This document shows positions 1 through 64,000 of a stretch of 64,000 nt of DNA, piece by piece; position 1 is the stretch's first letter, and each line of letters starts with the position of its first letter. The notes under the pieces are model-generated. The model was not told where the DNA came from, did not search any database, and saw nothing but the letters and a program-made list of their open reading frames with translations. Source of the DNA: Candidatus Zixiibacteriota bacterium. GTDB taxonomy: Bacteria; Zixibacteria; MSB-5A5; GN15; FEB-12. The translations under genes were made by a program, and so were the position numbers. Location of the stretch: positions 1 to 64,000 of the forward strand of contig JBFMDV010000026.1 in assembly GCA_040753875.1 (NCBI GenBank), given 5' to 3'.

Positions 1-93
1 GTGTCAGGTCCTGCCCTCCGCCGACAGGCGAAGGGTGTGACCTGACACGAGATAGGTCGGGTTCCGAGTCCGTTTCGGACGAGAAACCCGACA
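1..93. repeat. Dispersed repeat, copy 1 of a 93-bp direct repeat
   Basis: Bases 1-93 recur without a visible mismatch at 177-269. The unit contains two inverted repeats: a gtgtcaggtc arm answered by gacctgacac, and gtcgggttccgag answered by cgagaaacccgac. It may extend to the left of the window. It has no coding potential I would defend. Confidence 0.85.
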
Positions 94-118
94 CCACGGT
101 ATAATTCTTGTTGAATGT

Positions 119-144
119 GCCGTCAGGCGTCCCTGCCTGACGGC
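119..144. repeat. Short palindrome (REP-like), copy 1
   Basis: An inverted repeat of about 10 bp per arm (gccgtcaggcg and gcctgacggc) around a short loop. A near-identical palindrome lies at 6226-6251, so this is a dispersed intergenic hairpin rather than a terminator; no T-run follows on either strand. Confidence 0.7.
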
Positions 145-176
145 ATACAGAGTGCGGTTGCGATTCGTTTCCCGTT

Positions 177-269
177 GTGTCAGGTCCTGCCCTCCGCCGA
201 CAGGCGAAGGGTGTGACCTGACACGAGATAGGTCGGGTTCCGAGTCCGTTTCGGACGAGAAACCCGACA
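177..269. repeat. Dispersed repeat, copy 2 of the 93-bp direct repeat
   Basis: Identical by eye to bases 1-93. The two copies are separated by 83 bp holding the palindrome at 119-144. Two copies with this spacing do not make a CRISPR array. Confidence 0.85.
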
Positions 270-330
270 TGAGTTGGTCTCGCTGGGTGCCCCACAGCCG
301 TCGGCCTGAGCGAAGTCGAAGGCTTGCCGT

Positions 331-402
331 GGGGTTGTTTCAATTCGACGCGTGAGAGTCGTCTCTCAATGATGCAGACGCACGCCAAAGTGTGCGCCAC
401 CC
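331..402 (+). repeat. Dispersed repeat with an inverted copy at 6601-6671
   Basis: About 72 bp whose reverse complement reappears at 6601-6671 at roughly 80% identity by eye; the shared core includes gacgcgtgag and tctctcaatg. Both copies are bordered by the motif ggttcgagcgaagtcgagaacc or its complement (423-444 and about 6548-6569). This places the DMT exporter and its left flank within a family of intergenic repeats. Confidence 0.7.
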
Positions 403-505
403 AGCCGCTGTCCCCTGCCGTCGGTTCGAGCGAAGTCGAGAACCGCGTAGCAGCCGTAGATCGGTTTCCAAACTCGCTTCGACCCAGAAACCCGATTGCG
501 CAAGA

Positions 506-1447
506 TCACACTTCCGTCACCAGCACGCCCGCCAGCACAATCGCGCCACCGACAAGGAACGATACGCCCGGTATTTCGCCGAGGAACACCAACGCAACCA
601 GCGTGGCAATAATCGGCTGGATATTCTGGAACACCGCCAGCCGCGATGCCTCCATGAAATTCAGGAACCAGTACCACAGGATATACGATATCACTGAGCT
701 GCCAATCGCCATATACACTATCGAAAGCCAGGCAGCTCCGGTGGCGTGCGAATAATCGTATTGCAGCGCTCGGTAAAGCCCGAACGGAAAATAGATGACT
801 GTTCCGGAAGCAAGCGCGTACGCGGTCACCCGAAGCGTCCCGTATTTTTCCACCAGCGGCTTGCCGTAGATCGTATACGCTGCCCAGGCCCAGACCGAAA
901 CTAAGATTATCAAATCCCCGGTCAGATACTCCGCCCCGACCTTGATTGCACCACCCGTGACGATGATGAAAGCGCCAACAAGGGCAACCGCGATCCCGAC
1001 TCCCCGTCGCCAATTCAGTTTCTCTTTCAGCACCACGATCGCCAGCAGGAACACCCATATTGGCGTGGTGGCGAACAATATCGAACCATGCCCTGCCGCA
1101 GTGAGTGACTGACCCCACAGATACATGGTCTGGTTGAACGGAATGATGATTGCACCCAGCCCGACGATCTTCCAGTAGTCTCGTTTCTCAATCGGCCGAC
1201 CGCCGTTTTTGAACCGTGTGAGCAGAAGCAGGATCAGCGCCGCGAGTACGAACCGGAAAAATGCAAAGGTGAACGGCTCAATGACCGCCAGACCATATTT
1301 CGAGATGGGAAAACAAAGGGCTCCCATAGTTTGCTGAAGGAGTATGAACGGCAACAGAAACCCGATGCCGTGAATTGGTTTGGCTGTGTTAGTCTCCCCC
1401 GCTACCATGGTGGTGACGACGTTATCTGAAGGAAATTGGTCGGACAT
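506..1447 (-). CDS. EamA/DMT-family membrane transporter
   Basis: A probable inner-membrane exporter or permease of the drug/metabolite transporter superfamily; the substrate cannot be told. About 313 residues from the chosen start, with roughly ten hydrophobic segments in two similar halves, the usual EamA architecture and length. The N-terminal half begins with a helix containing LPFILLQQTMGAL, and the second half carries the loop YGTLRVTAYALASG and ends in a helix just before the stop. The frame is open up to 1693, but the extra N-terminal residues are translated from a REP-like hairpin (1547-1611), so I use the ATG at 1445-1447; an ATG at 1408 is also possible and neither has a good Shine-Dalgarno sequence. 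It stands alone between repeats. The family is well supported, the role is not. Confidence 0.8.
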   Translation of the reverse strand: MSDQFPSDNVVTTMVAGETNTAKPIHGIGFLLPFILLQQTMGALCFPISKYGLAVIEPFTFAFFRFVLAALILLLLTRFKNGGRPIEKRDYWKIVGLGAIIIPFNQTMYLWGQSLTAAGHGSILFATTPIWVFLLAIVVLKEKLNWRRGVGIAVALVGAFIIVTGGAIKVGAEYLTGDLIILVSVWAWAAYTIYGKPLVEKYGTLRVTAYALASGTVIYFPFGLYRALQYDYSHATGAAWLSIVYMAIGSSVISYILWYWFLNFMEASRLAVFQNIQPIIATLVALVFLGEIPGVSFLVGGAIVLAGVLVTEV

Positions 1448-1546
1448 AGTCTGGTGCAACAAGGAAAGGGAGCAAAGGGTTCTTGGCAAGTGTCGCGGTT
1501 GTCCGAAGCCAGGTCGCACGAGACCCGACAGAACAGGTAATTTGTC

Positions 1547-1611
1547 ATTCCCGCGCACGCGGGAATCCAGCCGTTGCCCTATGTCTGGACTCCCGTTTAC
1601 ACGGGAGTGAC
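1547..1611. repeat. REP/BIME-like double hairpin
   Basis: Two successive palindromes: attcccgcg-ca-cgcgggaat at 1547-1566, and actcccg-tttaca-cgggagt ending about 1609, joined by a short linker. This is the CCCGCG-type extragenic palindrome seen in many bacterial genomes. Its translation has contaminated the apparent N-terminus of the neighbouring exporter. It lies about 100 bp upstream of that gene's start. Confidence 0.75.
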
Positions 1612-1820
1612 ACTGATCAAACATTGCACCATCAAGAGCATAATTGGGTTCGTTTTTTGGTCTCCTAAGGGCTAAGTGGTTGTCGTCCAACAACCGATTT
1701 TGGTTCGTTTTGTCATTTTTATTATGTTCAGCAGGCGTAGGGCAAAACCCCCTTGTGGTTCTGCCATTATGCCATTACATCGACGGCGGATCCAGAAGTG
1801 ACTCCGCGCTACGGCAGCTG

Positions 1821-1916
1821 GACCGGCAGTTCACACCCGCCCTCGACTGCAACGGCAGTGATGAGAATGCAAGAGTTGTTTCGTCTCGGGCAGTCAAGAA
1901 CTGCCGGAACGGGCGA
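1821..1916. repeat. RAYT-associated hairpin repeat, left copy
   Basis: About 96 bp starting gaccggcagttca and ending caagaactgccgga. The two ends (ccggcagttc and gaactgccgg) are exact inverted complements. A second copy with the same ends and a similar interior (ccctcga, gtctcgggc) lies at 2611-2707 in the same orientation, so the transposase gene between them is bracketed by direct copies of a hairpin element. Confidence 0.8.
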
Positions 1917-1985
1917 ACTATCGGTCGCCACGTGACTTGGAGCATGTCACAAAGCACTTGGCATGATCGCAGGTCGTGCGAAGTT

Positions 1986-2095
1986 CTGCCAGGTCTTGCG
2001 GACCGCTCTTGAACACATGTAAGCACTGATCTGTCACGCGGTTCACGACTGCCTGAGAAGGGGATTCGACGCTTGCGGTCCGTGTGACCTGGCAG
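1986..2095. repeat. Imperfect inverted repeat upstream of the transposase
   Basis: ctgccaggtcttgcggac at 1986-2003 is largely complementary to gtccgtgtgacctggcag at about 2078-2095. It lies between the left hairpin copy and the transposase start. It could be part of the mobile unit or a structured leader. The stretch 1448-2105 holds no gene, only this element, the double hairpin at 1547-1611 and the left RAYT repeat. Confidence 0.5.
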
Positions 2096-2105
2096 TATTC
2101 TGCCG

Positions 2106-2594
2106 GTGATGGGACTCCGCTTTCCCGAACAGAAGAACGCCGGTTGCTTTTTCATTACCACAGTTTTCCGGGATCATCAGCCGTACGGGTCTCTCGTGGG
2201 TGTATACGAGTTTCTTGCCGAGTCACTTCGGTTCTGTTCCAGAAAATACCATGCGATGATCTCTGGTTACGTGTTCATGCCCAGCCACGTTCACCTACTG
2301 CTGTTCATTGATGGCAAACATCTTGGAGATTACATGCGCGATTTCAAGAAATTCATCTCGCAGAAAACCATCAAGGATCTCGGAGTGTCAGATTCACAGA
2401 TATGGATGCCAAGGTATGACCGTGTGGTAATATATACGGAGCGAGTGTTCCTTCAGAAACTCGGATATATCCACAGCAACCCTGTTAAGGCGACATTGGC
2501 TGAAACGCCCGAGCAGTGGAAGTGGTCGAGTGCAGCAACTTACGCAGGATTGGAATCGGGGTCGATAGACATTTGGAAAGACTGGTCCGACTGA
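2106..2594 (+). CDS. REP-associated tyrosine transposase (RAYT, Y1_Tnp/IS200-like)
   Basis: A single-domain HUH transposase of the TnpA_REP type, which cuts and joins single-stranded DNA at REP hairpins through a covalent tyrosine link. It has 162 residues (GTG at 2106 or ATG at 2109), close to the family norm. The metal-binding HUH motif is HVH at residues 61-63 in FMPSHVHLLL, and the catalytic tyrosine is Tyr121 in GYIHSNPVKA, followed by the typical WKWSSA motif near residue 140. Neither motif is damaged and the frame is intact, so the gene may be active or recently domesticated. It sits between two direct copies of a roughly 96-bp hairpin repeat (1821-1916 and 2611-2707), the expected arrangement for a RAYT and its cognate REPs. 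No terminal inverted repeats of a DDE insertion sequence are seen. Confidence 0.92.
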   Translation: MMGLRFPEQKNAGCFFITTVFRDHQPYGSLVGVYEFLAESLRFCSRKYHAMISGYVFMPSHVHLLLFIDGKHLGDYMRDFKKFISQKTIKDLGVSDSQIWMPRYDRVVIYTERVFLQKLGYIHSNPVKATLAETPEQWKWSSAATYAGLESGSIDIWKDWSD

Positions 2595-2610
2595 GAGACA
2601 GGAGGGTAGT

Positions 2611-2707
2611 GACCGGCAGTTCACTCTCACCCTCGACGAAGCTGTGTCCAGCAACTCGTGAACGTACTCCACGTCTCGGGCGAGCAAGAACTGCCGGAAC
2701 AGGCGGG
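2611..2707. repeat. RAYT-associated hairpin repeat, right copy
   Basis: Begins 17 bp after the transposase stop with the same gaccggcagttca end as the left copy, and closes with caagaactgccgga. The outer arms ccggcagttc and gaactgccgg pair exactly. The interior has diverged more than the ends, as expected if the ends are under selection for folding or transposase recognition. Confidence 0.8.
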
Positions 2708-2835
2708 CGGTAGATCGAAAGTAGAAAGCCGTAGGGTGACGCAACTCCCGAACTTTTGACTTGCAGGATTGTTACATCAGTCCGATACTGGCGCGTCGGG
2801 CCGTGAAGGCCCGTTGTCGTAAGGAGTACGATTGC

Positions 2836-3210
2836 ATGCCGACTTACCAATATCGCTGCCCAACCTGCGGGCATGAGTTCGAAGAGTTCCAGGCCATCAG
2901 CGACGAGGCAATCAGCGTCTGCCCTGCATGCCAGGGAAAAACCCATCGCGTGATAACAGGCGGTGTCGGGTTGATATTCAAGGGGACCGGGTTCTATATC
3001 ACCGACTACAAAAAGAAAAGCGGCGGTGACGGCAGCGGCAAAGAGAGAACGGAAACGAAATCCGAGAAAACGGCCGCCAGATCCGAGAGTTCAGCGACGA
3101 AATCCGAGAGTTCATCATCGAGATCCGAGAGTTCATCCGCGAAGAGTGAGACTGGCTCTTCGAAGTTACCCGACAGCAAAGCAAAGCCGGCGGCGCCATC
3201 CAAAGATTGA
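2836..3210 (+). CDS. FmdB-family zinc-ribbon protein with Ser/Glu/Lys-rich tail
   Basis: A small FmdB/CxxC_CxxC_SSSS regulatory-type zinc-ribbon protein; no molecular function is established for this family. The domain is MPTYQYRCPTCGHEFE at the N-terminus with a second knuckle CPAC near residue 37, then GVGLIFKGTGFYITDYK, a family hallmark. The start is fixed by aaggag at 2821-2826 upstream of the ATG at 2836; open frame before that is not homologous. Residues from about 65 to the end form a charged low-complexity tail built from near-repeats of KSESS/RSESS, mirrored in the DNA as repeated tccgagagttca units. Such a tail is longer than in most family members. The GlcD gene follows after 21 bp, so the two are probably cotranscribed. 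Confidence 0.85.
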   Translation: MPTYQYRCPTCGHEFEEFQAISDEAISVCPACQGKTHRVITGGVGLIFKGTGFYITDYKKKSGGDGSGKERTETKSEKTAARSESSATKSESSSSRSESSSAKSETGSSKLPDSKAKPAAPSKD

Positions 3211-3231
3211 GGCATCGATTGGAGCGGCAAT

Positions 3232-4617
3232 ATGGCGACCAGAACAACAAGTGTTGACTTCGAGCCGCTCCGAAACCGCCTTTCCTCCCCCACTCTTCTT
3301 CAAACTGACCTGACCGGTCTCGACAAGTACCTCAAAGACGCTACCGAATACGCGGGTCAGCCAACGGCCGTGCTGTTTGCAGAGAATACCGATGACGTAG
3401 TGGAGGCGGTTCGGTTCTGCCGAGGGCAGCACATAGCCATCGTGCCGAGGGGTGCGGGGACAGGGCTGTCGGGGGGCTGCGTGCCATCAAGTAACGCTTT
3501 AGTATTGTCAACGGAACGCATTAGACACCTTGAGATTAGAGAAGTCGAGTCGGTCGCGCATTGTGGGCCGGGGCTGATCACAAAAGAGCTACAGGATGCG
3601 GTGGCCAAGGTCGGTCTGGCGTATCCGCCGGACCCGGCATCGCTCGCGGAATCGACCATTGGCGGAAATGTCGCGGAGAACGCCGGGGGACTTCGGTGCA
3701 AAAGGTTTGGGGTGACCAAGGACTACGTAGTCGGGCTTGCGGCGGTGCTGGCGGACGGGAGCGTTCTGAAGACCGGTGCGTTCGGACAACGGGGCGGGTT
3801 CGGGGTCGGCGACCTTCTGATAGCTTCGGAGGGGACGCTGGGGATTATCACCGATATCGCTGTCCGGTTGGTTCCACTTACTTCCAGAGGTACGACTATC
3901 CTTGCCGCATTTGATTCGCCCGCTGACGCCGGGCGGACGGTGGCGGAGATAACGGCATCAGGCTTGATCCTGAACGTGCTGGAGTTCCTCGATGGGGACG
4001 CAGTAGATTGCTCGAACGAGTATGAGAAGACCGAGGGGCTGGAACGAGTGGGGGCATTGCTTCTGATAGAGACAACCGACGAAGACAGGGAGAAACAAAC
4101 GTGTGTCATCCGACAGATCTGTGAGAAGAACAGGTGCAGCAGCCTTCGCTTGGAGCCGGATGTAGACAAGGCCGAAGCGCTCTGGAAGGTTCGGCGGAAT
4201 CTGTCGAAGGCGGTCCGTGATAAGGCGAAAGCCTATATCTCCGAAGACGTTGCCGTGCCCAACACGCGGTTTGCCGAGCTCGTATCGTTTGTTGCAGAGA
4301 TGCGTCGGACGAGCCGGATACGGGTCAATTCGTTCGGGCATGCCGGCGACGGCAACCTTCACGTCTATTTCGTCTCAAATAGCGGGTCGGTGGCGGAGCA
4401 ACAGGAAATAAAGGCTGGTGTCACGCGTCTCATGCACAAAACGCTCGAACTCGGTGGGACACTTACGGGTGAGCATGGGATAGGCTTGGCCAAACGGGAG
4501 TACTTGGCGCTTGAGTTTGACCACCCGACGCTCGATTTGATGCATCGTGTCAAAGCGGTTTTCGATCCTGAACGGATCCTCAATCCCGACAAGATTTTCC
4601 CAACGCACGAAAAATAG
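3232..4617 (+). CDS. FAD-linked oxidase, GlcD / D-lactate dehydrogenase type
   Basis: A flavoprotein that oxidises a 2-hydroxy acid such as glycolate or D-lactate to the 2-oxo acid, passing electrons to a quinone, Fe-S or flavoprotein partner. It has 461 residues, the usual GlcD length. The FAD-binding PCMH domain occupies the first half, with the pyrophosphate loop PRGAGTGLSGG at about 72-82 and the conserved TIGGNVAENAGG near 140-155. The C-terminal FAD-oxidase domain carries HAGDGNLHVYF near 367 and GEHGIGLAKR near 414. The start has ggagcgg just upstream. No GlcE or GlcF gene is adjacent, so it may act alone or with a distant Fe-S subunit. The substrate cannot be chosen from sequence alone. 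Confidence 0.9.
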   Translation: MATRTTSVDFEPLRNRLSSPTLLQTDLTGLDKYLKDATEYAGQPTAVLFAENTDDVVEAVRFCRGQHIAIVPRGAGTGLSGGCVPSSNALVLSTERIRHLEIREVESVAHCGPGLITKELQDAVAKVGLAYPPDPASLAESTIGGNVAENAGGLRCKRFGVTKDYVVGLAAVLADGSVLKTGAFGQRGGFGVGDLLIASEGTLGIITDIAVRLVPLTSRGTTILAAFDSPADAGRTVAEITASGLILNVLEFLDGDAVDCSNEYEKTEGLERVGALLLIETTDEDREKQTCVIRQICEKNRCSSLRLEPDVDKAEALWKVRRNLSKAVRDKAKAYISEDVAVPNTRFAELVSFVAEMRRTSRIRVNSFGHAGDGNLHVYFVSNSGSVAEQQEIKAGVTRLMHKTLELGGTLTGEHGIGLAKREYLALEFDHPTLDLMHRVKAVFDPERILNPDKIFPTHEK

Positions 4618-4640
4618 TCCGTTTTGTCCGTGGTAGCGGC

Positions 4641-4669
4641 TTGACAAGCGCAAGGCGCGCACGTACTAT
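4641..4669 (+). promoter_or_regulatory. Sigma70-like promoter of citrate synthase
   Basis: TTGACA at 4641-4646, a 17-bp spacer, and TACTAT at 4664-4669. The -35 is a perfect match and the -10 matches five of six positions. Transcription would start near 4676, giving a leader of about 90 nt before the citrate synthase start. Confidence 0.75.
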
Positions 4670-4683
4670 TTATGCCAGATGAA

Positions 4684-4701
4684 ATGTGAATTGTTTCACA
4701 T
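4684..4701. promoter_or_regulatory. Candidate CRP/FNR-family operator (TGTGA-N6-TCACA)
   Basis: A perfect dyad, ATGTGAA-ttgt-TTCACAT, whose core 4685-4700 is exactly TGTGA-N6-TCACA, the consensus half-sites of E. coli CRP. It is centred about 15 bp downstream of the predicted transcription start, a position where a bound regulator usually blocks transcription. No CRP/FNR gene lies in the window. The dyad could also form a weak RNA hairpin. Confidence 0.6.
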
Positions 4702-4767
4702 CGCTATGAGAATCCGGGCGCGAAACCAACAGCTTATCATATACCGTTTCTCTGAGAGGAGAGCATG

Positions 4768-6069
4768 ATGGCCAAGACACTGAAACAGAGGCTGGCCGAA
4801 CAGATTCCGATGTTGCGTGAGGAGCGTTCCACGCTCGTGAAAGAACATCGGGACAAAGAGATTTCCAAAGTCACGATCGAGCAGGCGATCGGCGGCATGC
4901 GGGGTGTCCGCGGACTGGTCTGCGACACCTCGGTGGTGGAGCCGGATACCGGTCTGGTAATCCGAGGGATTCCAATCAAGGACCTTACTGAGAAGCTTCC
5001 GGAAGAGATTTTCTGGCTGCTTCTGACCAGCGAGATGCCCACCAAGGAAGAGTTGGCCGGGTTCCAGAAAGAACTTCGGAAGTACAGCAAGGTGCCGGAT
5101 TACGTGTGGAAGGTTCTGAAGGCCATGCCTAAGACCTCACACCCGATGGCTATGCTGGACACGGCGATTTTAGTGATGGAGAACGAGTCAGCGTTCCGGA
5201 AACGGTACGACAAAGGGATGCCGAAGTCTGAGTATTGGGAGCCGGCGCTCGAGGACGCGATGCGAATCCTTGGGACGATTCATACGATCGCCGCGGGCAT
5301 CTATCGAATCAAGTTCAAGAAGGGTCCGGTGATCAAACCCTCGGCTAAGCTCGACTGGGGTGCGGACTACGCGCGCATGCTCGGTCTTGAGAATCTCAAG
5401 CCGAACAAAGGGAAAAAAGAAGATATCTACGCCATGATGCGCCTCTACCTCGTGCTGCATTCGGACCATGAAGGTGGAAACGTGTCGGCGTTCAGCTGCC
5501 ATACGGTCGGTTCGGCGCTGTCCGACCCCTATTATGCCGTCTCGGCTGGTTTGAACGGACTGGCCGGTCCTCTGCACGGACTGGCCAATCAGGAATGTCT
5601 CGGCTGGATTCTGGAGACTGTCAAGAAGTTCAAGGGTGTACCGTCCGAGGAAGAACTCAGCAAGTATGCGTGGGAAACGCTGAATGGCGGTAAGGTGGTG
5701 CCGGGCTACGGGCATGCCGTACTACGTATCACCGATCCGCGGTTTGACGCGTTCCGTGCGTTCGGACACAAGTACATGCCGGAGGACCCGGTGTTCCAGA
5801 CGGTGGACCGGGTGTTCAACGTGGTACCGAAGGTACTCGCCGAACAGGGGAAGGCAAAGGACCCGTGGCCGAATGTTGATGCCGGTTCCGGCGCCATTCT
5901 GCACCATTATGGGCTGAAGGAGTTCAGCTATTACACGGTGCTGTTCTCGGTGTCGCGTGCGATGGGGATGCTGGCGCAGTTGGTGCTCAACCGCGCGCTC
6001 GGCACCGCGATCACGCGTCCGAAATCAGTCAGCACGGAGTGGCTGAAGAAGCAGGCGGCGAAAGCGTAA
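4768..6069 (+). CDS. gltA: Citrate synthase, eukaryotic/mitochondrial-like type
   Basis: Condenses acetyl-CoA with oxaloacetate to citrate at the entry of the TCA cycle. It has 433-434 residues; two adjacent ATGs at 4765 and 4768 follow a good gagagg site. The catalytic residues are visible: the His-containing segment LHSDHEGGNVSAFS near 231-244, His271 in GPLHGLANQ, Asp372 in VDAGSGAIL, and the substrate-binding PGYGHAVLR near 313-321. The sequence around these motifs resembles the mitochondrial-type enzymes more than the E. coli GltA type, as in several other bacterial phyla. It is monocistronic, with its own promoter and CRP-like site upstream and a strong terminator downstream. Because acetyl-CoA may come from the PFOR at 28-31.6 kb, the enzyme could serve oxidative or biosynthetic carbon flow. 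Confidence 0.95.
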   Translation: MAKTLKQRLAEQIPMLREERSTLVKEHRDKEISKVTIEQAIGGMRGVRGLVCDTSVVEPDTGLVIRGIPIKDLTEKLPEEIFWLLLTSEMPTKEELAGFQKELRKYSKVPDYVWKVLKAMPKTSHPMAMLDTAILVMENESAFRKRYDKGMPKSEYWEPALEDAMRILGTIHTIAAGIYRIKFKKGPVIKPSAKLDWGADYARMLGLENLKPNKGKKEDIYAMMRLYLVLHSDHEGGNVSAFSCHTVGSALSDPYYAVSAGLNGLAGPLHGLANQECLGWILETVKKFKGVPSEEELSKYAWETLNGGKVVPGYGHAVLRITDPRFDAFRAFGHKYMPEDPVFQTVDRVFNVVPKVLAEQGKAKDPWPNVDAGSGAILHHYGLKEFSYYTVLFSVSRAMGMLAQLVLNRALGTAITRPKSVSTEWLKKQAAKA

Positions 6070-6083
6070 CAGGTATCACCTGT

Positions 6084-6166
6084 TTCACCGCTTCGCGCGC
6101 ACTCGTCCGCGGACTCATCCGCTTTACCGCTTCGCGCGGACTAGTCCGATTTGCCGCTTCGCGTCT
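6084..6166. repeat. Short degenerate repeats after citrate synthase
   Basis: The motif ccgcttcgcg occurs three times (about 6088, 6127 and 6154), each followed by related gactcgtccg / gactagtccg words. It lies between the stop codon and the terminator. I see no coding function; it looks like local tandem duplication. Confidence 0.55.
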
Positions 6167-6182
6167 GATGAAACATTAGTGG

Positions 6183-6210
6183 ATGGCGGGCCACCGGGCC
6201 CGCCATTTTT
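6183..6210 (+). terminator. Rho-independent terminator of citrate synthase
   Basis: A perfect 10-bp stem, atggcgggcc (6183-6192) with ggcccgccat (6197-6206), a 4-nt loop, then a run of T to 6210. It lies 113 bp after the stop codon. Confidence 0.85.
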
Positions 6211-6225
6211 GTTTGGTTTCGTAGT

Positions 6226-6251
6226 GCCGTCAGGCGTCCCCGCCTGACGGC
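6226..6251. repeat. Short palindrome (REP-like), copy 2
   Basis: gccgtcaggcg (6226-6236) and cgcctgacggc (6241-6251) are exact complements. The same hairpin is at 119-144. Confidence 0.7.
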
Positions 6252-6368
6252 CTTTACATAGCCATCCATGTCGGGTTTCTCGATCGAAGCGACTTCCGAA
6301 CCACTCCTCGCTTGCTATTCGTGTTTGCGAGGCAATCGTTTCAATCGCTCTCCACGGCCGGGTATGTG

Positions 6369-6478
6369 TAGGTCAAGACCCCATCAGAGGCTTTCGCGGA
6401 GGGAGGGGTCTTGACATCGCGGGCATCAATTGTCAAAACCCCTTCCCAGCGGGTTTGCAGCGTGGGGGTTTTGACCTA
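6369..6478. repeat. Nested inverted repeats in a gene-free stretch
   Basis: taggtcaagacccc near 6370 pairs with ggggtcttgac ending near 6413, and gtcaaaacccc near 6431 pairs with gggggttttgac ending near 6474; the outermost arms (gtaggtca and tgacctac) also pair. Four related arms therefore form either two small hairpins or one large one. The whole interval 6211-7126 has no gene I can support; it holds this element, the hairpin at 6226-6251, the inverted repeat copy at 6601-6671, and otherwise unremarkable sequence. Confidence 0.65.
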
Positions 6479-6600
6479 CAGCTTGCTACAAGTTACATCG
6501 TTCCTTTCGTCGCGTCGAGCGCAGACGAGACGCGTTCAGCCATGGTTCGGTTCTCGACTTCGCTCGAACCGACGCAAGAGGGCTCGAACCGACATCCGGT

Positions 6601-6671
6601 GGGTGCCGCACACCTCGGTGTGCGGTTGTACCATTGAGAGACAACCCTCACGCGTCGAATCGAAACCATCC
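6601..6671 (-). repeat. Inverted copy of the repeat at 331-402
   Basis: The reverse complement of this stretch matches 331-402 at roughly 80% by eye, including gacgcgtgag and tctctcaatg. The copies are 6.2 kb apart in opposite orientation and could support inversion of the DMT-to-citrate synthase segment. Confidence 0.7.
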
Positions 6672-7126
6672 CGCCGCAAGCTGCGGTGTCCCCATATCCT
6701 GGTTCCAGCATTTTCGCTACGATTTCAGTATTGTTTCCCAAAGCACAACATGTTTGTGTAAAGCGTTGTCTCTGCAACCTGGCCCACCGCGGAAGGGGCC
6801 GGTCATCTGGCAACCACCGCCAAAAACCGTCTCGGGTCTCTCCGAACGGGTCGAGGCATCCTATCGGCGCTCCGTGCTCTTGCTCGGATATCGTCCGTCG
6901 CTGAGGCGACGAACCACGATAGGCTCCGCCTGTCCGGAAATCCCGCATTCACGTGCCGATTTCCCGCCCGACAGACCTGAGTGACTTGCGCCCGTCAACA
7001 GCATGGGTGAAGTGGTATCGGACCAGTCTTGGCATTGACCGTAAGGGATGCTCGGCGTGAGGACGCCGTAAAAATCCTCAGATGACCACACTTGCAGAGA
7101 CAAAACAAATGAAAGCCATAGAGGCT

Positions 7127-7906
7127 CTAAATCAAAAACTTGTGGGCGCCGCCGTCGACAGGGATCGAGCAGCCGGTGATGTATGCCGCTTGTTCGCTTG
7201 ACAGGAATGCGATCATCGCGGCGAGTTCTTCGGGTTTGCCCAACCTTCCGGCGGGGACCCCCTGTCCGAGACCATCAAGTATCTCTTTAGCAGATTTGCC
7301 GGACTTGGCGGCCCGGTTCTCTGCCAGCTCAGATAACCGTTCGGTCGCCGTGTAACCGGGACAGACGCAATTAGCGGTGATGCCGTGTTTTGCATACGTG
7401 TTTGAAATGCTCTTACAGAAACCGGTCACTCCGGCCCGGAACGTATTCGATAAAATCAGATCGTCAACCGGCTGAAGCACAGCGACCGATGTGATGTAAA
7501 TGAGTCTCCCCCATCTCTTCTGGACCATCGATGGCAGCAACGCACGGGTGAGATTGATGGCGGAATAAAGTGTGAGTTCGGCAGCCTTCAGCCATGTTTC
7601 GGGGGGATGATCCTCGAACAGTCCTTGCGGCGGTCCGCCCGCGTTGGAGACGAGAATGTCAACCGGCCCGCACTGTTGAACAAGCGACTTCAGATCACTC
7701 GCAACGGAAATATCTCCCACCAAACAGCGCACGGTGCGATCTGTGGCCGTGTGAATTTTGGCAGCAGTTGCTTCGAGCCGTTGTTTGCTTCGGGAGTTAA
7801 TCGTAACATCAACACCCTCGGCTGCCAGGGCCATCGCTGCGGCGGCCCCCAAACCGGAAGAGGCGCCGGTAACCAGCGCCTTCTTCCCACGAATTCCCAA
7901 ATCCAT
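7127..7906 (-). CDS. SDR-family oxidoreductase (BKR-like), atypical active site
   Basis: A short-chain dehydrogenase/reductase fold protein, 259 residues, close to 3-oxoacyl-ACP reductase-like proteins. The nucleotide-binding loop is TGASSGLG at 13-20, NAG is at 88-90, and the catalytic Ser is Ser140 in ITSVAV. The catalytic YxxxK motif is missing: where it should be (153-157) the protein reads SNTFR, so Tyr is Ser and Lys is Arg. The C-terminus has the normal PVDGGAH motif. A subgroup of BKR-like SDRs with an imperfect catalytic tetrad is known, so this may be a functional variant with another reaction or a binding role. The start lies 6 bp after the M20 peptidase stop, so the two form an operon. 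Confidence 0.85.
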   Translation of the reverse strand: MDLGIRGKKALVTGASSGLGAAAAMALAAEGVDVTINSRSKQRLEATAAKIHTATDRTVRCLVGDISVASDLKSLVQQCGPVDILVSNAGGPPQGLFEDHPPETWLKAAELTLYSAINLTRALLPSMVQKRWGRLIYITSVAVLQPVDDLILSNTFRAGVTGFCKSISNTYAKHGITANCVCPGYTATERLSELAENRAAKSGKSAKEILDGLGQGVPAGRLGKPEELAAMIAFLSSEQAAYITGCSIPVDGGAHKFLI

Positions 7907-7912
7907 GCGAAA

Positions 7913-9283
7913 CTACTTCTTCACTTTGGCCAGTTCGAACGGCAGCGCCGCTGCGGTTTTGCAGCCGCGCTCAAAATCGATCACGCGGAACCGCTCGTTG
8001 GGGGAATGGATGTTGTCATCGTTCTGACCGAAGCCGACAAACAGGGTGTCGATACCGAGTGAGTTTTTGAAATCGCCGGCTACCGGGATCGAGCCACCTT
8101 CTTTCATAAAGACCGGCGTCTTGCCAAAACCGGTCTTGATAGCGCGTCCGGCCGCTTCGAGCCAGGGACCATCGGTGGGAACGACCACAGCTTTAGCGCC
8201 GCCATGCTTGACCACTTTGATCCTGACCGACTTGGGGGCAATTCTCTTGAGATGCCGCTCAAGCTTGTTGCAGATGTCTTCGGGCTTCATGTCAGGCACG
8301 AGCCTCATCGTGATCTTGCAGGAAGCCTCGGACGGAATGATAGTCTTGCCTCCCTCACCCTGGTAGCCGCCTTTGATGCCGTTGATGTCGAGGGTCGGAC
8401 GGACCCAGGTCCGTTCGTACGTGGAGAAACCCTTCTCGCCATGAAGGGCAGAAATCCCAAGCGCCTTTTTGTACGCGGCCTCTTTGTACGGGAGCTTCTT
8501 GAACTGCGCCCGTTCCCATTTGGTGGGGAGCTTGCAATGCTGGTAGAATCCGGGGATCGTTATCTTTCCATTCTTGTCGTGCAACTGGCCGATCATCGAG
8601 CAGAGAACGTTGACAGGATTGGCTACTGCGCCGCCGAACGTACCCGAGTGCAAGTCGCGATTCGGGCCGTACACATACAATTCGCAGAAGGCGATGCCGC
8701 GCAGGCCGAAGGTGACGGCTGGAAGGTCCTTGTTGAATTGGGCCGTATCCGAGACAACCACGATGTCGGCCGCCAGCATGGTCTTGTTTTCGCGGATAAA
8801 CTTGCTCAGGTTGGCCGTACCGCCCCCTTCTTCTTCCCCTTCAATCAGCAACTTGACATTGACTGGCAGTTTCCCCTCGGCCTGCAGGATTGCCTCAAGC
8901 CCTTTGATCTGAGCAAATGTCTGCCCTTTGTCATCGCACGAACCGCGTCCATAGATGTAACCGTCACGGATCTGCGGCTCGAACGGCGGAGTGGTCCACA
9001 GGTCGAACGGCTCCGCCGGCTGGACATCGTAATGGCCGTAATACAGAATAGTCGGGGCCTTCGGATCGGTGATATACTCAGCATAGACGATCGGATGACC
9101 GGCGGTTGGGTACACCGAAGCGGTGAAGCCGACATTGTTGAGGTGGTTTTTGAGCCACTCGCCGCACGCCGCGACATCCCCCTTGTGCTCGGACTTGGCC
9201 GAGACGGACGGGAACCGCAGGAACTCGAACAGATCGGCTAATCTCTTCTCCTGAGTTTGTTCGAGATATTCGTTAGGGGTCAT
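7913..9283 (-). CDS. M20-family metallopeptidase (dipeptidase-like)
   Basis: A cytoplasmic zinc-dependent peptidase or amidohydrolase of the M20/ArgE/DapE/CPG2 family; 456 residues fits the dipeptidase subgroup. Metal ligands are visible: His84 and Asp86 in YYGHYDVQP, Asp117 in GRGSCDDKG, and the catalytic/metal Glu pair in IEGEEEGGG near 148-153; a late His lies in the C-terminal part. A lid/dimerisation domain is inserted in the middle (DLHSGTFGGAVANP). The start is the ATG at 9281-9283, preceded by aaggagat; the frame continues upstream but through promoter sequence. It is the first gene of an operon with the SDR gene. The substrate is unknown; cytosolic dipeptides are most likely. Confidence 0.9.
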   Translation of the reverse strand: MTPNEYLEQTQEKRLADLFEFLRFPSVSAKSEHKGDVAACGEWLKNHLNNVGFTASVYPTAGHPIVYAEYITDPKAPTILYYGHYDVQPAEPFDLWTTPPFEPQIRDGYIYGRGSCDDKGQTFAQIKGLEAILQAEGKLPVNVKLLIEGEEEGGGTANLSKFIRENKTMLAADIVVVSDTAQFNKDLPAVTFGLRGIAFCELYVYGPNRDLHSGTFGGAVANPVNVLCSMIGQLHDKNGKITIPGFYQHCKLPTKWERAQFKKLPYKEAAYKKALGISALHGEKGFSTYERTWVRPTLDINGIKGGYQGEGGKTIIPSEASCKITMRLVPDMKPEDICNKLERHLKRIAPKSVRIKVVKHGGAKAVVVPTDGPWLEAAGRAIKTGFGKTPVFMKEGGSIPVAGDFKNSLGIDTLFVGFGQNDDNIHSPNERFRVIDFERGCKTAAALPFELAKVKK

Positions 9284-9325
9284 GCAATTATCTCCTTCGC
9301 GTAAACTTGCTTCTGTATGGCGGAA

Positions 9326-9354
9326 AATATAGAAAGGCGGTTGGCGGCTGTAAA
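9326..9354 (-). promoter_or_regulatory. Sigma70-like promoter of the M20-SDR operon
   Basis: On the minus strand, TTTACA (9349-9354), a 17-bp spacer, and TATATT (9326-9331). The start codon is about 43 bp downstream of the -10. Confidence 0.7.
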
Positions 9355-9391
9355 GGGCCAAAGGGGCGAAAAGCGGGTCGATATTTGTGAC

Positions 9392-9907
9392 TTACTGACG
9401 TTTCTTGAACCAGGCGGCCGGGTCGCGCGCGAACTGCACGCAGGACTGCAGGACCTTGGCGTGCATCGCCTCCTCGTTTATGAGCCAGCGGTAGAAACGC
9501 TTGATATTGACATCGGTGGCCGATTCGATCTGTCGGCTGTAAAACTCCTCGGTGCCGTTTTCGAATTTGAGCGCGGTCAGGTAGGCCTCGACATCGGAAA
9601 GCGAGGGCTTGATCTCATCTTTCAGGAGCGCCATGCGGTCGTTAAACGCCACCAGGCGACGGTCGGCGTCGCTGTCCTCGACCTCCGGTACCTGCTGGCC
9701 GCCGGTCAGCTCGAGGGACTTGTAGAACTCCTGAATCCGCTTAATGTGTTTCTCTTCTTCCCCGGCCAGAAACTCGAACGTTTGACGCGCCACGCGACCG
9801 GTGACGGTGGAGGCCGCTTCGAGAAAAAACTGCCGTCCTTCCTGTTCGAGGCGAAGCGCGATCTCAAGCGGTTCGAGAAGTTCGGATACTTTTCGTGAAT
9901 CAGTCAT
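9392..9907 (-). CDS. Ferritin-like / rubrerythrin-type di-iron protein
   Basis: A four-helix ferritin-like protein of 171 residues that probably binds a di-iron centre and works in peroxide detoxification or iron handling in the cytoplasm. Two ExxH-type motifs are visible: EEEKH at 50-54 and NEEAMH at 144-149, with further Glu residues at 21-23 and about 116-121 that can supply the remaining ligands. The C-terminal rubredoxin Cys4 domain of classical rubrerythrin is absent, so an external electron donor would be needed. It lies 49 bp downstream of the ABC-2 permease gene and upstream of the M20 operon promoter. The fold is well supported; the reaction is not. Confidence 0.85.
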   Translation of the reverse strand: MTDSRKVSELLEPLEIALRLEQEGRQFFLEAASTVTGRVARQTFEFLAGEEEKHIKRIQEFYKSLELTGGQQVPEVEDSDADRRLVAFNDRMALLKDEIKPSLSDVEAYLTALKFENGTEEFYSRQIESATDVNIKRFYRWLINEEAMHAKVLQSCVQFARDPAAWFKKRQ

Positions 9908-9956
9908 CGTTTGGTTTCATCCTTCGTAGTCAGAACAGGTCTTCGCGCTGCAAGGT

Positions 9957-10754
9957 TCAATAATCATGCCGCTTGAACAGACTCACCGATGCCACCAGGA
10001 GCACAAAGGCCACCGGCAGCGTTGTCCAGAGCGGCAGCCAGTCCTTCACTTCGGCACCGTAGGCCAGGGTCAACCCGATGTTCTCGATGGCCGAGGGTTT
10101 GGGGACAATGTAGTACAAGCCATCGATCACGTATCCGGCTATCTCGGAGTTGAAGAATCCCTTGAACATCATGTGATAGGAGAGGATTGTCTGAGCGACC
10201 CAGACCAGGAAAGCCGCCATAATCGCCATGGCGGTCGACCCACTTATTACGGCCGCCAGAGCCGTTACGCTCAACCAGATCAGAAAGGCGGTAAGACTGC
10301 TCGCGAACAGATAGAGAATGTTAAGTCCGGCACTGCCGTGCGCCGCGACCAGCGCCAGGTAAACAACCGCGCCGGACAGCAGGATCATCGTTCCGTATGC
10401 CAGGGCAATCCCCGCCAGACGCGCCGTCAGTAAGCGCGTGCGCGTGATCGGTCTGGCCAGATAGAAGTCGATGCGACCCCGTTCGAGCATGTGGGGCAAA
10501 TGTCCGGCTGAGCCGAGGACCGCCAGAAATATGAGAAATGACAAGTAACTCCCGATCGCCCGGGTGACCGGATTGGCGAGCGTCGCCATCATGTCATTCA
10601 TCTCGGCGTCACCGGCGGTATCGATCCGGATATTAAACTCGACACCCCGGGTCAGAAACACCACCAGGAGCGAGAACGCGGTCAGCCCGACGAACAGCCA
10701 GATTATCTTGCGGTCGAACATCTCGACCACGGTGTCGCGATTGATCCCCCTCAT
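9957..10754 (-). CDS. ABC-2 type transporter permease
   Basis: Membrane subunit of an ABC exporter, 265 residues, with about six hydrophobic segments, the first at 15-31. The segment LPHMLERGRIDFYLARPITRTRLLTARL in the first cytoplasmic loop is typical of ABC-2 permeases (the amphipathic coupling-helix region). The ATG overlaps the last 4 bases of the ATPase gene (10751-10754), so translation is coupled. Substrate unknown; no specific neighbour gives a hint. Confidence 0.85.
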   Translation of the reverse strand: MRGINRDTVVEMFDRKIIWLFVGLTAFSLLVVFLTRGVEFNIRIDTAGDAEMNDMMATLANPVTRAIGSYLSFLIFLAVLGSAGHLPHMLERGRIDFYLARPITRTRLLTARLAGIALAYGTMILLSGAVVYLALVAAHGSAGLNILYLFASSLTAFLIWLSVTALAAVISGSTAMAIMAAFLVWVAQTILSYHMMFKGFFNSEIAGYVIDGLYYIVPKPSAIENIGLTLAYGAEVKDWLPLWTTLPVAFVLLVASVSLFKRHDY

Positions 10755-11686
10755 AGCGGACTCTCCCCTCGGCGCTCGGTGACGGTCTCGAAAAACGACT
10801 GCTCGAGCGAGATTTTGAGCGGTTTGACCGACCGAATGCTGATCCGTCGAAGCCGGAGTTCATCGATGATACGGTTAATGTCGGTGTCATCCATGAGTTC
10901 AACTACCAGACGGTCGCGGGCGATAAAGAGGCGTTTGCCCATTTCAGCAGGAATTTCGATGGATTCTTCCCCGATCTCCGCCTCGATCTCGTACTGGCTC
11001 TTCCTGTTGGTGAGCGCGGCAACCGTATCGACACGAAGCAGCTTGCCTCGTACCAATATGGCCACGCGATCCGCAACCGACTCCACCTCGGACAATAGAT
11101 GCGAGTTCAACAGAACCGTTTTCCCCTGCTGGCGGAGTTTTTGCAACACCTGACGGATCTCCATTTTTCCGACCGGATCGACACCATCGGTGGGTTCGTC
11201 GAGCAACAGGATATCCGGGTCACCCATCATGGCCTGGGCCAGCCCGATCCGCTGAGCCATACCTTTGGAGTACTTAGACAGCTTGGTGCTCGCCCATTTG
11301 TCCATGCCAACCGTAGCCAGAAGTCCCTCGGCCTGATGGTCTAACTCCTGTTCGGGGAGTCCCTGCAGCCTCCCGGCGAGCTCCAGAAGCCCAAGGCCGG
11401 TGAGGTGCGGAGGGAATCGGTGGTTCTCGGGCAGAAAGCCGACCTTGAGGCGGGACTCGGGGTCATGCGGCGAAAGCCCATTGACAAGGACGGTTCCGGA
11501 GTTTGAGTGGACGATGCCCAGTAGTATCTTGACGAGTGTCGTCTTGCCGGCCCCATTGGGTCCCAGAAGTCCGAAAATCTCCCCTGGTTTGATAGTGACC
11601 GAAACCTGATCGAGGGCCAGAATATTCCCTTTGCGGAATCCGGTCTGGTAGATCTTGGTAAGTTCCTGAACCTGGATACAATCCAT
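10751..11686 (-). CDS. ABC transporter ATP-binding protein (ABC-2 type)
   Basis: ATPase subunit driving the permease encoded immediately downstream. It has 311 residues: Walker A GPNGAGKTT at 42-50, signature YSKGMAQR at 139-146, Walker B ILLLDEP at 159-165, and the H-loop His in LLNSHLLSEV. The roughly 90-residue C-terminal extension is the regulatory domain common in CcmA/NatA-like ATPases. The 4-bp overlap with the permease gene gives a two-gene operon; the ferritin-like gene follows and may be cotranscribed. Confidence 0.92.
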   Translation of the reverse strand: MDCIQVQELTKIYQTGFRKGNILALDQVSVTIKPGEIFGLLGPNGAGKTTLVKILLGIVHSNSGTVLVNGLSPHDPESRLKVGFLPENHRFPPHLTGLGLLELAGRLQGLPEQELDHQAEGLLATVGMDKWASTKLSKYSKGMAQRIGLAQAMMGDPDILLLDEPTDGVDPVGKMEIRQVLQKLRQQGKTVLLNSHLLSEVESVADRVAILVRGKLLRVDTVAALTNRKSQYEIEAEIGEESIEIPAEMGKRLFIARDRLVVELMDDTDINRIIDELRLRRISIRSVKPLKISLEQSFFETVTERRGESPL

Positions 11687-11774
11687 CTCTATTATGTCCC
11701 CGCAGGTATAGTGGACGCTGTGGGAAAGTACCCTCGACCGGTCTACGACACAAGGTAAAAAAACGACATGGGGC

Positions 11775-11803
11775 TTGACCTTTTGGCGATGTTATGGTAT
11801 ATA
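11775..11803 (+). promoter_or_regulatory. Sigma70-like promoter of the DUF1573 array
   Basis: TTGACC at 11775-11780, a 17-bp spacer, then TATATA at 11798-11803. The transcript would start near 11810, 41 nt before the first gene. Confidence 0.75.
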
Positions 11804-11850
11804 AACAGTTAGGCTGGAACATTTTAGAGGAATGGAACTATAACCGTTAC

Positions 11851-12552
11851 ATGAGACCCCTCCTTCTTGCCGCCCTCCTGCTTCTGGTCGGTGTTTTCTC
11901 CGGTTTCGGCCAGCCAAAACTCGAGATTCCGAGTAACAAGTTCGATTTCGGCATATCGCCGCAGAACGCCTCGCTGGTCCAGTTTTTCTGGTTCAAATCC
12001 ATCGGCACCGACACGGTGCGAATTACCAAGTTGACCACCGGCTGCGACTGCGCCACCATGCCGCTTCCCCAAAACTGGCTGGCCCCGGGGGACAGTATGC
12101 ATGTGGGGCTGTTCTGGCATTCGGAGAGAAAAGTTGGGAATTCGGGTCGTTACCCCTACATATTCACCAATGCTTCGCCTGATCCCTATCGTATATATCT
12201 GACGGCGTTAGTGATCAGCGGTATGGACTCAGCACATCCGGTCTCGGTCAAACCGTACAAAGTGGAACTCAGCAAGCTTCCGACCATGTCACTCGATACC
12301 ACGGCCATTACTTTCACCAACCATTCCAAGGACTCTTTTGCTCTGAGTGTTATTTCTTCACCCATAGCGGAGTGCGAGATCGAATTGCCGCAGGCGCTTG
12401 GGGGCAACAGAAGTTCAAACTGTGTCGTGAGGGTAAAGCCGGAGTACCGCGACCAGGAATTTGAGCGGTCGTTCACGGTGCTGTTCGAGGGGCCGGGCGA
12501 ACTGCGTTACCGCTATACGGTACCGGTTCGGCGCAAGATATACGGGAACTGA
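11851..12552 (+). CDS. DUF1573 secreted protein, paralogue 1
   Basis: First of four tandem genes for secreted proteins with an N-terminal DUF1573 domain, an Ig-like beta-sandwich of unknown role. About 233 residues. The start at 11851 gives a clear signal peptide (MRPLLLAALLLLVGVFSGFG). The domain begins LEIPSNKFDFG and carries the cysteine pair TGCDCA (Cys65 and Cys67), equivalent to PGCGCT in the paralogues. The second half is more divergent but ends in the same YTVPVRR motif. It is the most divergent member. The window gives no partner gene, and a thiol or metal-binding role for the CxC pair is only an inference. Confidence 0.85.
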   Translation: MRPLLLAALLLLVGVFSGFGQPKLEIPSNKFDFGISPQNASLVQFFWFKSIGTDTVRITKLTTGCDCATMPLPQNWLAPGDSMHVGLFWHSERKVGNSGRYPYIFTNASPDPYRIYLTALVISGMDSAHPVSVKPYKVELSKLPTMSLDTTAITFTNHSKDSFALSVISSPIAECEIELPQALGGNRSSNCVVRVKPEYRDQEFERSFTVLFEGPGELRYRYTVPVRRKIYGN

Positions 12553-12626
12553 CAAGATTGGTCGATAGTACTAATAACATACGGATCGCAAGACAGAATT
12601 CACGATAGAGCAGAACGGAAACGAGC

Positions 12627-13379
12627 ATGAAACATCGGACCCTTGCGGCGACCTTCCTGATCGGTGCCGCTCTGGTTGCGGGTCGGTCGTCGGCAGCGCC
12701 GCGGCTGACCATGCCGGAGACGGAATTCGATTTCGGACTGGTGCCGCAGAACTCCAAGATCTCGCATGTCTTCTGGCTGCATTCAACCGGCGAGGATTCA
12801 CTGAAGATCATTCAAGTGGTCCCCGGCTGAGGATGCACAAAAGCGCCCCTGGAACGGGACGTTATTGCTGTCGGTGACAGCACCAGACTCGAGATCATTT
12901 TTGACACCAAGTCGTACACCACCCCGGTGACGAAGCGGCCGAAGATTCAGACGAACGAGGGCCCGCCGGACAAGTTCGTGCAGATTAGCTGTATCATCTC
13001 CACCCGGCCGGACTCCACGTACCCGCTCATCATCAAGCCGTACAAGCTTGATCTGACGCAATTCGGCGATAAAGTCCGAAGCGAGATCAAGTTTACGATT
13101 GAGAACGTGGCCGACAAAGACCTCGACCTGACGTCGGTGTACACGCCCAACGAGCTTCTGGACCTCACCTTGCCGAAGCTGGTCAAGGCGGGTAAGACGG
13201 CCGAAGGGATCGTCAAACTGACCAAGGCGGGGATCGACCAGGAGTTCGAGAAGGCCATCACCATCTCGGTGTCCGACGAGAAAAACACGCGATTTACTAT
13301 CCCGGTCAAGCGGACCATCCGCAAGCCCGGGCAGGAGACGGCGTCGACGCCACTACCGGCCGGCAGTTCGGGACATTAA
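12627..13379 (+). CDS. DUF1573 protein, paralogue 2, with in-frame TGA at a conserved Cys (candidate selenoprotein)
   Basis: Read through the TGA at 12828-12830, the frame is open from the ATG at 12627 to the stop ending at 13379 and gives 250 residues, against 249 for paralogues 3 and 4. The TGA is codon 68. Paralogues 3 and 4 have Cys at exactly position 68 in PGCGCT, so the product would be PG-U-GCT. The rest is well conserved: signal peptide, DFGLVPQN, HVFWLHSTG, APLER, GDSTRLE, and FTIPVKRT near the end, with no other stop or frameshift. A hairpin with bacterial SECIS geometry follows the TGA (12842-12863). TGA ends many genes here (for example 12552, 14276 and 15162), so the code is not reassigned. 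The alternative is a recent nonsense mutation. I favour selenocysteine insertion, but it needs selABCD in the genome. Confidence 0.65.
12842..12863 (+). promoter_or_regulatory. Candidate bacterial SECIS hairpin
   Basis: Stem arms 12842-12849 and 12856-12863 around a six-base loop (TGGAAC, 12850-12855): three G-C pairs next to the loop, one C-A mismatch, then G-C, C-G, G-U and A-U. The loop starts 19 nt after the TGA and has G at its second position. As I recall the bacterial SECIS rules (a G within the first two loop bases, loop 16-37 nt after UGA, stem of 4 bp or more), it fits. I see no equivalent hairpin at the same place in paralogues 3 and 4. Confidence 0.55.
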
Positions 13380-13526
13380 CGAGCTGCAGGAGAGCTGTTG
13401 TGAGGGTCGCCGCCGTGGCGACCCTTTCCATTTCCAGGTTGCCTTATCCCGCGTGACACGGGATCGAAAACCGACTAAACGCACATAAAGGCAGCCGGTT
13501 ATGACCGGACAACTCTGGAGGACGGA

Positions 13527-14276
13527 ATGAACGGATTCAAGAAAGTAATCTTAACAACGGCAAGTTTGGTGGCGATCGCCACTTTCATTGCAGCTGCGCC
13601 CCAGCTTACCGTCCCGCAGGAGAAGCACGATTTCGGATTCGTGCCGCAAAACGCCAAAGTCTCGCACGTGTTCTGGCTTCGATCAACCGGCACCGATACG
13701 GTTCGTATCGCCAATGTCGTTCCCGGCTGCGGCTGCACCCGTACCCCTTTGGAGAAAAGCGTCCTGGCTCCGGGCGACAGCACTCGACTGGAAGTCATTT
13801 TCGACACTCGTTCCTACTCGGGCCTGGTGACCAAACGTCCTACGATCCAGTTCAGCGACGGCTCCCCGGACCAGCATGTTTCTTTCGTATGCAGTGTCAT
13901 GCCCTGTCCGGACTCATCCTATCCGATAGTTGTCAGTCCCTACAAGCTCGATCTTTCTCAGTCAGGCGGCAAGCCGCGCTCGGGAATGAAGTTCACAATC
14001 TCCAATGTTGGAACCAGCGATCTGAACCTTACTCTCAGCGATCTTTACGATGACCTATTTACGGTGCAGCTTCCGCGGACTCTCAAAGCAGGCAAGAAGG
14101 CCGAGGGGGCGCTGAAATTGACCAAGGCCGGCCAGGAGGCGGAATTCGAAAAGGCGTTCACGATTGTACTGTCGGATCAGCGAAACAGCCGCTTCACTAT
14201 CCCGGTGAAGCGAACTCTGCCCGGTCCTGGGGAGACAGCACCCCCCGAAACCAAGGTCGGAGCAGGGGGGCGGTGA
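13527..14276 (+). CDS. DUF1573 secreted protein, paralogue 3
   Basis: A secreted protein of 249 residues with a signal peptide (MNGFKKVILTTASLVAIATF...AAA) and an N-terminal DUF1573 Ig-like domain. Conserved motifs in order: LTVPQEKHDFGFVPQN, HVFWLRSTG, VVPGCGCT (Cys68, Cys70), LAPGDSTRLEV, and a second beta-sandwich-like half from about residue 140 ending FTIPVKRT. ggagg lies just before the ATG. It is the closest relative of paralogue 2 and is a useful Cys-containing reference for it. The proline/threonine-rich C-terminus has no anchor. Function unknown. Confidence 0.88.
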   Translation: MNGFKKVILTTASLVAIATFIAAAPQLTVPQEKHDFGFVPQNAKVSHVFWLRSTGTDTVRIANVVPGCGCTRTPLEKSVLAPGDSTRLEVIFDTRSYSGLVTKRPTIQFSDGSPDQHVSFVCSVMPCPDSSYPIVVSPYKLDLSQSGGKPRSGMKFTISNVGTSDLNLTLSDLYDDLFTVQLPRTLKAGKKAEGALKLTKAGQEAEFEKAFTIVLSDQRNSRFTIPVKRTLPGPGETAPPETKVGAGGR

Positions 14277-14359
14277 TCGGTCGGCGTAAAGGCCTCAGAC
14301 CGACGCGCGAGTGTAAAGTCGGAACGAACGTGGAACCGATCCAGTAGGCAATGGGTAGA

Positions 14360-14388
14360 TTGTCATAACTCATCGATTCTGTTATATT
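14360..14388 (+). promoter_or_regulatory. Sigma70-like promoter of DUF1573 paralogue 4
   Basis: TTGTCA at 14360-14365, a 17-bp spacer, then TATATT at 14383-14388, just before the fourth gene. This suggests it can be transcribed separately from the first three. Confidence 0.6.
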
Positions 14389-14412
14389 AGGAGCGTCGTT
14401 CAGGAGAATAGC

Positions 14413-15162
14413 ATGATGGTTCGGAATCTGTTTCTTATTGCCACGATCACGACTTTGGTCGCAGCGAGGAGCGCGGAGGGTGGCCCGAAACTAACCATAC
14501 CGGGCGACCATTTCGATTTTGGGTTCGTACCCCAGAACTGCAAGGTATCCCACATTTTCTGGCTTCATTCGACGGGCGACGACACTGTCCGGATCGCTTC
14601 GGTGATACCAGGCTGCGGCTGCACCGAAGCCCCGCTCAAGAAGACAGCGTTGGCACCGGGTGACAGCACGCCGCTTGAGGTCACGTTCTCGTCCGGCTCC
14701 TACGTGGGGGCAGTCGTCAAGGAACCTTCCATTCAGTTGAAGAATGAACTGCCGGAGAGCCATGTTCAGATCAAGTGCCGGGTGGTGGTCCGCCCGGACT
14801 CAACCGCACCCATCGTCTTCAAGCCGTATGCACTGAACCTGACCCAGTTCGGCGAGACGCCCAGGACGGAGGCGAGATTCTCGATCACCAACGTGACTGC
14901 GGAGGACGTGAGTCTGTCGATCGAGAGTATTCCTGATGATGTATTAGCGCTGGAGCTGGCCACCACCGTGAAGGCAGGCCAGACCATTCAGGGGATCGTG
15001 AGGCTGAAACCGGAGGCAATGTCGCGCGGGTTTGACAAGTCGATCACGTTCAGATTATCGGATGAGCCAAGGAGCCGATTCACGCTGCCGGTCACGCGCA
15101 AGGCGCCGCCGACCGGGCCGCTCGCACCCACTGTCTCCAAGGTGCCGGGATCTGCTAACTGA
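14413..15162 (+). CDS. DUF1573 secreted protein, paralogue 4
   Basis: A secreted protein of 249 residues (two adjacent ATGs at 14413 and 14416 follow aggag). Signal peptide, then LTIPGDHFDFGFVPQN, HIFWLHSTG, VIPGCGCT with Cys68 and Cys70, LAPGDSTPLEV, and a C-terminal half ending FTLPVTRK. It has an additional Cys in QNCK (Cys43), not present in its siblings. Same fold and unknown role as the other members. It has its own likely promoter. Convergent with the GWxTD gene at 15273; no clear terminator was seen in the 110-bp gap. Confidence 0.88.
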   Translation: MMVRNLFLIATITTLVAARSAEGGPKLTIPGDHFDFGFVPQNCKVSHIFWLHSTGDDTVRIASVIPGCGCTEAPLKKTALAPGDSTPLEVTFSSGSYVGAVVKEPSIQLKNELPESHVQIKCRVVVRPDSTAPIVFKPYALNLTQFGETPRTEARFSITNVTAEDVSLSIESIPDDVLALELATTVKAGQTIQGIVRLKPEAMSRGFDKSITFRLSDEPRSRFTLPVTRKAPPTGPLAPTVSKVPGSAN

Positions 15163-15272
15163 TTGATCGGACGTCAGTTCACACGACCCGCGTGTGGCGT
15201 GACGCAGGAACCGACGCAACTGATTTCACGACTCTTGAGACAGCCTCGCGTACCTCTCCCCTCACCCGCGAA

Positions 15273-16697
15273 TCAGTAGATATCGAGCATTTCATCTTTC
15301 AAGCGCTGAGCCCATTCGTCGCTGGAGCGTTCCCCCGGAACATTGGAGTGGACCAGCTTGAAATCGTGGTACCCTTCGACATCTTCAAACACGAACAACT
15401 TCCCTTCCCTCACCCCGCGATAGTACCAGATGACGAACGGGTTCCCCTTGCGAGGTGCCTGAACCTCGTCCTTCTGGTCATACGTGCCGTACGTCATGTA
15501 GATGCGACCCCGATCGGTCGACCAGCCGTTCGTGTTGTACTCATCAGTCGAGAAGTTGGCCTGCGAATAGCGGTACCGCCTGACATATTCGGAGCGTGGG
15601 TCGGCGCCGCTGTTCTTTGGACGATTGTCGTAGTCTTTCCAGTACTGGGACAGAAAATTCTGTTTGCCTGAATCGGACAAACGGTTCAAGGACGCTTTCT
15701 CGTTCGGTGTCAACAGGTAAGCGACCAGGTTTATCCGGTCCATATTCGAGAGTGAGTCATAAGGATCACGCGACAACCGCCCGGACAAAGCCATCTTGAC
15801 ATACTCCGGATCGACAATGCGAATCGGCAACGTGGCCGTGTCCTGTTGTCCCGATGCCGGGTCGGCGGCGATGATCCGCAGGGAGTATTTGCCGACCGGC
15901 CAGCCGCGAATATCCAAGGCTTCGGCCAGGACCGCGGACGTTCCCGGCTTCCGGCTTGTCCGAACGCCGAAATCACGGTACAGATTTCCCCTTTCGTCGA
16001 GCGCCAGGAACGCTACCTCGAACGAACTGTCAGTTGATATCGGCGACAGATTGTACAGCTCCGCATACACGAACGCGACACTATCCGCTATGCCACATAC
16101 GCCAGCCGGGTTCGGCAGCACGAGATGCTGATTCTTGACCATGCGGTCGTTGGCCGCCGGCGATGAATCAGAGACATACGAGATCCGATAGGCCAAACAG
16201 GGCCCGGCGAGTTCGAGATGGTCGCGCTGCGGGGGTGCCACCGAAAAGGGTCCCAGCACCAGGTCCTCGCTGTGTTTATTGACGACATCAATAACCGTCA
16301 GTTTCGCCGTGTACACGCCCGGCCGCACGACCAGAAGGAGCTTGTTGAAGATCATGCTTGTCGATGCCCTGGCCTCCGTCATGCTGGCGGCGCGGACCGA
16401 GAAATAGGTGTTGGTCGAATCCACGGCATTCGCGGCGGCGTTCATCAATACCACCTGAGCGAAAATACGGGCGTAGAACGCAGGGTCAGCCGAGTCCGGG
16501 CGGAAGAACTCGAAATCCGAGCGGTTGAGCGCGAACGGAAACTCCACCAGTGCTGCGGTATCGAGATCGGGATTGTTATAGACGAGCGGAGTGCCGTACA
16601 CAGCTATGCTCGGTTTCGCGATCGGTCCGTCAGACTGTGCGAACGACAATGCAGGCAGGGCTGCCAGTAGAGCCGACAAGATTATTCTCATGGTCAT
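15273..16697 (-). CDS. GWxTD-domain protein 2 (envelope, exporter operon)
   Basis: A secreted protein of 474 residues with a signal peptide (MTMRIILSALLAALPALSFAQ). The N-terminal two thirds look like beta-sandwich repeats. The C-terminal GWxTD domain is seen as NGWSTDRGRIYMTYG near residue 395, preceded by an SDSGKQNFLSQYWKDYD motif. GWxTD is a recognised domain of unknown function, common in FCB-group bacteria. The gene starts 10 bp after the other GWxTD gene, at the end of the exporter operon, so the product may be cargo or an accessory of that system. Function otherwise unknown. Confidence 0.85.
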   Translation of the reverse strand: MTMRIILSALLAALPALSFAQSDGPIAKPSIAVYGTPLVYNNPDLDTAALVEFPFALNRSDFEFFRPDSADPAFYARIFAQVVLMNAAANAVDSTNTYFSVRAASMTEARASTSMIFNKLLLVVRPGVYTAKLTVIDVVNKHSEDLVLGPFSVAPPQRDHLELAGPCLAYRISYVSDSSPAANDRMVKNQHLVLPNPAGVCGIADSVAFVYAELYNLSPISTDSSFEVAFLALDERGNLYRDFGVRTSRKPGTSAVLAEALDIRGWPVGKYSLRIIAADPASGQQDTATLPIRIVDPEYVKMALSGRLSRDPYDSLSNMDRINLVAYLLTPNEKASLNRLSDSGKQNFLSQYWKDYDNRPKNSGADPRSEYVRRYRYSQANFSTDEYNTNGWSTDRGRIYMTYGTYDQKDEVQAPRKGNPFVIWYYRGVREGKLFVFEDVEGYHDFKLVHSNVPGERSSDEWAQRLKDEMLDIY

Positions 16698-16707
16698 AGG
16701 GGGGCTT

Positions 16708-18081
16708 TCAGAAATCCGGACGTTGATTTAGTCCGTCGTACGGGTACTGCAATCGATACTCACCGTCATCATTTTCATCGACAAACGCAAATCGCTTGTA
16801 GCGGCCCTCTTTGTAGTAGTGCCAGATTTGATAGGGCGGGAGGTTTGGCGACATGGGAAAATCGTCTATCTGGTCGGGATCGCCGTAGGTGATGTAAATC
16901 CGGCCGCGATCGGTTCGCCAGCCGTCCTTACGCAGATAGCGGAAGACACGATTGGCGTAATTGACTCGCCGGTAAAATTCGCGCTTCGCTTCATTCTCAG
17001 GCGTACCTGCGGTGGGGTCTCGGGCAACCCAGAAGTCGTTGAAAGCATCGATCCGTTCCTCGAGCGTCTCAAGCTTCTTGATCTTGGAGACCTCGGAATT
17101 CGGGGCGATATAGGAAAGCTGCTCAATGGCAGCTTTGAAATCGTGCTTTAACAACCCTTCCTGTGTCCACGCGATGGTGAACGCCTCGGTGTGCTCATCC
17201 AGTGGCTTGTTACGCCGACCGCGCAGTGACGTCTCCAACTGGTAATCCCCCGGAGCGAAACTCCCAACGGCAATATCACGAAGCTGACGGACCACCGGAC
17301 CGTCCAGTGTCACGTAGAGCGTATCGCGATACAACATGCCCTTGGAGAGGCTGCGCACAATCGTCTCCATGACCACCTGTGGTACGGAATCTCGCCCGCG
17401 ATAGATCTCGACGTAAAACAGCAGCTTGCTGCTGTCGGTACCGCCGAAGATGCGGCTGACCGAAGGCACGACATCGACATTAGCCTTCCGAAAGACGGTA
17501 GACGCCCCGCTGTCGATACTGTTGGCCGCCTGAACAAACTCGATATCCGAAGTGATCGGCAGGTCTGAGGCGAAGCGACGGAGTTTCACCTTGAAATCGT
17601 CGCCAAAAACCGTGTTGCTCCGGCGATCACCAAGCGTTATCTGGACGCGATAATTTCCCGGCTCAAGCACGATATTCAACTGGCTGGTGCGGTAGTCGAA
17701 CCGTGAGAGCGTGCTGGCATACTCTTGCGTGCGGATGGACTTCTCCTGTTCGATCGCTTTCACCTGGTCGTCATCATCGTCCATGACTTTGGCGGTCAGG
17801 GTGTATTCCGCCAGGTAACCGCCGGAGTCCTTGACGAACTGGAGTCCGAAGTTGAATATCTGGTAATAGATTTCGAGCCGGCAACGGTTGGTATCGTCGG
17901 CATTGAACACGGCATGGTCAACCACGAAAGTAGGCTGTACGCTGTGCAGCGAGTTCTCGGCGCGTCCGTCGGCGCTCACAGCCGGCACGCCCAACGACGT
18001 AACCGCCAGCACAGCGAGAATATGAGACCACACCTGCCGGGAGAACATACTTCTTATACGCTTTAACCTGCTGGTTATCAT
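16708..18081 (-). CDS. GWxTD-domain protein 1 (envelope, exporter operon)
   Basis: About 457 residues (446 if the second Met at 18048 is the start) with a signal peptide ending in VPAVSA. It has the same plan as its downstream neighbour: predicted beta-rich N-terminal region, then an ISYIAPNSE..LEERIDAFNDFWVARDPT segment and the domain core GWRTDRGRIYITYGDPDQ near 400-420. The pair are distant paralogues. It lies 66 bp after the second permease gene and 10 bp before the second GWxTD gene. No catalytic motif is recognisable. An association with ABC export is an inference from gene order. Confidence 0.85.
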   Translation of the reverse strand: MITSRLKRIRSMFSRQVWSHILAVLAVTSLGVPAVSADGRAENSLHSVQPTFVVDHAVFNADDTNRCRLEIYYQIFNFGLQFVKDSGGYLAEYTLTAKVMDDDDDQVKAIEQEKSIRTQEYASTLSRFDYRTSQLNIVLEPGNYRVQITLGDRRSNTVFGDDFKVKLRRFASDLPITSDIEFVQAANSIDSGASTVFRKANVDVVPSVSRIFGGTDSSKLLFYVEIYRGRDSVPQVVMETIVRSLSKGMLYRDTLYVTLDGPVVRQLRDIAVGSFAPGDYQLETSLRGRRNKPLDEHTEAFTIAWTQEGLLKHDFKAAIEQLSYIAPNSEVSKIKKLETLEERIDAFNDFWVARDPTAGTPENEAKREFYRRVNYANRVFRYLRKDGWRTDRGRIYITYGDPDQIDDFPMSPNLPPYQIWHYYKEGRYKRFAFVDENDDGEYRLQYPYDGLNQRPDF

Positions 18082-18147
18082 TCAGTTCCAATAAACCAGT
18101 TCAGAGATGGGAGGCAAGCAAAAAAGCGGTGTGGGAGTCCGAGTGCG

Positions 18148-19398
18148 TTACTCGTAACGGAGCGCTTCAATGGGATCAAGGCGGGCCGCTTTGATAGCCG
18201 GGTAAATGCCTGAGACGAGGCCGACCGACACGGCCACTGTGAAACCGAGAACAATCCAGAAAATGGATACGGCAAGCGGGAATCCCAAAAGACCGTTCAC
18301 GGCCAGGCCGAGACCGATTCCGCAGATGATGCCGATCACACCGCCGGTTCCGGACAGGGTCATGGCCTCTGTCAGAAACTGCAGGATGATATTGGCCCGT
18401 TTGGCCCCGATAGCCTTGCGGACCCCAATCTCACGAGTTCGTTCGGTGACGGAAACCAGCATGATATTCATTACGCCGATGCCGCCCACCATGAGGCCAA
18501 CCGACGTAATGACGATCATGGCCAGATAGATGTACTGCGTGATGTTGCCAATGAACTCTTTGAATTGCTGCTGGGTGGACAGTGCGAAGTTGTTTTCTTT
18601 ATTGAAAGGCACTTTGCGGAACACCCGCAACGTCCCGATGATCTCTTCCTGAGCCTGATCGATGTCCATGTACGAAGTCGAGCGGGCCGCCAGAAACAGC
18701 TCTTTCTCCCACGGATGGATCTTCTCGAAGGTCGACAGCGGGATCGCCGCCACCCGATTCAGTTCGTCGTTACCGAAGCTCGACTTGACCTTCTCGAACA
18801 CGCCTATGACCTCGAACAGGTTTCCATTCATACGAATCTCTTTGCCGACCGGCTCCTCATCCTCGTATAGAGCGGAGGCGATATCGGCGCCGATGACACA
18901 GACCATCGCCCGGAACTGCTGATCGGTTTCAGTCAGGAACCGGCCCGACGTTATGACGCGGTTGTTAACGCGGAGGAAATCCGGCCAGGTCCCCATGATA
19001 AACGGGCGGTTCGCCTTTCGATTTTTGTATTTGATTTCATTGCCGCCCGGACGGAAGTAGTAGTTCTGCGGCGAGATGCCATCCACCGAGGGACAATTCG
19101 CAAGTATGGCCCGGGCTTCGCCCGACGTGATGGGCGGACGATTCCGTTCCTCTTCGCGGCTCACTTCGTGTTCGACGCTGGGGTGGAATTTGGTGATCCA
19201 GATCACGTTGGAGCCGAGTTGGTCGATCTCCTTGTCCATGGCGCCATTCAAACCGTTGATGATCGAGGCCATGCCGATGACAGAGCTGACGCCGATCATC
19301 ACGCCGAGGATGGTAAGCCCCGCGCGAAGCTTGTTGGCTCGCAATGAGGCCAGCGCCATGCCAACCGCGTCCCGAATTTCGACCAGCGTGAGAATCAT
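18148..19398 (-). CDS. MacB/FtsX-type ABC permease 2
   Basis: An inner-membrane subunit of a MacAB-TolC-like transporter, 416 residues. Architecture: one N-terminal membrane helix (LRAGLTILGVMIGVSSVIGMASI, 26-48), a periplasmic MacB_PCD domain from about 50 to 280, then three C-terminal helices of the FtsX domain. The signature TERTREIGVRKAIGAKR sits between helices 2 and 3, and it ends AARLDPIEALRYE, the usual C-terminus. It lacks the fused ATPase domain of true MacB, which is supplied by the separate ATPase gene. It follows permease 1 by 6 bp; the two probably form a heterodimer. Substrate unknown. Confidence 0.9.
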   Translation of the reverse strand: MILTLVEIRDAVGMALASLRANKLRAGLTILGVMIGVSSVIGMASIINGLNGAMDKEIDQLGSNVIWITKFHPSVEHEVSREEERNRPPITSGEARAILANCPSVDGISPQNYYFRPGGNEIKYKNRKANRPFIMGTWPDFLRVNNRVITSGRFLTETDQQFRAMVCVIGADIASALYEDEEPVGKEIRMNGNLFEVIGVFEKVKSSFGNDELNRVAAIPLSTFEKIHPWEKELFLAARSTSYMDIDQAQEEIIGTLRVFRKVPFNKENNFALSTQQQFKEFIGNITQYIYLAMIVITSVGLMVGGIGVMNIMLVSVTERTREIGVRKAIGAKRANIILQFLTEAMTLSGTGGVIGIICGIGLGLAVNGLLGFPLAVSIFWIVLGFTVAVSVGLVSGIYPAIKAARLDPIEALRYE

Positions 19399-19404
19399 GA
19401 CCGA

Positions 19405-20625
19405 CTACTCATAGCTCAGCGCCTTGACGGGGTCCAGGCGTGCCGCTTTCATGGCGGGGTAAATGCCGAAAAACAGTCCGACGCCGCTGGAGATGGACAA
19501 CCCGGCCGTGATGGCGAGCGCCGAGGGATGGACATTCATGCCGATCATGCCGATCAGTGAACGCGCGATGAGGAATCCGAGGATGATCCCCACCACGCCG
19601 CCGGAAAGCGTCAGCAGCACCGACTCGAACATAAACTGCACCAGGATGTGCTTCTGTTTTGCCCCGAGCGATTTGCGGATGCCGATCTCTCTGGTGCGCT
19701 CCGTGACGGATACCATCATGATGTTCATCACGACAATACCGCCGACCACGAGGGATATCGAGGAAATACCGACCAGACCGAACCGAAGAATGCGCGTGAA
19801 CGAATTAAGCAACTCGAGGATGTTGTCGGCGGTAAGCAGGTCGAAGTCGTCGGCCTTGTCGAACGGCACGTGGCGTTGTGCGCGTAGGATCATCCGGGCC
19901 TGGTCCATTGCATCGGGTAGTTTCTCGACGGACAACGCTTTGACGGCAATACCGAGGTCCCGGTCCGGCTGACCGAACTGGGTCACGAACGTCGAGAACG
20001 GAACGACCACGAAATTATCCTGGTTTTCACCGAACGCCGAGCCCTGTTTCTTGGCGACGCCTATGACGGTATATCGCTTGGGGCCGATATAGATCTCTTT
20101 TCCCATCGGGTCCAGTCCCTCAAAGAGCGATTCCCGAATCTGCTCGCCGATATAGGCGACCGGCCGGCGATACAGATCGTCTTCCGAAGAATGGTAGCGC
20201 CCCTGCGCCGCCTCAATATCGACAATGAAAATGCTGTTGTAGGTTCTTCCGAGGATATTGACGTTGCGCAGCGACTGCCCGCCGTACTTGACCTTTGCAG
20301 AGGTACTGACCCGCAGCGCCACATGCTCGCAGAGCGGGCATCCTTTTTCGAGCAGTTCACCCGTTTCGATGGTAATCGGTTTGCGTTTTATCTTCTCGAA
20401 GAACTCCTCGTCGGACATGACCGTGCCTATCCGCTCGATCACGAACGTGGCGGGACCAAGCCTGCCCAGGTCGGCGGCGATCGACTGCTGCATGCCTTCG
20501 AGTGCAGAGATGATCGTCATCACCGAGGTGACACCGATGATCACGCCCAGCAGGGTCAATCCGGACCGCAGTTTATTGGCCTTAAGGGCGTCGTACGCGA
20601 TATTCAGCAGGGCGCCGGCTATCAT
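19405..20625 (-). CDS. MacB/FtsX-type ABC permease 1
   Basis: 406 residues, homologous in plan to permease 2: N-terminal helix (LRSGLTLLGVIIGVTSVMTIISAL), a large periplasmic domain to about 265, and three C-terminal helices with TERTREIGIRKSLGAKQ and the terminal AARLDPVKALSYE. The periplasmic domain holds a CPLC motif near residue 95 that is absent from its partner, and could form a disulphide. It starts 18 bp after the ATPase gene. Two non-identical permeases with one ATPase imply an ATPase2-PermA-PermB complex. Confidence 0.9.
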   Translation of the reverse strand: MIAGALLNIAYDALKANKLRSGLTLLGVIIGVTSVMTIISALEGMQQSIAADLGRLGPATFVIERIGTVMSDEEFFEKIKRKPITIETGELLEKGCPLCEHVALRVSTSAKVKYGGQSLRNVNILGRTYNSIFIVDIEAAQGRYHSSEDDLYRRPVAYIGEQIRESLFEGLDPMGKEIYIGPKRYTVIGVAKKQGSAFGENQDNFVVVPFSTFVTQFGQPDRDLGIAVKALSVEKLPDAMDQARMILRAQRHVPFDKADDFDLLTADNILELLNSFTRILRFGLVGISSISLVVGGIVVMNIMMVSVTERTREIGIRKSLGAKQKHILVQFMFESVLLTLSGGVVGIILGFLIARSLIGMIGMNVHPSALAITAGLSISSGVGLFFGIYPAMKAARLDPVKALSYE

Positions 20626-20643
20626 GGGAATACCCCTTCGGGG

Positions 20644-21336
20644 TTATTTCTTCCTGCCGTTGGAGGAATCTCCGGCTATCTGACCATCGAGAATGTGCAG
20701 GGTCCGGTGGGCATGCTTAGCGATGTCTGCCTCGTGCGTGACGGTGATAATGGTGTTTCCCTGCTGATGCAATTCATCCAGAAGTGACATGATTTCCTGA
20801 GATGTCTTACTGTCCAGGTTTCCGGTCGGTTCATCGGCGAGTATGAGCGATGGGTTGTTCACCAGCGCTCGTGCAATGGCCACACGCTGCCGCTGACCGC
20901 CGGACAGTTCGTTCGGGCGGTGCATCATCCGGTCCGCCAGCTGCACTTTGGACAGCGCCACTTTGGCCATGTCATCGCGCTGTTTCGAGGGGGTGCCGTT
21001 GTAGATGAGAGGCAACTCGACATTGTGAAGAGCTGTTGCCCTGGGCAGCAGATTAAATGTCTGGAAGACAAAACCGATTTCACGATTACGAATAGAAGCC
21101 AGCTCGTCATCGTTCATCTTGCTGACCTGTTTTCCGTTGAGGTAATACTCTCCGGAGCTTGGCGTATCCAGGCACCCTATCAAGTTCATGAGCGTTGACT
21201 TGCCCGAACCGGATGGTCCCATGATAGCTACGTATTCCCCTTTTTCGATGACCAGATCGACTCCCCGTAGGGCGTTCACCGTGTCCGCCCCCATGGAGTA
21301 GGTCTTCCACAAACCGCGCGTTTCTATCAGGGGCAT
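20644..21336 (-). CDS. ABC transporter ATPase, LolD/MacB type
   Basis: 230 residues. Walker [10 protein letters not shown] at 40-48, Q-loop [10 protein letters not shown] near 90-99, signature LSGGQRQR at 144-151, Walker B LILADEP at 164-170, and the H-loop in [15 protein letters not shown]. This is the standalone ATPase of a mechanotransmission-type ABC system: it powers periplasmic movement in FtsX-type permeases rather than transport across the inner membrane. It starts one base after the adaptor stop and precedes the two permeases. Confidence 0.93.
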
Positions 21337-21337
21337 A

Positions 21338-22660
21338 TTATGCCTGCTTCTCCTTCATCATACCCTCCCCGGTCGGCTTGACCGGGTCCCCTTCTTTGAT
21401 CGTACGCAGCACCCGGTACGGGCCGGTCACCACCGAATCGCCGACCGCTACGCCGGACGTTATCTCGATGTTCTTCTGGTCGGCAATACCGGTGCCTATT
21501 TCCGTAAAGCGGACTTTGCCGTTCTTGATGACAAACACGCCTTTCAGTTCCTTCCGTTCACCGTCGGAGGAGCTCTTGAGCGTTGAATCGCCGGAGGTTT
21601 CTGCGGCGTGAACGCCGCCCGAATTTTCCGGTTCTACTTTCGGTTCCCGCATTGCCCGCTCAAGCGAGTCGCGGTCAAAGGAGCGCACCACAATCGAGGC
21701 ATACGGCACCGACAGTACTTTCTCCTTCTTATGCGTGGTGATATCGACCGTGGCCGACATACCGGGGCGAATCTTGATGCCGGTATCCTTGAAGATGACC
21801 TTCACTTTGAAGTTGGTGGACTGGTCCTGCGTTCCCAGTCCTTTGAGGACGGCAGTGTTGCCAATCTCGATCACTTCACCCGCGAACGTGGTATCCGGGA
21901 ACGCATCGACCGCAATCTTGGCCGGTTGATGCAGCTCGATTTTGCCGATCTCCGTTTCGTCGACTTCAACCTCGACCTCGAACACACTCAGATTGGAGAT
22001 GATCATCAGGGTCTTTCCCTGGGTGAAGGCGGTCTGGGCGGCGGCGATCTCGCCTACTTCGCAGTCCACATACGTAATGATACCCGCCATGGGCGCGGTG
22101 ATGCGCGCCTTATTGAAGTTCTCGATCTCTTTTTCGTAGCGCGCCTGCAACTGGCGGGCCGATGCGAGCATCGCTTCGTACGAGGACTTGGCATTCCGGA
22201 AATTGTATTGTGAATTATTGTACTGCGTCTCGGAAGTCAGTTTGTTCTCGAACAGTCGCTTCTGGCGATTGAATTCTTCATCCGCCTGGTCGAGGGTCAC
22301 CTTGGCCCCCTCAACGCGGGCGTTGATCTCGTTCACGGCGAACCGGGCCTGGTCCAAGTCCGACCGAAGGCGCAGCGTGTCGAGCACGATCAGCATCTGG
22401 CCGGCCGCAACGGTGTCACCCTCTTTAGCCGGGAGAGCGATGATTTCGCCGTTCACTTCCGAGGTAATGTTGACTTTTGTCTGCGGCTGAATCCGCCCCG
22501 AGGCCGAGACAATTTCCACCAGGTCCCGTTGGGTCACCATCTCGGCGTGGACCTCCGTCCCCTTGGTGGTGCTCATCGAGAGGTTGAGAACGATTACGAT
22601 CACCACAACCAGTGCGGCGCCAATGATGAGCAGCCATTTTTTCTTCTTGGACATCGCCAT
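21338..22660 (-). CDS. MacA/HlyD-type periplasmic adaptor
   Basis: An inner-membrane-anchored membrane-fusion protein linking the ABC permeases to the TolC channel. About 440 residues, with an N-terminal helix ([20 protein letters not shown]), a lipoyl/barrel-sandwich region ([23 protein letters not shown] and the returning [18 protein letters not shown]), an alpha-hairpin coiled coil from about 100 to 180, and beta-barrel and membrane-proximal domains. A Ser-rich insert near residue 370 is unusual. I use the ATG at 22658-22660, preceded by ggag; an upstream TTG at 22666 and a downstream ATG at 22654 are in the same frame. It starts 14 bp after the TolC stop. Confidence 0.9.
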
Positions 22661-22674
22661 TGTCAATTACTCCG

Positions 22675-24003
22675 CTACATTTTCCCCATGGCGTTTTCAA
22701 GCTTGGCGACGGCAAGATTGAGATCAAAGTCGGCGGAGATGGATGACACCTGAGCCTCCTTCAACGACACCTGCGCGTTCAACAGATCAAGGATGGTCGC
22801 GGCGCCAAGATTGTATTTCTCCTGGGTTATTTTCAAGTCCTCTGTGGCGGCTGCCACGTTTTCGTCGGACACCTTCTTCTGCTCTTTAAGGCGGTCGATA
22901 TCCAGATAGGCGGTTTTGATCTCGCTGGCCACCAGGTTCCGTTGGTCGGCCAGCGCGGCACGGGCGTTGTTGCGGGCGACGCGCGCCGAGGTGAACCCTT
23001 CTTCACGCGCGAAACCATCGAATATGTTCCACGAAACCTGAAAGCCGTACGTTAGACTGGTCAATGACGAAGTTCTGGCGGAATAATCGAAGGGATTAAT
23101 ACCAGTAGACTTGGAGTATCCGTACGACGCGTACGGGCTGAATTTCGGCAAATACTGCAGTTTGGCAACTGTCAGCCGATGGTCGGATGCCTTGACACTT
23201 TTTTGTGACGACAACACACTCGGACGGCGGTTCATGCCGAATTCAATGGCATCCGTAAGGGAGCCGTCGTACTGGCGCACGATATATTGAGTGGCGAACG
23301 ACCATTCTTGTCTTGGGTCAAGTCCTACCGTGTAGGCCAATGCCGCCATCGTACTTGTCACGGCGTTACGGGCGCGCAGCAGCGACAACACATCGTTTCC
23401 GGACTGGACCTTTTGCTTGAGCACGTCAGACTTGGCGGCCGAGCCGAGGTCGAATTTCGATTGTATGAGCTTGAGCTGTTCGTCGGAACGTTTGACTGCC
23501 TCTTCCTGCACGGACACATTTTGTACGGCCGCAAGGTAGGCGTAGAATGAAGATTTGACGGCATAGATCAAGTCCTGTTCGGATGCGATGACATCAAGAC
23601 TGGCTCGTTCATGATCCACTCGCGCCGCCAGGTAACTGTGTAACGTCTGAGGAAGCGGGAAACCGATACTGGCGGAGATATTGGTCGATTTGTTGTAATA
23701 GTCGATATTCGGCAGACTCGACTTGATCGTTCCGGTATCGGTCTGCACCTCGAGCTTTCGGTCACGGTCTTTGGTCTTTGCGTATTCATAGGTGGCCGAT
23801 GCCTGGGGCAGGAATGCGCCCAGCGCGGCCCGTTCGCTTGCTTTGGCCAAATCCTCGGCGCCCCGAGCGGCTATAATTGCGGCGCGGTGTTTCAAGGCCA
23901 GTTCGATGCAGTCGTCCAGTGTCAGATCGGCAGCGCGTGCCGGCACGGCTGCTGCGAGCGCCATAACCGTAGCACCAAAGATTACGGTTGCAAACCGCGT
24001 CAT
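22675..24003 (-). CDS. TolC-family outer-membrane efflux protein
   Basis: The trimeric outer-membrane channel of the exporter. About 442 residues from the chosen start with a clean signal peptide (MTRFATVIFGATVMALAAAVPARA, then ADLTLDDCIELALKH). Two OEP repeats with long helical stretches: LYAVKSSFYAYLAAVQN in the first half, and LNAQVSLKEAQVSSISADFDLNLAVAKLENAMGKM at the end. The start is the ATG at 24003 because aaggagat lies 6 bp upstream; two in-frame ATGs further upstream lack such a site. It follows the Yip1 gene by 11 bp. Confidence 0.9.
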   Translation of the reverse strand: MTRFATVIFGATVMALAAAVPARAADLTLDDCIELALKHRAAIIAARGAEDLAKASERAALGAFLPQASATYEYAKTKDRDRKLEVQTDTGTIKSSLPNIDYYNKSTNISASIGFPLPQTLHSYLAARVDHERASLDVIASEQDLIYAVKSSFYAYLAAVQNVSVQEEAVKRSDEQLKLIQSKFDLGSAAKSDVLKQKVQSGNDVLSLLRARNAVTSTMAALAYTVGLDPRQEWSFATQYIVRQYDGSLTDAIEFGMNRRPSVLSSQKSVKASDHRLTVAKLQYLPKFSPYASYGYSKSTGINPFDYSARTSSLTSLTYGFQVSWNIFDGFAREEGFTSARVARNNARAALADQRNLVASEIKTAYLDIDRLKEQKKVSDENVAAATEDLKITQEKYNLGAATILDLLNAQVSLKEAQVSSISADFDLNLAVAKLENAMGKM

Positions 24004-24014
24004 GAATATCTCCT

Positions 24015-24734
24015 TCATGATATGAGTTTCCAAATACCTACGCCGAGGACATGGAGAATTGACAGCATTCCCATCGACAGGATCGACAGCACAATGCCCC
24101 GGCTTCGCGTTACGTTATACAGGACCGAAAGGCCGATGCCTATGACGGCCAGCTCGAAAAACAGGAAAACGTCAAATTTCGACAACAACGTAAAGAGAAA
24201 ACTGTCGTACCCCTGGCTCGCTCCGAGGATACCAAGTCCAAACGGCGGTACCATCGTCCCCTTAGCCAGCATAATGGGCAAACCCACGAGCATCCCGACA
24301 GTGGCAATCACCGTACCGTAGGTCATGACAGCCATGAGTTGCTTGAAGCTTGCTTTGCCCGCGAATACGAAGTTGCCCCAGAACAAACCAAGCGCCGCCG
24401 CAATCAGCGGAATCAGCACCTGTGCGATAACGCCAAATGCGACAGTCTGAATCTTGATTATCTGTTGCATGCCCGGTGTCAGCGCCTGCCCGCGCATCCG
24501 CTCTTGGAACTCCGGCGTATTCACCTGCAAGTCGTAAATGATGTCCTTCATCAACGCGAAAAAGATCGCTGAGAGGAGCACGACGACCACGAGCGCGACG
24601 AGAACTGCCGGCCTCTCCCGCAACTCGGTCATAAACTGTGTTGGTTTGAAGAAGACTTCCCAGAGACCGCGCAACGACAGCCCCTTGCTCCCGGTATCAG
24701 GAACAGCATTCTCTGCAGCGTGTGGCTCTGCCAT
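24015..24734 (-). CDS. Yip1-domain membrane protein
   Basis: A polytopic membrane protein with a Yip1 domain, 239 residues from the ATG at 24734 (preceded by gaggga); an ATG 24 bp upstream is possible. A soluble N-terminus of about 40 residues ends in LWEVFFKPTQFMTELRERPA, a typical Yip1 lead-in, followed by five or so hydrophobic helices. Bacterial Yip1 proteins have no settled function. It is the first gene of the exporter operon, and its conserved position suggests a role in assembly or membrane organisation, but this is inference. Confidence 0.8.
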   Translation of the reverse strand: MAEPHAAENAVPDTGSKGLSLRGLWEVFFKPTQFMTELRERPAVLVALVVVVLLSAIFFALMKDIIYDLQVNTPEFQERMRGQALTPGMQQIIKIQTVAFGVIAQVLIPLIAAALGLFWGNFVFAGKASFKQLMAVMTYGTVIATVGMLVGLPIMLAKGTMVPPFGLGILGASQGYDSFLFTLLSKFDVFLFFELAVIGIGLSVLYNVTRSRGIVLSILSMGMLSILHVLGVGIWKLIS

Positions 24735-24925
24735 ACTTGTTTCCCTCATGGTTCCCATTAACGAATGGGTGACACAAAAGTTTCATTCCGCTTACCCGGT
24801 CGGATTATGCTTGCGCAGATCGCTCCGGACAGCACTTTGGTGATCGTGGACTTGACACAAGATTCAGTGCGGTGACGCCAAAGTCAAGCGCCACCGACGG
24901 TCGCACGGTGGAAGTGATGTCAGTG

Positions 24926-24950
24926 AGAAGAAACCCCGCATACGCGGGGT
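24926..24950 (-). terminator. Rho-independent terminator of trxB
   Basis: On the minus strand the stem accccgc/gcggggt (24944-24950 with 24933-24939) is followed by ttcttct. It lies 34 bp after the thioredoxin reductase stop. The rest of 24759-24983 has no gene I would support. Confidence 0.7.
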
Positions 24951-24983
24951 CATTGATCGTATCCGGGATGCCAACGACTGCGT

Positions 24984-25937
24984 TCATACTCTGTGAGCAT
25001 GCCGGTCTTCAAGCTGCTCGATGTATTTCTCGGCAGCCACAGCCGCGGTGGTACCGTCGCCGACCGCGTTGGTCACCTGCCGCACCAGTTGTGAGCGAAC
25101 ATCGCCGCAGGCAAAAATCCCCTTAATGGAGGTCTCCATGCGGTCATCGGTGATGACATAGCCGCCGGCATCGACCCGCAACTCTCCACGCACCAGTCCG
25201 GCGTTGGGTCTGAAACCGACATAGATGAAAATAGCGCCGATGTCGAGAGTGGATTTGGCTCCGGTCTTCACGTTCTTGAGTGAGAGATTGGACACGCGGT
25301 TATTGTCGCCGTTGATCGACTCCACCACCGTATCCCAGATGACGTTCACCTTCGGATTGTCGAATGCCCGCTTCTGGATGATCTTCTGAGCGCGGAATTG
25401 ATCACGACGATGGATAAGATGAACTTTCGAGCCAAACTTGGTCAAAAAAGTCCCCTCTTCGACGGCCGCATCCCCGCCTCCCACCACCGCAATCACTTTG
25501 TCGCGAAAGAAAGCGCCGTCGCAGATAGCACAGTAGGAAACCCCTTTGCCTGAGTATTCCTTCTCGCCCGGCACGCCGAGCTTGAGCGGCGTTCCACCCG
25601 TGGAGAGAATCAGCGCTTTGCCGCGAAAGATATTGCCGGATGCACACCTGGCGACCCGGTCCTCGCCATCGGCGTATACTTCCACGACTTCCTCAAGCTC
25701 GATCTCGAGACCAAACTTCTTGGCGTGGTCTGTGAATTTCATGCCCAGTTCAGCCCCCGAGATATGTTCAAAGCCCGGATAATCCTCCACCTCGCCGGTG
25801 ACGGCGATCTGGCCACCGGGAAGATATTTTTCCAGGCAGACGGTTTTCCGCCGAGCGCGGGCCGAATACATGCCCGCGCAGAGCCCTCCCGGGCCGCCGC
25901 CGACTATCACCACATCATACGTACGCTCGTTTGCCAT
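24984..25937 (-). CDS. trxB: Thioredoxin reductase
   Basis: An NADPH-dependent flavoenzyme that reduces thioredoxin in the cytosol; 317 residues, normal length. FAD-binding GGGPGGLCAG at 13-22, the redox-active disulphide CAIC at 136-139 in YCAICDGAFF, the NADPH-binding GGGDAAVEEG near 152-161, and the C-terminal FAD motif GIFACGDVR. The complete set of motifs argues for a true TrxR rather than a ferredoxin:NADP reductase-like relative. It appears monocistronic, with a terminator downstream. Confidence 0.95.
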   Translation of the reverse strand: MANERTYDVVIVGGGPGGLCAGMYSARARRKTVCLEKYLPGGQIAVTGEVEDYPGFEHISGAELGMKFTDHAKKFGLEIELEEVVEVYADGEDRVARCASGNIFRGKALILSTGGTPLKLGVPGEKEYSGKGVSYCAICDGAFFRDKVIAVVGGGDAAVEEGTFLTKFGSKVHLIHRRDQFRAQKIIQKRAFDNPKVNVIWDTVVESINGDNNRVSNLSLKNVKTGAKSTLDIGAIFIYVGFRPNAGLVRGELRVDAGGYVITDDRMETSIKGIFACGDVRSQLVRQVTNAVGDGTTAAVAAEKYIEQLEDRHAHRV

Positions 25938-26046
25938 TCTCGTTCCTTGTCATCTGTCGGGCGACATTGCGAAGCTGGTCAACAAACAACCGCTGTCGCA
26001 CATCCCGTTATTAGAGTGCGTCTCGTGTCAAAAAGATTAAGACGAT

Positions 26047-26589
26047 CTACCAGTCCACGCCTTTCTGCGCCATGATCCCCTTTTGATATGGGTGTTTGAT
26101 CTCCCGCATCTCGGTGACCAGGTCAGCATGCTCTTTGAGCCATTCCCCGGCGCCGCGACCGGTTATGACGAGGTTCTGCTCCCCCGTTCGTGCTGCCACG
26201 ATCTGTTCCAGTTCCTCCTGGGTTACCAACCCGAGACTGCAAGCGACATTCAACTCATCGAGGATAACCAGCTGATAACGTCCTGAGTTGAGTTTCTCCA
26301 GAGCCAGCTGAACCCCCTTGCGTGCGGCTGCGCGATGTTCTTCGAACGATTTGGTGTCATCCACGATGCCTACAAAACCTTCGCCGATGACGTGTAGTTC
26401 CACGTTCGGCTCAAGCCGTTTGACCCCTTTCAGTTCGCCGTACTTCCAACTCCCTTTCACGAACTGAATGAGGCAAATAGTCCAATCGTAGCCAATAGCG
26501 CGGACGCACATACCCAGAGCGGCGGTGGTTTTGCCCTTACCGTCGCCGGTGTAAACTATTAAGAGACCTTTTGTTACCGTTTTTGTCAT
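26047..26589 (-). CDS. cobO: Cob(I)alamin adenosyltransferase, CobA/BtuR type
   Basis: Transfers the adenosyl group from ATP to cob(I)alamin, making adenosylcobalamin in salvage or synthesis. 180 residues from the ATG at 26587-26589; the frame is open for 87 more codons upstream, but these cover a promoter region and are not homologous. The P-loop GDGKGKTT is at 15-22, followed by AALGMCVRAIGY and FVKGSWKYGE, and the conserved DELNVA near 120, VITGRGA near 145 and HPYQKGIMAQKGVDW at the C-terminus. All are CobA family marks. It is transcribed away from the Rrf2 regulator with a shared 255-bp intergenic region. No B12 riboswitch was recognised. Confidence 0.92.
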   Translation of the reverse strand: MTKTVTKGLLIVYTGDGKGKTTAALGMCVRAIGYDWTICLIQFVKGSWKYGELKGVKRLEPNVELHVIGEGFVGIVDDTKSFEEHRAAARKGVQLALEKLNSGRYQLVILDELNVACSLGLVTQEELEQIVAARTGEQNLVITGRGAGEWLKEHADLVTEMREIKHPYQKGIMAQKGVDW

Positions 26590-26698
26590 CCCGTACAGAC
26601 CTTTCCTGAGGCAATCTATGATGGCCGGCGGAGCCGGGAAAGCACTTTTTGGCACAATTGGGCTGCCAAACAGGACCCAACCTGTTTTATAGAGAATT

Positions 26699-26714
26699 TG
26701 TGAAAAATGTAACA
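26699..26714. promoter_or_regulatory. Weak CRP/FNR-like dyad between cobO and rrf2
   Basis: TGTGA-aaaatg-TAACA, one mismatch from the TGTGA-N6-TCACA pattern seen perfectly at 4685-4700. It lies about 20 bp upstream of the -35 of the Rrf2 promoter, a position suitable for activation. This is a tentative site. Confidence 0.3.
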
Positions 26715-26721
26715 AAAGTAG

Positions 26722-26750
26722 TTGACTTAAAGGTCTATGTTCCGTACCAT
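26722..26750 (+). promoter_or_regulatory. Sigma70-like promoter of the Rrf2 regulator
   Basis: TTGACT at 26722-26727, a 17-bp spacer and TACCAT at 26745-26750. Just downstream, ctgaaa (26764-26769) and tttcag (26788-26793) form a spaced dyad that could be part of an operator. Confidence 0.5.
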
Positions 26751-26844
26751 TTGTATATACATACTGAAAGTGTCGAATATGTGGCGTTTTCAGATAACAA
26801 ACAATCGTGTCTCTCACAGAAGCCTTATCCCAAGGTAGGAGAGT

Positions 26845-27276
26845 ATGCAATTCACAAAGGCCGAAGAGTATGGCATGTTCGGGGTGCTGTACTTGGCCGA
26901 AAAGGACCGCTCGGTGATCACACCTTTATCCGAGATTTCCGAAGCGCAGAACATACCTGAGAAGTTTCTCGCCAAGATCTTTCAATCCTTGTCTAAGAAC
27001 GGGATCGTGCGCTCCCATCGGGGGGTTCGCGGTGGGTTTACCCTGGCGAAGGACCCCAGGGAAATTACGCTTAAGGAAGTGCTGGAGACGATTCAGGGGC
27101 CCTACCATCTGATGAAGTGCATCAAAGACATACGGAATTGCGATAACAACGGGCAGGGGTTTTGTGCCCTGCGTGAAGTTATCCTGATCGCCGAAGAGCA
27201 ACTCTGTGCCGTATTCGAAAAGTATACCATTGCGGATCTGATTGAATGGCAGCGTCGCAAGGAGATCGTCCGCTGA
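26845..27276 (+). CDS. Rrf2-family Fe-S transcriptional regulator
   Basis: A DNA-binding repressor/activator of the Rrf2 family (IscR, NsrR, CymR). 143 residues: an N-terminal winged helix (MQFTKAEEYGMFGVLYLAE... IPEKFLAKIFQSLSKNGIVRSHRGVRGGF) and the Cys-rich loop with Cys92, Cys99 and Cys107 spaced as expected for an Fe-S cluster. Which signal is sensed (Fe-S status, NO or redox) cannot be decided from the sequence. ggtaggag precedes the ATG. The genes downstream, dCTP deaminase and PFOR, have their own promoter; PFOR is a plausible target because it is an Fe-S enzyme, but that is inference. Confidence 0.9.
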   Translation: MQFTKAEEYGMFGVLYLAEKDRSVITPLSEISEAQNIPEKFLAKIFQSLSKNGIVRSHRGVRGGFTLAKDPREITLKEVLETIQGPYHLMKCIKDIRNCDNNGQGFCALREVILIAEEQLCAVFEKYTIADLIEWQRRKEIVR

Positions 27277-27307
27277 ATTGCAACCGGAAACGGAGCGGGC
27301 ATTTTAG

Positions 27308-27336
27308 TTTACTTTGAGAAAAAAATCACGTATCTT
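27308..27336 (+). promoter_or_regulatory. Sigma70-like promoter of dcd-nifJ
   Basis: TTTACT at 27308-27313, a 17-bp spacer and TATCTT at 27331-27336, upstream of the dCTP deaminase start. Confidence 0.5.
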
Positions 27337-27371
27337 ACGTTGATTTGGCAAACAACGGAGGATACGACGAC

Positions 27372-27926
27372 GTGGCCGCAATGTCAGACCGCTGGATCAT
27401 CGAGATGGCCCGATCCGGGCCGATGATCGAGCCGTTCGAGGAACAGCAGATTCGCAAGGGGATCAGTTTCGGTGTCTCCTCTTATGGCTATGACTTTCGC
27501 CTGGCCGACGAATTCAAGATACTCAACCCCACAGGTATAACAGAGCTCGACCCCAAAGCCGACACGGCCGGATGTTTTGTCGACATCAAGGCCGATTCGG
27601 TGCTCATTCCGGCGAATTCGTTCATTCTGGGGAGGTCGGTTGAGTACTTCAGAATACCACGGCATATCGTCACGGTCTGCTTCGGCAAATCTACCTACGC
27701 GCGCTCCGGAGTGATTGTCAATGTCACCCCGTTTGAGCCGGAGTGGGAAGGGTACGCGACAGTGAGCCTGGCCAACAGCGGACCGCGACCGGTGCGCGTG
27801 TACGCCAACGAGGGGATCGCACAGATATTGTTTCTGGCCGGCAATGAACCGTGTCAGACATCGTATAAAGACAAGAAGGGCAAGTACCAGGCCCAAAAGA
27901 AAATAACGTTGTCAAAATCGGAGTGA
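27372..27926 (+). CDS. dcd: dCTP deaminase
   Basis: Deaminates dCTP to dUTP (or, in bifunctional members, on to dUMP), feeding dTTP synthesis. 184 residues from a GTG at 27372 that has cggagga 9 bp upstream; the ATG at 27381 lacks a site, and a TTG at 27345 lies before the ribosome site. Motifs: SDRWIIEMA...GMIEPF-like N-terminus, SSYGYDFRL, the active-site GKSTYARSGVIVNVTPFEPEWEG with the catalytic Glu, and YANEGIAQILFL. The trimeric dUTPase fold is expected. PFOR follows after 59 bp. Confidence 0.93.
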   Translation: MAAMSDRWIIEMARSGPMIEPFEEQQIRKGISFGVSSYGYDFRLADEFKILNPTGITELDPKADTAGCFVDIKADSVLIPANSFILGRSVEYFRIPRHIVTVCFGKSTYARSGVIVNVTPFEPEWEGYATVSLANSGPRPVRVYANEGIAQILFLAGNEPCQTSYKDKKGKYQAQKKITLSKSE

Positions 27927-27985
27927 CCGTACCGATACAGGTATACAACGGGCACGCCGGAGAGAATAGAGGTAGGAGCAATTTG

Positions 27986-31603
<3,618 letters not shown>

Positions 31604-31635
31604 CCCCCTACGTCAGGCCGCTAACTGCGTACGAT

Positions 31636-31664
31636 GGGCGGGTCCCGGACCCGCCCTTTTCTTT
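31636..31664 (+). terminator. Rho-independent terminator of nifJ
   Basis: gggcgggtc (31636-31644) pairs with gacccgccc (31648-31656), followed by ttttcttt. Confidence 0.85.
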
Positions 31665-31767
31665 ATCCCGGAAAGGGACCTTCCGGGGCATTGGGGTTAT
31701 CAAGGACGGGGCCTGGAGCGCCGATAATGGGTCAATAGAACAGAAAGTCGGAAACCAGGAGGAATAC

Positions 31768-32610
31768 ATGCGTCGGAATGTCGTAGTACTGACACTCTTT
31801 GCCCTGCTGCTGTCTATCGGCGGCGCTGTCTCCGCCCAGGAGACGGAACAGGAGATACTGCAGCGGTATCTCTCCAAGGCAGAGAAGAAACAGATCAAGC
31901 ACCAGGGGTGGTTCGCGCTGAACTTCGCCATGAACCGCATCAATCGCCACAATGACTACAATAGTTTTGCCGACTATGAGTCCCAGCGGTTCACCGGCAC
32001 CAATTTTTCGTGGCTGAACATGGCCAAGACGTTCGGCGCTGAATTCGGGATGATGATGAGCCGCCGCATGGCTTTCTCGCTGGGCGGCGAATACTGGCTC
32101 AAGATGGGCGAGACAGTCAGCGGCTCGTACTTGTATCAGCCGATCAGCGCGTCGGTCTCCGATCCCGCGTCTGAGATCAAGGTGTATGGCGGGTCAGCAT
32201 CGCTTCTGTACTATTTCGCCAATCCGCCTACCCCGCAGGATGGTCTCAAAGCACTGGCGTTGCGGTCGAGGGTTACGGTCGGCTATTACCGGGCGAACTG
32301 GAGTCTCTGGGCCGACTATCAGAATCTAAACTTGTCTACCTCGCTGCCCGAGCAGTCCAATCTGACGTTCAAAGGCACCGCGCCGGCGTTGACCATGACG
32401 TTCGGCGGCGATTATCCGATTGGCACCCACGGGTTTTCTCTGGGAGCAGAGTTCGGTTACCAATACCTGAACTTCAACAACGTCTCATGGTATAATGATC
32501 AAGACCAGGAGGTTGTTGTGACCTATGCCGGGACTCCGGAGACACGTGTTGATCTTGGCTTTTCCGGATTCATCGGCAAAGTGGAGTTGAAGAAGCTCTT
32601 CACCTGGTGA
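31768..32610 (+). CDS. Predicted outer-membrane beta-barrel protein
   Basis: 280 residues with a clear signal peptide (MRRNVVVLTLFALLLSIGGAVSA) preceded by a strong aggagg site. After a short Glu/Lys-rich segment (ETEQEILQRYLSKAEKKQ) come alternating amphipathic strands rich in Tyr, Trp and Phe with Gly turns, such as LGGEYWLKMGETVSGSYLYQP, and the protein ends in a strand terminating in FTW, as expected for insertion by the Bam machinery. The size suits an 8- to 10-strand barrel. No specific family is recognised; porin, adhesin or OmpA-like barrel are all possible. Monocistronic between two terminators. Confidence 0.65.
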   Translation: MRRNVVVLTLFALLLSIGGAVSAQETEQEILQRYLSKAEKKQIKHQGWFALNFAMNRINRHNDYNSFADYESQRFTGTNFSWLNMAKTFGAEFGMMMSRRMAFSLGGEYWLKMGETVSGSYLYQPISASVSDPASEIKVYGGSASLLYYFANPPTPQDGLKALALRSRVTVGYYRANWSLWADYQNLNLSTSLPEQSNLTFKGTAPALTMTFGGDYPIGTHGFSLGAEFGYQYLNFNNVSWYNDQDQEVVVTYAGTPETRVDLGFSGFIGKVELKKLFTW

Positions 32611-32629
32611 TGAGTAGTTGTTTTAGGAG

Positions 32630-32664
32630 CGCGGAGGGGGTTGACAGAACCCTCTCCGCGTTTA
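32630..32664 (+). terminator. Rho-independent terminator after the barrel protein gene
   Basis: A 13-bp stem (32630-32642 with 32648-32660, one G-U pair) and a 5-base loop, followed by ttta. Confidence 0.8.
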
Positions 32665-32709
32665 TCTTGGATCGGAATTCAGTACAACATACAATTGGAG
32701 TGTCCTTAG

Positions 32710-33735
32710 TTGAAGAAAACCGCCCTCTTTCTTAAGACTCTGGCGTTTTGTCTGCCGATTCTCGGCATGTCGGGCGCCCCGACCGCGCAGACCCCCAAAC
32801 TCTCCGCCTTGCAGGCGGGCACGATAAGCCAACCAACCGGTAGAATCGCTTTTATCCGTGAGAAAGCGATCTGGGTCATGGATGCCACCGGCGCCAACCA
32901 GATGAAAGTGGTGTCAGCTCAGAACGCCGACGGCCGCATGAGCTGGTCGCCTGACGGCCGCCGGATCGCCTTTACGCGTTCGGGGAGTATTGATTATGCG
33001 GAGCCGGACGGCACAGGCGGAGGCAAGCACAAACTCTATGACATTTTCATCGCGTATATCGATTCCGCGCAGGTTGGTAACACATTCTTCTGGCGGCGGC
33101 TGACCGATGATCTCGGCAGTCGGGATCCTGATTGGTCGCTCGATGGCAACACGATCATTTTCACGAAGGATGTCAACGCCAACGCCATAAACGCACAGAT
33201 GCCGAACTACCAGCTCTGCGTCATGAATCCGGAGGGGGGGGATTTTCAGCTGCTTCGCAAAGACTGGGCGAATATGCCGGAGTTTCTGATGTCGCCGTCG
33301 ATGAACGCCAAGGGAGAGATCGCGTTTGTCCATTTCTTCAACCAGCGGCCGCAAGGACTCGCCGTACTCCCGAGAGAGAGGATCATGACTCCGCTCGATT
33401 CTATCGGGAAACAATCGGCGAAAATGCTGACCTGCCTGGTGCCGTCCTGGTCCCCGGACGGCAAGTGGATCGCGTATGTCAAGAATGATCCGGCCAAGCC
33501 GGGTATCTACATCGCCACGCCCGACCTTGCCAAGTCGTATCTCGTGTACGAGCCTCCGGCGGGAGTTGGGTTGATAACAATCGCATCGTCGTTCTCTCCC
33601 GATTCCAAATGGCTGACATTTTCATCGAGTGATGGCTCGATCTGGATAAGCGACATAACGGGCAGCCAGGTGAAACGTCTGTCGGGACCGGGGCTCGACT
33701 TTGCTCCGGCCTGGTCGAAGCAGGTCAAACGTTAG
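32710..33735 (+). CDS. TolB-like beta-propeller (PD40/WD40-like) secreted protein
   Basis: 341 residues, starting at a TTG (32710) with ggag 9 bp upstream; translation from there gives a convincing signal peptide (MKKTALFLKTLAFCLPILG...). PD40-type repeats are visible: GRMSWSPDGRRIAFTRSG, SRDPDWSLDGNTIIFTKD, VPSWSPDGKWIAYVKND, SSFSPDSKWLTFSSSDGS, and DFAPAWS at the end, enough for a six-bladed propeller like the C-terminal domain of TolB. The N-terminal TolB domain is missing, so this is not TolB itself. Probably a periplasmic protein-binding or sensor module. Its partners are unknown. Confidence 0.8.
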   Translation: MKKTALFLKTLAFCLPILGMSGAPTAQTPKLSALQAGTISQPTGRIAFIREKAIWVMDATGANQMKVVSAQNADGRMSWSPDGRRIAFTRSGSIDYAEPDGTGGGKHKLYDIFIAYIDSAQVGNTFFWRRLTDDLGSRDPDWSLDGNTIIFTKDVNANAINAQMPNYQLCVMNPEGGDFQLLRKDWANMPEFLMSPSMNAKGEIAFVHFFNQRPQGLAVLPRERIMTPLDSIGKQSAKMLTCLVPSWSPDGKWIAYVKNDPAKPGIYIATPDLAKSYLVYEPPAGVGLITIASSFSPDSKWLTFSSSDGSIWISDITGSQVKRLSGPGLDFAPAWSKQVKR

Positions 33736-33759
33736 TCTGTCAGGCACATTGAATATCAC

Positions 33760-33788
33760 AAAGCCGGACCTGTTGTCCGGCTTTTTTT
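33760..33788. terminator. Bidirectional terminator between convergent genes
   Basis: aaagccggac (33760-33769) pairs with gtccggcttt (33775-33784), loop ctgtt, with a T-run to 33788 on the plus strand. It serves the propeller gene on the plus strand and can also end the pepA transcript on the minus strand. Confidence 0.8.
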
Positions 33789-33808
33789 ATGCAGATAGTC
33801 GAGATTGA

Positions 33809-35302
33809 CTACAGCGTTTTCCACTGGGAGAGCATTTCGACCAGCAGCCGCAGACCGAAACCGGTGGCCCCTTTGGGCATGTACGGTTTGCCCGCCTTCT
33901 CCAGATCGACATAGGCGATATCGATATGCGCCCAGGGCCAATCGCCGATGAAATTCCCAAGAAAGGCGGAAGCTGTCAGCGTGCCGGCGGGACGTCCACC
34001 TGAGTTGACCAGATCGGCCACCGTTCCTTTCATGGCTTCACGGAAGTCATCCCACATCGGCATTTCCCATACCCGCTCGGCCGTAGCGGCGGCGGCCTGA
34101 CGGAGCCGGTCCATAAGTTCCGGATTGTTTCCCACGATGGGTGCTCCGGCATATCCCAGCACGTACAAGGCGGCGCCGGTGAGGGTCGCAATATCGACCA
34201 CTGCCTGCGGCTTGAACGTATTCGCGAAATCGAGAGCATCGGCCAAAATGAGTCTCCCCTCTGCGTCTGTGTTGACGATGTCGATCGTCAGCCCCTTACG
34301 CGATGTAACGACATCCCCCGGCTTCAGAGCGGTTCCCGACGGCATGTTCTCAGTCAAGGGCATGAGCGCTACCAGATTGACGGGGAGCTTAAGTCGAGAC
34401 GCGGTTACGAGAGCTGACAGGACGATGGCCGAGCCGGTCATGTCCCCTTTCATCTCGTGCATATCCTGGGCAGGTTTGAGGGAGATGCCGCCGGCATCGA
34501 ATGTCACCCCTTTGCCGACGAGAAGGACCGGCTTCTGGTTGTCGCGCCTTCCCTTGTAATGGAGGATTGCAAAGCGGGGTGGCTCGGCAGATCCCCTGGC
34601 GACCGCCTGAAGGCAGCGCATTCTCTCGCGGGCGATCCCGTTCTCATCGAGTATCCGGCAGGTCAGCCGATGTTTTTTGGCCAGCTCCTGTATCCTTCGA
34701 ACATAAAGGCGAGGAGTCAGCTTGTTGGATGGTGTGAAGGCCAGCGCGCGAACGAGATTCTGCCCGTCGGCGATGATCTGCCCGCGTTGTGCACTCTGCC
34801 GACAGGCCGGGAGTTGGGACCAATTCGTCACGCTCACCGTGATCTCGGAAGGTTCCTGCTTGTCCTTCTTGCCGTCCAAGGTTTTGAAATTCACTTGTAC
34901 GTATGAGCCGAGGAGATACCCTTCGACCAGTGCCTGCGCATAGGCAGGTTTCAATTCGAAACAGGCGTGAAAGACGGCGCGTTCTCCGGCTGCCAGACTT
35001 TTGTGGCGCGAGACAACTCCCGCGGCGCGACGGAAACAATCAGCATCTACCTTCGAACTGTCACCAAGTCCGGCCAGCAGGACGCGACCGGCGCGGAACC
35101 CCTGTGGCTTCAGCAGGACCGCCGTCTCCCCTTCCTTGCCATGGAATTCTTTTGAGGCTGCCAATATCGTCAGGGCGCCTCGCGTCGCCCGATCAAGGGC
35201 CTTGAGGGTACGATCAGTAATCTTCTCAAAGGACGGTGTAAAGACAACTATCGTGTCGGCGCGAAATTCCTCCAGACGTCCGGAGGTACATATAAAACGC
35301 AT
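33809..35302 (-). CDS. pepA: Leucyl aminopeptidase (M17, cytosol aminopeptidase)
   Basis: A cytosolic dimetal exopeptidase that removes N-terminal residues during peptide turnover. 497 residues from the ATG at 35302, which has gaggag 5 bp upstream. The family signature NTDAEGRLILADAL lies near residue 345, the metal and catalytic Lys segment is LVGKGVTFDAGGISLKP near 255-271, and KGDMTGSA follows. The N-terminal domain is shorter and more divergent, as usual. It is the last gene of the miaB-sensor-HDOD-aroC-pepA run on this strand, beginning 35 bp after the aroC stop. Confidence 0.93.
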   Translation of the reverse strand: MRFICTSGRLEEFRADTIVVFTPSFEKITDRTLKALDRATRGALTILAASKEFHGKEGETAVLLKPQGFRAGRVLLAGLGDSSKVDADCFRRAAGVVSRHKSLAAGERAVFHACFELKPAYAQALVEGYLLGSYVQVNFKTLDGKKDKQEPSEITVSVTNWSQLPACRQSAQRGQIIADGQNLVRALAFTPSNKLTPRLYVRRIQELAKKHRLTCRILDENGIARERMRCLQAVARGSAEPPRFAILHYKGRRDNQKPVLLVGKGVTFDAGGISLKPAQDMHEMKGDMTGSAIVLSALVTASRLKLPVNLVALMPLTENMPSGTALKPGDVVTSRKGLTIDIVNTDAEGRLILADALDFANTFKPQAVVDIATLTGAALYVLGYAGAPIVGNNPELMDRLRQAAAATAERVWEMPMWDDFREAMKGTVADLVNSGGRPAGTLTASAFLGNFIGDWPWAHIDIAYVDLEKAGKPYMPKGATGFGLRLLVEMLSQWKTL

Positions 35303-35337
35303 GGCTGCTCCTCGTTCAATCGATCTACAGGGATAAT

Positions 35338-36537
35338 TCAATACGGCGTGTCAAGAAACGCCCGGTAATTACGCTCCGTTTCGCTCAGGTTGTCGGCGCC
35401 GAATTTCTCCAGAAAAGCATCGGCCAGCACCAGGGCGGCCACGGCTTCGCACACAACACCCAGCGCCGGTACAACGCAATGGTCCGTGCGCTCGACCATT
35501 GCTTTGCTGGGGCGCTTGGTCTTTACATCGACACTGTCGAGCGGCCGATTCAAGGTCGAGAGCGGTTTCGATGCTACCCTAACAACAATATCTTCCCCAT
35601 TCGTGACACCGGCCTCCAACCCGCCGGCATTATTGGTACGTCGATAGAACCCCTTTTTCGGCGCGTGCTGCTTGATCGAGTAGTAGATCTGGTCATGCAC
35701 CTGGGAGCCGTACCGGCGCGCAGATTCAAAACCGAGGCCGATCTCCACTCCTTTGACGGAGTGGACCGCCATGAGAGCCCCGGCGAGGCGGCCATCGAGC
35801 CTGTGATGCCACTGCGAAAATCCCCCAAGTCCTACCGGCAGGCCACGAACAATCAACTCCACGACACCGCCGAGCGAGTCACGCCTCTTTCTGGCGTCTC
35901 TGATTGCCTGCATCATTTTGCGGCTCGTCTGGTCGTCGATACAGCGGACGTCGGACTGCTCGGCTACCGCAACAAGGCTGTCGAGATCAGCGCGCGACAG
36001 TCGCCGGGGCAGCGAAACTTTGCCGATAGCCACAACATGCGAGGCGATTCGGATATCGAAGTGTTGGAGAAGCTGGCAGGCCAGAGAGCCGATGGCAGTG
36101 CGTGCGGCGGTCTCGCGGGCGGAAGCGCGTTCGAGCACGTTCCGCAGATCGTAATGGTGCCACTTGATCCCCCCTGCAAGATCGGCGTGGCCGGGCCGAG
36201 GAGTGGTAGTATCGAGCGCCAGGTGCTTCTGCCTGAGATTCAACTCGACCGGCAGCGGACTGATCGGGTCCATAATAGCCGACCAGTTGGGCCAGTCTTT
36301 GTTGCGCACCGCCAGCGTGACAGGTCCTCCCATGGTCATGCTATGCCGGACGCCGCTCAGTATCTCCGCACGATCTTGTTCGATCTTCATACGGCCACCC
36401 CTGCCGTACCCTTTCTGTCGGCGCGCCAGATGATGATTGATCTGTTCGATGGAAACGGACATGCCGGCCGGTAATCCGTCGAGAATAGCCGTCACCTGCG
36501 GGCCGTGCGACTCGCCGGCCGTAAGATAGGTCAACAT
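35338..36537 (-). CDS. aroC: Chorismate synthase
   Basis: Converts 5-enolpyruvylshikimate-3-phosphate to chorismate using reduced FMN, the last common step of aromatic biosynthesis. 399 residues. Signatures: the N-terminal GESHGP at 8-13, the GRGGRMKIEQD motif near 45-55, RPGHADLAGG and RASARETAAR near 115-145, SAR-RYGSQVHDQI in the middle, and the late KRPSKAMVERTDHCVVPALGV. All three classical chorismate synthase signature regions are present. The other shikimate genes are not nearby. Confidence 0.95.
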   Translation of the reverse strand: MLTYLTAGESHGPQVTAILDGLPAGMSVSIEQINHHLARRQKGYGRGGRMKIEQDRAEILSGVRHSMTMGGPVTLAVRNKDWPNWSAIMDPISPLPVELNLRQKHLALDTTTPRPGHADLAGGIKWHHYDLRNVLERASARETAARTAIGSLACQLLQHFDIRIASHVVAIGKVSLPRRLSRADLDSLVAVAEQSDVRCIDDQTSRKMMQAIRDARKRRDSLGGVVELIVRGLPVGLGGFSQWHHRLDGRLAGALMAVHSVKGVEIGLGFESARRYGSQVHDQIYYSIKQHAPKKGFYRRTNNAGGLEAGVTNGEDIVVRVASKPLSTLNRPLDSVDVKTKRPSKAMVERTDHCVVPALGVVCEAVAALVLADAFLEKFGADNLSETERNYRAFLDTPY

Positions 36538-36581
36538 TAACAGAAGGTAACAGGCGGAGGCAAGCCGGTCAACTGTCCGGT

Positions 36582-37928
36582 TCAGCCGGATATCTGCTCG
36601 ACATCCGGCAGCACCAGCCCGGATTCGTGCTCCATGGCCGTCAGGCGACGCTCGATTCGGTCATCGATCTTCATCGCCTGAGACATATTATAGAACGAGA
36701 CCTCATCGATGGGCGAGATCTCTTTGATCTCGGCCAGCACCGCGACGATCTTCTTGATACTCCTATCGATAACGTCGAGACTGGCTGGCAGAAGCTTCTG
36801 CAGCTTCTGAGCGTCGCCGCCGGTCATCACCTGACGCAACAGTTGTGACCGCCCGTAGACGGCCATAGTGGCATTGTTCACATAATGGGAGAGTGTTGCG
36901 ATAGCGATGTTTTTGGACTCGATCGCACCCCTGGCGTGCTCTTCGGCCAGCAGTTTCTGGCTCAACTCCTGGCGCTGTTTGAACAAGTTCTCGAGCATAA
37001 GGTAGGTCCGCCACAGCTCGCTGTTGGCCCGCGTGAGTATCTCCTCGATAGAGCCAATGTCGATGTTCAGATAGTTCGCCGTGGTGACGGTCCAACTGAG
37101 CAGTGACGACGAAATAGAATCGATCTTCTCCTTGGAGAGATTCATTGCTGATGCCAGCTGATTGATGCGGCAGAGACGGTCTTCCAGTTCGATGAAGCGC
37201 GTGGCAGCCATATCCTCGTTCAGGAGGCACGCCAGCCGCAGGATATTGCTGACCGAGGGGCCCGGTTTCACTTCACCGAACGAATGATGGTCGGAGATCG
37301 CTTCGCAGATCGAGTGCGGCAGTCGCCATCTCTTGGCCAGCAGATATCCGGCCTCACAGTGGTCGAGACCGAACACTACCTTCTCGGCTTTCAACAGGTC
37401 GTGCAACTCTTCGTAGGTGTGCCGCACCTGGCGATACTGCTGGGGGTGATGGTGCACGAAATACAGCGTGCCGATCTCGTGCAACAGACCGGCAATAAAC
37501 ACTTCTTCGATATCCTTGAACGCGACCAATTGGGCAATTTTCTCAGAGGCCGCGCCGACCGACAGCACATAAGCGAACAACTGTTTGGAGTTCACTCCTG
37601 TAGTAGCGTCGAGCCTGCCGGCATCGAACACTGAAGTCGAAAGGGCCAGGCATTTGACCGTGGTGACACCCAGAATCTGAACCGCCTGATGAACGGTCGT
37701 TATTTCCGTGCGGCGATGATAAAACGATGAATTGGCGACTTTGAGAATTCGGCTGGTCAGCGCCGGGTCTTTGAGGATGATCTTGGCCAGACTGTCGAAA
37801 TTGAAATTCGGTTTCTCGATCTCCTTGAGAATCTCGGTAAGCGCTTGTGGGAGCGACAGCAGGTCGTCATGACGTTGTATTTCATCCGCAACTGATAGCC
37901 GCGTATTCGGGGAGATAGTTGTAGCCAT
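36582..37928 (-). CDS. HDOD signalling protein with C-terminal DHp-like helices
   Basis: 448 residues. The N-terminal HDOD domain (about 20-215) has SLPQALTEILKEIEKPN, LKDPALTSRILKVANSSFY, and LLHEIGTLYFVHHHP; HDOD domains bind or organise signalling partners and often lack hydrolase activity. Residues 335-410 look like a histidine-kinase dimerisation segment: ATLSHYVNNATMAVYGRSQL with a His at 348 in the place of the phospho-acceptor, but no ATPase domain follows. The gene directly upstream encodes a hybrid sensor whose kinase core has Asn at the equivalent site and a working receiver. The two may form one phosphorelay or complex; that is inference. Both probably belong to the miaB transcript. 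Confidence 0.8.
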   Translation of the reverse strand: MATTISPNTRLSVADEIQRHDDLLSLPQALTEILKEIEKPNFNFDSLAKIILKDPALTSRILKVANSSFYHRRTEITTVHQAVQILGVTTVKCLALSTSVFDAGRLDATTGVNSKQLFAYVLSVGAASEKIAQLVAFKDIEEVFIAGLLHEIGTLYFVHHHPQQYRQVRHTYEELHDLLKAEKVVFGLDHCEAGYLLAKRWRLPHSICEAISDHHSFGEVKPGPSVSNILRLACLLNEDMAATRFIELEDRLCRINQLASAMNLSKEKIDSISSSLLSWTVTTANYLNIDIGSIEEILTRANSELWRTYLMLENLFKQRQELSQKLLAEEHARGAIESKNIAIATLSHYVNNATMAVYGRSQLLRQVMTGGDAQKLQKLLPASLDVIDRSIKKIVAVLAEIKEISPIDEVSFYNMSQAMKIDDRIERRLTAMEHESGLVLPDVEQISG

Positions 37929-37996
37929 ACTGCGGTTATCGGCTGTTCGGCGAAGGTCTTTAATCGCTTGAACTTGCGCCGACCAATATGAGACTG

Positions 37997-40927
37997 CTAC
38001 TTGGATTTAGCGGCCGCCGTAATGAGGTCGGTCAACTGCTCGATGCGAAAAGGTTTGTAGAGTACGTCGGAAATCCCGCTGGACGTGAGGGCGGCGCGAT
38101 CCAGATTCGCTTCCCATCCGGTCACGAGCACGATGGGCGTATCGGAATGAAGCTTGCGGATCTGACGCGCCACTTCGATTCCGGACATATCCGGCATGGC
38201 CAGGTCGGTGAGTACGATGTCGAATCTGCCGGACACTGCCCGGCGAATTCCTTCCTGCCCGGACTGTGCCGTCACGACGGCATATCCGAGCGACTGACAC
38301 ATAGCGGCGATCAAGTCAAGTATAACCGGCTGATCATCGATGGCCAGTACTCGAACGGCAGACTCGCTGCCGGATCTTTCAGCCGTTGATGACTCCGATA
38401 CCGCCGGGAACTTGAATGACAGATAAGCAGGCGACGGGGAAACGCGGTCGGCTGCAAAGTAGCAGACACCCTGGGCAACATGTCGCAGAAAGACATCCCC
38501 CGGGTGATCGCGGAACGCCTGCTCGGCGATCTGATATTGACCGAAATCGGCTACTCGCTCGACCGGAGGGAAATTGCGCCGATGGCGCGAGATGTCGAGA
38601 TAGACGTACTCTTCTTTTGCATAGGTGGCAATGGTGATGATATCGTCATCCGCTGAGACCGCCGCAAATCGATTGAGTAGTTCCTCGAAGAATTCCGTCA
38701 GAGCCTCCTCCGCAAACGGCACGGGCCCGATCTGAGACGTTCTCCGGCTGATCTCGCGCGCTTTCCCGCCCGCCAGGTAGAGCCCCGCGGAGACATGGAG
38801 ACGGCCGAGCACGGCCGAAACGATGTCATTCAGTGTTGGAGTTGGATGAGCACCGGCGGCGCCGGGACTCCCACCCGAATGCAGCGGTGTCACAGCTTCT
38901 TTCACAATAGCGGCCGCTCGCTCAGCTTCATCGACAATACTCACCAGCTGCAGACGTACATCACCGGCGAGGTCCTCCCGTTGCGAGGCAAGGTCCGCCG
39001 TGCCTATTACTGCCGACAGATGATTGTTGAGTTCGTTCACTGCCTGAGCCAGCCGATCATCGACCGGCATCTCGGACACAAGTGCCATTGACCTCTTCCT
39101 GGTCGCCTCAACCGAAAGCAGGAACGAATAGAGATAGACCGCCAGCGTCAGCAATCGCTCCCACTCCATTCGCTCGGCATCGCCGATCCCCCGAATGAAG
39201 ACGACCAGGAGCCCGACTGTTTTATTGTCATGCGTGACCGGGCAGACAGCCGCAAAATCGGCCGGCCCCTCTTCACCGAACAACTGCTCAAAGACATTTC
39301 GGTTGGTTTGGTCCATGCCGGCAAGTCCGGATTCGACGCTCTTGCGTCCGCCGGCGAACTGTGGTTGACGGTTGACCGCGGCCTGGCCGATCAAGCTCTC
39401 GCCGGGCTGAACGCACAGGTCCCCCATATCGATTCCGGCCAGAGCAGGGACGGCCGAATGGTAACTTCCCTTGTCATTACGGACGAGCATCAGCAGCAAT
39501 GACCCGATTGGAAGCAGGTCGGACAGATGACGGGACAAAAAGGTGGGATCGGTGTCAAAGGAGAGCACCCGGTCACCGGCGCGGAGCAACTGCAGCACCT
39601 TTTCCAGACCAACACGGCGCGCAAGATCCCGTCGCGCCATGGTCTGCTGCCCCATGATCAGTTTGCCCAGCGACGCCATCAAGCTGAGTGTCTGCAGGTC
39701 CTTTTCATCGACTGAGAACGGTCCAGCCTCGCGCCGGAGCATCAGGGCGTCGATGAGGTCATCGCCACCGATCGGAAACAGCAGGGTTGAGCGCGTCACA
39801 CGACTTCTTCCCCCGCTGTCCACCGCCTCCTGATTGATCACGAGGGGCTTCCTGCGCTCCAGCGCTTCAAGAAGCGCCACGCGGTAGTTTTCGGTTAAGT
39901 CGTCAATCGCTTCGCTGCCGCCATGAAACACCAGCCGGGCGTCGCGAACACCACCCAGGAATACTTCGGAACTCCCGAACATGCCCACGATCGATCGACA
40001 GAACTGGACGATGGGGTCGATACTGCCGTAGGCTCGCGAGGCGGCCTGCAGTCTTTGCACGAGCTCCTGGTTATTCAGGGTGGCGGTCTCGCTATCCTGC
40101 CTGAGAAGCGACATCTCTCGCACCAGGCGTGCCGAGTGAATTTTCTCGGACAACCAATCCGCCACCGGGGCGAGTGAACGCACGTCACTCCTTCCGAACC
40201 GATCGGCCTGCTCTGACAACAGCAACAGGACGCCAATGTTCTCAATGCCGGATGAAAGGGGCAGAATCAGCGTCGACCTGAAACGTATCAGCTCTGAGTT
40301 GCCCGGTGCGGCGCCGCCGTCAATGGAGCCGGCAATGGCCGGGTCCCCGAGTTCTATAGACTGGCGCACCATGGGAATGTCCAGTGAAAGATGCTCCAAC
40401 GCGGCGATTTCCGCTTTGGAGAGTCCGTGCCAGGCGCCGAGGATCAATTGTCGCTTCGTGCGATTCATCAGGAATATCGCACCGACGCAATTCGGCAATG
40501 GAACAAGAACCTCCTTGAGTGTCATATTCAACAGTTCAAGCAACTGGTGGCGGTGGCGGCCATCCTGCTGAAGGTTGGTGAGCACACTGAGGTGTGTTTC
40601 TCGAAGCTGCAACTCCTGTTCTTTGTCCCGGTGCAGGGTTTCCCGCCGGCTCAGGGCCATGGCGATCAGGGCAAGAGCTATCGCCGCTATCAGGAACTGG
40701 GCCAGGTCGATCAAGGGATATGCGGTGACTACAAACCATGTCCGATAGTCTTTCACCGCCTCCGCCCATTGCCACGACGCCGCCAGGAAAAGCAACAGTG
40801 CACCCACCACGTACAGCACTCGTCCGGCCAGGTCAATTGTGGCAGCTATCCGCAACCGCCAGGCTATATAAGCGAGAAGAAGCAGTACCAGCAGTGGTGC
40901 CAGTATATTGGGAAGTGCCGCCGTCAT
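37997..40927 (-). CDS. Multi-GAF hybrid sensor with degenerate kinase core and REC domain
   Basis: 976 residues. Three N-terminal membrane helices (8-24, 38-56, 66-92), a short coiled coil, then three GAF-like domains at about 130-265, 295-425 and 440-610. Residues 622-680 resemble a histidine-kinase DHp helix pair, but the phospho-acceptor is Asn631 (AVNELNNHLSAVIG instead of a His before E-NN), and the following ATPase-like region (740-840) lacks clear N, G1 and G2 boxes. The C-terminal receiver (857-976) is intact: acidic pair 864-865, phospho-Asp908 in DIVLTDLAMP, Thr936 and Lys958. It is therefore likely a ligand-sensing pseudokinase with a receiver phosphorylated by another kinase. Its ATG overlaps the miaB stop by 4 bp. 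Confidence 0.85.
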   Translation of the reverse strand: MTAALPNILAPLLVLLLLAYIAWRLRIAATIDLAGRVLYVVGALLLFLAASWQWAEAVKDYRTWFVVTAYPLIDLAQFLIAAIALALIAMALSRRETLHRDKEQELQLRETHLSVLTNLQQDGRHRHQLLELLNMTLKEVLVPLPNCVGAIFLMNRTKRQLILGAWHGLSKAEIAALEHLSLDIPMVRQSIELGDPAIAGSIDGGAAPGNSELIRFRSTLILPLSSGIENIGVLLLLSEQADRFGRSDVRSLAPVADWLSEKIHSARLVREMSLLRQDSETATLNNQELVQRLQAASRAYGSIDPIVQFCRSIVGMFGSSEVFLGGVRDARLVFHGGSEAIDDLTENYRVALLEALERRKPLVINQEAVDSGGRSRVTRSTLLFPIGGDDLIDALMLRREAGPFSVDEKDLQTLSLMASLGKLIMGQQTMARRDLARRVGLEKVLQLLRAGDRVLSFDTDPTFLSRHLSDLLPIGSLLLMLVRNDKGSYHSAVPALAGIDMGDLCVQPGESLIGQAAVNRQPQFAGGRKSVESGLAGMDQTNRNVFEQLFGEEGPADFAAVCPVTHDNKTVGLLVVFIRGIGDAERMEWERLLTLAVYLYSFLLSVEATRKRSMALVSEMPVDDRLAQAVNELNNHLSAVIGTADLASQREDLAGDVRLQLVSIVDEAERAAAIVKEAVTPLHSGGSPGAAGAHPTPTLNDIVSAVLGRLHVSAGLYLAGGKAREISRRTSQIGPVPFAEEALTEFFEELLNRFAAVSADDDIITIATYAKEEYVYLDISRHRRNFPPVERVADFGQYQIAEQAFRDHPGDVFLRHVAQGVCYFAADRVSPSPAYLSFKFPAVSESSTAERSGSESAVRVLAIDDQPVILDLIAAMCQSLGYAVVTAQSGQEGIRRAVSGRFDIVLTDLAMPDMSGIEVARQIRKLHSDTPIVLVTGWEANLDRAALTSSGISDVLYKPFRIEQLTDLITAAAKSK

Positions 40928-42249
40928 GAATTCGATGCCACCAAGTCGCCGTGCAGGGTGAACGCGTCAGCAGCCGTGATCTTGATCCGAACGATATCGC
41001 CGGGTTTCGTTCCATTGGAGGACCGAAAGAGGGCCGTCTTGTTCCCCTCGGTGCGCGCCCGCAGATACTCCTGCGACCGGCGCGAGAACCCTTCCACCAA
41101 ACCGTACCTGGTTTGAGCCAGTTCGCGCTGGTTCCGCTTATAGCTGATTTGCTGCTGAAGTGCAATGAGCTTGTTGAGCCGACGGATCTTGTCCGCTTCG
41201 GGTACGTCGTCCTCATATCGCGCTGCAGTTGTTCCGGGTCGGACCGAATAGCGAAACATGAAGGCGCTATCATATTGCACAGCCCGTACGGCTGCCAGAG
41301 TCTGCTCGAACTCGTTCTCCGTTTCCGTTGGAAAACCGACGATCAAGTCGGTCGTAATAGCCACGTAATCGAGCTTTTTGCGGATGTATTCGATGATCTT
41401 CAGGTAGTGCTCGACGGTGTACAGCCGGCCCATCTTGCTCAGTACGCGGTTGTTTCCGGACTGCAACGGCAGATGGATGTGCGGCAGCAGTTTGGGCTCA
41501 TCGGCCATGACTTCGACCAGCCGTTTGGACAAGTCCTTCGGATGGGACGTCATAAATCGGATTCGTCGGATCGGCGTTTCGCCGGCCACTCGAAGGAGCA
41601 GGCCGGGGAAATCGAGGTCATGGTATCGATAGCTGTTGACATTCTGCCCGAGCAGAGTGATCTCAACCACGCCCTCATCCGCCATTCGCCTGACGGCATC
41701 GACGATATAATCCGCCGAATGCGCCCGCTCTTTGCCCCGCACATACGGTACTATGCAGTAGGTGCAGTAGTTGTCGCAGCCACGGGAGATGGTCACAAAT
41801 CCGGAGAACGGTGTCTCTTTGATGGGTTGAATCTGATCCAGGTTTTCGTGACCGAACGCGGTCATGACGGCCGACGTCCCCTCGATTCCTTCGATGGCAT
41901 CGGGCAACTCGAACAGCCGGTCAGTCCCCAGTACAAAGTCCACGTGCGGTGCTCTCCGCATCAGCTCCGATCCCAGGCGCTGCGCCATGCAGCCAACCAC
42001 CGCGACTTTGAGCCCGGGCCGAGACTTCTTGTAGTGGTACAATTCCCCAAGCCGTCCGAATACTCTCTCCTCCGCCTTCTCACGCACCGAACAGGTGTTC
42101 AGGATAACGAGATCCGCCTGGGATTCGTCCTCCACCCGGCGGTACCCGCGGGTGGTTAGAGTAGAAGCAAGAGTGGACGAGTCCGCCAGGTTCATCTGGC
42201 AGCCGTATGTCGAGATATGGAATGTCTCAGGACGAGAACTGTTGTTCAT
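40924..42249 (-). CDS. miaB: tRNA-2-methylthio-N6-dimethylallyladenosine synthase
   Basis: A radical-SAM methylthiotransferase that converts i6A37 to ms2i6A37 in tRNAs reading UNN codons. 441 residues from the ATG at 42247-42249. The UPF0004 domain supplies Cys17, Cys53 and Cys87 for the auxiliary cluster; the radical-SAM CxxxCxxC is Cys158, Cys162 and Cys165 in RGCDNYCTYCIVPYVRG; a TRAM domain closes the protein (KTALFRSSNGTKPGDIVRIKI). The CTYCIVPYVRGKE wording is closer to MiaB than to RimO or MtaB. It is first in the operon with the sensor, HDOD, aroC and pepA genes. Confidence 0.93.
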   Translation of the reverse strand: MNNSSRPETFHISTYGCQMNLADSSTLASTLTTRGYRRVEDESQADLVILNTCSVREKAEERVFGRLGELYHYKKSRPGLKVAVVGCMAQRLGSELMRRAPHVDFVLGTDRLFELPDAIEGIEGTSAVMTAFGHENLDQIQPIKETPFSGFVTISRGCDNYCTYCIVPYVRGKERAHSADYIVDAVRRMADEGVVEITLLGQNVNSYRYHDLDFPGLLLRVAGETPIRRIRFMTSHPKDLSKRLVEVMADEPKLLPHIHLPLQSGNNRVLSKMGRLYTVEHYLKIIEYIRKKLDYVAITTDLIVGFPTETENEFEQTLAAVRAVQYDSAFMFRYSVRPGTTAARYEDDVPEADKIRRLNKLIALQQQISYKRNQRELAQTRYGLVEGFSRRSQEYLRARTEGNKTALFRSSNGTKPGDIVRIKITAADAFTLHGDLVASNS

Positions 42250-42374
42250 CGCAAAATCCCTTGGCAAGTATCCTGTCGCGCCCGGCAACTGGGTCCAATG
42301 AAAGGGGATTTGGCCAACCGCGCAACATAATTTGAAGCCGCACCAAGACCCAGCGGTTCGGCTCCGAGGCCGCC

Positions 42375-42408
42375 CAAAAAAACAGGGCCCTCGATTCATC
42401 GAGGGCCC
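42375..42408 (-). terminator. Rho-independent terminator of the M1 peptidase gene
   Basis: A perfect 10-bp stem (42385-42394 with 42399-42408); on the minus strand it is followed after 3 bases by a T-run (42375-42381). It sits between the M1 peptidase stop and the miaB start. Confidence 0.85.
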
Positions 42409-42455
42409 ATACAGGCACTTCGCCAGTCAGCCAATAATAGACGTGCCCGACATTT

Positions 42456-44699
42456 TCACGGCACGCAGCCGATCACCGGCGGCGGTCCGGAAAAGAAGAG
42501 GTAATCCACAAGGAGTGTCAAATCGGCGATGTCGACCGCGCAACTGGCATCCATGTCCGCCAGGTCAATCACCACGGGCGCCGGCCCGGAGAAGAACAGA
42601 TAGTCGATCATCATTTGAAGATCTGAGATGTCCGTGGTGCCGTCCATATTCACGTCACCCGGCACCAACACCCGGGGCTCGATCCGGATCGTGAACTGCG
42701 ATGAATCGGACGCTCCGCTGTTGTTGTCCGTTACCCTCACCAGGAATGTGAAATTGCCGCTGTCGGCGGTCGTGCCCGAGAGTATTCCCGTGGAACTGAA
42801 GGTGATGCCCGATGGAATAGAGCCGGAAGCGATCACAAACGAGCGGTTAGCCGAGCCGCCGCGCGCCAGCACGGTATCGTTGTACGCGGTATACTGAAGG
42901 CCATCGGTCAATTCCGAGTCGAGCGTCACGATATGCAGAGTCCAGCTCGCCATGCCTGCATTCTTGAGCACCCACCCGGCGGGATCAAGCGAGACGTTGG
43001 TAACGCTGTTGGCCACGATGTATTTGAACAGTTGCTGGCGCTGGTTGATATCGGCGACCACCGTATCCGATGACGCCGCCGCGTGGTCCACGGCAAAATC
43101 AACCGGCATCCGAAACACCTGCGGGTTGGAGGTCTGTGTCTGCTTGACGAAGATATACACGTAGTAGCCGCCGCCGATCCTCGCCTCGCTGTACCACTGA
43201 TACTGATAGGTTGGGCGGAGCGTACCGTATATCCAGTCCTGGATGAAATTGTGGATATTGACGCCGGTCGCGGCCTCAACCACGTCACGGAATTCTTCAG
43301 TGGTAGCAGAGCCGTGCTGATACGGCGAGTTGTACCACGCGGTCATGGCATCAGCGAATTCGGCTTCGCCCAAAATGCCGCGCAGCATGTGCACCACCCA
43401 GGCGCCTTTGTCATAGACAATTGAACCAAAGATGTTGTTCACTGAGCTGGTGTCACTGATGTAAATGGTGCCTCCGCCGCTATAGGCCATGCCGTTCATG
43501 TAGGTGTGGTAGGCCGACCAGCCGTCGCGATTCAGATAATACACTGCCTCGCCATACGAGGCGAACCCTTCGTTCAGCCAAATATGCCCCCATGACTTAC
43601 AGGTGATCATGTCCCCCCACCATTGATGCGTGAGTTCATGCACCACAACCGGCTCGGAGAACCCGAATGACGAACCGGTCATGGAGGTCATGGTCTGGTG
43701 CTCCATCCCACCACCCCATTCGAAATTGGAATGGCCGTATTTCTCGGTCAGGAATGGGTACGGTCCGAAAGTCTGTGATAGCAGACTAATTGCCTGAGGG
43801 GTAATACCGTAACGCGGCAGAGAATACGTGTACTGCGCGGGGTACACAGCATGCGTGAGCAGCATGGAATCCTGGTTGCCGTTGTAGCGGTACCAGTCAT
43901 GCCATACCGTGTAGCGGGAGATAGCCACCGAAAACAGATAGGTGACCATGGGATAATGGACCGAGTAATAGTAGGTCTTCGTATTGGCGCTGGTGGCAAT
44001 AGTCGAATCGAGTGACCCGTTGGATCCGCAGTAGAAGCCGCTGTCGACTTCGATTGCGATCTTGTAGGAATCAACCTTGTCGTCCGGACGGTCCTTGCAT
44101 GGCCACCAGGTACGCGCGAAGTACGGCTCCGAAAGCGAGCTGATCACCTTGGATCCATAAATGTTGATGTCGAACGAGAAAGCCTGAAAGCCCCCCTCAA
44201 TCGGATGCCCCTGATAATAGAAGTCGAATTCGAACTGCTGGCCGGTGTTATACGTCTGGTCCAGGGTAACTGTCACCACGTTCCCGAGGCGAGTATAGGC
44301 AAGCTGACCCGTGGGCGCCACGATTGAATCGATCACCATGTTGGAATACAGATCGACTTCCACCTGCGACACCCCGTTCTGGGCGGCCTCGGCCACGAAT
44401 TTCACCCGGCCGTAAAGAATCTCGGTCGTATCGTTCACGCGGATGTAAATGTCATGGAATTTGACATCGTAATTGGTTTGCGTGCTGGCCGGCACCGCCT
44501 GTACGGCCTGTTCGGCGTATTGCTTGTTCAGAAGCGCACGCGACTTGGCTTCCCACATCTGCTGGTGGAGCTGGGCAGGCGTGGCGCTGCTCCAGTCACC
44601 CGCGGATTCGGACGGCTGTGACAAGGGGATATCAAACGTGAGGAACAAAAGAATTGTGAGGGTGAGGAGAATACGAAGCCTTCCGGCGATCATGCTCAC
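42456..44699 (-). CDS. Secreted M1-family aminopeptidase with He_PIG and dockerin domains
   Basis: About 747 residues from a GTG at 44697-44699 that has ggagg 6 bp upstream; later ATG 44693 is possible. Signal peptide (IAGRLRILLTLTILLFLTF), then an M1 beta-saddle, the exopeptidase motif GGGMEH near 329-334, and the zinc site HELTH at 354-358 with Glu377 in NEGFA, all intact. A He_PIG-type Ig domain follows (about 610-675), and the last 69 residues are two dockerin-like repeats (GDVNMDGTTDISDLQMMIDYLF and a second copy) with Ca-binding Asp/Asn. Extracellular peptide scavenging is likely. Dockerins here need not imply a cellulosome; no cohesin is in the window. It has its own promoter and terminator. 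Confidence 0.9.
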   Translation of the reverse strand: MSMIAGRLRILLTLTILLFLTFDIPLSQPSESAGDWSSATPAQLHQQMWEAKSRALLNKQYAEQAVQAVPASTQTNYDVKFHDIYIRVNDTTEILYGRVKFVAEAAQNGVSQVEVDLYSNMVIDSIVAPTGQLAYTRLGNVVTVTLDQTYNTGQQFEFDFYYQGHPIEGGFQAFSFDINIYGSKVISSLSEPYFARTWWPCKDRPDDKVDSYKIAIEVDSGFYCGSNGSLDSTIATSANTKTYYYSVHYPMVTYLFSVAISRYTVWHDWYRYNGNQDSMLLTHAVYPAQYTYSLPRYGITPQAISLLSQTFGPYPFLTEKYGHSNFEWGGGMEHQTMTSMTGSSFGFSEPVVVHELTHQWWGDMITCKSWGHIWLNEGFASYGEAVYYLNRDGWSAYHTYMNGMAYSGGGTIYISDTSSVNNIFGSIVYDKGAWVVHMLRGILGEAEFADAMTAWYNSPYQHGSATTEEFRDVVEAATGVNIHNFIQDWIYGTLRPTYQYQWYSEARIGGGYYVYIFVKQTQTSNPQVFRMPVDFAVDHAAASSDTVVADINQRQQLFKYIVANSVTNVSLDPAGWVLKNAGMASWTLHIVTLDSELTDGLQYTAYNDTVLARGGSANRSFVIASGSIPSGITFSSTGILSGTTADSGNFTFLVRVTDNNSGASDSSQFTIRIEPRVLVPGDVNMDGTTDISDLQMMIDYLFFSGPAPVVIDLADMDASCAVDIADLTLLVDYLFFSGPPPVIGCVP

Positions 44700-44776
44700 C
44701 GAGTACCTCCAGGGTGTCATAGGTTTACGCCCAGCCTGTTGTCTTGTACATCGGGCGCTCTGAAGTAATCCTGAAT

Positions 44777-44804
44777 AAGATAACGAAATTCCCGATTCTG
44801 TCAA
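44777..44804 (-). promoter_or_regulatory. Sigma70-like promoter of the M1 peptidase gene
   Basis: On the minus strand TTGACA (44799-44804), a 16-bp spacer and TATCTT (44777-44782), leaving a leader of about 70 nt. Confidence 0.65.
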
Positions 44805-44831
44805 CCATTCGATACGTCGGTCGGCTGACCG

Positions 44832-44869
44832 GACAAAACGAGCGCGCCCGAGGTATCCCCGGGCGCGCT
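44832..44869 (-). terminator. Rho-independent terminator of the BACON/dockerin gene
   Basis: Stem agcgcgcccg (44841-44850) with cgggcgcgct (44860-44869), then gttttg on the minus strand. It is 24 bp after the stop codon. Confidence 0.75.
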
Positions 44870-44892
44870 TTGTTTCATTCTGACTGAGCAAC

Positions 44893-47271
44893 TCAGTATG
44901 GGTTGCCGCAGGGAATCGGACCGCCCTCCCACAGGTACAGCACCATGTAGGTCAGGTCGGCAATATCCACCACGCCATCACAGTTGCAGTCACCGACAAT
45001 GTACTCCGGGCGCGGCGGTGACTGGTTGCTGAAGAGGTACGACACATACTGCGTTATGTCACTAATATCGAGCACGCCATCCCAGTCCATGTCGCCGTGG
45101 AACCGCCAAATGCGCAGTTCCAACACCATCTTCTGCGGACTGTTGGATGCGGTCGGCGCCTCGACGTAGAACGAATCACGATAGGTGCCGAGAGTCAAAC
45201 TACCCGGGCTCACAAGCCCACCTATAGACCCACGCACGTTACCGGACGTCGCGGTGGGTTCGAACCAGGGTATAGTCTCAACGAAACTCCACGGCATGCA
45301 TCCGGGATACACATTCTGGATGTCGGTCGCAATTGGGAACGGTCCCGAGTCTTCCTGACGCGGCGTGATAATGGTGGTGCGTGTTATCGACATGACCGGT
45401 GTCTGATCGCCGGGTATCTTGTTGTATTCGACTATGACATATTGCGGCGAATTGATGGCATTCAGGGCCGAGAACATGATCGTGTCGTAGTAGGTACCAA
45501 GCGGCAGGTTGGTAACTCTGGCCGTCGCATAAAACGTAAACGGTGCGTTGACCTGAGTGGCGTTTAGGAAAAACAGGCTCGATTCGTAGGTGGCGGTCAC
45601 GGTCAGCGGATTATCCGCACCGAAATTGGCGAGGACGGTGAAATCCGAGGGCACGCTTGTCGAATCGGAACATTCATAGACATTCAAATGGATCGTGTCT
45701 CGACTAAAGTGCATGATCGCCGGATTATTGACCACGTGGAACTGGAATACGACCGGGAACGGAGAATTGCTCGCTTCGTTGGAGACGACCCAGAGCGTGT
45801 CGTACAGGTTCTGGCCGGCGAGCGCACCGGTCAGGTCGAATGACACCTGCACCGTCTGCGGTTGCGTACCCGACGACGGCACTGCGCCAACGATGCGCGA
45901 CGAACTCTCCTGGATGGTGAAGTCATACGTACCGCCACCGGCATTGTGCACATAAATGTCCCGCGGAGGGGGCGTGGTCGACGGCAGATCGACGATGATG
46001 TAATTGAACGCCGAGTCGACGGCGATAAGCGGCAAGTCAGAGGCTATCGTCAGCCTCACCGGCACTTTGACCGAATCGTTGGTCGCGTTTGGATCCGTGA
46101 CCAGGATCGTGTCATAGTAGATGCCGATCGGCAGACCGGTGATGTCGGTAGTCACCACCACCTCGCCGGAATTCACGCCTGAGGTCGGATTGAGCGACAA
46201 CCAGCTTTCGGTATGCGTTACCGACCAGTTCAGGGTCCCTCCCGCACCGTTACTGATCGCCAGCGTGTCGGGGGCAGGATTGGCACCATTGACCAGCGCG
46301 TTGAAGAAAAAGGCCGTTGGATTCACAACGATAAGCGACGGCGGCGGCGTAACAGTGAGTTTAACGTACACGAATTGCGGGCTGTTCAGCGCCGGCGGCG
46401 CATCGACCTGGATGGAGTCAAAATAGACCCCTGTAGTCAGACCAGTGATGTTTATCGTCACCAGGATATTTCTCGGAGTTGTTCCCTGTATTGGTGCCTT
46501 GGACATCCATGTGGCGTTCTCGGTTAGCGTGAAGTTGAGCGGCCCGGCGCTTGATGTGATGTCGAAATTCTGGCTGGCCGGATTCGAGCCGCCTTGAATG
46601 GCCGAGAATACGAGCGTATCTTCGGACAAGACAATGTTGGCCGGCGGCACGTAACCGGTGTCGAAGATCAAATAGCAGTGCGGGCCGTCCCACTCCGGAA
46701 ACCTGTTGATTCCGCCGGAAGCCACCCATTTCCAGGTGCCGCCGGGGCGGAAAAAGGAGGAATCGATACATAGATGGAGATTGTGGGACGCCGTATGAAC
46801 TTTGTGGGCCGTCACCGCCCAGGCGGTGTCGTTGAATCCGGGCGGCAGACCCGGCGAGGAGATCTTCGCACCGAGAAAGGCGATCGTGTCCGCATCCAGC
46901 CCGTCGTTGCTGAATCGATTGATCACATATTGCAGGTCGAAATTCGCCTTGCTCAGGATCGCCTGGCCCGGCGTGGGGTCACCGGGGCGCCAGCCCAGGG
47001 TGTCGCCGGTGCTGCTGTCCCATACCGCGCCATCCGGCGAATAGACGCGGAATCCGTTACTGACGGCAAAGTTGAAGCTGTCGTTCCTAAGGCGGAGTAT
47101 CCACCGGACATCGTTGCCGGCCAAAATCGTATCAGGCCCCTTCAAACCGTAGACGCGGTCGAGCGAGATCGTAAAATAGGGTGAGGCGGGACTCGGACCG
47201 GATTGTCCGGACACGGATGCCACCGCCAGCACGAGGACGCCGACCACGGCACACAGCACGTGCGACTTCAT
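44893..47271 (-). CDS. Secreted BACON-like repeat protein with C-terminal dockerin
   Basis: 792 residues from the ATG at 47269-47271, preceded by ggagg. Signal peptide (MKSHVLCAVVGVLVLAVASVSG). Residues from about 215 on hold at least four Ig-like repeats of roughly 95 residues of the BACON type, each with a sentence such as NWSVTHTESWLSLNPTSGVNSG and ending GIYYDTI-V; BACON domains bind carbohydrate or mucin in Bacteroidota. The C-terminal 60 residues are a dockerin-like pair (GDMDWDGVLDISDITQYVSYLF, GDCNCDGVVDIADLTYMVLYLW). No enzyme domain is seen. A surface adhesin or scaffold is likely. The dockerin is related to that of the neighbouring M1 peptidase, so both may be sorted the same way. 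Confidence 0.85.
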   Translation of the reverse strand: MKSHVLCAVVGVLVLAVASVSGQSGPSPASPYFTISLDRVYGLKGPDTILAGNDVRWILRLRNDSFNFAVSNGFRVYSPDGAVWDSSTGDTLGWRPGDPTPGQAILSKANFDLQYVINRFSNDGLDADTIAFLGAKISSPGLPPGFNDTAWAVTAHKVHTASHNLHLCIDSSFFRPGGTWKWVASGGINRFPEWDGPHCYLIFDTGYVPPANIVLSEDTLVFSAIQGGSNPASQNFDITSSAGPLNFTLTENATWMSKAPIQGTTPRNILVTINITGLTTGVYFDSIQVDAPPALNSPQFVYVKLTVTPPPSLIVVNPTAFFFNALVNGANPAPDTLAISNGAGGTLNWSVTHTESWLSLNPTSGVNSGEVVVTTDITGLPIGIYYDTILVTDPNATNDSVKVPVRLTIASDLPLIAVDSAFNYIIVDLPSTTPPPRDIYVHNAGGGTYDFTIQESSSRIVGAVPSSGTQPQTVQVSFDLTGALAGQNLYDTLWVVSNEASNSPFPVVFQFHVVNNPAIMHFSRDTIHLNVYECSDSTSVPSDFTVLANFGADNPLTVTATYESSLFFLNATQVNAPFTFYATARVTNLPLGTYYDTIMFSALNAINSPQYVIVEYNKIPGDQTPVMSITRTTIITPRQEDSGPFPIATDIQNVYPGCMPWSFVETIPWFEPTATSGNVRGSIGGLVSPGSLTLGTYRDSFYVEAPTASNSPQKMVLELRIWRFHGDMDWDGVLDISDITQYVSYLFSNQSPPRPEYIVGDCNCDGVVDIADLTYMVLYLWEGGPIPCGNPY

Positions 47272-47492
47272 ATCATTGCCTCCATGCGCAGTATGGTTCT
47301 TGCACTGTTTATCGTATGGCGTTTTCTCATACAGTTGGCGAGTCATTCATCGCGCCGTCACCACCCGCCACCGTCAACGATTGCGATGTACGATCTCCCG
47401 GACCGGAGCTCACACGCTCTGGGGTGTGACTGCCGCTTACGTAACAAGAAAGTAGTCTGTAGGACACAGGGACCCTATACGTCGTCCTGTTA

Positions 47493-47522
47493 AATATACC
47501 CTGCATAGAGGGCGTATGTCAA
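47493..47522 (-). promoter_or_regulatory. Sigma70-like promoter of the BACON/dockerin gene
   Basis: On the minus strand TTGACA (47517-47522), an 18-bp spacer and TATATT (47493-47498). The leader would be about 215 nt, long enough for regulation; I recognise no riboswitch in 47272-47490. The interval 47272-47578 holds nothing else I can name. Confidence 0.65.
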
Positions 47523-47578
47523 GCCTTTATTGACTGTGCTGTGTCAGAGAATCGTTAGCGTGACAGGTGTAAAGTGGA

Positions 47579-50053
47579 TCAGCGTTTTCGTTGCGACCCC
47601 GCAGCGACGCTGCGGTTCTTGTGCGTGCGGGTCCGGCGGCGGCGCGCCCGCGCGATCTCGCGCGCGAATATTTTTTCGAGCGTATAGGTAGACGGCGTGT
47701 AGTTAAGCAAACACAACTCAAACAGTTGATCCACCCGTTCGATGAAATGGAACTTTGTTTTGCGAACAATATCGCGAGGAAGTTCTTTAATGTCCTTCTG
47801 GTTCTCTCTCGGCATCACGACATTAGTAATTCCGGCGCGGTAGGCGGCCGAGACTTTTTCCTTGATTCCGGCCACCGGCAACACCCGTCCCCGCAGAGTT
47901 ACTTCACCGGTCATGGCGATATCGTTGCGGATGGGACGTTCGGCCATAACCGACGCGATCACCAGACACACGGTCACACCTGCAGATGGTCCGTCCTTGG
48001 GGATTGCTCCCGAAGGAAAATGAATGTGAATGTCAAACTCGTTGAAATCATTAGAATCGATACCGAGTACATCAGCTTTAGATCGAACGTAGGAATGGGC
48101 CGCTTGAATCGACTCGCGCATGACTTCGCCCAGTGAACCGGTGGTGATGATCTGCCCCTCCCCTTTCATCTTGAGCCCCTCGATGAACATTAACTCCCCA
48201 CCCGCCCCCGTCCAGGCCAGGCCCGCCACGTACCCGATCTCCGGCTGCTTTTCGATTTTTTCTGGAATGAACGTCGGCGTGCCGAGGTACGATTCGAGGT
48301 TCTTTTCGGTGATGTGCCAGGAATTCTTCTTCTTGTCCGCTTTCTCCAGAGCGATCTTGCGGCAGATCTTCTCGATCTGTTGCGAGAACCCCAGCAGGCC
48401 CGCTTCCTGGGTGTAGCTGTTGATGATCCGAGCCAGAACCTTCTCGTTCACCTTGAACTCGGATTTCACCAGCCCATGTTTCTTGAGCAGACTCGGGATG
48501 ATATACCGCTTGGCGATGACGATCTTCTCGCGCTCAATATATCCGGGCAGATCGATGATTTCGAGACGGGGAACGAACTGCTCCGGGATCTCTTCGAACG
48601 AGCGCACCGAGCAGATGAAAAACACCTTGCTCAGGTCGAAGGGGATGCCGATGTAGCTGTCGAGAAACCGGGCGTTCCGACGCGGGTCGATTACTTCGAG
48701 AAGGGCCATGTTGACCGATGAATCATTGTCAACATTGAAGTAGTCGATGTCCTCGATCAAAATGACGGGGTCGCAGGTGCCGGCTTCGCGCAGCGTGCGA
48801 AGGATCTTCCCCGGACTCGCGCCGAGGTACGTGCGGCCCGACCCCTTAATCTCGGCAACGTCGGTGATACCGCCGGCGGAAATGCGAATGAACTCCTTAC
48901 CGAGTGCGCGGGCGATCGCTTTCGCCAGCGAGGCTTTGCCGGTGCCGGGAGCGCCTATCAGACAGAGAGTCGGACCTTCATCAACACCGCCAAGAAGCTT
49001 TCGTACCGACAGCCGCTGGAGAATCTGCTCTTTGAGCGCCACCGGGCCAAAGTAATCCGATGACAGGATCCGTTCGACGTCAGATATCTGGTACTCCTCG
49101 GCAGAACATTTCCCCCATGGCAGGTTCAAAAGCCAATCAAGATATCCCTTCGTAGCGCCGTATTCGGCTGAGGCCGGCGACAGCTGCCCAAGGCGGTCGA
49201 TCTCGATACGGGCGCGCGCGATGACTTCGGCCGGAAGATCGGCGGCATTCTTGACAATATGTCTGAATCGGGCGGCGTCTTTTTCCTCGGTCGGGTCTTC
49301 CCCAAGCTGGCGCCGGATCTCATACAACTGCTGTCGCAGGAAATATCGTTGCTGCTCCTCGGCGATCCGCTTCTTTGTGTTCTCGTTGATGTTCAACACT
49401 GTGGCCACGCGGTTCAATTCGCCGTTCAGATAGAACAGGAGCCGCTCATAGCGTAGTTCGAGTGTGGCCGCCTCCAGTAGTTCCTGTTTGGCCCCGAGCG
49501 AGAAATGGAACAGCGCCGCTACGCGATCCGCCAGAAGCGACGGTTCTTCAGCGTTCACTTTGAGGACATTTGACAACTCCGGAGAGTAGATCGGGTCGAG
49601 GTGCGTGATCTCGGTGACGATCGAAATGACCTCCTCCACTCGTGCTTTGATATTCTTGGCCACGTACGGCGGGTCATCGATACCGTACACGGTCCCCTTC
49701 ATGAACGGCGTGGTGCCGGTGATCTGATTGATCGAGGCGCGGCGGATCCCTTCAAGAGTCACCATTTTGGAGCCGCGCGGACCATCCTTGACGTCACGAA
49801 TCGCGGCAAACACGCCCACCTGCTGGATCGGTGACTGGTCGGGTGTGGCTACCTCGGCATGAGAATAGGAAGCAACAAACTCCCTGGCACCGTTTGAACA
49901 GTGGGCAACAAGTTCAAGGTTCTCAGGTCGACTGACCTGAACGGCCAGAATCATCCCCGGAAACAAAACCCCGGTCATCAGGGGCAGAATCGGGTATTCC
50001 GCCTCGACATCCGAAGTGACGATCGGCAACTGGTTGCGGCTGCGAATGATCAT
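47579..50053 (-). CDS. Lon-family protease with altered AAA+ motifs
   Basis: 824 residues with the Lon plan: N-terminal LAN domain (about 20-210), coiled coil, AAA+ module (345-590) and protease domain (605-790). The Ser690-Lys731 dyad is intact (IPKDGPSAG and GIKEKVSAAYRAGI). The ATPase motifs depart from bacterial Lon: Walker A is GAPGTGKA with Ala374 for Thr; Walker B is ILIEDID, with the order Asp-Glu changed to Glu434-Asp435; the sensor-1 Asn is missing (FICSVRS for ATSNS); and the sensor-2 Arg region reads AGLLGFSQQIE. The putative Arg finger VPRLEII remains. It could bind but hydrolyse ATP poorly, or work without ATP. The C-terminus is an Arg/Lys-rich tail. Single gene; a second canonical Lon is expected elsewhere. 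Confidence 0.85.
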   Translation of the reverse strand: MIIRSRNQLPIVTSDVEAEYPILPLMTGVLFPGMILAVQVSRPENLELVAHCSNGAREFVASYSHAEVATPDQSPIQQVGVFAAIRDVKDGPRGSKMVTLEGIRRASINQITGTTPFMKGTVYGIDDPPYVAKNIKARVEEVISIVTEITHLDPIYSPELSNVLKVNAEEPSLLADRVAALFHFSLGAKQELLEAATLELRYERLLFYLNGELNRVATVLNINENTKKRIAEEQQRYFLRQQLYEIRRQLGEDPTEEKDAARFRHIVKNAADLPAEVIARARIEIDRLGQLSPASAEYGATKGYLDWLLNLPWGKCSAEEYQISDVERILSSDYFGPVALKEQILQRLSVRKLLGGVDEGPTLCLIGAPGTGKASLAKAIARALGKEFIRISAGGITDVAEIKGSGRTYLGASPGKILRTLREAGTCDPVILIEDIDYFNVDNDSSVNMALLEVIDPRRNARFLDSYIGIPFDLSKVFFICSVRSFEEIPEQFVPRLEIIDLPGYIEREKIVIAKRYIIPSLLKKHGLVKSEFKVNEKVLARIINSYTQEAGLLGFSQQIEKICRKIALEKADKKKNSWHITEKNLESYLGTPTFIPEKIEKQPEIGYVAGLAWTGAGGELMFIEGLKMKGEGQIITTGSLGEVMRESIQAAHSYVRSKADVLGIDSNDFNEFDIHIHFPSGAIPKDGPSAGVTVCLVIASVMAERPIRNDIAMTGEVTLRGRVLPVAGIKEKVSAAYRAGITNVVMPRENQKDIKELPRDIVRKTKFHFIERVDQLFELCLLNYTPSTYTLEKIFAREIARARRRRTRTHKNRSVAAGSQRKR

Positions 50054-50174
50054 ACTGGTGCCTTAGCCATCTGTATCGGCTAAGTGACGCTATTTCAACA
50101 GCAAAGATCGTCCCGCCGGTCCGGTTGTCAATCGGAATTCTGCCCGTCAATGGTCAGTTGCAACCGACCTGTCG

Positions 50175-52862
50175 TCAGAGACTTACCTGCGCATTCGAAC
50201 GACTCTCGGATACCCGTGTCGCCGGAACCAGTTGCCGTAGTTCATAGTCGAAGTGGTTCCGCAGATTCTCGAAGTTGATGACGATCTTGTCCGGTTCGAC
50301 ATCCAGCCGGTAATAGCCAAGCCGGTTGTTTTCGAACACGGGCCAGCTTGAGCGCAGACCAGTGTACAGTTCGCTTTTCATCCGGTACAAATACCGCGCC
50401 TGGTTGAATCCGGACTCGATATCCTCTTTGTATATCCAGCCGCCATCGCGGTTGGCGCGGGCCCAGGCCAGCTTGGTGAAGTACTTAAACGATTTGCCAG
50501 TTAAACGAAGCGGCACGCCGTTGATTTTCACCAGATACCGGTCGCCGGTCATGCCACCATCGATCTCAATCGAGTCCGGCTTGGAACCGATCATCTCGCA
50601 CGAGGTCATGTAGGGTGCAGTCATGGGGAGTTCCTCCTTGATTGATTTGAGTAGTTCTTTAATTATGTCTGCTTTGCTATTGGATGATAAAAGCTTCGTA
50701 AGTTCGTCGCTTGAAAGCTCCGCGAGCGCTGAGAGTTCCTCAATCCCCGCGGCGTGGAGTTTTGCGAAATCGCCGCGCCGAAGAACACGGCCAAGCTGAA
50801 CGTGCATCTCCTCCATTGAGACCGGCAGCCCGTGTTGCAGACTGAAGGCATGCTGGCGGAGCGACAGAATGATGGGGTCACTCCGGTCGACCGTTTCGAG
50901 GAGTGCGGCAACGCCGCGAACCAAATGCGCGGCGGTCTCGCCAAGATTGGTCAGTTGCCCCAGATGCAGTTGATACCGTTCTTCCAGACGCTGGACCGGG
51001 ACAAGACGACACCAATCGTCGAGCGCCAGAGTTGCCTTGAGCATAGCGGCGGCCCGGTACGAAAGCGGCTGGCGACGGTGGCTGCCCGGCAAAAACTCGC
51101 CGATCTCTTCAACCGCATGGTCGAAACGCTGGTAGAGCGTTTTCACGGCACTGTTGTCCACCAGTTCCCGTCGTGTCAGTATGCCGGCCGGAATGGTCCA
51201 GTCCGGCGAACCGAGCGCCAGCGCAGTCCAGCCGAACGGCGTGGACGGGCGATTGTTCGCCATTCCCATCAGAAGGTGCAACCCCTCGCGGCAACTAAGT
51301 CCGTTTCGCGCGATGGCGGCACCGACAGGAGTTGCCGCAATGTCACCGTCGTCGCCATGCCGGACGACAAGGCCGTGTTCAGCCAGACGCTCCAGCACGG
51401 ATAACCAGGAAATGGTGAGCGGCTCACCCCCTCTGTTCCGGAAGGTGTGCACCAGTAGCCGCTCGCAGTCATTTGTCCGTCTCACGAGGCCGGAGACAAT
51501 CATCGAGAGGAGCCAATCCTCCTGCGGCATCGAATCAAATGCCGAAGACAGCGTGCCGGTTGACTGGTCATCGATATAGTGCCGCCAGAGCAGTTCCTGA
51601 TCGAAGACCGATTCGGCCAGCACGACTGCGCGTCCGGGTCCGGAAACGGCCATGCCGAGACGCCCGGCGCGACCGGTCATGTTGTCGAATTCCGCCCGCG
51701 AAATCGGTATCAACCCGGGGCGTTCGCCGTAAACGCCGGAAGTGAACTTGACTGTCTCCAGAAAGACGGTGTCGGCCGGAAGGTTGACGCCCAGTGCCAA
51801 AGTGGTCGTGGAGAACAGCACTTTGATCTCTTTGCGTATAAACGCCTGCTCTATGGCCGCGCGCTGGTCCGCCGACAAATCGGCATTGTGAAAGGCCACC
51901 CCGTGTGACAGGGTTGAATGTAAAGAACGAATCAGGAACGACGGTTCTTCATCGAGCAAGGAACTCAACGCGCTCTCAGCCGATGGCCAGTCCACCATAG
52001 CGGCCAGACGGAACGCCAGATCGATAGTCTCCCGCCGCGATTTCACGAACACCAGCGTGGAGCCGGGCTGTTCTTTGATCTGTCTCAGGATCGCCGCGTC
52101 TGAGTTCTCCCCGCGTTCGGTTTTCAGAAACGGCTCCATTCCATCGCTGCCGTCGTTGTATGAGCGGTATTTGAACTCCCCGTTGGTGGCAACACCCCGG
52201 ATAAGGTCGACCGGCCGGGTCGTCTCGGCAACCACCTCGGCATTGAGCCAATCTGCCAAACGTGCCGCCGAGAGATCACCGATAACCGCTGAAAGCCCCA
52301 GCAGCGTTGGCCGGTAGGTAGCAGCGACGATCTTGGTGAGAAGTCGCTCCAGGAGCGCCCCGCGGCCCGGCTCGGCGATCATCTGAAGTTCATCGACCGC
52401 CACCAGCGCCACGTTGCGGAGCGCGTCCAACGAGGCGGTAAGCAGCAGATCGAGCTTTTCGTAAATGGCAATCGCAAGTTGATAGTCACCATCAGCGAAA
52501 CGCCGATCGTTCTCCGGGTGGTCGCCGGTGACGATGAGGCAATCGACCCCCAGCGATCCAAACACGGTGCTTGCACGGCGGAATTTTTCTTCCGCGAGCG
52601 ATTTCAGCGGATACAGCAGGATAGCCTTCTGCCGCGACGCAATTGCCCTGGCTGCCGCCAATTCGGCACAGAACGACTTGCCCGACGAAGTAGGCGCAGT
52701 GACGATCAAGCTTCTCCCCGGGCCGGTCTCGCCGGGGTTCCCCAAAAGTCCTTTGCGCACCGCTTGCCGCTGAACCGGCAACAGGGTCTCCCCTTGCAGC
52801 TCCTTCCATACAGCCAGCAGTCGAGCCGGAATACCGTATCGCTCAAGATCACTCAGTCTCAT
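50175..52862 (-). CDS. Ski2-like superfamily 2 helicase
   Basis: 895 residues. RecA domain 1 carries Walker A APTSSGKS at 56-63, motif Ia LYPLKSLAEEK, and motif II DELQ at 157-160 (DEVH/DECH in most Ski2 helicases). Domain 2 has FSTTTLALGVNLPA and motif VI NMTGRAGRLG. A long C-terminal region (520-895) contains winged-helix/ratchet-like and other sequence but no clear known domain. The family includes Hel308 and RecQ-like repair helicases, and unwinds nucleic acid in repair or RNA turnover. It follows a small zinc-ribbon gene by 32 bp behind a promoter whose spacer is a candidate LexA box, favouring a DNA-damage role. Confidence 0.88.
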   Translation of the reverse strand: MRLSDLERYGIPARLLAVWKELQGETLLPVQRQAVRKGLLGNPGETGPGRSLIVTAPTSSGKSFCAELAAARAIASRQKAILLYPLKSLAEEKFRRASTVFGSLGVDCLIVTGDHPENDRRFADGDYQLAIAIYEKLDLLLTASLDALRNVALVAVDELQMIAEPGRGALLERLLTKIVAATYRPTLLGLSAVIGDLSAARLADWLNAEVVAETTRPVDLIRGVATNGEFKYRSYNDGSDGMEPFLKTERGENSDAAILRQIKEQPGSTLVFVKSRRETIDLAFRLAAMVDWPSAESALSSLLDEEPSFLIRSLHSTLSHGVAFHNADLSADQRAAIEQAFIRKEIKVLFSTTTLALGVNLPADTVFLETVKFTSGVYGERPGLIPISRAEFDNMTGRAGRLGMAVSGPGRAVVLAESVFDQELLWRHYIDDQSTGTLSSAFDSMPQEDWLLSMIVSGLVRRTNDCERLLVHTFRNRGGEPLTISWLSVLERLAEHGLVVRHGDDGDIAATPVGAAIARNGLSCREGLHLLMGMANNRPSTPFGWTALALGSPDWTIPAGILTRRELVDNSAVKTLYQRFDHAVEEIGEFLPGSHRRQPLSYRAAAMLKATLALDDWCRLVPVQRLEERYQLHLGQLTNLGETAAHLVRGVAALLETVDRSDPIILSLRQHAFSLQHGLPVSMEEMHVQLGRVLRRGDFAKLHAAGIEELSALAELSSDELTKLLSSNSKADIIKELLKSIKEELPMTAPYMTSCEMIGSKPDSIEIDGGMTGDRYLVKINGVPLRLTGKSFKYFTKLAWARANRDGGWIYKEDIESGFNQARYLYRMKSELYTGLRSSWPVFENNRLGYYRLDVEPDKIVINFENLRNHFDYELRQLVPATRVSESRSNAQVSL

Positions 52863-52894
52863 ATCCGCGCCTTTTCTGACCCCGCCTCATTTCT

Positions 52895-53158
52895 TCATCC
52901 ACCACAGGTCCCGAACCCGCACGACGGGCAACTGAAACAGAGCCCAGACCGGATCAAACCGCTGCCGCAATCCGGGCAGGTGCCGGCATTGTGAAAGCAG
53001 AAGTCCTCATCGTGGTAGGCGGGCGCCGCCTCTATTTCATTGTCCAACGCCACCAGATACCGGCCAATCATCGTTTTGCCCGGAGCCGAATACACAACCG
53101 AACCTCTCAGCCCCTGCCCGGAGAACGAACTCCCTGTGTCCATGCTGAAATCCATCAT
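52895..53158 (-). CDS. Small zinc-ribbon protein (NrdJ C-terminal-like)
   Basis: 87 residues (86 if the second ATG, 53155, is used), preceded by aaggaagaagg. The N-terminal 50 residues are Gly/Ser-rich and polar. The C-terminus is a compact zinc ribbon: CPDCGSGL then CFSCPSCGFGTCGG, similar in spacing and wording to the C-terminal Zn domain of B12-dependent ribonucleotide reductase (NrdJ). It could be a detached NrdJ domain or a nucleic-acid-binding partner of the helicase. First gene of the two-gene transcript and closest to the candidate LexA-controlled promoter. Function unknown. Confidence 0.7.
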   Translation of the reverse strand: MMDFSMDTGSSFSGQGLRGSVVYSAPGKTMIGRYLVALDNEIEAAPAYHDEDFCFHNAGTCPDCGSGLIRSGLCFSCPSCGFGTCGG

Positions 53159-53208
53159 GGCCTTCTTCCTTTTCGCCTAATGCTCGCTGATTATATCGAC
53201 TTGAACGA

Positions 53209-53237
53209 AGAATACTGCACACTTGTGCAGTTGTCAA
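53209..53237 (-). promoter_or_regulatory. Sigma70-like promoter of the zinc-ribbon/helicase operon
   Basis: On the minus strand TTGACA (53232-53237), exactly 17 bp, then TATTCT (53209-53214). Transcription would start near 53202, about 45 nt before the zinc-ribbon gene. Confidence 0.8.
53215..53230. promoter_or_regulatory. Candidate LexA (SOS) box inside the promoter spacer
   Basis: The spacer contains ctgcaca-ct-tgtgcag, a perfect palindrome with 7-bp arms. Its core TGCAC-ACTT-GTGCA matches TGCNC-N4-GTGCA, reported for LexA of Fibrobacter succinogenes, a member of the FCB group. Lying between -35 and -10, it would let a repressor block RNA polymerase. LexA itself is not in the window. Confidence 0.6.
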
Positions 53238-53308
53238 GAGGAAAATGTTGGATTCTCCCGGCCCAGAAATCGCCCCTTGGCGGACAACGAGTTACCGATG
53301 CTGCCCGG

Positions 53309-53346
53309 GAAAAAAAACGGCGCCGATTGTCTGAAACCGGCGCCGT
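53309..53346 (-). terminator. Rho-independent terminator of the TonB cluster
   Basis: Stem acggcgccg (53317-53325) with cggcgccgt (53338-53346); on the minus strand a run of eight T follows (53309-53316). It ends the transcript of the last TonB gene. Confidence 0.85.
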
Positions 53347-53384
53347 CGTGCTGAAAAGTGGATTGAATCAGAGGCTCGAAAGGA

Positions 53385-54116
53385 TCACTCTGTCAGCACA
53401 AACTTCACCCGATAGGATACCCAGCATTTGACGGGATACCCGTTCTGAATCCCGGGCTTGAACTTGTTCTGATGCGCGACTCCAAGCGCCGCGTCGTCCA
53501 ACACCACGCTTCCAGAGGTGCGATAAACAAATGCATCTGCAACATTCCCCTGTTTGTCGACAAGCGCCCTTATCCAGACTGTCCCGCTTATGCCGGCCAG
53601 CCGAGCCATCCGGGGATATTCGGGCTGAACCTCCAAAACGAACTCCGGTTCGATCTCAAGGATGATGAGTGATTCCGGCGATGGAAACGCGTCGGCGGCG
53701 GCCCCCGGGACAACAACACTGCCCGCCCCAAAGTCAGAATCCAATCCTGTCCCAATAAGAGCCCGCAATTCCAATTGGCTCGGAATCTGCCCCAGGTCAT
53801 CTGAAAGCAGATCATCATCGACAGGAACCGGAATGCCTCCTTCGACCACCGGTCTGGCTGGATTTATGGGCTGTACTTCCGGCTTTTCCAGAATCACGGT
53901 CGGCGTGGGTAATATCCACGCGGAGACTGTGTCAGCGGTTTTGAGAGGCTGAATCACGAGCGGAGCCTCCTTTGTCATGACCAGACCTGATACGCCTACG
54001 ATCAGTGCGGTGAAGAGAATCACGAGCCCTTCTGCCAGGATCATGTTTTTCTGATACGCCGCTTTGAGTTCGTATGCACCGTAGGCGAGATACAGTGTCG
54101 AGTTGGATGATGTCAT
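53385..54116 (-). CDS. TonB-family energy transducer 1
   Basis: 243 residues. A cytoplasmic N-terminus with YGAYELKAAYQKN precedes one membrane helix (MILAEGLVILFTALIVGVSGLV), then an acidic/proline-containing linker and a C-terminal TonB_C domain (VQPEYPRMARLAGISGTVWIRALVDKQGNV... AHQNKFKPGIQNGYPVKCWVSYRVKF). The N-terminal YGAYELK-YQKN segment is shared with the paralogue upstream. TonB proteins carry proton-motive force from ExbB-ExbD to outer-membrane receptors. It is the last gene of the cluster, 177 bp after TonB 2 and behind a hairpin. Confidence 0.88.
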   Translation of the reverse strand: MTSSNSTLYLAYGAYELKAAYQKNMILAEGLVILFTALIVGVSGLVMTKEAPLVIQPLKTADTVSAWILPTPTVILEKPEVQPINPARPVVEGGIPVPVDDDLLSDDLGQIPSQLELRALIGTGLDSDFGAGSVVVPGAAADAFPSPESLIILEIEPEFVLEVQPEYPRMARLAGISGTVWIRALVDKQGNVADAFVYRTSGSVVLDDAALGVAHQNKFKPGIQNGYPVKCWVSYRVKFVLTE

Positions 54117-54229
54117 AGCCTCAGACCTCCTTTCTGCCCTCGGACCAAAACAGTCCTTTCAAGAGGATGACGTTGAAGCACTCTACTTTGATTAGTGACT
54201 GGACGAAGATTCCTTCCCGAAAAACGGAA

Positions 54230-54264
54230 AATGAAAGCGGCATCGCTGGTGATAGCGACGCCGC
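54230..54264 (-). terminator. Hairpin between the two TonB genes (terminator or attenuator)
   Basis: gcggcatcgct (54237-54247) pairs with agcgacgccgc (54254-54264) except for one A-C mismatch, loop ggtgat. On the minus strand it is followed by tttcattttcc. This could terminate most transcripts after TonB 2, reducing TonB 1 expression. Confidence 0.55.
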
Positions 54265-54293
54265 TGAAATTGGCGAATTGCGAATAGCGGGGG

Positions 54294-55022
54294 TCAGTCG
54301 GTCAGTTTGAACTCCACTTTGTACGTGACCCAACAGATTACCGGACGGCCGTTCTGAATACCTGGTTTGAACTTGTTCTGGAAGGCCGTCTTCACGGCCG
54401 CCTCGTCCAGCGATGGCGTGCCGGAGGATTTGCCCACTTGAGCGTCACGTACATTCCCATCCTTGTCGATCAGAGCCTTTACCCACACTGTACCGGCGAG
54501 ACCAGCCTGTTTGGCAAGCCGAGGAAACTCCGGTATAACTTCGTGAATCATCTCAGGCTGGATTTCGACCGGCACAAACTCATCCGGTCGTGGAATGTAC
54601 TCTTCCTCCTGGATGTCCACTACGACATCGCTCCCCTGCGAGGCGCTGATATCGGGCGCCACAATCTCTGCCAGTTCTTCTTTGGTTGCCAGCGTGACAT
54701 CCTCATCCGCCACCTCTTCGTCGGCCACCGGTTTCGGGATACCGATCTTGGGAGCGGCGACGTTTGCCTCAGGCACCTTCACTTGCGGGGGCCGTTGCGT
54801 AATGGTCGGCGGCGGACCCAGTTCAGCTATGGTCTTGATGACCGTCGGTGCGCCATATACCTTTTCACCGGACCGGATGGCCGTTACGACCCAGACTACT
54901 ATTAGAACCAACACGACCAGCGCAATAACCGAGCCGGTCCCCAACATGAAGTTCTTCTGGTACCTCGATTTCAGTTCATACGCACCGTAAGGCGAGTACA
55001 GGGCTTGGTTTGCGTGTGCCAT
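54294..55022 (-). CDS. TonB-family energy transducer 2
   Basis: 242 residues with the same plan as TonB 1: cytoplasmic YGAYELKSRYQKN, a membrane helix (FMLGTGSVIALVVLVLIVVWVVT), a long linker with an acidic stretch (VADEEVADEDVTLATKEEL) and the TonB_C domain (EFPRLAKQAGLAGTVWVKALIDKDGNV). Pro-rich stretches are modest, so the reach across the periplasm is uncertain. Its ATG shares one base with the stop of the adjacent ExbD gene, so the two are translationally coupled. Confidence 0.9.
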   Translation of the reverse strand: MAHANQALYSPYGAYELKSRYQKNFMLGTGSVIALVVLVLIVVWVVTAIRSGEKVYGAPTVIKTIAELGPPPTITQRPPQVKVPEANVAAPKIGIPKPVADEEVADEDVTLATKEELAEIVAPDISASQGSDVVVDIQEEEYIPRPDEFVPVEIQPEMIHEVIPEFPRLAKQAGLAGTVWVKALIDKDGNVRDAQVGKSSGTPSLDEAAVKTAFQNKFKPGIQNGRPVICWVTYKVEFKLTD

Positions 55023-55669
55023 TACATCTCACCTCGATTCCGCGCGGCCGCCTGTGCCTCAAGCATAATGTTGTCGTCCCGCTCTTCCCACTCTCCCATA
55101 GCATAACGATAGGAGAATTTCTGGTCCGACGGAATCTGGTCTACTTTTACGCCAAGCTGCTTGGCCGTATAGGCGTTCCAGGAACGCTCGATCAAGTCAA
55201 TCTCATCCAGAATATTCACCATATCGTTATAGGTGGCCTTTCTGTTAATTAGAACAAGCGTGCTGAGCTTGGAGTTCTCCCGGTTGAGATTGACCAGAAG
55301 GTGCTGCAGCGAATCCGAGTTCAACTGGTAGATAACCGAATCAGGCTTGTTCCGGTCGCTCGGAATCAGCTTTGGTAAATTCTCCGGAGTAGCCCGCCTA
55401 AGATGCCACCAGTATCTGCCCTGTTCGTCAACACGAAGGGTCAGTAGATTCGACTCTGCGATGTCAATGACTGTATCATCCTTGGGCGGCAGGTTGATTT
55501 CCATCGCCTGCGGCATTGCGAACACCGTGGAGACCATATAAAATATCAGAAGCAGAAAGGCGATATCGACCATCGGCGTCATGTCGATACGGATGGCGAC
55601 ACGGCGTTTGGGACGCCTGAGTCCCTTCTTTCCACCTTTTTTCTCTCTCTGTACTACTTCGCCGGCCAT
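55022..55669 (-). CDS. ExbD/TolR-family protein 2
   Basis: 215 residues, longer than typical ExbD (about 140). A basic N-terminus (KRRVAIRIDMTPMVDIAFLLLIFYMV) has the key membrane Asp in MVDIAFLLL, then a periplasmic domain interrupted by an insert (about 100-150). ExbD works with ExbB as the stator, letting protons through to move TonB. The second ExbD of the cluster probably pairs with the first in a heteromeric stator; 51 bp separate them. The C-terminal MGEWEERDDNIMLEAQAAARNRGEM tail is unusual. Confidence 0.88.
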   Translation of the reverse strand: MAGEVVQREKKGGKKGLRRPKRRVAIRIDMTPMVDIAFLLLIFYMVSTVFAMPQAMEINLPPKDDTVIDIAESNLLTLRVDEQGRYWWHLRRATPENLPKLIPSDRNKPDSVIYQLNSDSLQHLLVNLNRENSKLSTLVLINRKATYNDMVNILDEIDLIERSWNAYTAKQLGVKVDQIPSDQKFSYRYAMGEWEERDDNIMLEAQAAARNRGEM

Positions 55670-55720
55670 GCGGCACTCACACTCCTTTCAATCCGCCTAA
55701 GGCGGACGACACCGTTCCTC

Positions 55721-56188
55721 TTACCCCACCTCATTGTCGGTGATGATCAGGAATCGCTCCAGAGCGTTTTCCTGCATCTGCTTCATGACGTCCTGCATGA
55801 CCCCGAATTTCGCCCGGCGGTCCGCCTTGATCACCACAAGCGCCTTGTAATTCTTGGCGCGGGCGCGAAGAATCTGCTCGGCCACACGCGAAGGCGGGGT
55901 CGTGATCACCTTACGGACGTTCGACGCCACATTCTGACCGTCGATATTGATGGTGTCCTTTTCGACGTAGTCGACATAGATCGAGTCGTACTTGGTGACG
56001 GTGATATTGATGATATCCTTGTCGGGCAACTCAATCTGCGAGTGCGACTGGGGCAGTTCGACCGCCCGCGCTTCCGGCGGTTTGAACTGCGTCGTCGCCA
56101 TATAGAAAATCAGCAGCAGGAATGCAATATCGACCATGGGGGTCATATCGATCCTAATGCCGACGCGACGCTTGCCTTTACCCGACAT
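55721..56188 (-). CDS. ExbD/TolR-family protein 1
   Basis: 155 residues. The N-terminal RIDMTPMVDIAFLLLIFYMATTQF contains the conserved membrane Asp; the periplasmic domain ends VMKQMQENALERFLIITDNE. It starts 3 bp after ExbB. Normal ExbD size. Confidence 0.9.
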   Translation of the reverse strand: MSGKGKRRVGIRIDMTPMVDIAFLLLIFYMATTQFKPPEARAVELPQSHSQIELPDKDIINITVTKYDSIYVDYVEKDTINIDGQNVASNVRKVITTPPSRVAEQILRARAKNYKALVVIKADRRAKFGVMQDVMKQMQENALERFLIITDNEVG

Positions 56189-56191
56189 AGT

Positions 56192-56950
56192 TTAGATACC
56201 CTCTTTCGACTTCAGTATCTGCATCACCTCAAACGTGGCCTCGTCGGTGGTGTAGTTGAAGGCGTCTACCTTATTTACAAAGAAGTTATAGAAGAAGATC
56301 CCCAGGATACCGGAGATGAGACCGCCGGCCGTGTTCACCAGTGCTTCGGAGATTCCAACCGCGAGCTGTGAGGCATCGATAACACCGCCCTCGACGTTGC
56401 CGGTAGCTGCAAAGGCGCGAATCATACCGATCGTGGTTCCCAAGAGCCCGATCATAGTGGCGATGGAGGCGATGGTCGAGAGGGCGATCAAGTTGCGCTC
56501 AAGGAGCGGCCCTTCTAGGGCGTTGGCCTCTTCGATAGCCGCCTGCGTGAGCTGGATGCGCTTCTCGGCGTTCATGGATTTGTCGGTTTTCACTTCACGA
56601 TACCGCTCGATACCGGCCCGGAGGACGTTGGCGGTGGTGCCGCGCTGCTTGTCACAGGCCGCCAAGGCGCCGTCGAAATCGTCTCCCTGAAGCAGGGTGA
56701 CCAGCTTCTTGAAGAACACCTGAACGGAGCTCTTACCTTTGGCGTTGCCGTAGAGCGACAGATACCGCTCCACCACGAACACAATCAGCATACACAGGGT
56801 CATGATGAGAATGATGACCAGCGGGCCGCCTTTGTAGATCGAATGGACGATGGGGTTGGTGGCGGTACGGAACACGCCGTAGTAGAGGCCGATACCGATC
56901 AGAAAGGCCACCAGTGCATTGAGAGTCACGAAAAGCGTTTGTTTAACCAT
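56192..56950 (-). CDS. ExbB/MotA/TolQ-family proton channel
   Basis: 252 residues with three predicted membrane helices (13-30, 43-62 and a pair around 165-230). The MotA_ExbB domain is clear: IALSTIASIATMIGLLGTTIGMIRAF, then ISEALVNTAGGLISGILGIFFYNFF. It forms the pentameric membrane ring around ExbD. One ExbB gene serves both ExbD genes here. It is 37 bp downstream of the 276-residue membrane protein gene and 3 bp upstream of ExbD 1. Confidence 0.92.
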   Translation of the reverse strand: MVKQTLFVTLNALVAFLIGIGLYYGVFRTATNPIVHSIYKGGPLVIILIMTLCMLIVFVVERYLSLYGNAKGKSSVQVFFKKLVTLLQGDDFDGALAACDKQRGTTANVLRAGIERYREVKTDKSMNAEKRIQLTQAAIEEANALEGPLLERNLIALSTIASIATMIGLLGTTIGMIRAFAATGNVEGGVIDASQLAVGISEALVNTAGGLISGILGIFFYNFFVNKVDAFNYTTDEATFEVMQILKSKEGI

Positions 56951-56987
56951 GGGAATTAGCCCTCCAGGCTAAAAGAGACATACACCG

Positions 56988-57818
56988 TTATATTTCGATA
57001 CCCTTCGTCGCCAGGACGAGAAAGCCACCCAACGACACCAACATCCCCCACGACAGCGATCCGAGGAAAACCCCCGGGCCATAGCTGGAACCAAGGCTGG
57101 TATACAGTGCCTTGGCCGAGAAGCCGTAGTCACCGCCGATAAACGACACGACGAACGCCAGCGCCAGGAGAATCACCGGCAGCCAGTTCAACCGCAGCAG
57201 GTATTTGAGTTGCAACGCCAGGTCATCGCCAGTCTTTTTGGACTTCCACATGCCCATGAGCGCCCGGAACGGAAGCCAGACGCAGAGCAGTGTGTAGGCC
57301 AGCATGATGACGGCAGTCAGCATCAGGGATAATCCCGAAGAGAACATCTTGCCCGCGACATCGCCGATCGCAATGAGCGAACCGAAACCTGAAAGCTGCG
57401 CATACTCGCGGTGGGTCTTCCGGGACGCTCGCGCGGTCGTGATCACTTCTTCCTTCGGCTGACCGGTATCCTCACCGGTGACAGCCTGGGTCGCGGCCGG
57501 CGCCGCCGATTCCTCGACAATCTCCTTGTAGGCCGAGTACCACGGCAGGAAGAGCGACAGAAAGACGAGCGCCGCTGCTATGCTCAGGACGATCCGCTCT
57601 CGACCGGAGACGCGTTCCTCCAGCAGTTTGCACTCATCGCGCAGCAGGTCTCCCTGCGCTCGTTTAGCCTCGACCTTCCGTACCAACTCCGTTTTCTCAG
57701 CGTCATTTCGAAACAGGTCCTTCGGTTTCCCCGGATATACCTCGAAACCGATGTAGTGGAACCGTTCGTCCTGGCTGATCTGGCGCCCGGACGGCGTTTG
57801 TTTATCTTGATTTGCCAT
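56988..57818 (-). CDS. Predicted membrane protein of the TonB cluster
   Basis: 276 residues. A soluble N-terminus with a coiled coil (about 38-75, KTELVRKVEAKRAQGDLLRDECKLLEERV) is followed by about five hydrophobic segments (77-96, 155-180, 200-225, 230-250 and the end). I do not recognise a family. It lies between the TPR gene and ExbB on the same strand with short gaps, so it may be an accessory or assembly protein of this TonB system. Confidence 0.6.
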   Translation of the reverse strand: MANQDKQTPSGRQISQDERFHYIGFEVYPGKPKDLFRNDAEKTELVRKVEAKRAQGDLLRDECKLLEERVSGRERIVLSIAAALVFLSLFLPWYSAYKEIVEESAAPAATQAVTGEDTGQPKEEVITTARASRKTHREYAQLSGFGSLIAIGDVAGKMFSSGLSLMLTAVIMLAYTLLCVWLPFRALMGMWKSKKTGDDLALQLKYLLRLNWLPVILLALAFVVSFIGGDYGFSAKALYTSLGSSYGPGVFLGSLSWGMLVSLGGFLVLATKGIEI

Positions 57819-57863
57819 TCACACCCCGCATAAACGAATCAACCAACCCTTCACTCAAACGAA

Positions 57864-59789
57864 TCAGAATTCAAACTGCGTGTCGTTCTGGCCCTTTTTG
57901 GCAACCGCGTTGCCGGGCTGACACTTGAGCACTTTGCCGTACCATTCATTGGCTGCTTTGAAATCGGCCTTGGAGCCGGCCTTGTCACTGGCGGCGCGGT
58001 CGGCCGCGCGCGAGTGGTAGGTCTGTGCGATCCACAGTATCAGGTCAACATCGCCGCAGGCCCCTTTGGCTTTAACCGTACAATCGTGCGCTGCCAGGAG
58101 AAAATCCAGCGCGCGCGAATAATTTTTCTGACACAAACCACCAAAGTAGGCAAAACCCAGGGACCGCTTGGCCTCGCAGTTATTCGGCTCGACGGTCAAC
58201 ACTTTCTCGAACATCTTCGAGCCGTTCGCACAGTCCTTCAATTGGAACAAGTAGGTGGTGCCGGCCAAGGAGAGCGCCTTGACATCGTTCGGCATGCACA
58301 CCAGATACTTCTGGAGATACTCGACCGCGACCTCGTAGTAGTTCTTGTTCGGGTCAAGGCCGTTGGATGATACGGCCGCCACCGTGTCGGAACCCGTGGC
58401 ACCGTCGATATTCATCTCGTCATCGACATTGGTGTTACCGGCGAGGTTCAGCGCGCAGAAACCGGCATTTTTGTAGATGTTGCAGCGTGAAGAATCGATA
58501 CCGAGTTCGATCCGCTTGTCGTAATAGGTCAACGCTTGCGCGAAACTCTTCAGACTGTGGTATGAGACGGCCAGGTTCTCCAGCACCCGCTTTTGCGTGC
58601 TGTCGAACTCCAGCGACTTTTTGTAATATGTTACCGCATTGACATAGTCCCTGGCCTCCCGGTAATAATAACAGTCCCCGAGCAACTGATAGACCTCGCC
58701 GGTGGAAATGGTCGGCGTGTACTCCGGCCCCTGCTTGGCAACCCAGTCCAGGTGTTTGAGCAGCGTCTGCGCCGCTTCGTCGAATTTCTTGAGCCCCCAA
58801 AGCGCCTTGCCATAATTAAAGTAGATATCGCGCGGCTCGTACGGAATCGACAGCACTTGTTGGAAATAATTGGCGGCCTCTTCATACCCGCCCAAGTTGG
58901 AGTAAGCCATGGCGGTTTCGAAATAGGCGCGAACAGTGGAGGAATCCGACTTGGCGTGCGACAATTCAAGATACCGTTTGTACGAACCAATAGTCTCTTT
59001 GAAGCGGTTAGCCCGTTCCTCGCGGTTGGTGGTCGAGAGGGCTGCTTTGAAGTAGATACCGCCAGCCCGCATCCAGGCGGGAGCATGTGTAGAGTCCTTG
59101 GTGAGCACGATGCGGAGTTTCTCGATCGCGCATGAATAGTCTTTCATCTCGAGGCAGGCTTCCGCCCAATGAAAATAGACCTCGGTAGAACCGGTGTCGG
59201 TTTCGAGCGCCTTCTGGTATTCACCGGCTGCCAATGAGGGCACGCCAGAAGCGAGGTTGGCGTCGCCGAGATGGATGTGGAACAGCGCGTTCTTTTCGTC
59301 AATCACCAGCGCCTGGCGAAACGCCTTATCGGCCGCCTGGTAATCCTTCTTGGCCATCATCACCAACCCGAAGCCATCCTCGAACATGGCGCGCCCATCT
59401 TTGGACTTCTTGCGACCATCCTCCATGGTCTTCTCTGCATTCACCAGATCGCCAAGGTGCAGGTAGCAAAGACCGAGGAAGTACTGCGACTCATAGTCCT
59501 TCTTCTTCTTCTCCAGAGCGATCTCAAATTGCTGCCTGGCTTGTTCGTACTGACCCCGCTGATAGTGGATCCGTCCCAGCGTGTAGTAATTGACATTGTA
59601 GGCCGGGTCGACGGCAATATCCTTGTTGATAAGATCGATGGCCAAGGTCGTATCGCCGGCATCGAGGGCCTGTCTAATGGGGAGTTTGACATCCTGGGAG
59701 ATCGCGGCCACAGTCAGAAGCAGCGCCGGCACGCAGGCCAGCCAAGTGGCGGGGCGATTCGAGCGAATTCGGTGCGTTTTATCTTTCAT
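57864..59789 (-). CDS. TPR-repeat periplasmic protein
   Basis: 641 residues from the ATG at 59789 (an upstream GTG at 59825 is less likely). N-terminal signal sequence (LACVPALLLTVAAISQ), then TPR repeats over most of its length, for example YYTLGRIHYQRGQYEQARQQFEIALEK, YFLGLCYLHLGDLVNAEKTM and AVTYYKKSLEFDSTQKRVLENLAVSYHSL. Many repeats can be seen by eye. A Cys-containing segment (ALNLAGNTNVDDEMNIDGATGS) interrupts the solenoid near residue 460. It is the first large gene of the TonB cluster; a similar TPR protein accompanies TonB systems in several FCB-group bacteria. A scaffold or adaptor role is inferred. Confidence 0.85.
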   Translation of the reverse strand: MKDKTHRIRSNRPATWLACVPALLLTVAAISQDVKLPIRQALDAGDTTLAIDLINKDIAVDPAYNVNYYTLGRIHYQRGQYEQARQQFEIALEKKKKDYESQYFLGLCYLHLGDLVNAEKTMEDGRKKSKDGRAMFEDGFGLVMMAKKDYQAADKAFRQALVIDEKNALFHIHLGDANLASGVPSLAAGEYQKALETDTGSTEVYFHWAEACLEMKDYSCAIEKLRIVLTKDSTHAPAWMRAGGIYFKAALSTTNREERANRFKETIGSYKRYLELSHAKSDSSTVRAYFETAMAYSNLGGYEEAANYFQQVLSIPYEPRDIYFNYGKALWGLKKFDEAAQTLLKHLDWVAKQGPEYTPTISTGEVYQLLGDCYYYREARDYVNAVTYYKKSLEFDSTQKRVLENLAVSYHSLKSFAQALTYYDKRIELGIDSSRCNIYKNAGFCALNLAGNTNVDDEMNIDGATGSDTVAAVSSNGLDPNKNYYEVAVEYLQKYLVCMPNDVKALSLAGTTYLFQLKDCANGSKMFEKVLTVEPNNCEAKRSLGFAYFGGLCQKNYSRALDFLLAAHDCTVKAKGACGDVDLILWIAQTYHSRAADRAASDKAGSKADFKAANEWYGKVLKCQPGNAVAKKGQNDTQFEF

Positions 59790-59835
59790 TTCTGTCCCAA
59801 CAAAGACCATCAAGTTATGGTTCACTCAGTCAAAG

Positions 59836-60063
59836 TCAAGCGCTAATTTCCTTCGGATGTATGCGCGTAGCACGAACATACGCCCACGACACACGGCGCC
59901 CCATCTGGCGAATCCAGAGTGCAAGAAAGACGATGCCGAGGCAGCCGAGTCCCAGCACAAGCGCCAGTGCCAGGATGTCCCAGAACACGACTCCAAGGTA
60001 AGCGCATGCCGTCAGTTGCGAGATCGCCGATACCATATCCAGCCACCATATCAGTTTCGCCAT
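59836..60063 (-). CDS. Small two-helix membrane protein
   Basis: 75 residues. A strong ribosome site (aaggaagaaggag) directly precedes the ATG at 60063, which argues for a real gene. Two hydrophobic segments are likely (about 4-27 and 30-52), then a basic C-terminus (IRQMGRRVSWAYVRATRIHPKE), so a positive-inside topology is likely. It lies 46 bp upstream of the TPR gene and may be cotranscribed. Family unknown. Confidence 0.6.
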   Translation of the reverse strand: MAKLIWWLDMVSAISQLTACAYLGVVFWDILALALVLGLGCLGIVFLALWIRQMGRRVSWAYVRATRIHPKEISA

Positions 60064-60209
60064 CTCCTTCTTCCTTTCATTTATACTGACCAGTCGCCGG
60101 CTTCTTTCAGATTACCAATTACTATCAGCAGGCTGGACACGTGGTCACGCGAATATGGAGGTCATGGGGCATGCCTGCCTGGCCAAGAACTTCGCAACTT
60201 TTTACAAGA

Positions 60210-60322
60210 CAATTGGTTGGCTGTTGGTCGCGCGCCCCCTCGGAATGTCACTCGGCCGAAAAGCGCAGAAACTGCGGACATGGCTATGGGAAGTCATACG
60301 CGAAATGCCCGACAACCAATTG
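60210..60322. repeat. Spaced inverted repeat in the gap before the small membrane gene
   Basis: caattggttg (60210-60219) and caaccaattg (60313-60322) are exact complements 93 bp apart. They lie in the 285-bp gap 60064-60348. I see no reliable gene in the gap; short plus-strand frames there lack ribosome sites and homology. Confidence 0.4.
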
Positions 60323-60348
60323 TCGGACAATATGATAGAATCTGGAAA

Positions 60349-61506
60349 CTACATTTCGGAGAACGGCATGAAGAGGTAGTCGATTCGTATGGTCTTAACG
60401 CCTGATGGCCTGATTCTGGCAAGCCCGGAGTATTTGATCGGCGAACCATCGAACTTCTGCGCCGGATAAAAGCGCAACTGTCTGGCCAACGCCTGCGCGA
60501 ATTCGAGCAGTTTTCCAGTGTATGGCTGAATCTGACGAAAGGTAGCCCGCCCCAAGGTGTCGATTTCAAAACGTACTGACATGGAATCCATCGCCGGTAC
60601 GATCCGCCCCCCCACAGAAAGCTCATCCGTCGAAGCGAGCCGTGGTATCGGGAGCGAGAGGAGGACATTGGTATCTACGACCGTTCGCACTAACAGACGG
60701 CGCAGAAGAGGAATGGTGTCGGGGGCATCGGCTGACCAGGTCTGGGACGGATACGACAGCTCTGGGAAAAACGAGATAAGCACCAGACAGTCCGATCGCA
60801 CGGGGGTGCCATCGACACGAGCAGGGTCATAGCGGGCGTAGTTCGCCGCTGACGCGATCTGCTGGGTGAATGCTGGATAGGTCGAACGAACTGTTTCGAT
60901 CTCTTCGGGGTGACCAAGGCTGTCGAGCGACACCCTCAGCAGGACGTATCGGTAGACCGCCGAAGTATCCCAGGGTTTCAGGTCGGCATGAAACCAGGGG
61001 AATGAAATGAGAGAAGGCGGATCGAATCCGTTTTGCCGAAGTGTTTCCAGATACAGATCGGGATGCGCCACCTGCCCGGTCGAATCAACCGGATAGAGAA
61101 CGATAGGAAACGGAACACGTGGCTGCACACGAATCCCGATGGACAGGTTCTGGGCTTTCTGAATGCCGGAGACAAGCCCAGGGGCAAAATCGAGTTGGCG
61201 GAAATAGTCGTTGAAAGTTGCTACGAGGGCAGAATCGGCGCTGTCACGAGCAATCGGAGGGAAAACGCACCCGGAACTGTCGACTGGAAGAATTGCCGGC
61301 AGGATGCGCTCGATGGTAGGCGGCTGCGCCGGTTTCCGGGCAAAGTAGACCTCTTGATTGATGGGATACGCGAGAATACATCCCCGATAATCAACCCGGG
61401 AAGCCGCTGCCGGTGGCGTGCAGAGTGCGAGCAGGGCGAGACTAAGACCTGGTTGAGCGCAAAGACGGAAAAGGGCCATCGATGCGTTGACGATTCGTAA
61501 TGACAT
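60349..61506 (-). CDS. Secreted protein with two TonB_C-like modules
   Basis: About 385 residues from the ATG at 61506 (an ATG at 61479 is also possible), with a signal-like segment (LCAQPGLSLALLALCTPPAAAS). Two parts resemble the TonB C-terminal domain: YRYVLLRVSLDSLGHPEEIETV... YARYDPARVDGTPVRSDCLVLISF at about 195-265, and VRFEIDTLGRATFRQIQ... LRFYPAQKFDGSPIKYSGL near 315-372. Both keep the alternating strand pattern and the FxPAxxDGxPV-type turn. There is no membrane helix after the signal region and no proline linker, so it cannot be a normal TonB. It may be a soluble periplasmic binding protein using the same fold. Divergent from the flippase gene. Confidence 0.6.
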   Translation of the reverse strand: MSLRIVNASMALFRLCAQPGLSLALLALCTPPAAASRVDYRGCILAYPINQEVYFARKPAQPPTIERILPAILPVDSSGCVFPPIARDSADSALVATFNDYFRQLDFAPGLVSGIQKAQNLSIGIRVQPRVPFPIVLYPVDSTGQVAHPDLYLETLRQNGFDPPSLISFPWFHADLKPWDTSAVYRYVLLRVSLDSLGHPEEIETVRSTYPAFTQQIASAANYARYDPARVDGTPVRSDCLVLISFFPELSYPSQTWSADAPDTIPLLRRLLVRTVVDTNVLLSLPIPRLASTDELSVGGRIVPAMDSMSVRFEIDTLGRATFRQIQPYTGKLLEFAQALARQLRFYPAQKFDGSPIKYSGLARIRPSGVKTIRIDYLFMPFSEM

Positions 61507-61533
61507 GTATCCAGTATGAACGTTTTTCACAGG

Positions 61534-61562
61534 TTGCAGCGACCAATAGTACCGATTATACT
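61534..61562 (+). promoter_or_regulatory. Sigma70-like promoter of the flippase gene
   Basis: TTGCAG at 61534-61539, a 17-bp spacer, TATACT at 61557-61562; the -10 overlaps that of the divergent promoter on the minus strand. Confidence 0.6.
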
Positions 61563-61582
61563 CGACCGGATGCCACACTCAA
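61555..61582 (-). promoter_or_regulatory. Sigma70-like promoter of the TonB_C-like gene
   Basis: On the minus strand TTGAGT (61577-61582), a 16-bp spacer, TATAAT (61555-61560). The two -10 boxes overlap by four bases, so only one polymerase can bind at a time. Confidence 0.55.
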
Positions 61583-61596
61583 AGGATTTTTGATCG

Positions 61597-63117
61597 ATGG
61601 GATTCTGGCGGCAACTCATCCGCAACGCCACCGCGTTCTGGGGAAGTCTGGCTGTAAGAACCGTCGTCGCGTTCTTCTTCACTCCGTTTATTGCGGCCAG
61701 TTTGGGTAGCGCCGTCTATGGCCTGTGGGTCGTCATCTTCCAAACCATCACCTATTGTACGCTCTTCGATTTTGGTCTCGAAAAAGCGCTCACACGTTTC
61801 ATCGGGTGGTCGGAGTCCGTCTCTGACTACCGTGAGACGAATCGAATACTCAATTCTGCCTTCATACTGTACGGCACCGCCGGGTTTCTGGTGCTGGTGG
61901 TCACGCCGATCCTGGTGCAGTTGGTCATACGGTCGATTGCGATGTCAGTGCCCGGGGCAGGAGAGCAACCCGTATACGCATTCTACATAATCGGAGCTTA
62001 CCTAGCTGTGCGGTTCTGGTTGACCCCGTTTGCCGGGTCACTCGGCGGCTTTCAGCGGTTTGATATCGCGAATGGGCTTGAGATCGGCGAGGAGCTTATC
62101 CGCACGCTCCTCATGGTCGCGGCGCTCATCGCCGGCTTTGGCCTGGTGGCACTGGCCTCGATCATCTTTGGCGCGAGTCTGATCCGGCAGGTGGCGGCTA
62201 TCGTGTGGCTTAGGCGTATTCGTCCCCATACGCGGCTTGACCTGCATCTGGCCGATCGCCGCACCGCCAGAAATCTGGTGGATTACTCCGCTATCGCCTT
62301 TGGTATTTCGATTGCGTGGCTGGTGATATTTAACACCGATTCGATTCTCCTCGGTCTGTTGCTCGGTCCGGCGGCAGCCGGCGTCTACGCCCCGGGCGCT
62401 CAGATGATGCTATACCTTCGGCAGATCGTCAACGCGGTCGGCAATCCACTCATGCCGGCGATCTCGCAGCTCGAAGGTCGGAGACAAGACGAAAAGATCC
62501 GCCAGGTCTATTTTCGTATCAGCGGGTACATGACGTTCGCGGCGGTGTTCGCGTGTGCCGGCGTAGTGTTGTATGCGCACCCGTTCGTGCGTCTGTGGTT
62601 GCCACAGGAATTTGCGGCCAGCGGGTCTGTCATGGTTGTTCTGGCGGCAGGTTCGGCGTTTTACCTTCCTCATATCATCGGCAACGCCATGCTGTTCGGC
62701 CTTGGCAGACACAAGTTCCTGTTCTATACCCTGGCGTTCGAGGGGAGTCTCAAGCTCGCTCTATCGTTCGTGCTGATTCCACGGTACGGCGTGACGGGAA
62801 TGGCGCTCGCCGCGGCCGTCCCGCAAGTCGTGACCTATGTTGCGTTCTTCCCCTGGATGATGTCCCGCCAACTTGCTTTTCCGCTCCGGCACCTGGCAGT
62901 TTCAATGATCCGCAGCGGTTCGCTGGCTTTGCTTGTGTCGGTGCCGACGGCACTTATCCTGCGATATCTCCTTGGCGTTCAGAATTGGTTCGATTTCGGG
63001 TTGAACGTCGGCGTGGTCACCGCCGTTGCCCTTGTCGCCGCGTGGTACGTGCTCATAGACAAGCCCGACAGGGAGCGGCTGACGGCTTATCTACGCGGCG
63101 CCTTCCCCAGATCGTAG
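61597..63117 (+). CDS. Polysaccharide flippase (Wzx/MOP superfamily)
   Basis: 506 residues with about 14 hydrophobic helices spread evenly along the chain, the pattern of the Wzx/MurJ/RfbX branch of the MOP superfamily, which flips lipid-linked oligosaccharides across the inner membrane. Near-N-terminal GSLAVRTVVAFFFTPFIAASLGSAVYGLWVV is typical of the family's helix 1-2. aaagga precedes the ATG. No glycosyltransferase gene is adjacent, so this is a lone flippase; the glycan cannot be told. The possibility of a different MOP member cannot be excluded. Confidence 0.85.
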   Translation: MGFWRQLIRNATAFWGSLAVRTVVAFFFTPFIAASLGSAVYGLWVVIFQTITYCTLFDFGLEKALTRFIGWSESVSDYRETNRILNSAFILYGTAGFLVLVVTPILVQLVIRSIAMSVPGAGEQPVYAFYIIGAYLAVRFWLTPFAGSLGGFQRFDIANGLEIGEELIRTLLMVAALIAGFGLVALASIIFGASLIRQVAAIVWLRRIRPHTRLDLHLADRRTARNLVDYSAIAFGISIAWLVIFNTDSILLGLLLGPAAAGVYAPGAQMMLYLRQIVNAVGNPLMPAISQLEGRRQDEKIRQVYFRISGYMTFAAVFACAGVVLYAHPFVRLWLPQEFAASGSVMVVLAAGSAFYLPHIIGNAMLFGLGRHKFLFYTLAFEGSLKLALSFVLIPRYGVTGMALAAAVPQVVTYVAFFPWMMSRQLAFPLRHLAVSMIRSGSLALLVSVPTALILRYLLGVQNWFDFGLNVGVVTAVALVAAWYVLIDKPDRERLTAYLRGAFPRS

Positions 63118-63133
63118 TCTACGTGCCACGGTC

Positions 63134-63165
63134 AAAAAAAAGCCGGCCGTGGAAGTCCGGCCGGC
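63134..63165 (-). terminator. Rho-independent terminator of the E1 beta gene
   Basis: gccggcc (63142-63148) pairs with ggccggc (63159-63165) around a 10-nt loop; on the minus strand it is followed by an eight-base T-run (63134-63141). It can also act on the plus strand after the flippase, but without a T-run. Confidence 0.75.
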
Positions 63166-63188
63166 GGCAAGTTCAAACGAGAGTTGGC

Positions 63189-64000
63189 TCAGTATCGATC
63201 GTGGATGTCTTCTACAGCCGCTACGATCTTGTCGACATTCGGCAGGCAGGCGGCATCGCCATCCATGCCGTAGGCTACGCGAGAGTCGATTGCCGTCACC
63301 AGCTTGACCGGGGCCTCGAGATGGAACAGCCCTTCGCCACCAGTGATAATTGCCGATATGGTGGCCGCAGCGCCACCCGGGAAACGGTCTTCCGTGATCA
63401 CGATCACTTTGCCGCAATCTTTGGCGGTCTGAACAATAGCTTCTTCATCGATCGGTTTCACGGTGCGAAGATCGACTATGCGGACGTGAATACCGCGTTC
63501 CTTGAGGATCTCCGCCGCCTTGCGGCACATCTGGAAAGTGGCGCCATAGGTGATAATGCCGACATCCGTATGCTCAGGGTAGTAAACCTTGGCTACGCCG
63601 AAGGGAATAAGCTCGTCAATGTCCGGTACGGATGCCTCCATGGGGACCCCCTCCCAGTCGCGGCGATTATAGAGTGCGACCGATTCGCAGAAGAGCACCG
63701 GGTTGTCGGTCGCCCAGGCGGTTTTAAGCAGCCCGGCAGCGTCGTAGGCATTCGACGGTGCAGCGATGAGCAGACCCGGGATATTCATCCAAGTACCGAG
63801 GTTTCCTTCGGAATGCCAGAACGCTCCCGCACCCTGCTTATAGCCGCCATACGTGGTGCGAATCACCATCGGCATCGTGAAGAGGCCGCCGGAACGCTGA
63901 TAGGTCGTGGCGATACGATCTTTGAGCACCTGATATGCGGGTGACATGTAATCCAGAAACTGGATCTCCGGCATAGGTCGTCTACCCTGATAGCAGTGTC
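63189..64000 (-). CDS. 2-oxo acid dehydrogenase E1 component, beta subunit (5' end outside window)
   Basis: The C-terminal part, about 270 residues, of a branched-chain or pyruvate dehydrogenase E1 beta subunit. The segment EIQFLDYMSPAYQVLKDRIATTYQRSGG followed by VIRTTYGGYKQGAG is the middle of the transketolase-like pyrimidine-binding domain; the transketolase C-terminal domain follows (VGIITYGATFQMCRKAAEILKERGIHVRIVDLRTVKPIDEEAI). The frame stays open to the edge of the window, so an ATG at 63974 is not the real start. The E1 beta normally has about 325 residues, so some 55 lie outside. The complex makes acyl-CoA from 2-oxo acids and coexists with the PFOR in this genome. Confidence 0.88.
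   Translation of the reverse strand, partial: HCYQGRRPMPEIQFLDYMSPAYQVLKDRIATTYQRSGGLFTMPMVIRTTYGGYKQGAGAFWHSEGNLGTWMNIPGLLIAAPSNAYDAAGLLKTAWATDNPVLFCESVALYNRRDWEGVPMEASVPDIDELIPFGVAKVYYPEHTDVGIITYGATFQMCRKAAEILKERGIHVRIVDLRTVKPIDEEAIVQTAKDCGKVIVITEDRFPGGAAATISAIITGGEGLFHLEAPVKLVTAIDSRVAYGMDGDAACLPNVDKIVAAVEDIHDRY

Follow-up and report, generated by a model that had tools for sequence, protein, structure and literature searches.

The question raised by this locus is whether an in-frame UGA in a DUF1573 gene of a Candidatus Zixiibacteriota bacterium is read as selenocysteine (Sec) and, if so, which RNA signal directs the recoding. The window, that is, the whole stretch of 64,000 nucleotides analyzed here, lies on contig C26 of a Zixibacteria MAG (39 contigs, listed completeness 100%). 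According to Pfam, it contains four DUF1573 genes in a row, three of which carry TGC in the alignment column of the UGA codon (the U68 column). The gene, its critical codons, and its neighbors are:

12627..13379, + strand: probable Sec-containing DUF1573 gene (Pfam DUF1573, 2.9e-22; orthologues with in-frame TGA in 72 genomes)
12828..12830, + strand: UGA codon 68, very probably selenocysteine, which opens the U-G-C motif
12834..12836, + strand: TGC codon of the partner Cys70
11794..12552, + strand: upstream tandem DUF1573 paralogue with Cys (Pfam DUF1573, 1.9e-13)
13527..14276, + strand: downstream Cys paralogue 3, ending in an ordinary TGA stop, sister of paralogue 4
14413..15162, + strand: downstream Cys paralogue 4 (DUF1573), TGC in the U68 column
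15273..16697, − strand: convergent GWxTD-domain gene, a conserved neighbor (Pfam GWxTD, 1.6e-08)

The frame from 12627 to 13379 was open apart from codon 68 and gives 250 residues with U68, and both paralogues 3 and 4 had TGC in the aligned column; a reading made from the sequence alone had claimed this frame and this exchange of TGA for the paralogues' Cys, and both held. The protein scored 78.9 bits against the DUF1573 model PF07610, above the gathering cut-off of 26.1. The true start of the upstream paralogue is probably the ATG at 11851.

A homologue search over 132 genomes of the phylum recovered DUF1573 in 128. Named relatives of the gene were mostly Candidatus Zixiibacteriota MAGs. Within the family and order to which the window belongs, exactly one TGA was present in the majority of the best orthologues. 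Loci were fetched, 174 DUF1573 domains from related genomes were aligned, and the codon in the U68 column was read: TGA in 79, TGC in 59, TGT in 34, TCC in one, and a gap in one. Thus, position 68 held TGA, Cys (93 domains), or a single Ser, with no stop other than TGA, which is the pattern that the sequence-only reading had proposed to look for among homologues. The TGA form was found in 72 genomes from 45 genera. G67, U/C68, and C70 were invariant in 60 aligned proteins, and the Cys70 codon was TGC in 76 of 79 Sec genes versus 11 of 26 Cys genes. In the tree, the upstream tandem copies formed a weakly supported clade that was all Cys except for one Ser row, and the Sec genes belonged to another clade, in which Sec and Cys interchanged repeatedly; well-supported branches force at least 11 such changes. 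A DUF1573 copy was located directly upstream in 63 of 77 Sec genes.

The genome encodes the complete set of components that had been named as a check on the claim. Specifically, tRNA-Sec was present at C26:144710-144802 (64.3 bits, over the cut-off; also called by ARAGORN, with anticodon TCA), selB and selA were adjacent at C26:130601-133830, on the same contig as the window, and selD was on contig C19 with one in-frame TGA of its own. Among the 72 genomes with the TGA gene, selB was found in 65, tRNA-Sec in 55, selD in 63, and one or both of selB and tRNA-Sec in 70, while two fragmented MAGs (G053 and G068) had the TGA gene with neither selB nor tRNA-Sec found. This co-occurrence has little power as a test because nearly all genomes of the phylum have the machinery (116 of 132 have selB). 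Genome-wide reassignment of TGA was ruled out, since TGA serves as the ordinary stop in 20 of the 34 main ORFs of the window, paralogue 3 among them.

SelD is itself UGA-encoded in this genome (G000:C19:36270-37196, L123) and elsewhere in the phylum (L149-L160). Many genomes of the phylum also had a second SelD without TGA (L131-L148, L150, L154), encoded within a frame that runs to roughly 560-900 codons and usually to 735-780, which suggests that it is part of a fusion protein. Additionally, one in-frame TGA occurs in the gene of a molybdopterin oxidoreductase resembling formate dehydrogenase (G000:C10:21756-22505, L130), which is probably a further selenoprotein.

Downstream of the UGA, we identified two adjacent hairpins:

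12842..12863, + strand: hairpin 1 of the SECIS region, proposed spacer helix (covariation; synonymous-codon test)
12867..12881, + strand: hairpin 2 of the SECIS region, proposed SelB-binding hairpin (GCUGUC-GGU-GACAGC; unique in the window)

Hairpin 1 has the form AGCG-CCC-CUGGAAC-GGG-ACGUU in the window, with its loop 18 nt after the UGA. Folded from the window alone it was no more stable than shuffles (z -0.47), and family tests were therefore used. In 48 sequences from 45 genera the stem covaried, the wobble base of an Ala codon pairing with position 2 of a Glu/Val codon (U-A 27, A-U 8, G-C 3), with a score that was reached by none of 500 shuffles and exceeded all slid registers. In a synonymous-codon test, in which the fold is compared with those of random synonymous recodings drawn by local codon usage, hairpin 1 surpassed 95% of recodings in 64 of 78 Sec genes versus 6 of 26 Cys genes. 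Its loop begins 17-21 nt past the UGA, with register and span varying among Sec genes.

Hairpin 2 was far more constrained. The sequence GCTGTCGG[TC]GACAGC was matched exactly in 73 of 79 Sec genes versus one of 26 Cys copies, in which the region generally has differing codons and a broken stem, and the loop was GGU or GGC in all 79 Sec genes. It was significant by the synonymous-codon test in 78 of 78 Sec versus 2 of 26 Cys genes. Because the sequences are related, neither these counts nor those for hairpin 1 represent independent events. Within the class, the same region was also present in eight Sec genes that are more distantly related, with hairpin 2 significant in seven. Hairpin 2 yields no covariation because its sequence hardly varies; its synonymous sites, frozen in Sec genes only, show selection at the RNA level. 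Cys copies in G027 and G086 that are close to Sec genes retained a GCTGTCGG[T/A]GACAGC hairpin, as expected for Sec-to-Cys converts. In a search of the genome with a two-hairpin model, the window gene scored 66 bits and the other DUF1573 copies 27-31 bits; no other gene was found, and there was one further match at chance level. The sequence-only reading had placed a hairpin at 12842-12863, with correct coordinates and a stem that proved to covary in the family, but this is half of the signal, and the stronger hairpin at 12867-12881 had been missed.

The exchange of TGA for Cys, the full selABCD set, and the conserved downstream RNA structure together strongly support the earlier proposal of a selenoprotein gene, and we consider it very probable, from these comparative data, that UGA68 encodes selenocysteine. 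Taken by itself, as a single MAG in which neighboring copies have TGC, the locus might instead represent a pseudogene or an assembly error, the TGA being a defect in a Cys gene that is no longer functional, but that explanation is refuted by the identical TGA in 72 genomes and 45 genera, by the open frame on both sides of it, and by the specificity of the RNA structure to Sec genes, and its probability is close to nil. Bacterial UGA is generally leaky, and so the codon could be read otherwise, through programmed termination to give a short peptide or through readthrough with Cys or Trp. However, UGA is aligned only with Cys (and one Ser), the Sec machinery is complete, TGA serves as an ordinary stop elsewhere, and, apart from two recently converted copies, the SECIS-type structure occurs in TGA genes only, leaving such a reading quite improbable. 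Slightly less credible still is that the hairpins reflect protein constraint on an AVGDS motif and not RNA function. Hairpin 2 does overlap a conserved A-x-G-D-S motif, but Cys copies retain that motif through other codons without the hairpin, the synonymous-codon test separates the Sec from the Cys genes, and a Sec lineage with an IPPGGEG motif carries a different hairpin in almost the same position.

Which hairpin constitutes the SECIS is a more evenly balanced matter. The published distance for bacterial SECIS elements (bSECIS) places the loop 16-37 nt after the UGA (PMC13188914), and the criteria we applied were a loop of 3-9 nt at this distance, with G in the first two loop positions followed by G/U. 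Hairpin 1 fits the distance but matched the loop pattern in only 27 of 79 Sec genes, a rate not above that of Cys copies (10 of 26). Hairpin 2 fits the loop in all 79 genes, though at a distance of 42 nt from the UGA. The SelD SECIS of the window genome, CGCCAAA-GGU-UUUGGCG, lies 20 nt after its UGA, and in this and ten other genomes of the phylum the element consisted of one hairpin whose loop reads G[G/U]U, located exactly 20 nt after the UGA in nearly all. Like such canonical elements (E. coli fdhF type, phylum SelD), the window gene has a hairpin with a small G[G/U] loop in the coding region just after the UGA, but it differs in having two hairpins and in the position of its GGU loop. With hairpin 1 folded, the residual distance to the hairpin 2 loop was most often 16 nt (range about 16-32). 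We therefore favor a composite SECIS, since hairpin 2 has a SelD-like loop at the wrong distance and hairpin 1 has the distance without the loop. SelB and tRNA-Sec would decode UGA68 using a recoding signal composed of the two adjacent hairpins, in which SelB may bind hairpin 2 via the GGU-loop element, and hairpin 1, as a distance-restoring spacer, would fold up most of the excess distance and so place hairpin 2 like a single-hairpin SECIS. We give this two-hairpin arrangement an even chance, and hold hairpin 2 as the likely SelB-binding element to be about equally balanced against its rivals. A layout with two hairpins was seen in two divergent Sec-DUF1573 lineages whose stem sequences are unrelated. 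The possible, though less probable, alternative is that the SECIS proper is hairpin 1, which lies at canonical distance, and that hairpin 2 is accessory, causing pausing or blocking competing folds. The start of the hairpin 1 loop, similar to that of SelD, and its covarying stem favor this alternative, as does a TGA copy with hairpin 1 only; its loop sequence is unconserved, however, with G[G/U]U in two of 79, and it is hairpin 2 that is more constrained and bears the SelD-like loop. The TGA copy concerned is a diverged DUF1573 gene without hairpin 2 (L119, G086:C7:44208-44849), which is either decaying or else served by hairpin 1 alone.

If a composite SECIS is the true signal, searches that need a single hairpin at 16-37 nt overlook such genes, and the natural exception allows a direct test of the SelB distance rule.

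The family itself is known in the broad sense, contrary to the suggestion that it would be new. A DUF1573 selenoprotein was reportedly first described from the deltaproteobacterial symbiont of Olavius algarvensis. Published tables of selenoprotein families include a "DUF1573 domain-containing protein, UGC" (PMC9312934; PMC13188914), and NCBIfam holds a model, NF041425 (OS_HP2 family (seleno)protein). Those selenoproteins share the domain of the window protein and likewise have Sec first in U-G-C. The window protein scored 70.8 bits against NF041425, below the curated cut-off of 100 for the only curated model found, which places it in a distinct lineage; none of the 132 phylum genomes passed that cut-off. 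The literature searched yielded no description of the two-hairpin signal, and the text retrieved on Zixibacteria selenoproteins held no mention of DUF1573. The Zixibacteria branch and its two-hairpin signal thus look new. Under standard annotation, genes of this kind end at residue 67 or are split, and selenium use in Zixibacteria extends to a phylum-wide, probably extracytoplasmic lineage of U-x-C selenoproteins.

Several phylum genomes had a longer, OS_HP2-like Sec gene with one TGA (frames of 320-418 aa, 80-96 bits), which in some coexists with the window-type gene and has a different hairpin. The loci concerned (GSUGCTAAV...IPPGGEG; L161, L163-L165, L167-L174, L177, L200) carry an invariant UUCCCC-CGGG[U/C]-GGGGAA hairpin 40 nt past the UGA, preceded by a stem-forming stretch. 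A third Sec-DUF1573 lineage (UGCT...GIVIPP; L175, L178, L181, L183, L186, L188, L189) has the hairpin GCGGAAU-AGUU-AUUCCGC, with a long stem and its AGUU loop 29-32 nt after the UGA, which by its predicted structure is an ordinary single SECIS. For the main hairpin of both lineages, the synonymous-codon test gave weak results (0 of 14 OS_HP2-type and 0 of 8 GIVIPP-type genes at 0.05).

The AlphaFold2 model of the window protein comprised two Ig-like domains (mean pLDDT 93.8) with an N-terminal helix in front that reads as a signal peptide, so that the protein is presumably exported, and U68 was placed in a loop of domain 1. A sequence search found no solved relatives. The best fold match was 2QSV (Porphyromonas gingivalis, function unknown), which domain 1 resembles in fold (Z 14.4, 1.8 A over 101 residues), followed by HYDIN and PapD-like domains; likeness to 2QSV and to HYDIN/ASH/PapD-like Ig domains is in fold only, at 19% identity, and is uninformative on function, for which the literature searched on DUF1573 provided nothing useful. 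From the U-x-C motif and the signal peptide, the U-G-C pair would most likely form a reversible selenenylsulfide or bind a soft metal outside the cytoplasm.

Homologues of the GWxTD gene were reverse-strand ORFs downstream of the Sec gene in 62 genomes. In the window, two successive GWxTD-domain genes occupy the minus strand at 15273-18081, convergent with the DUF1573 row.
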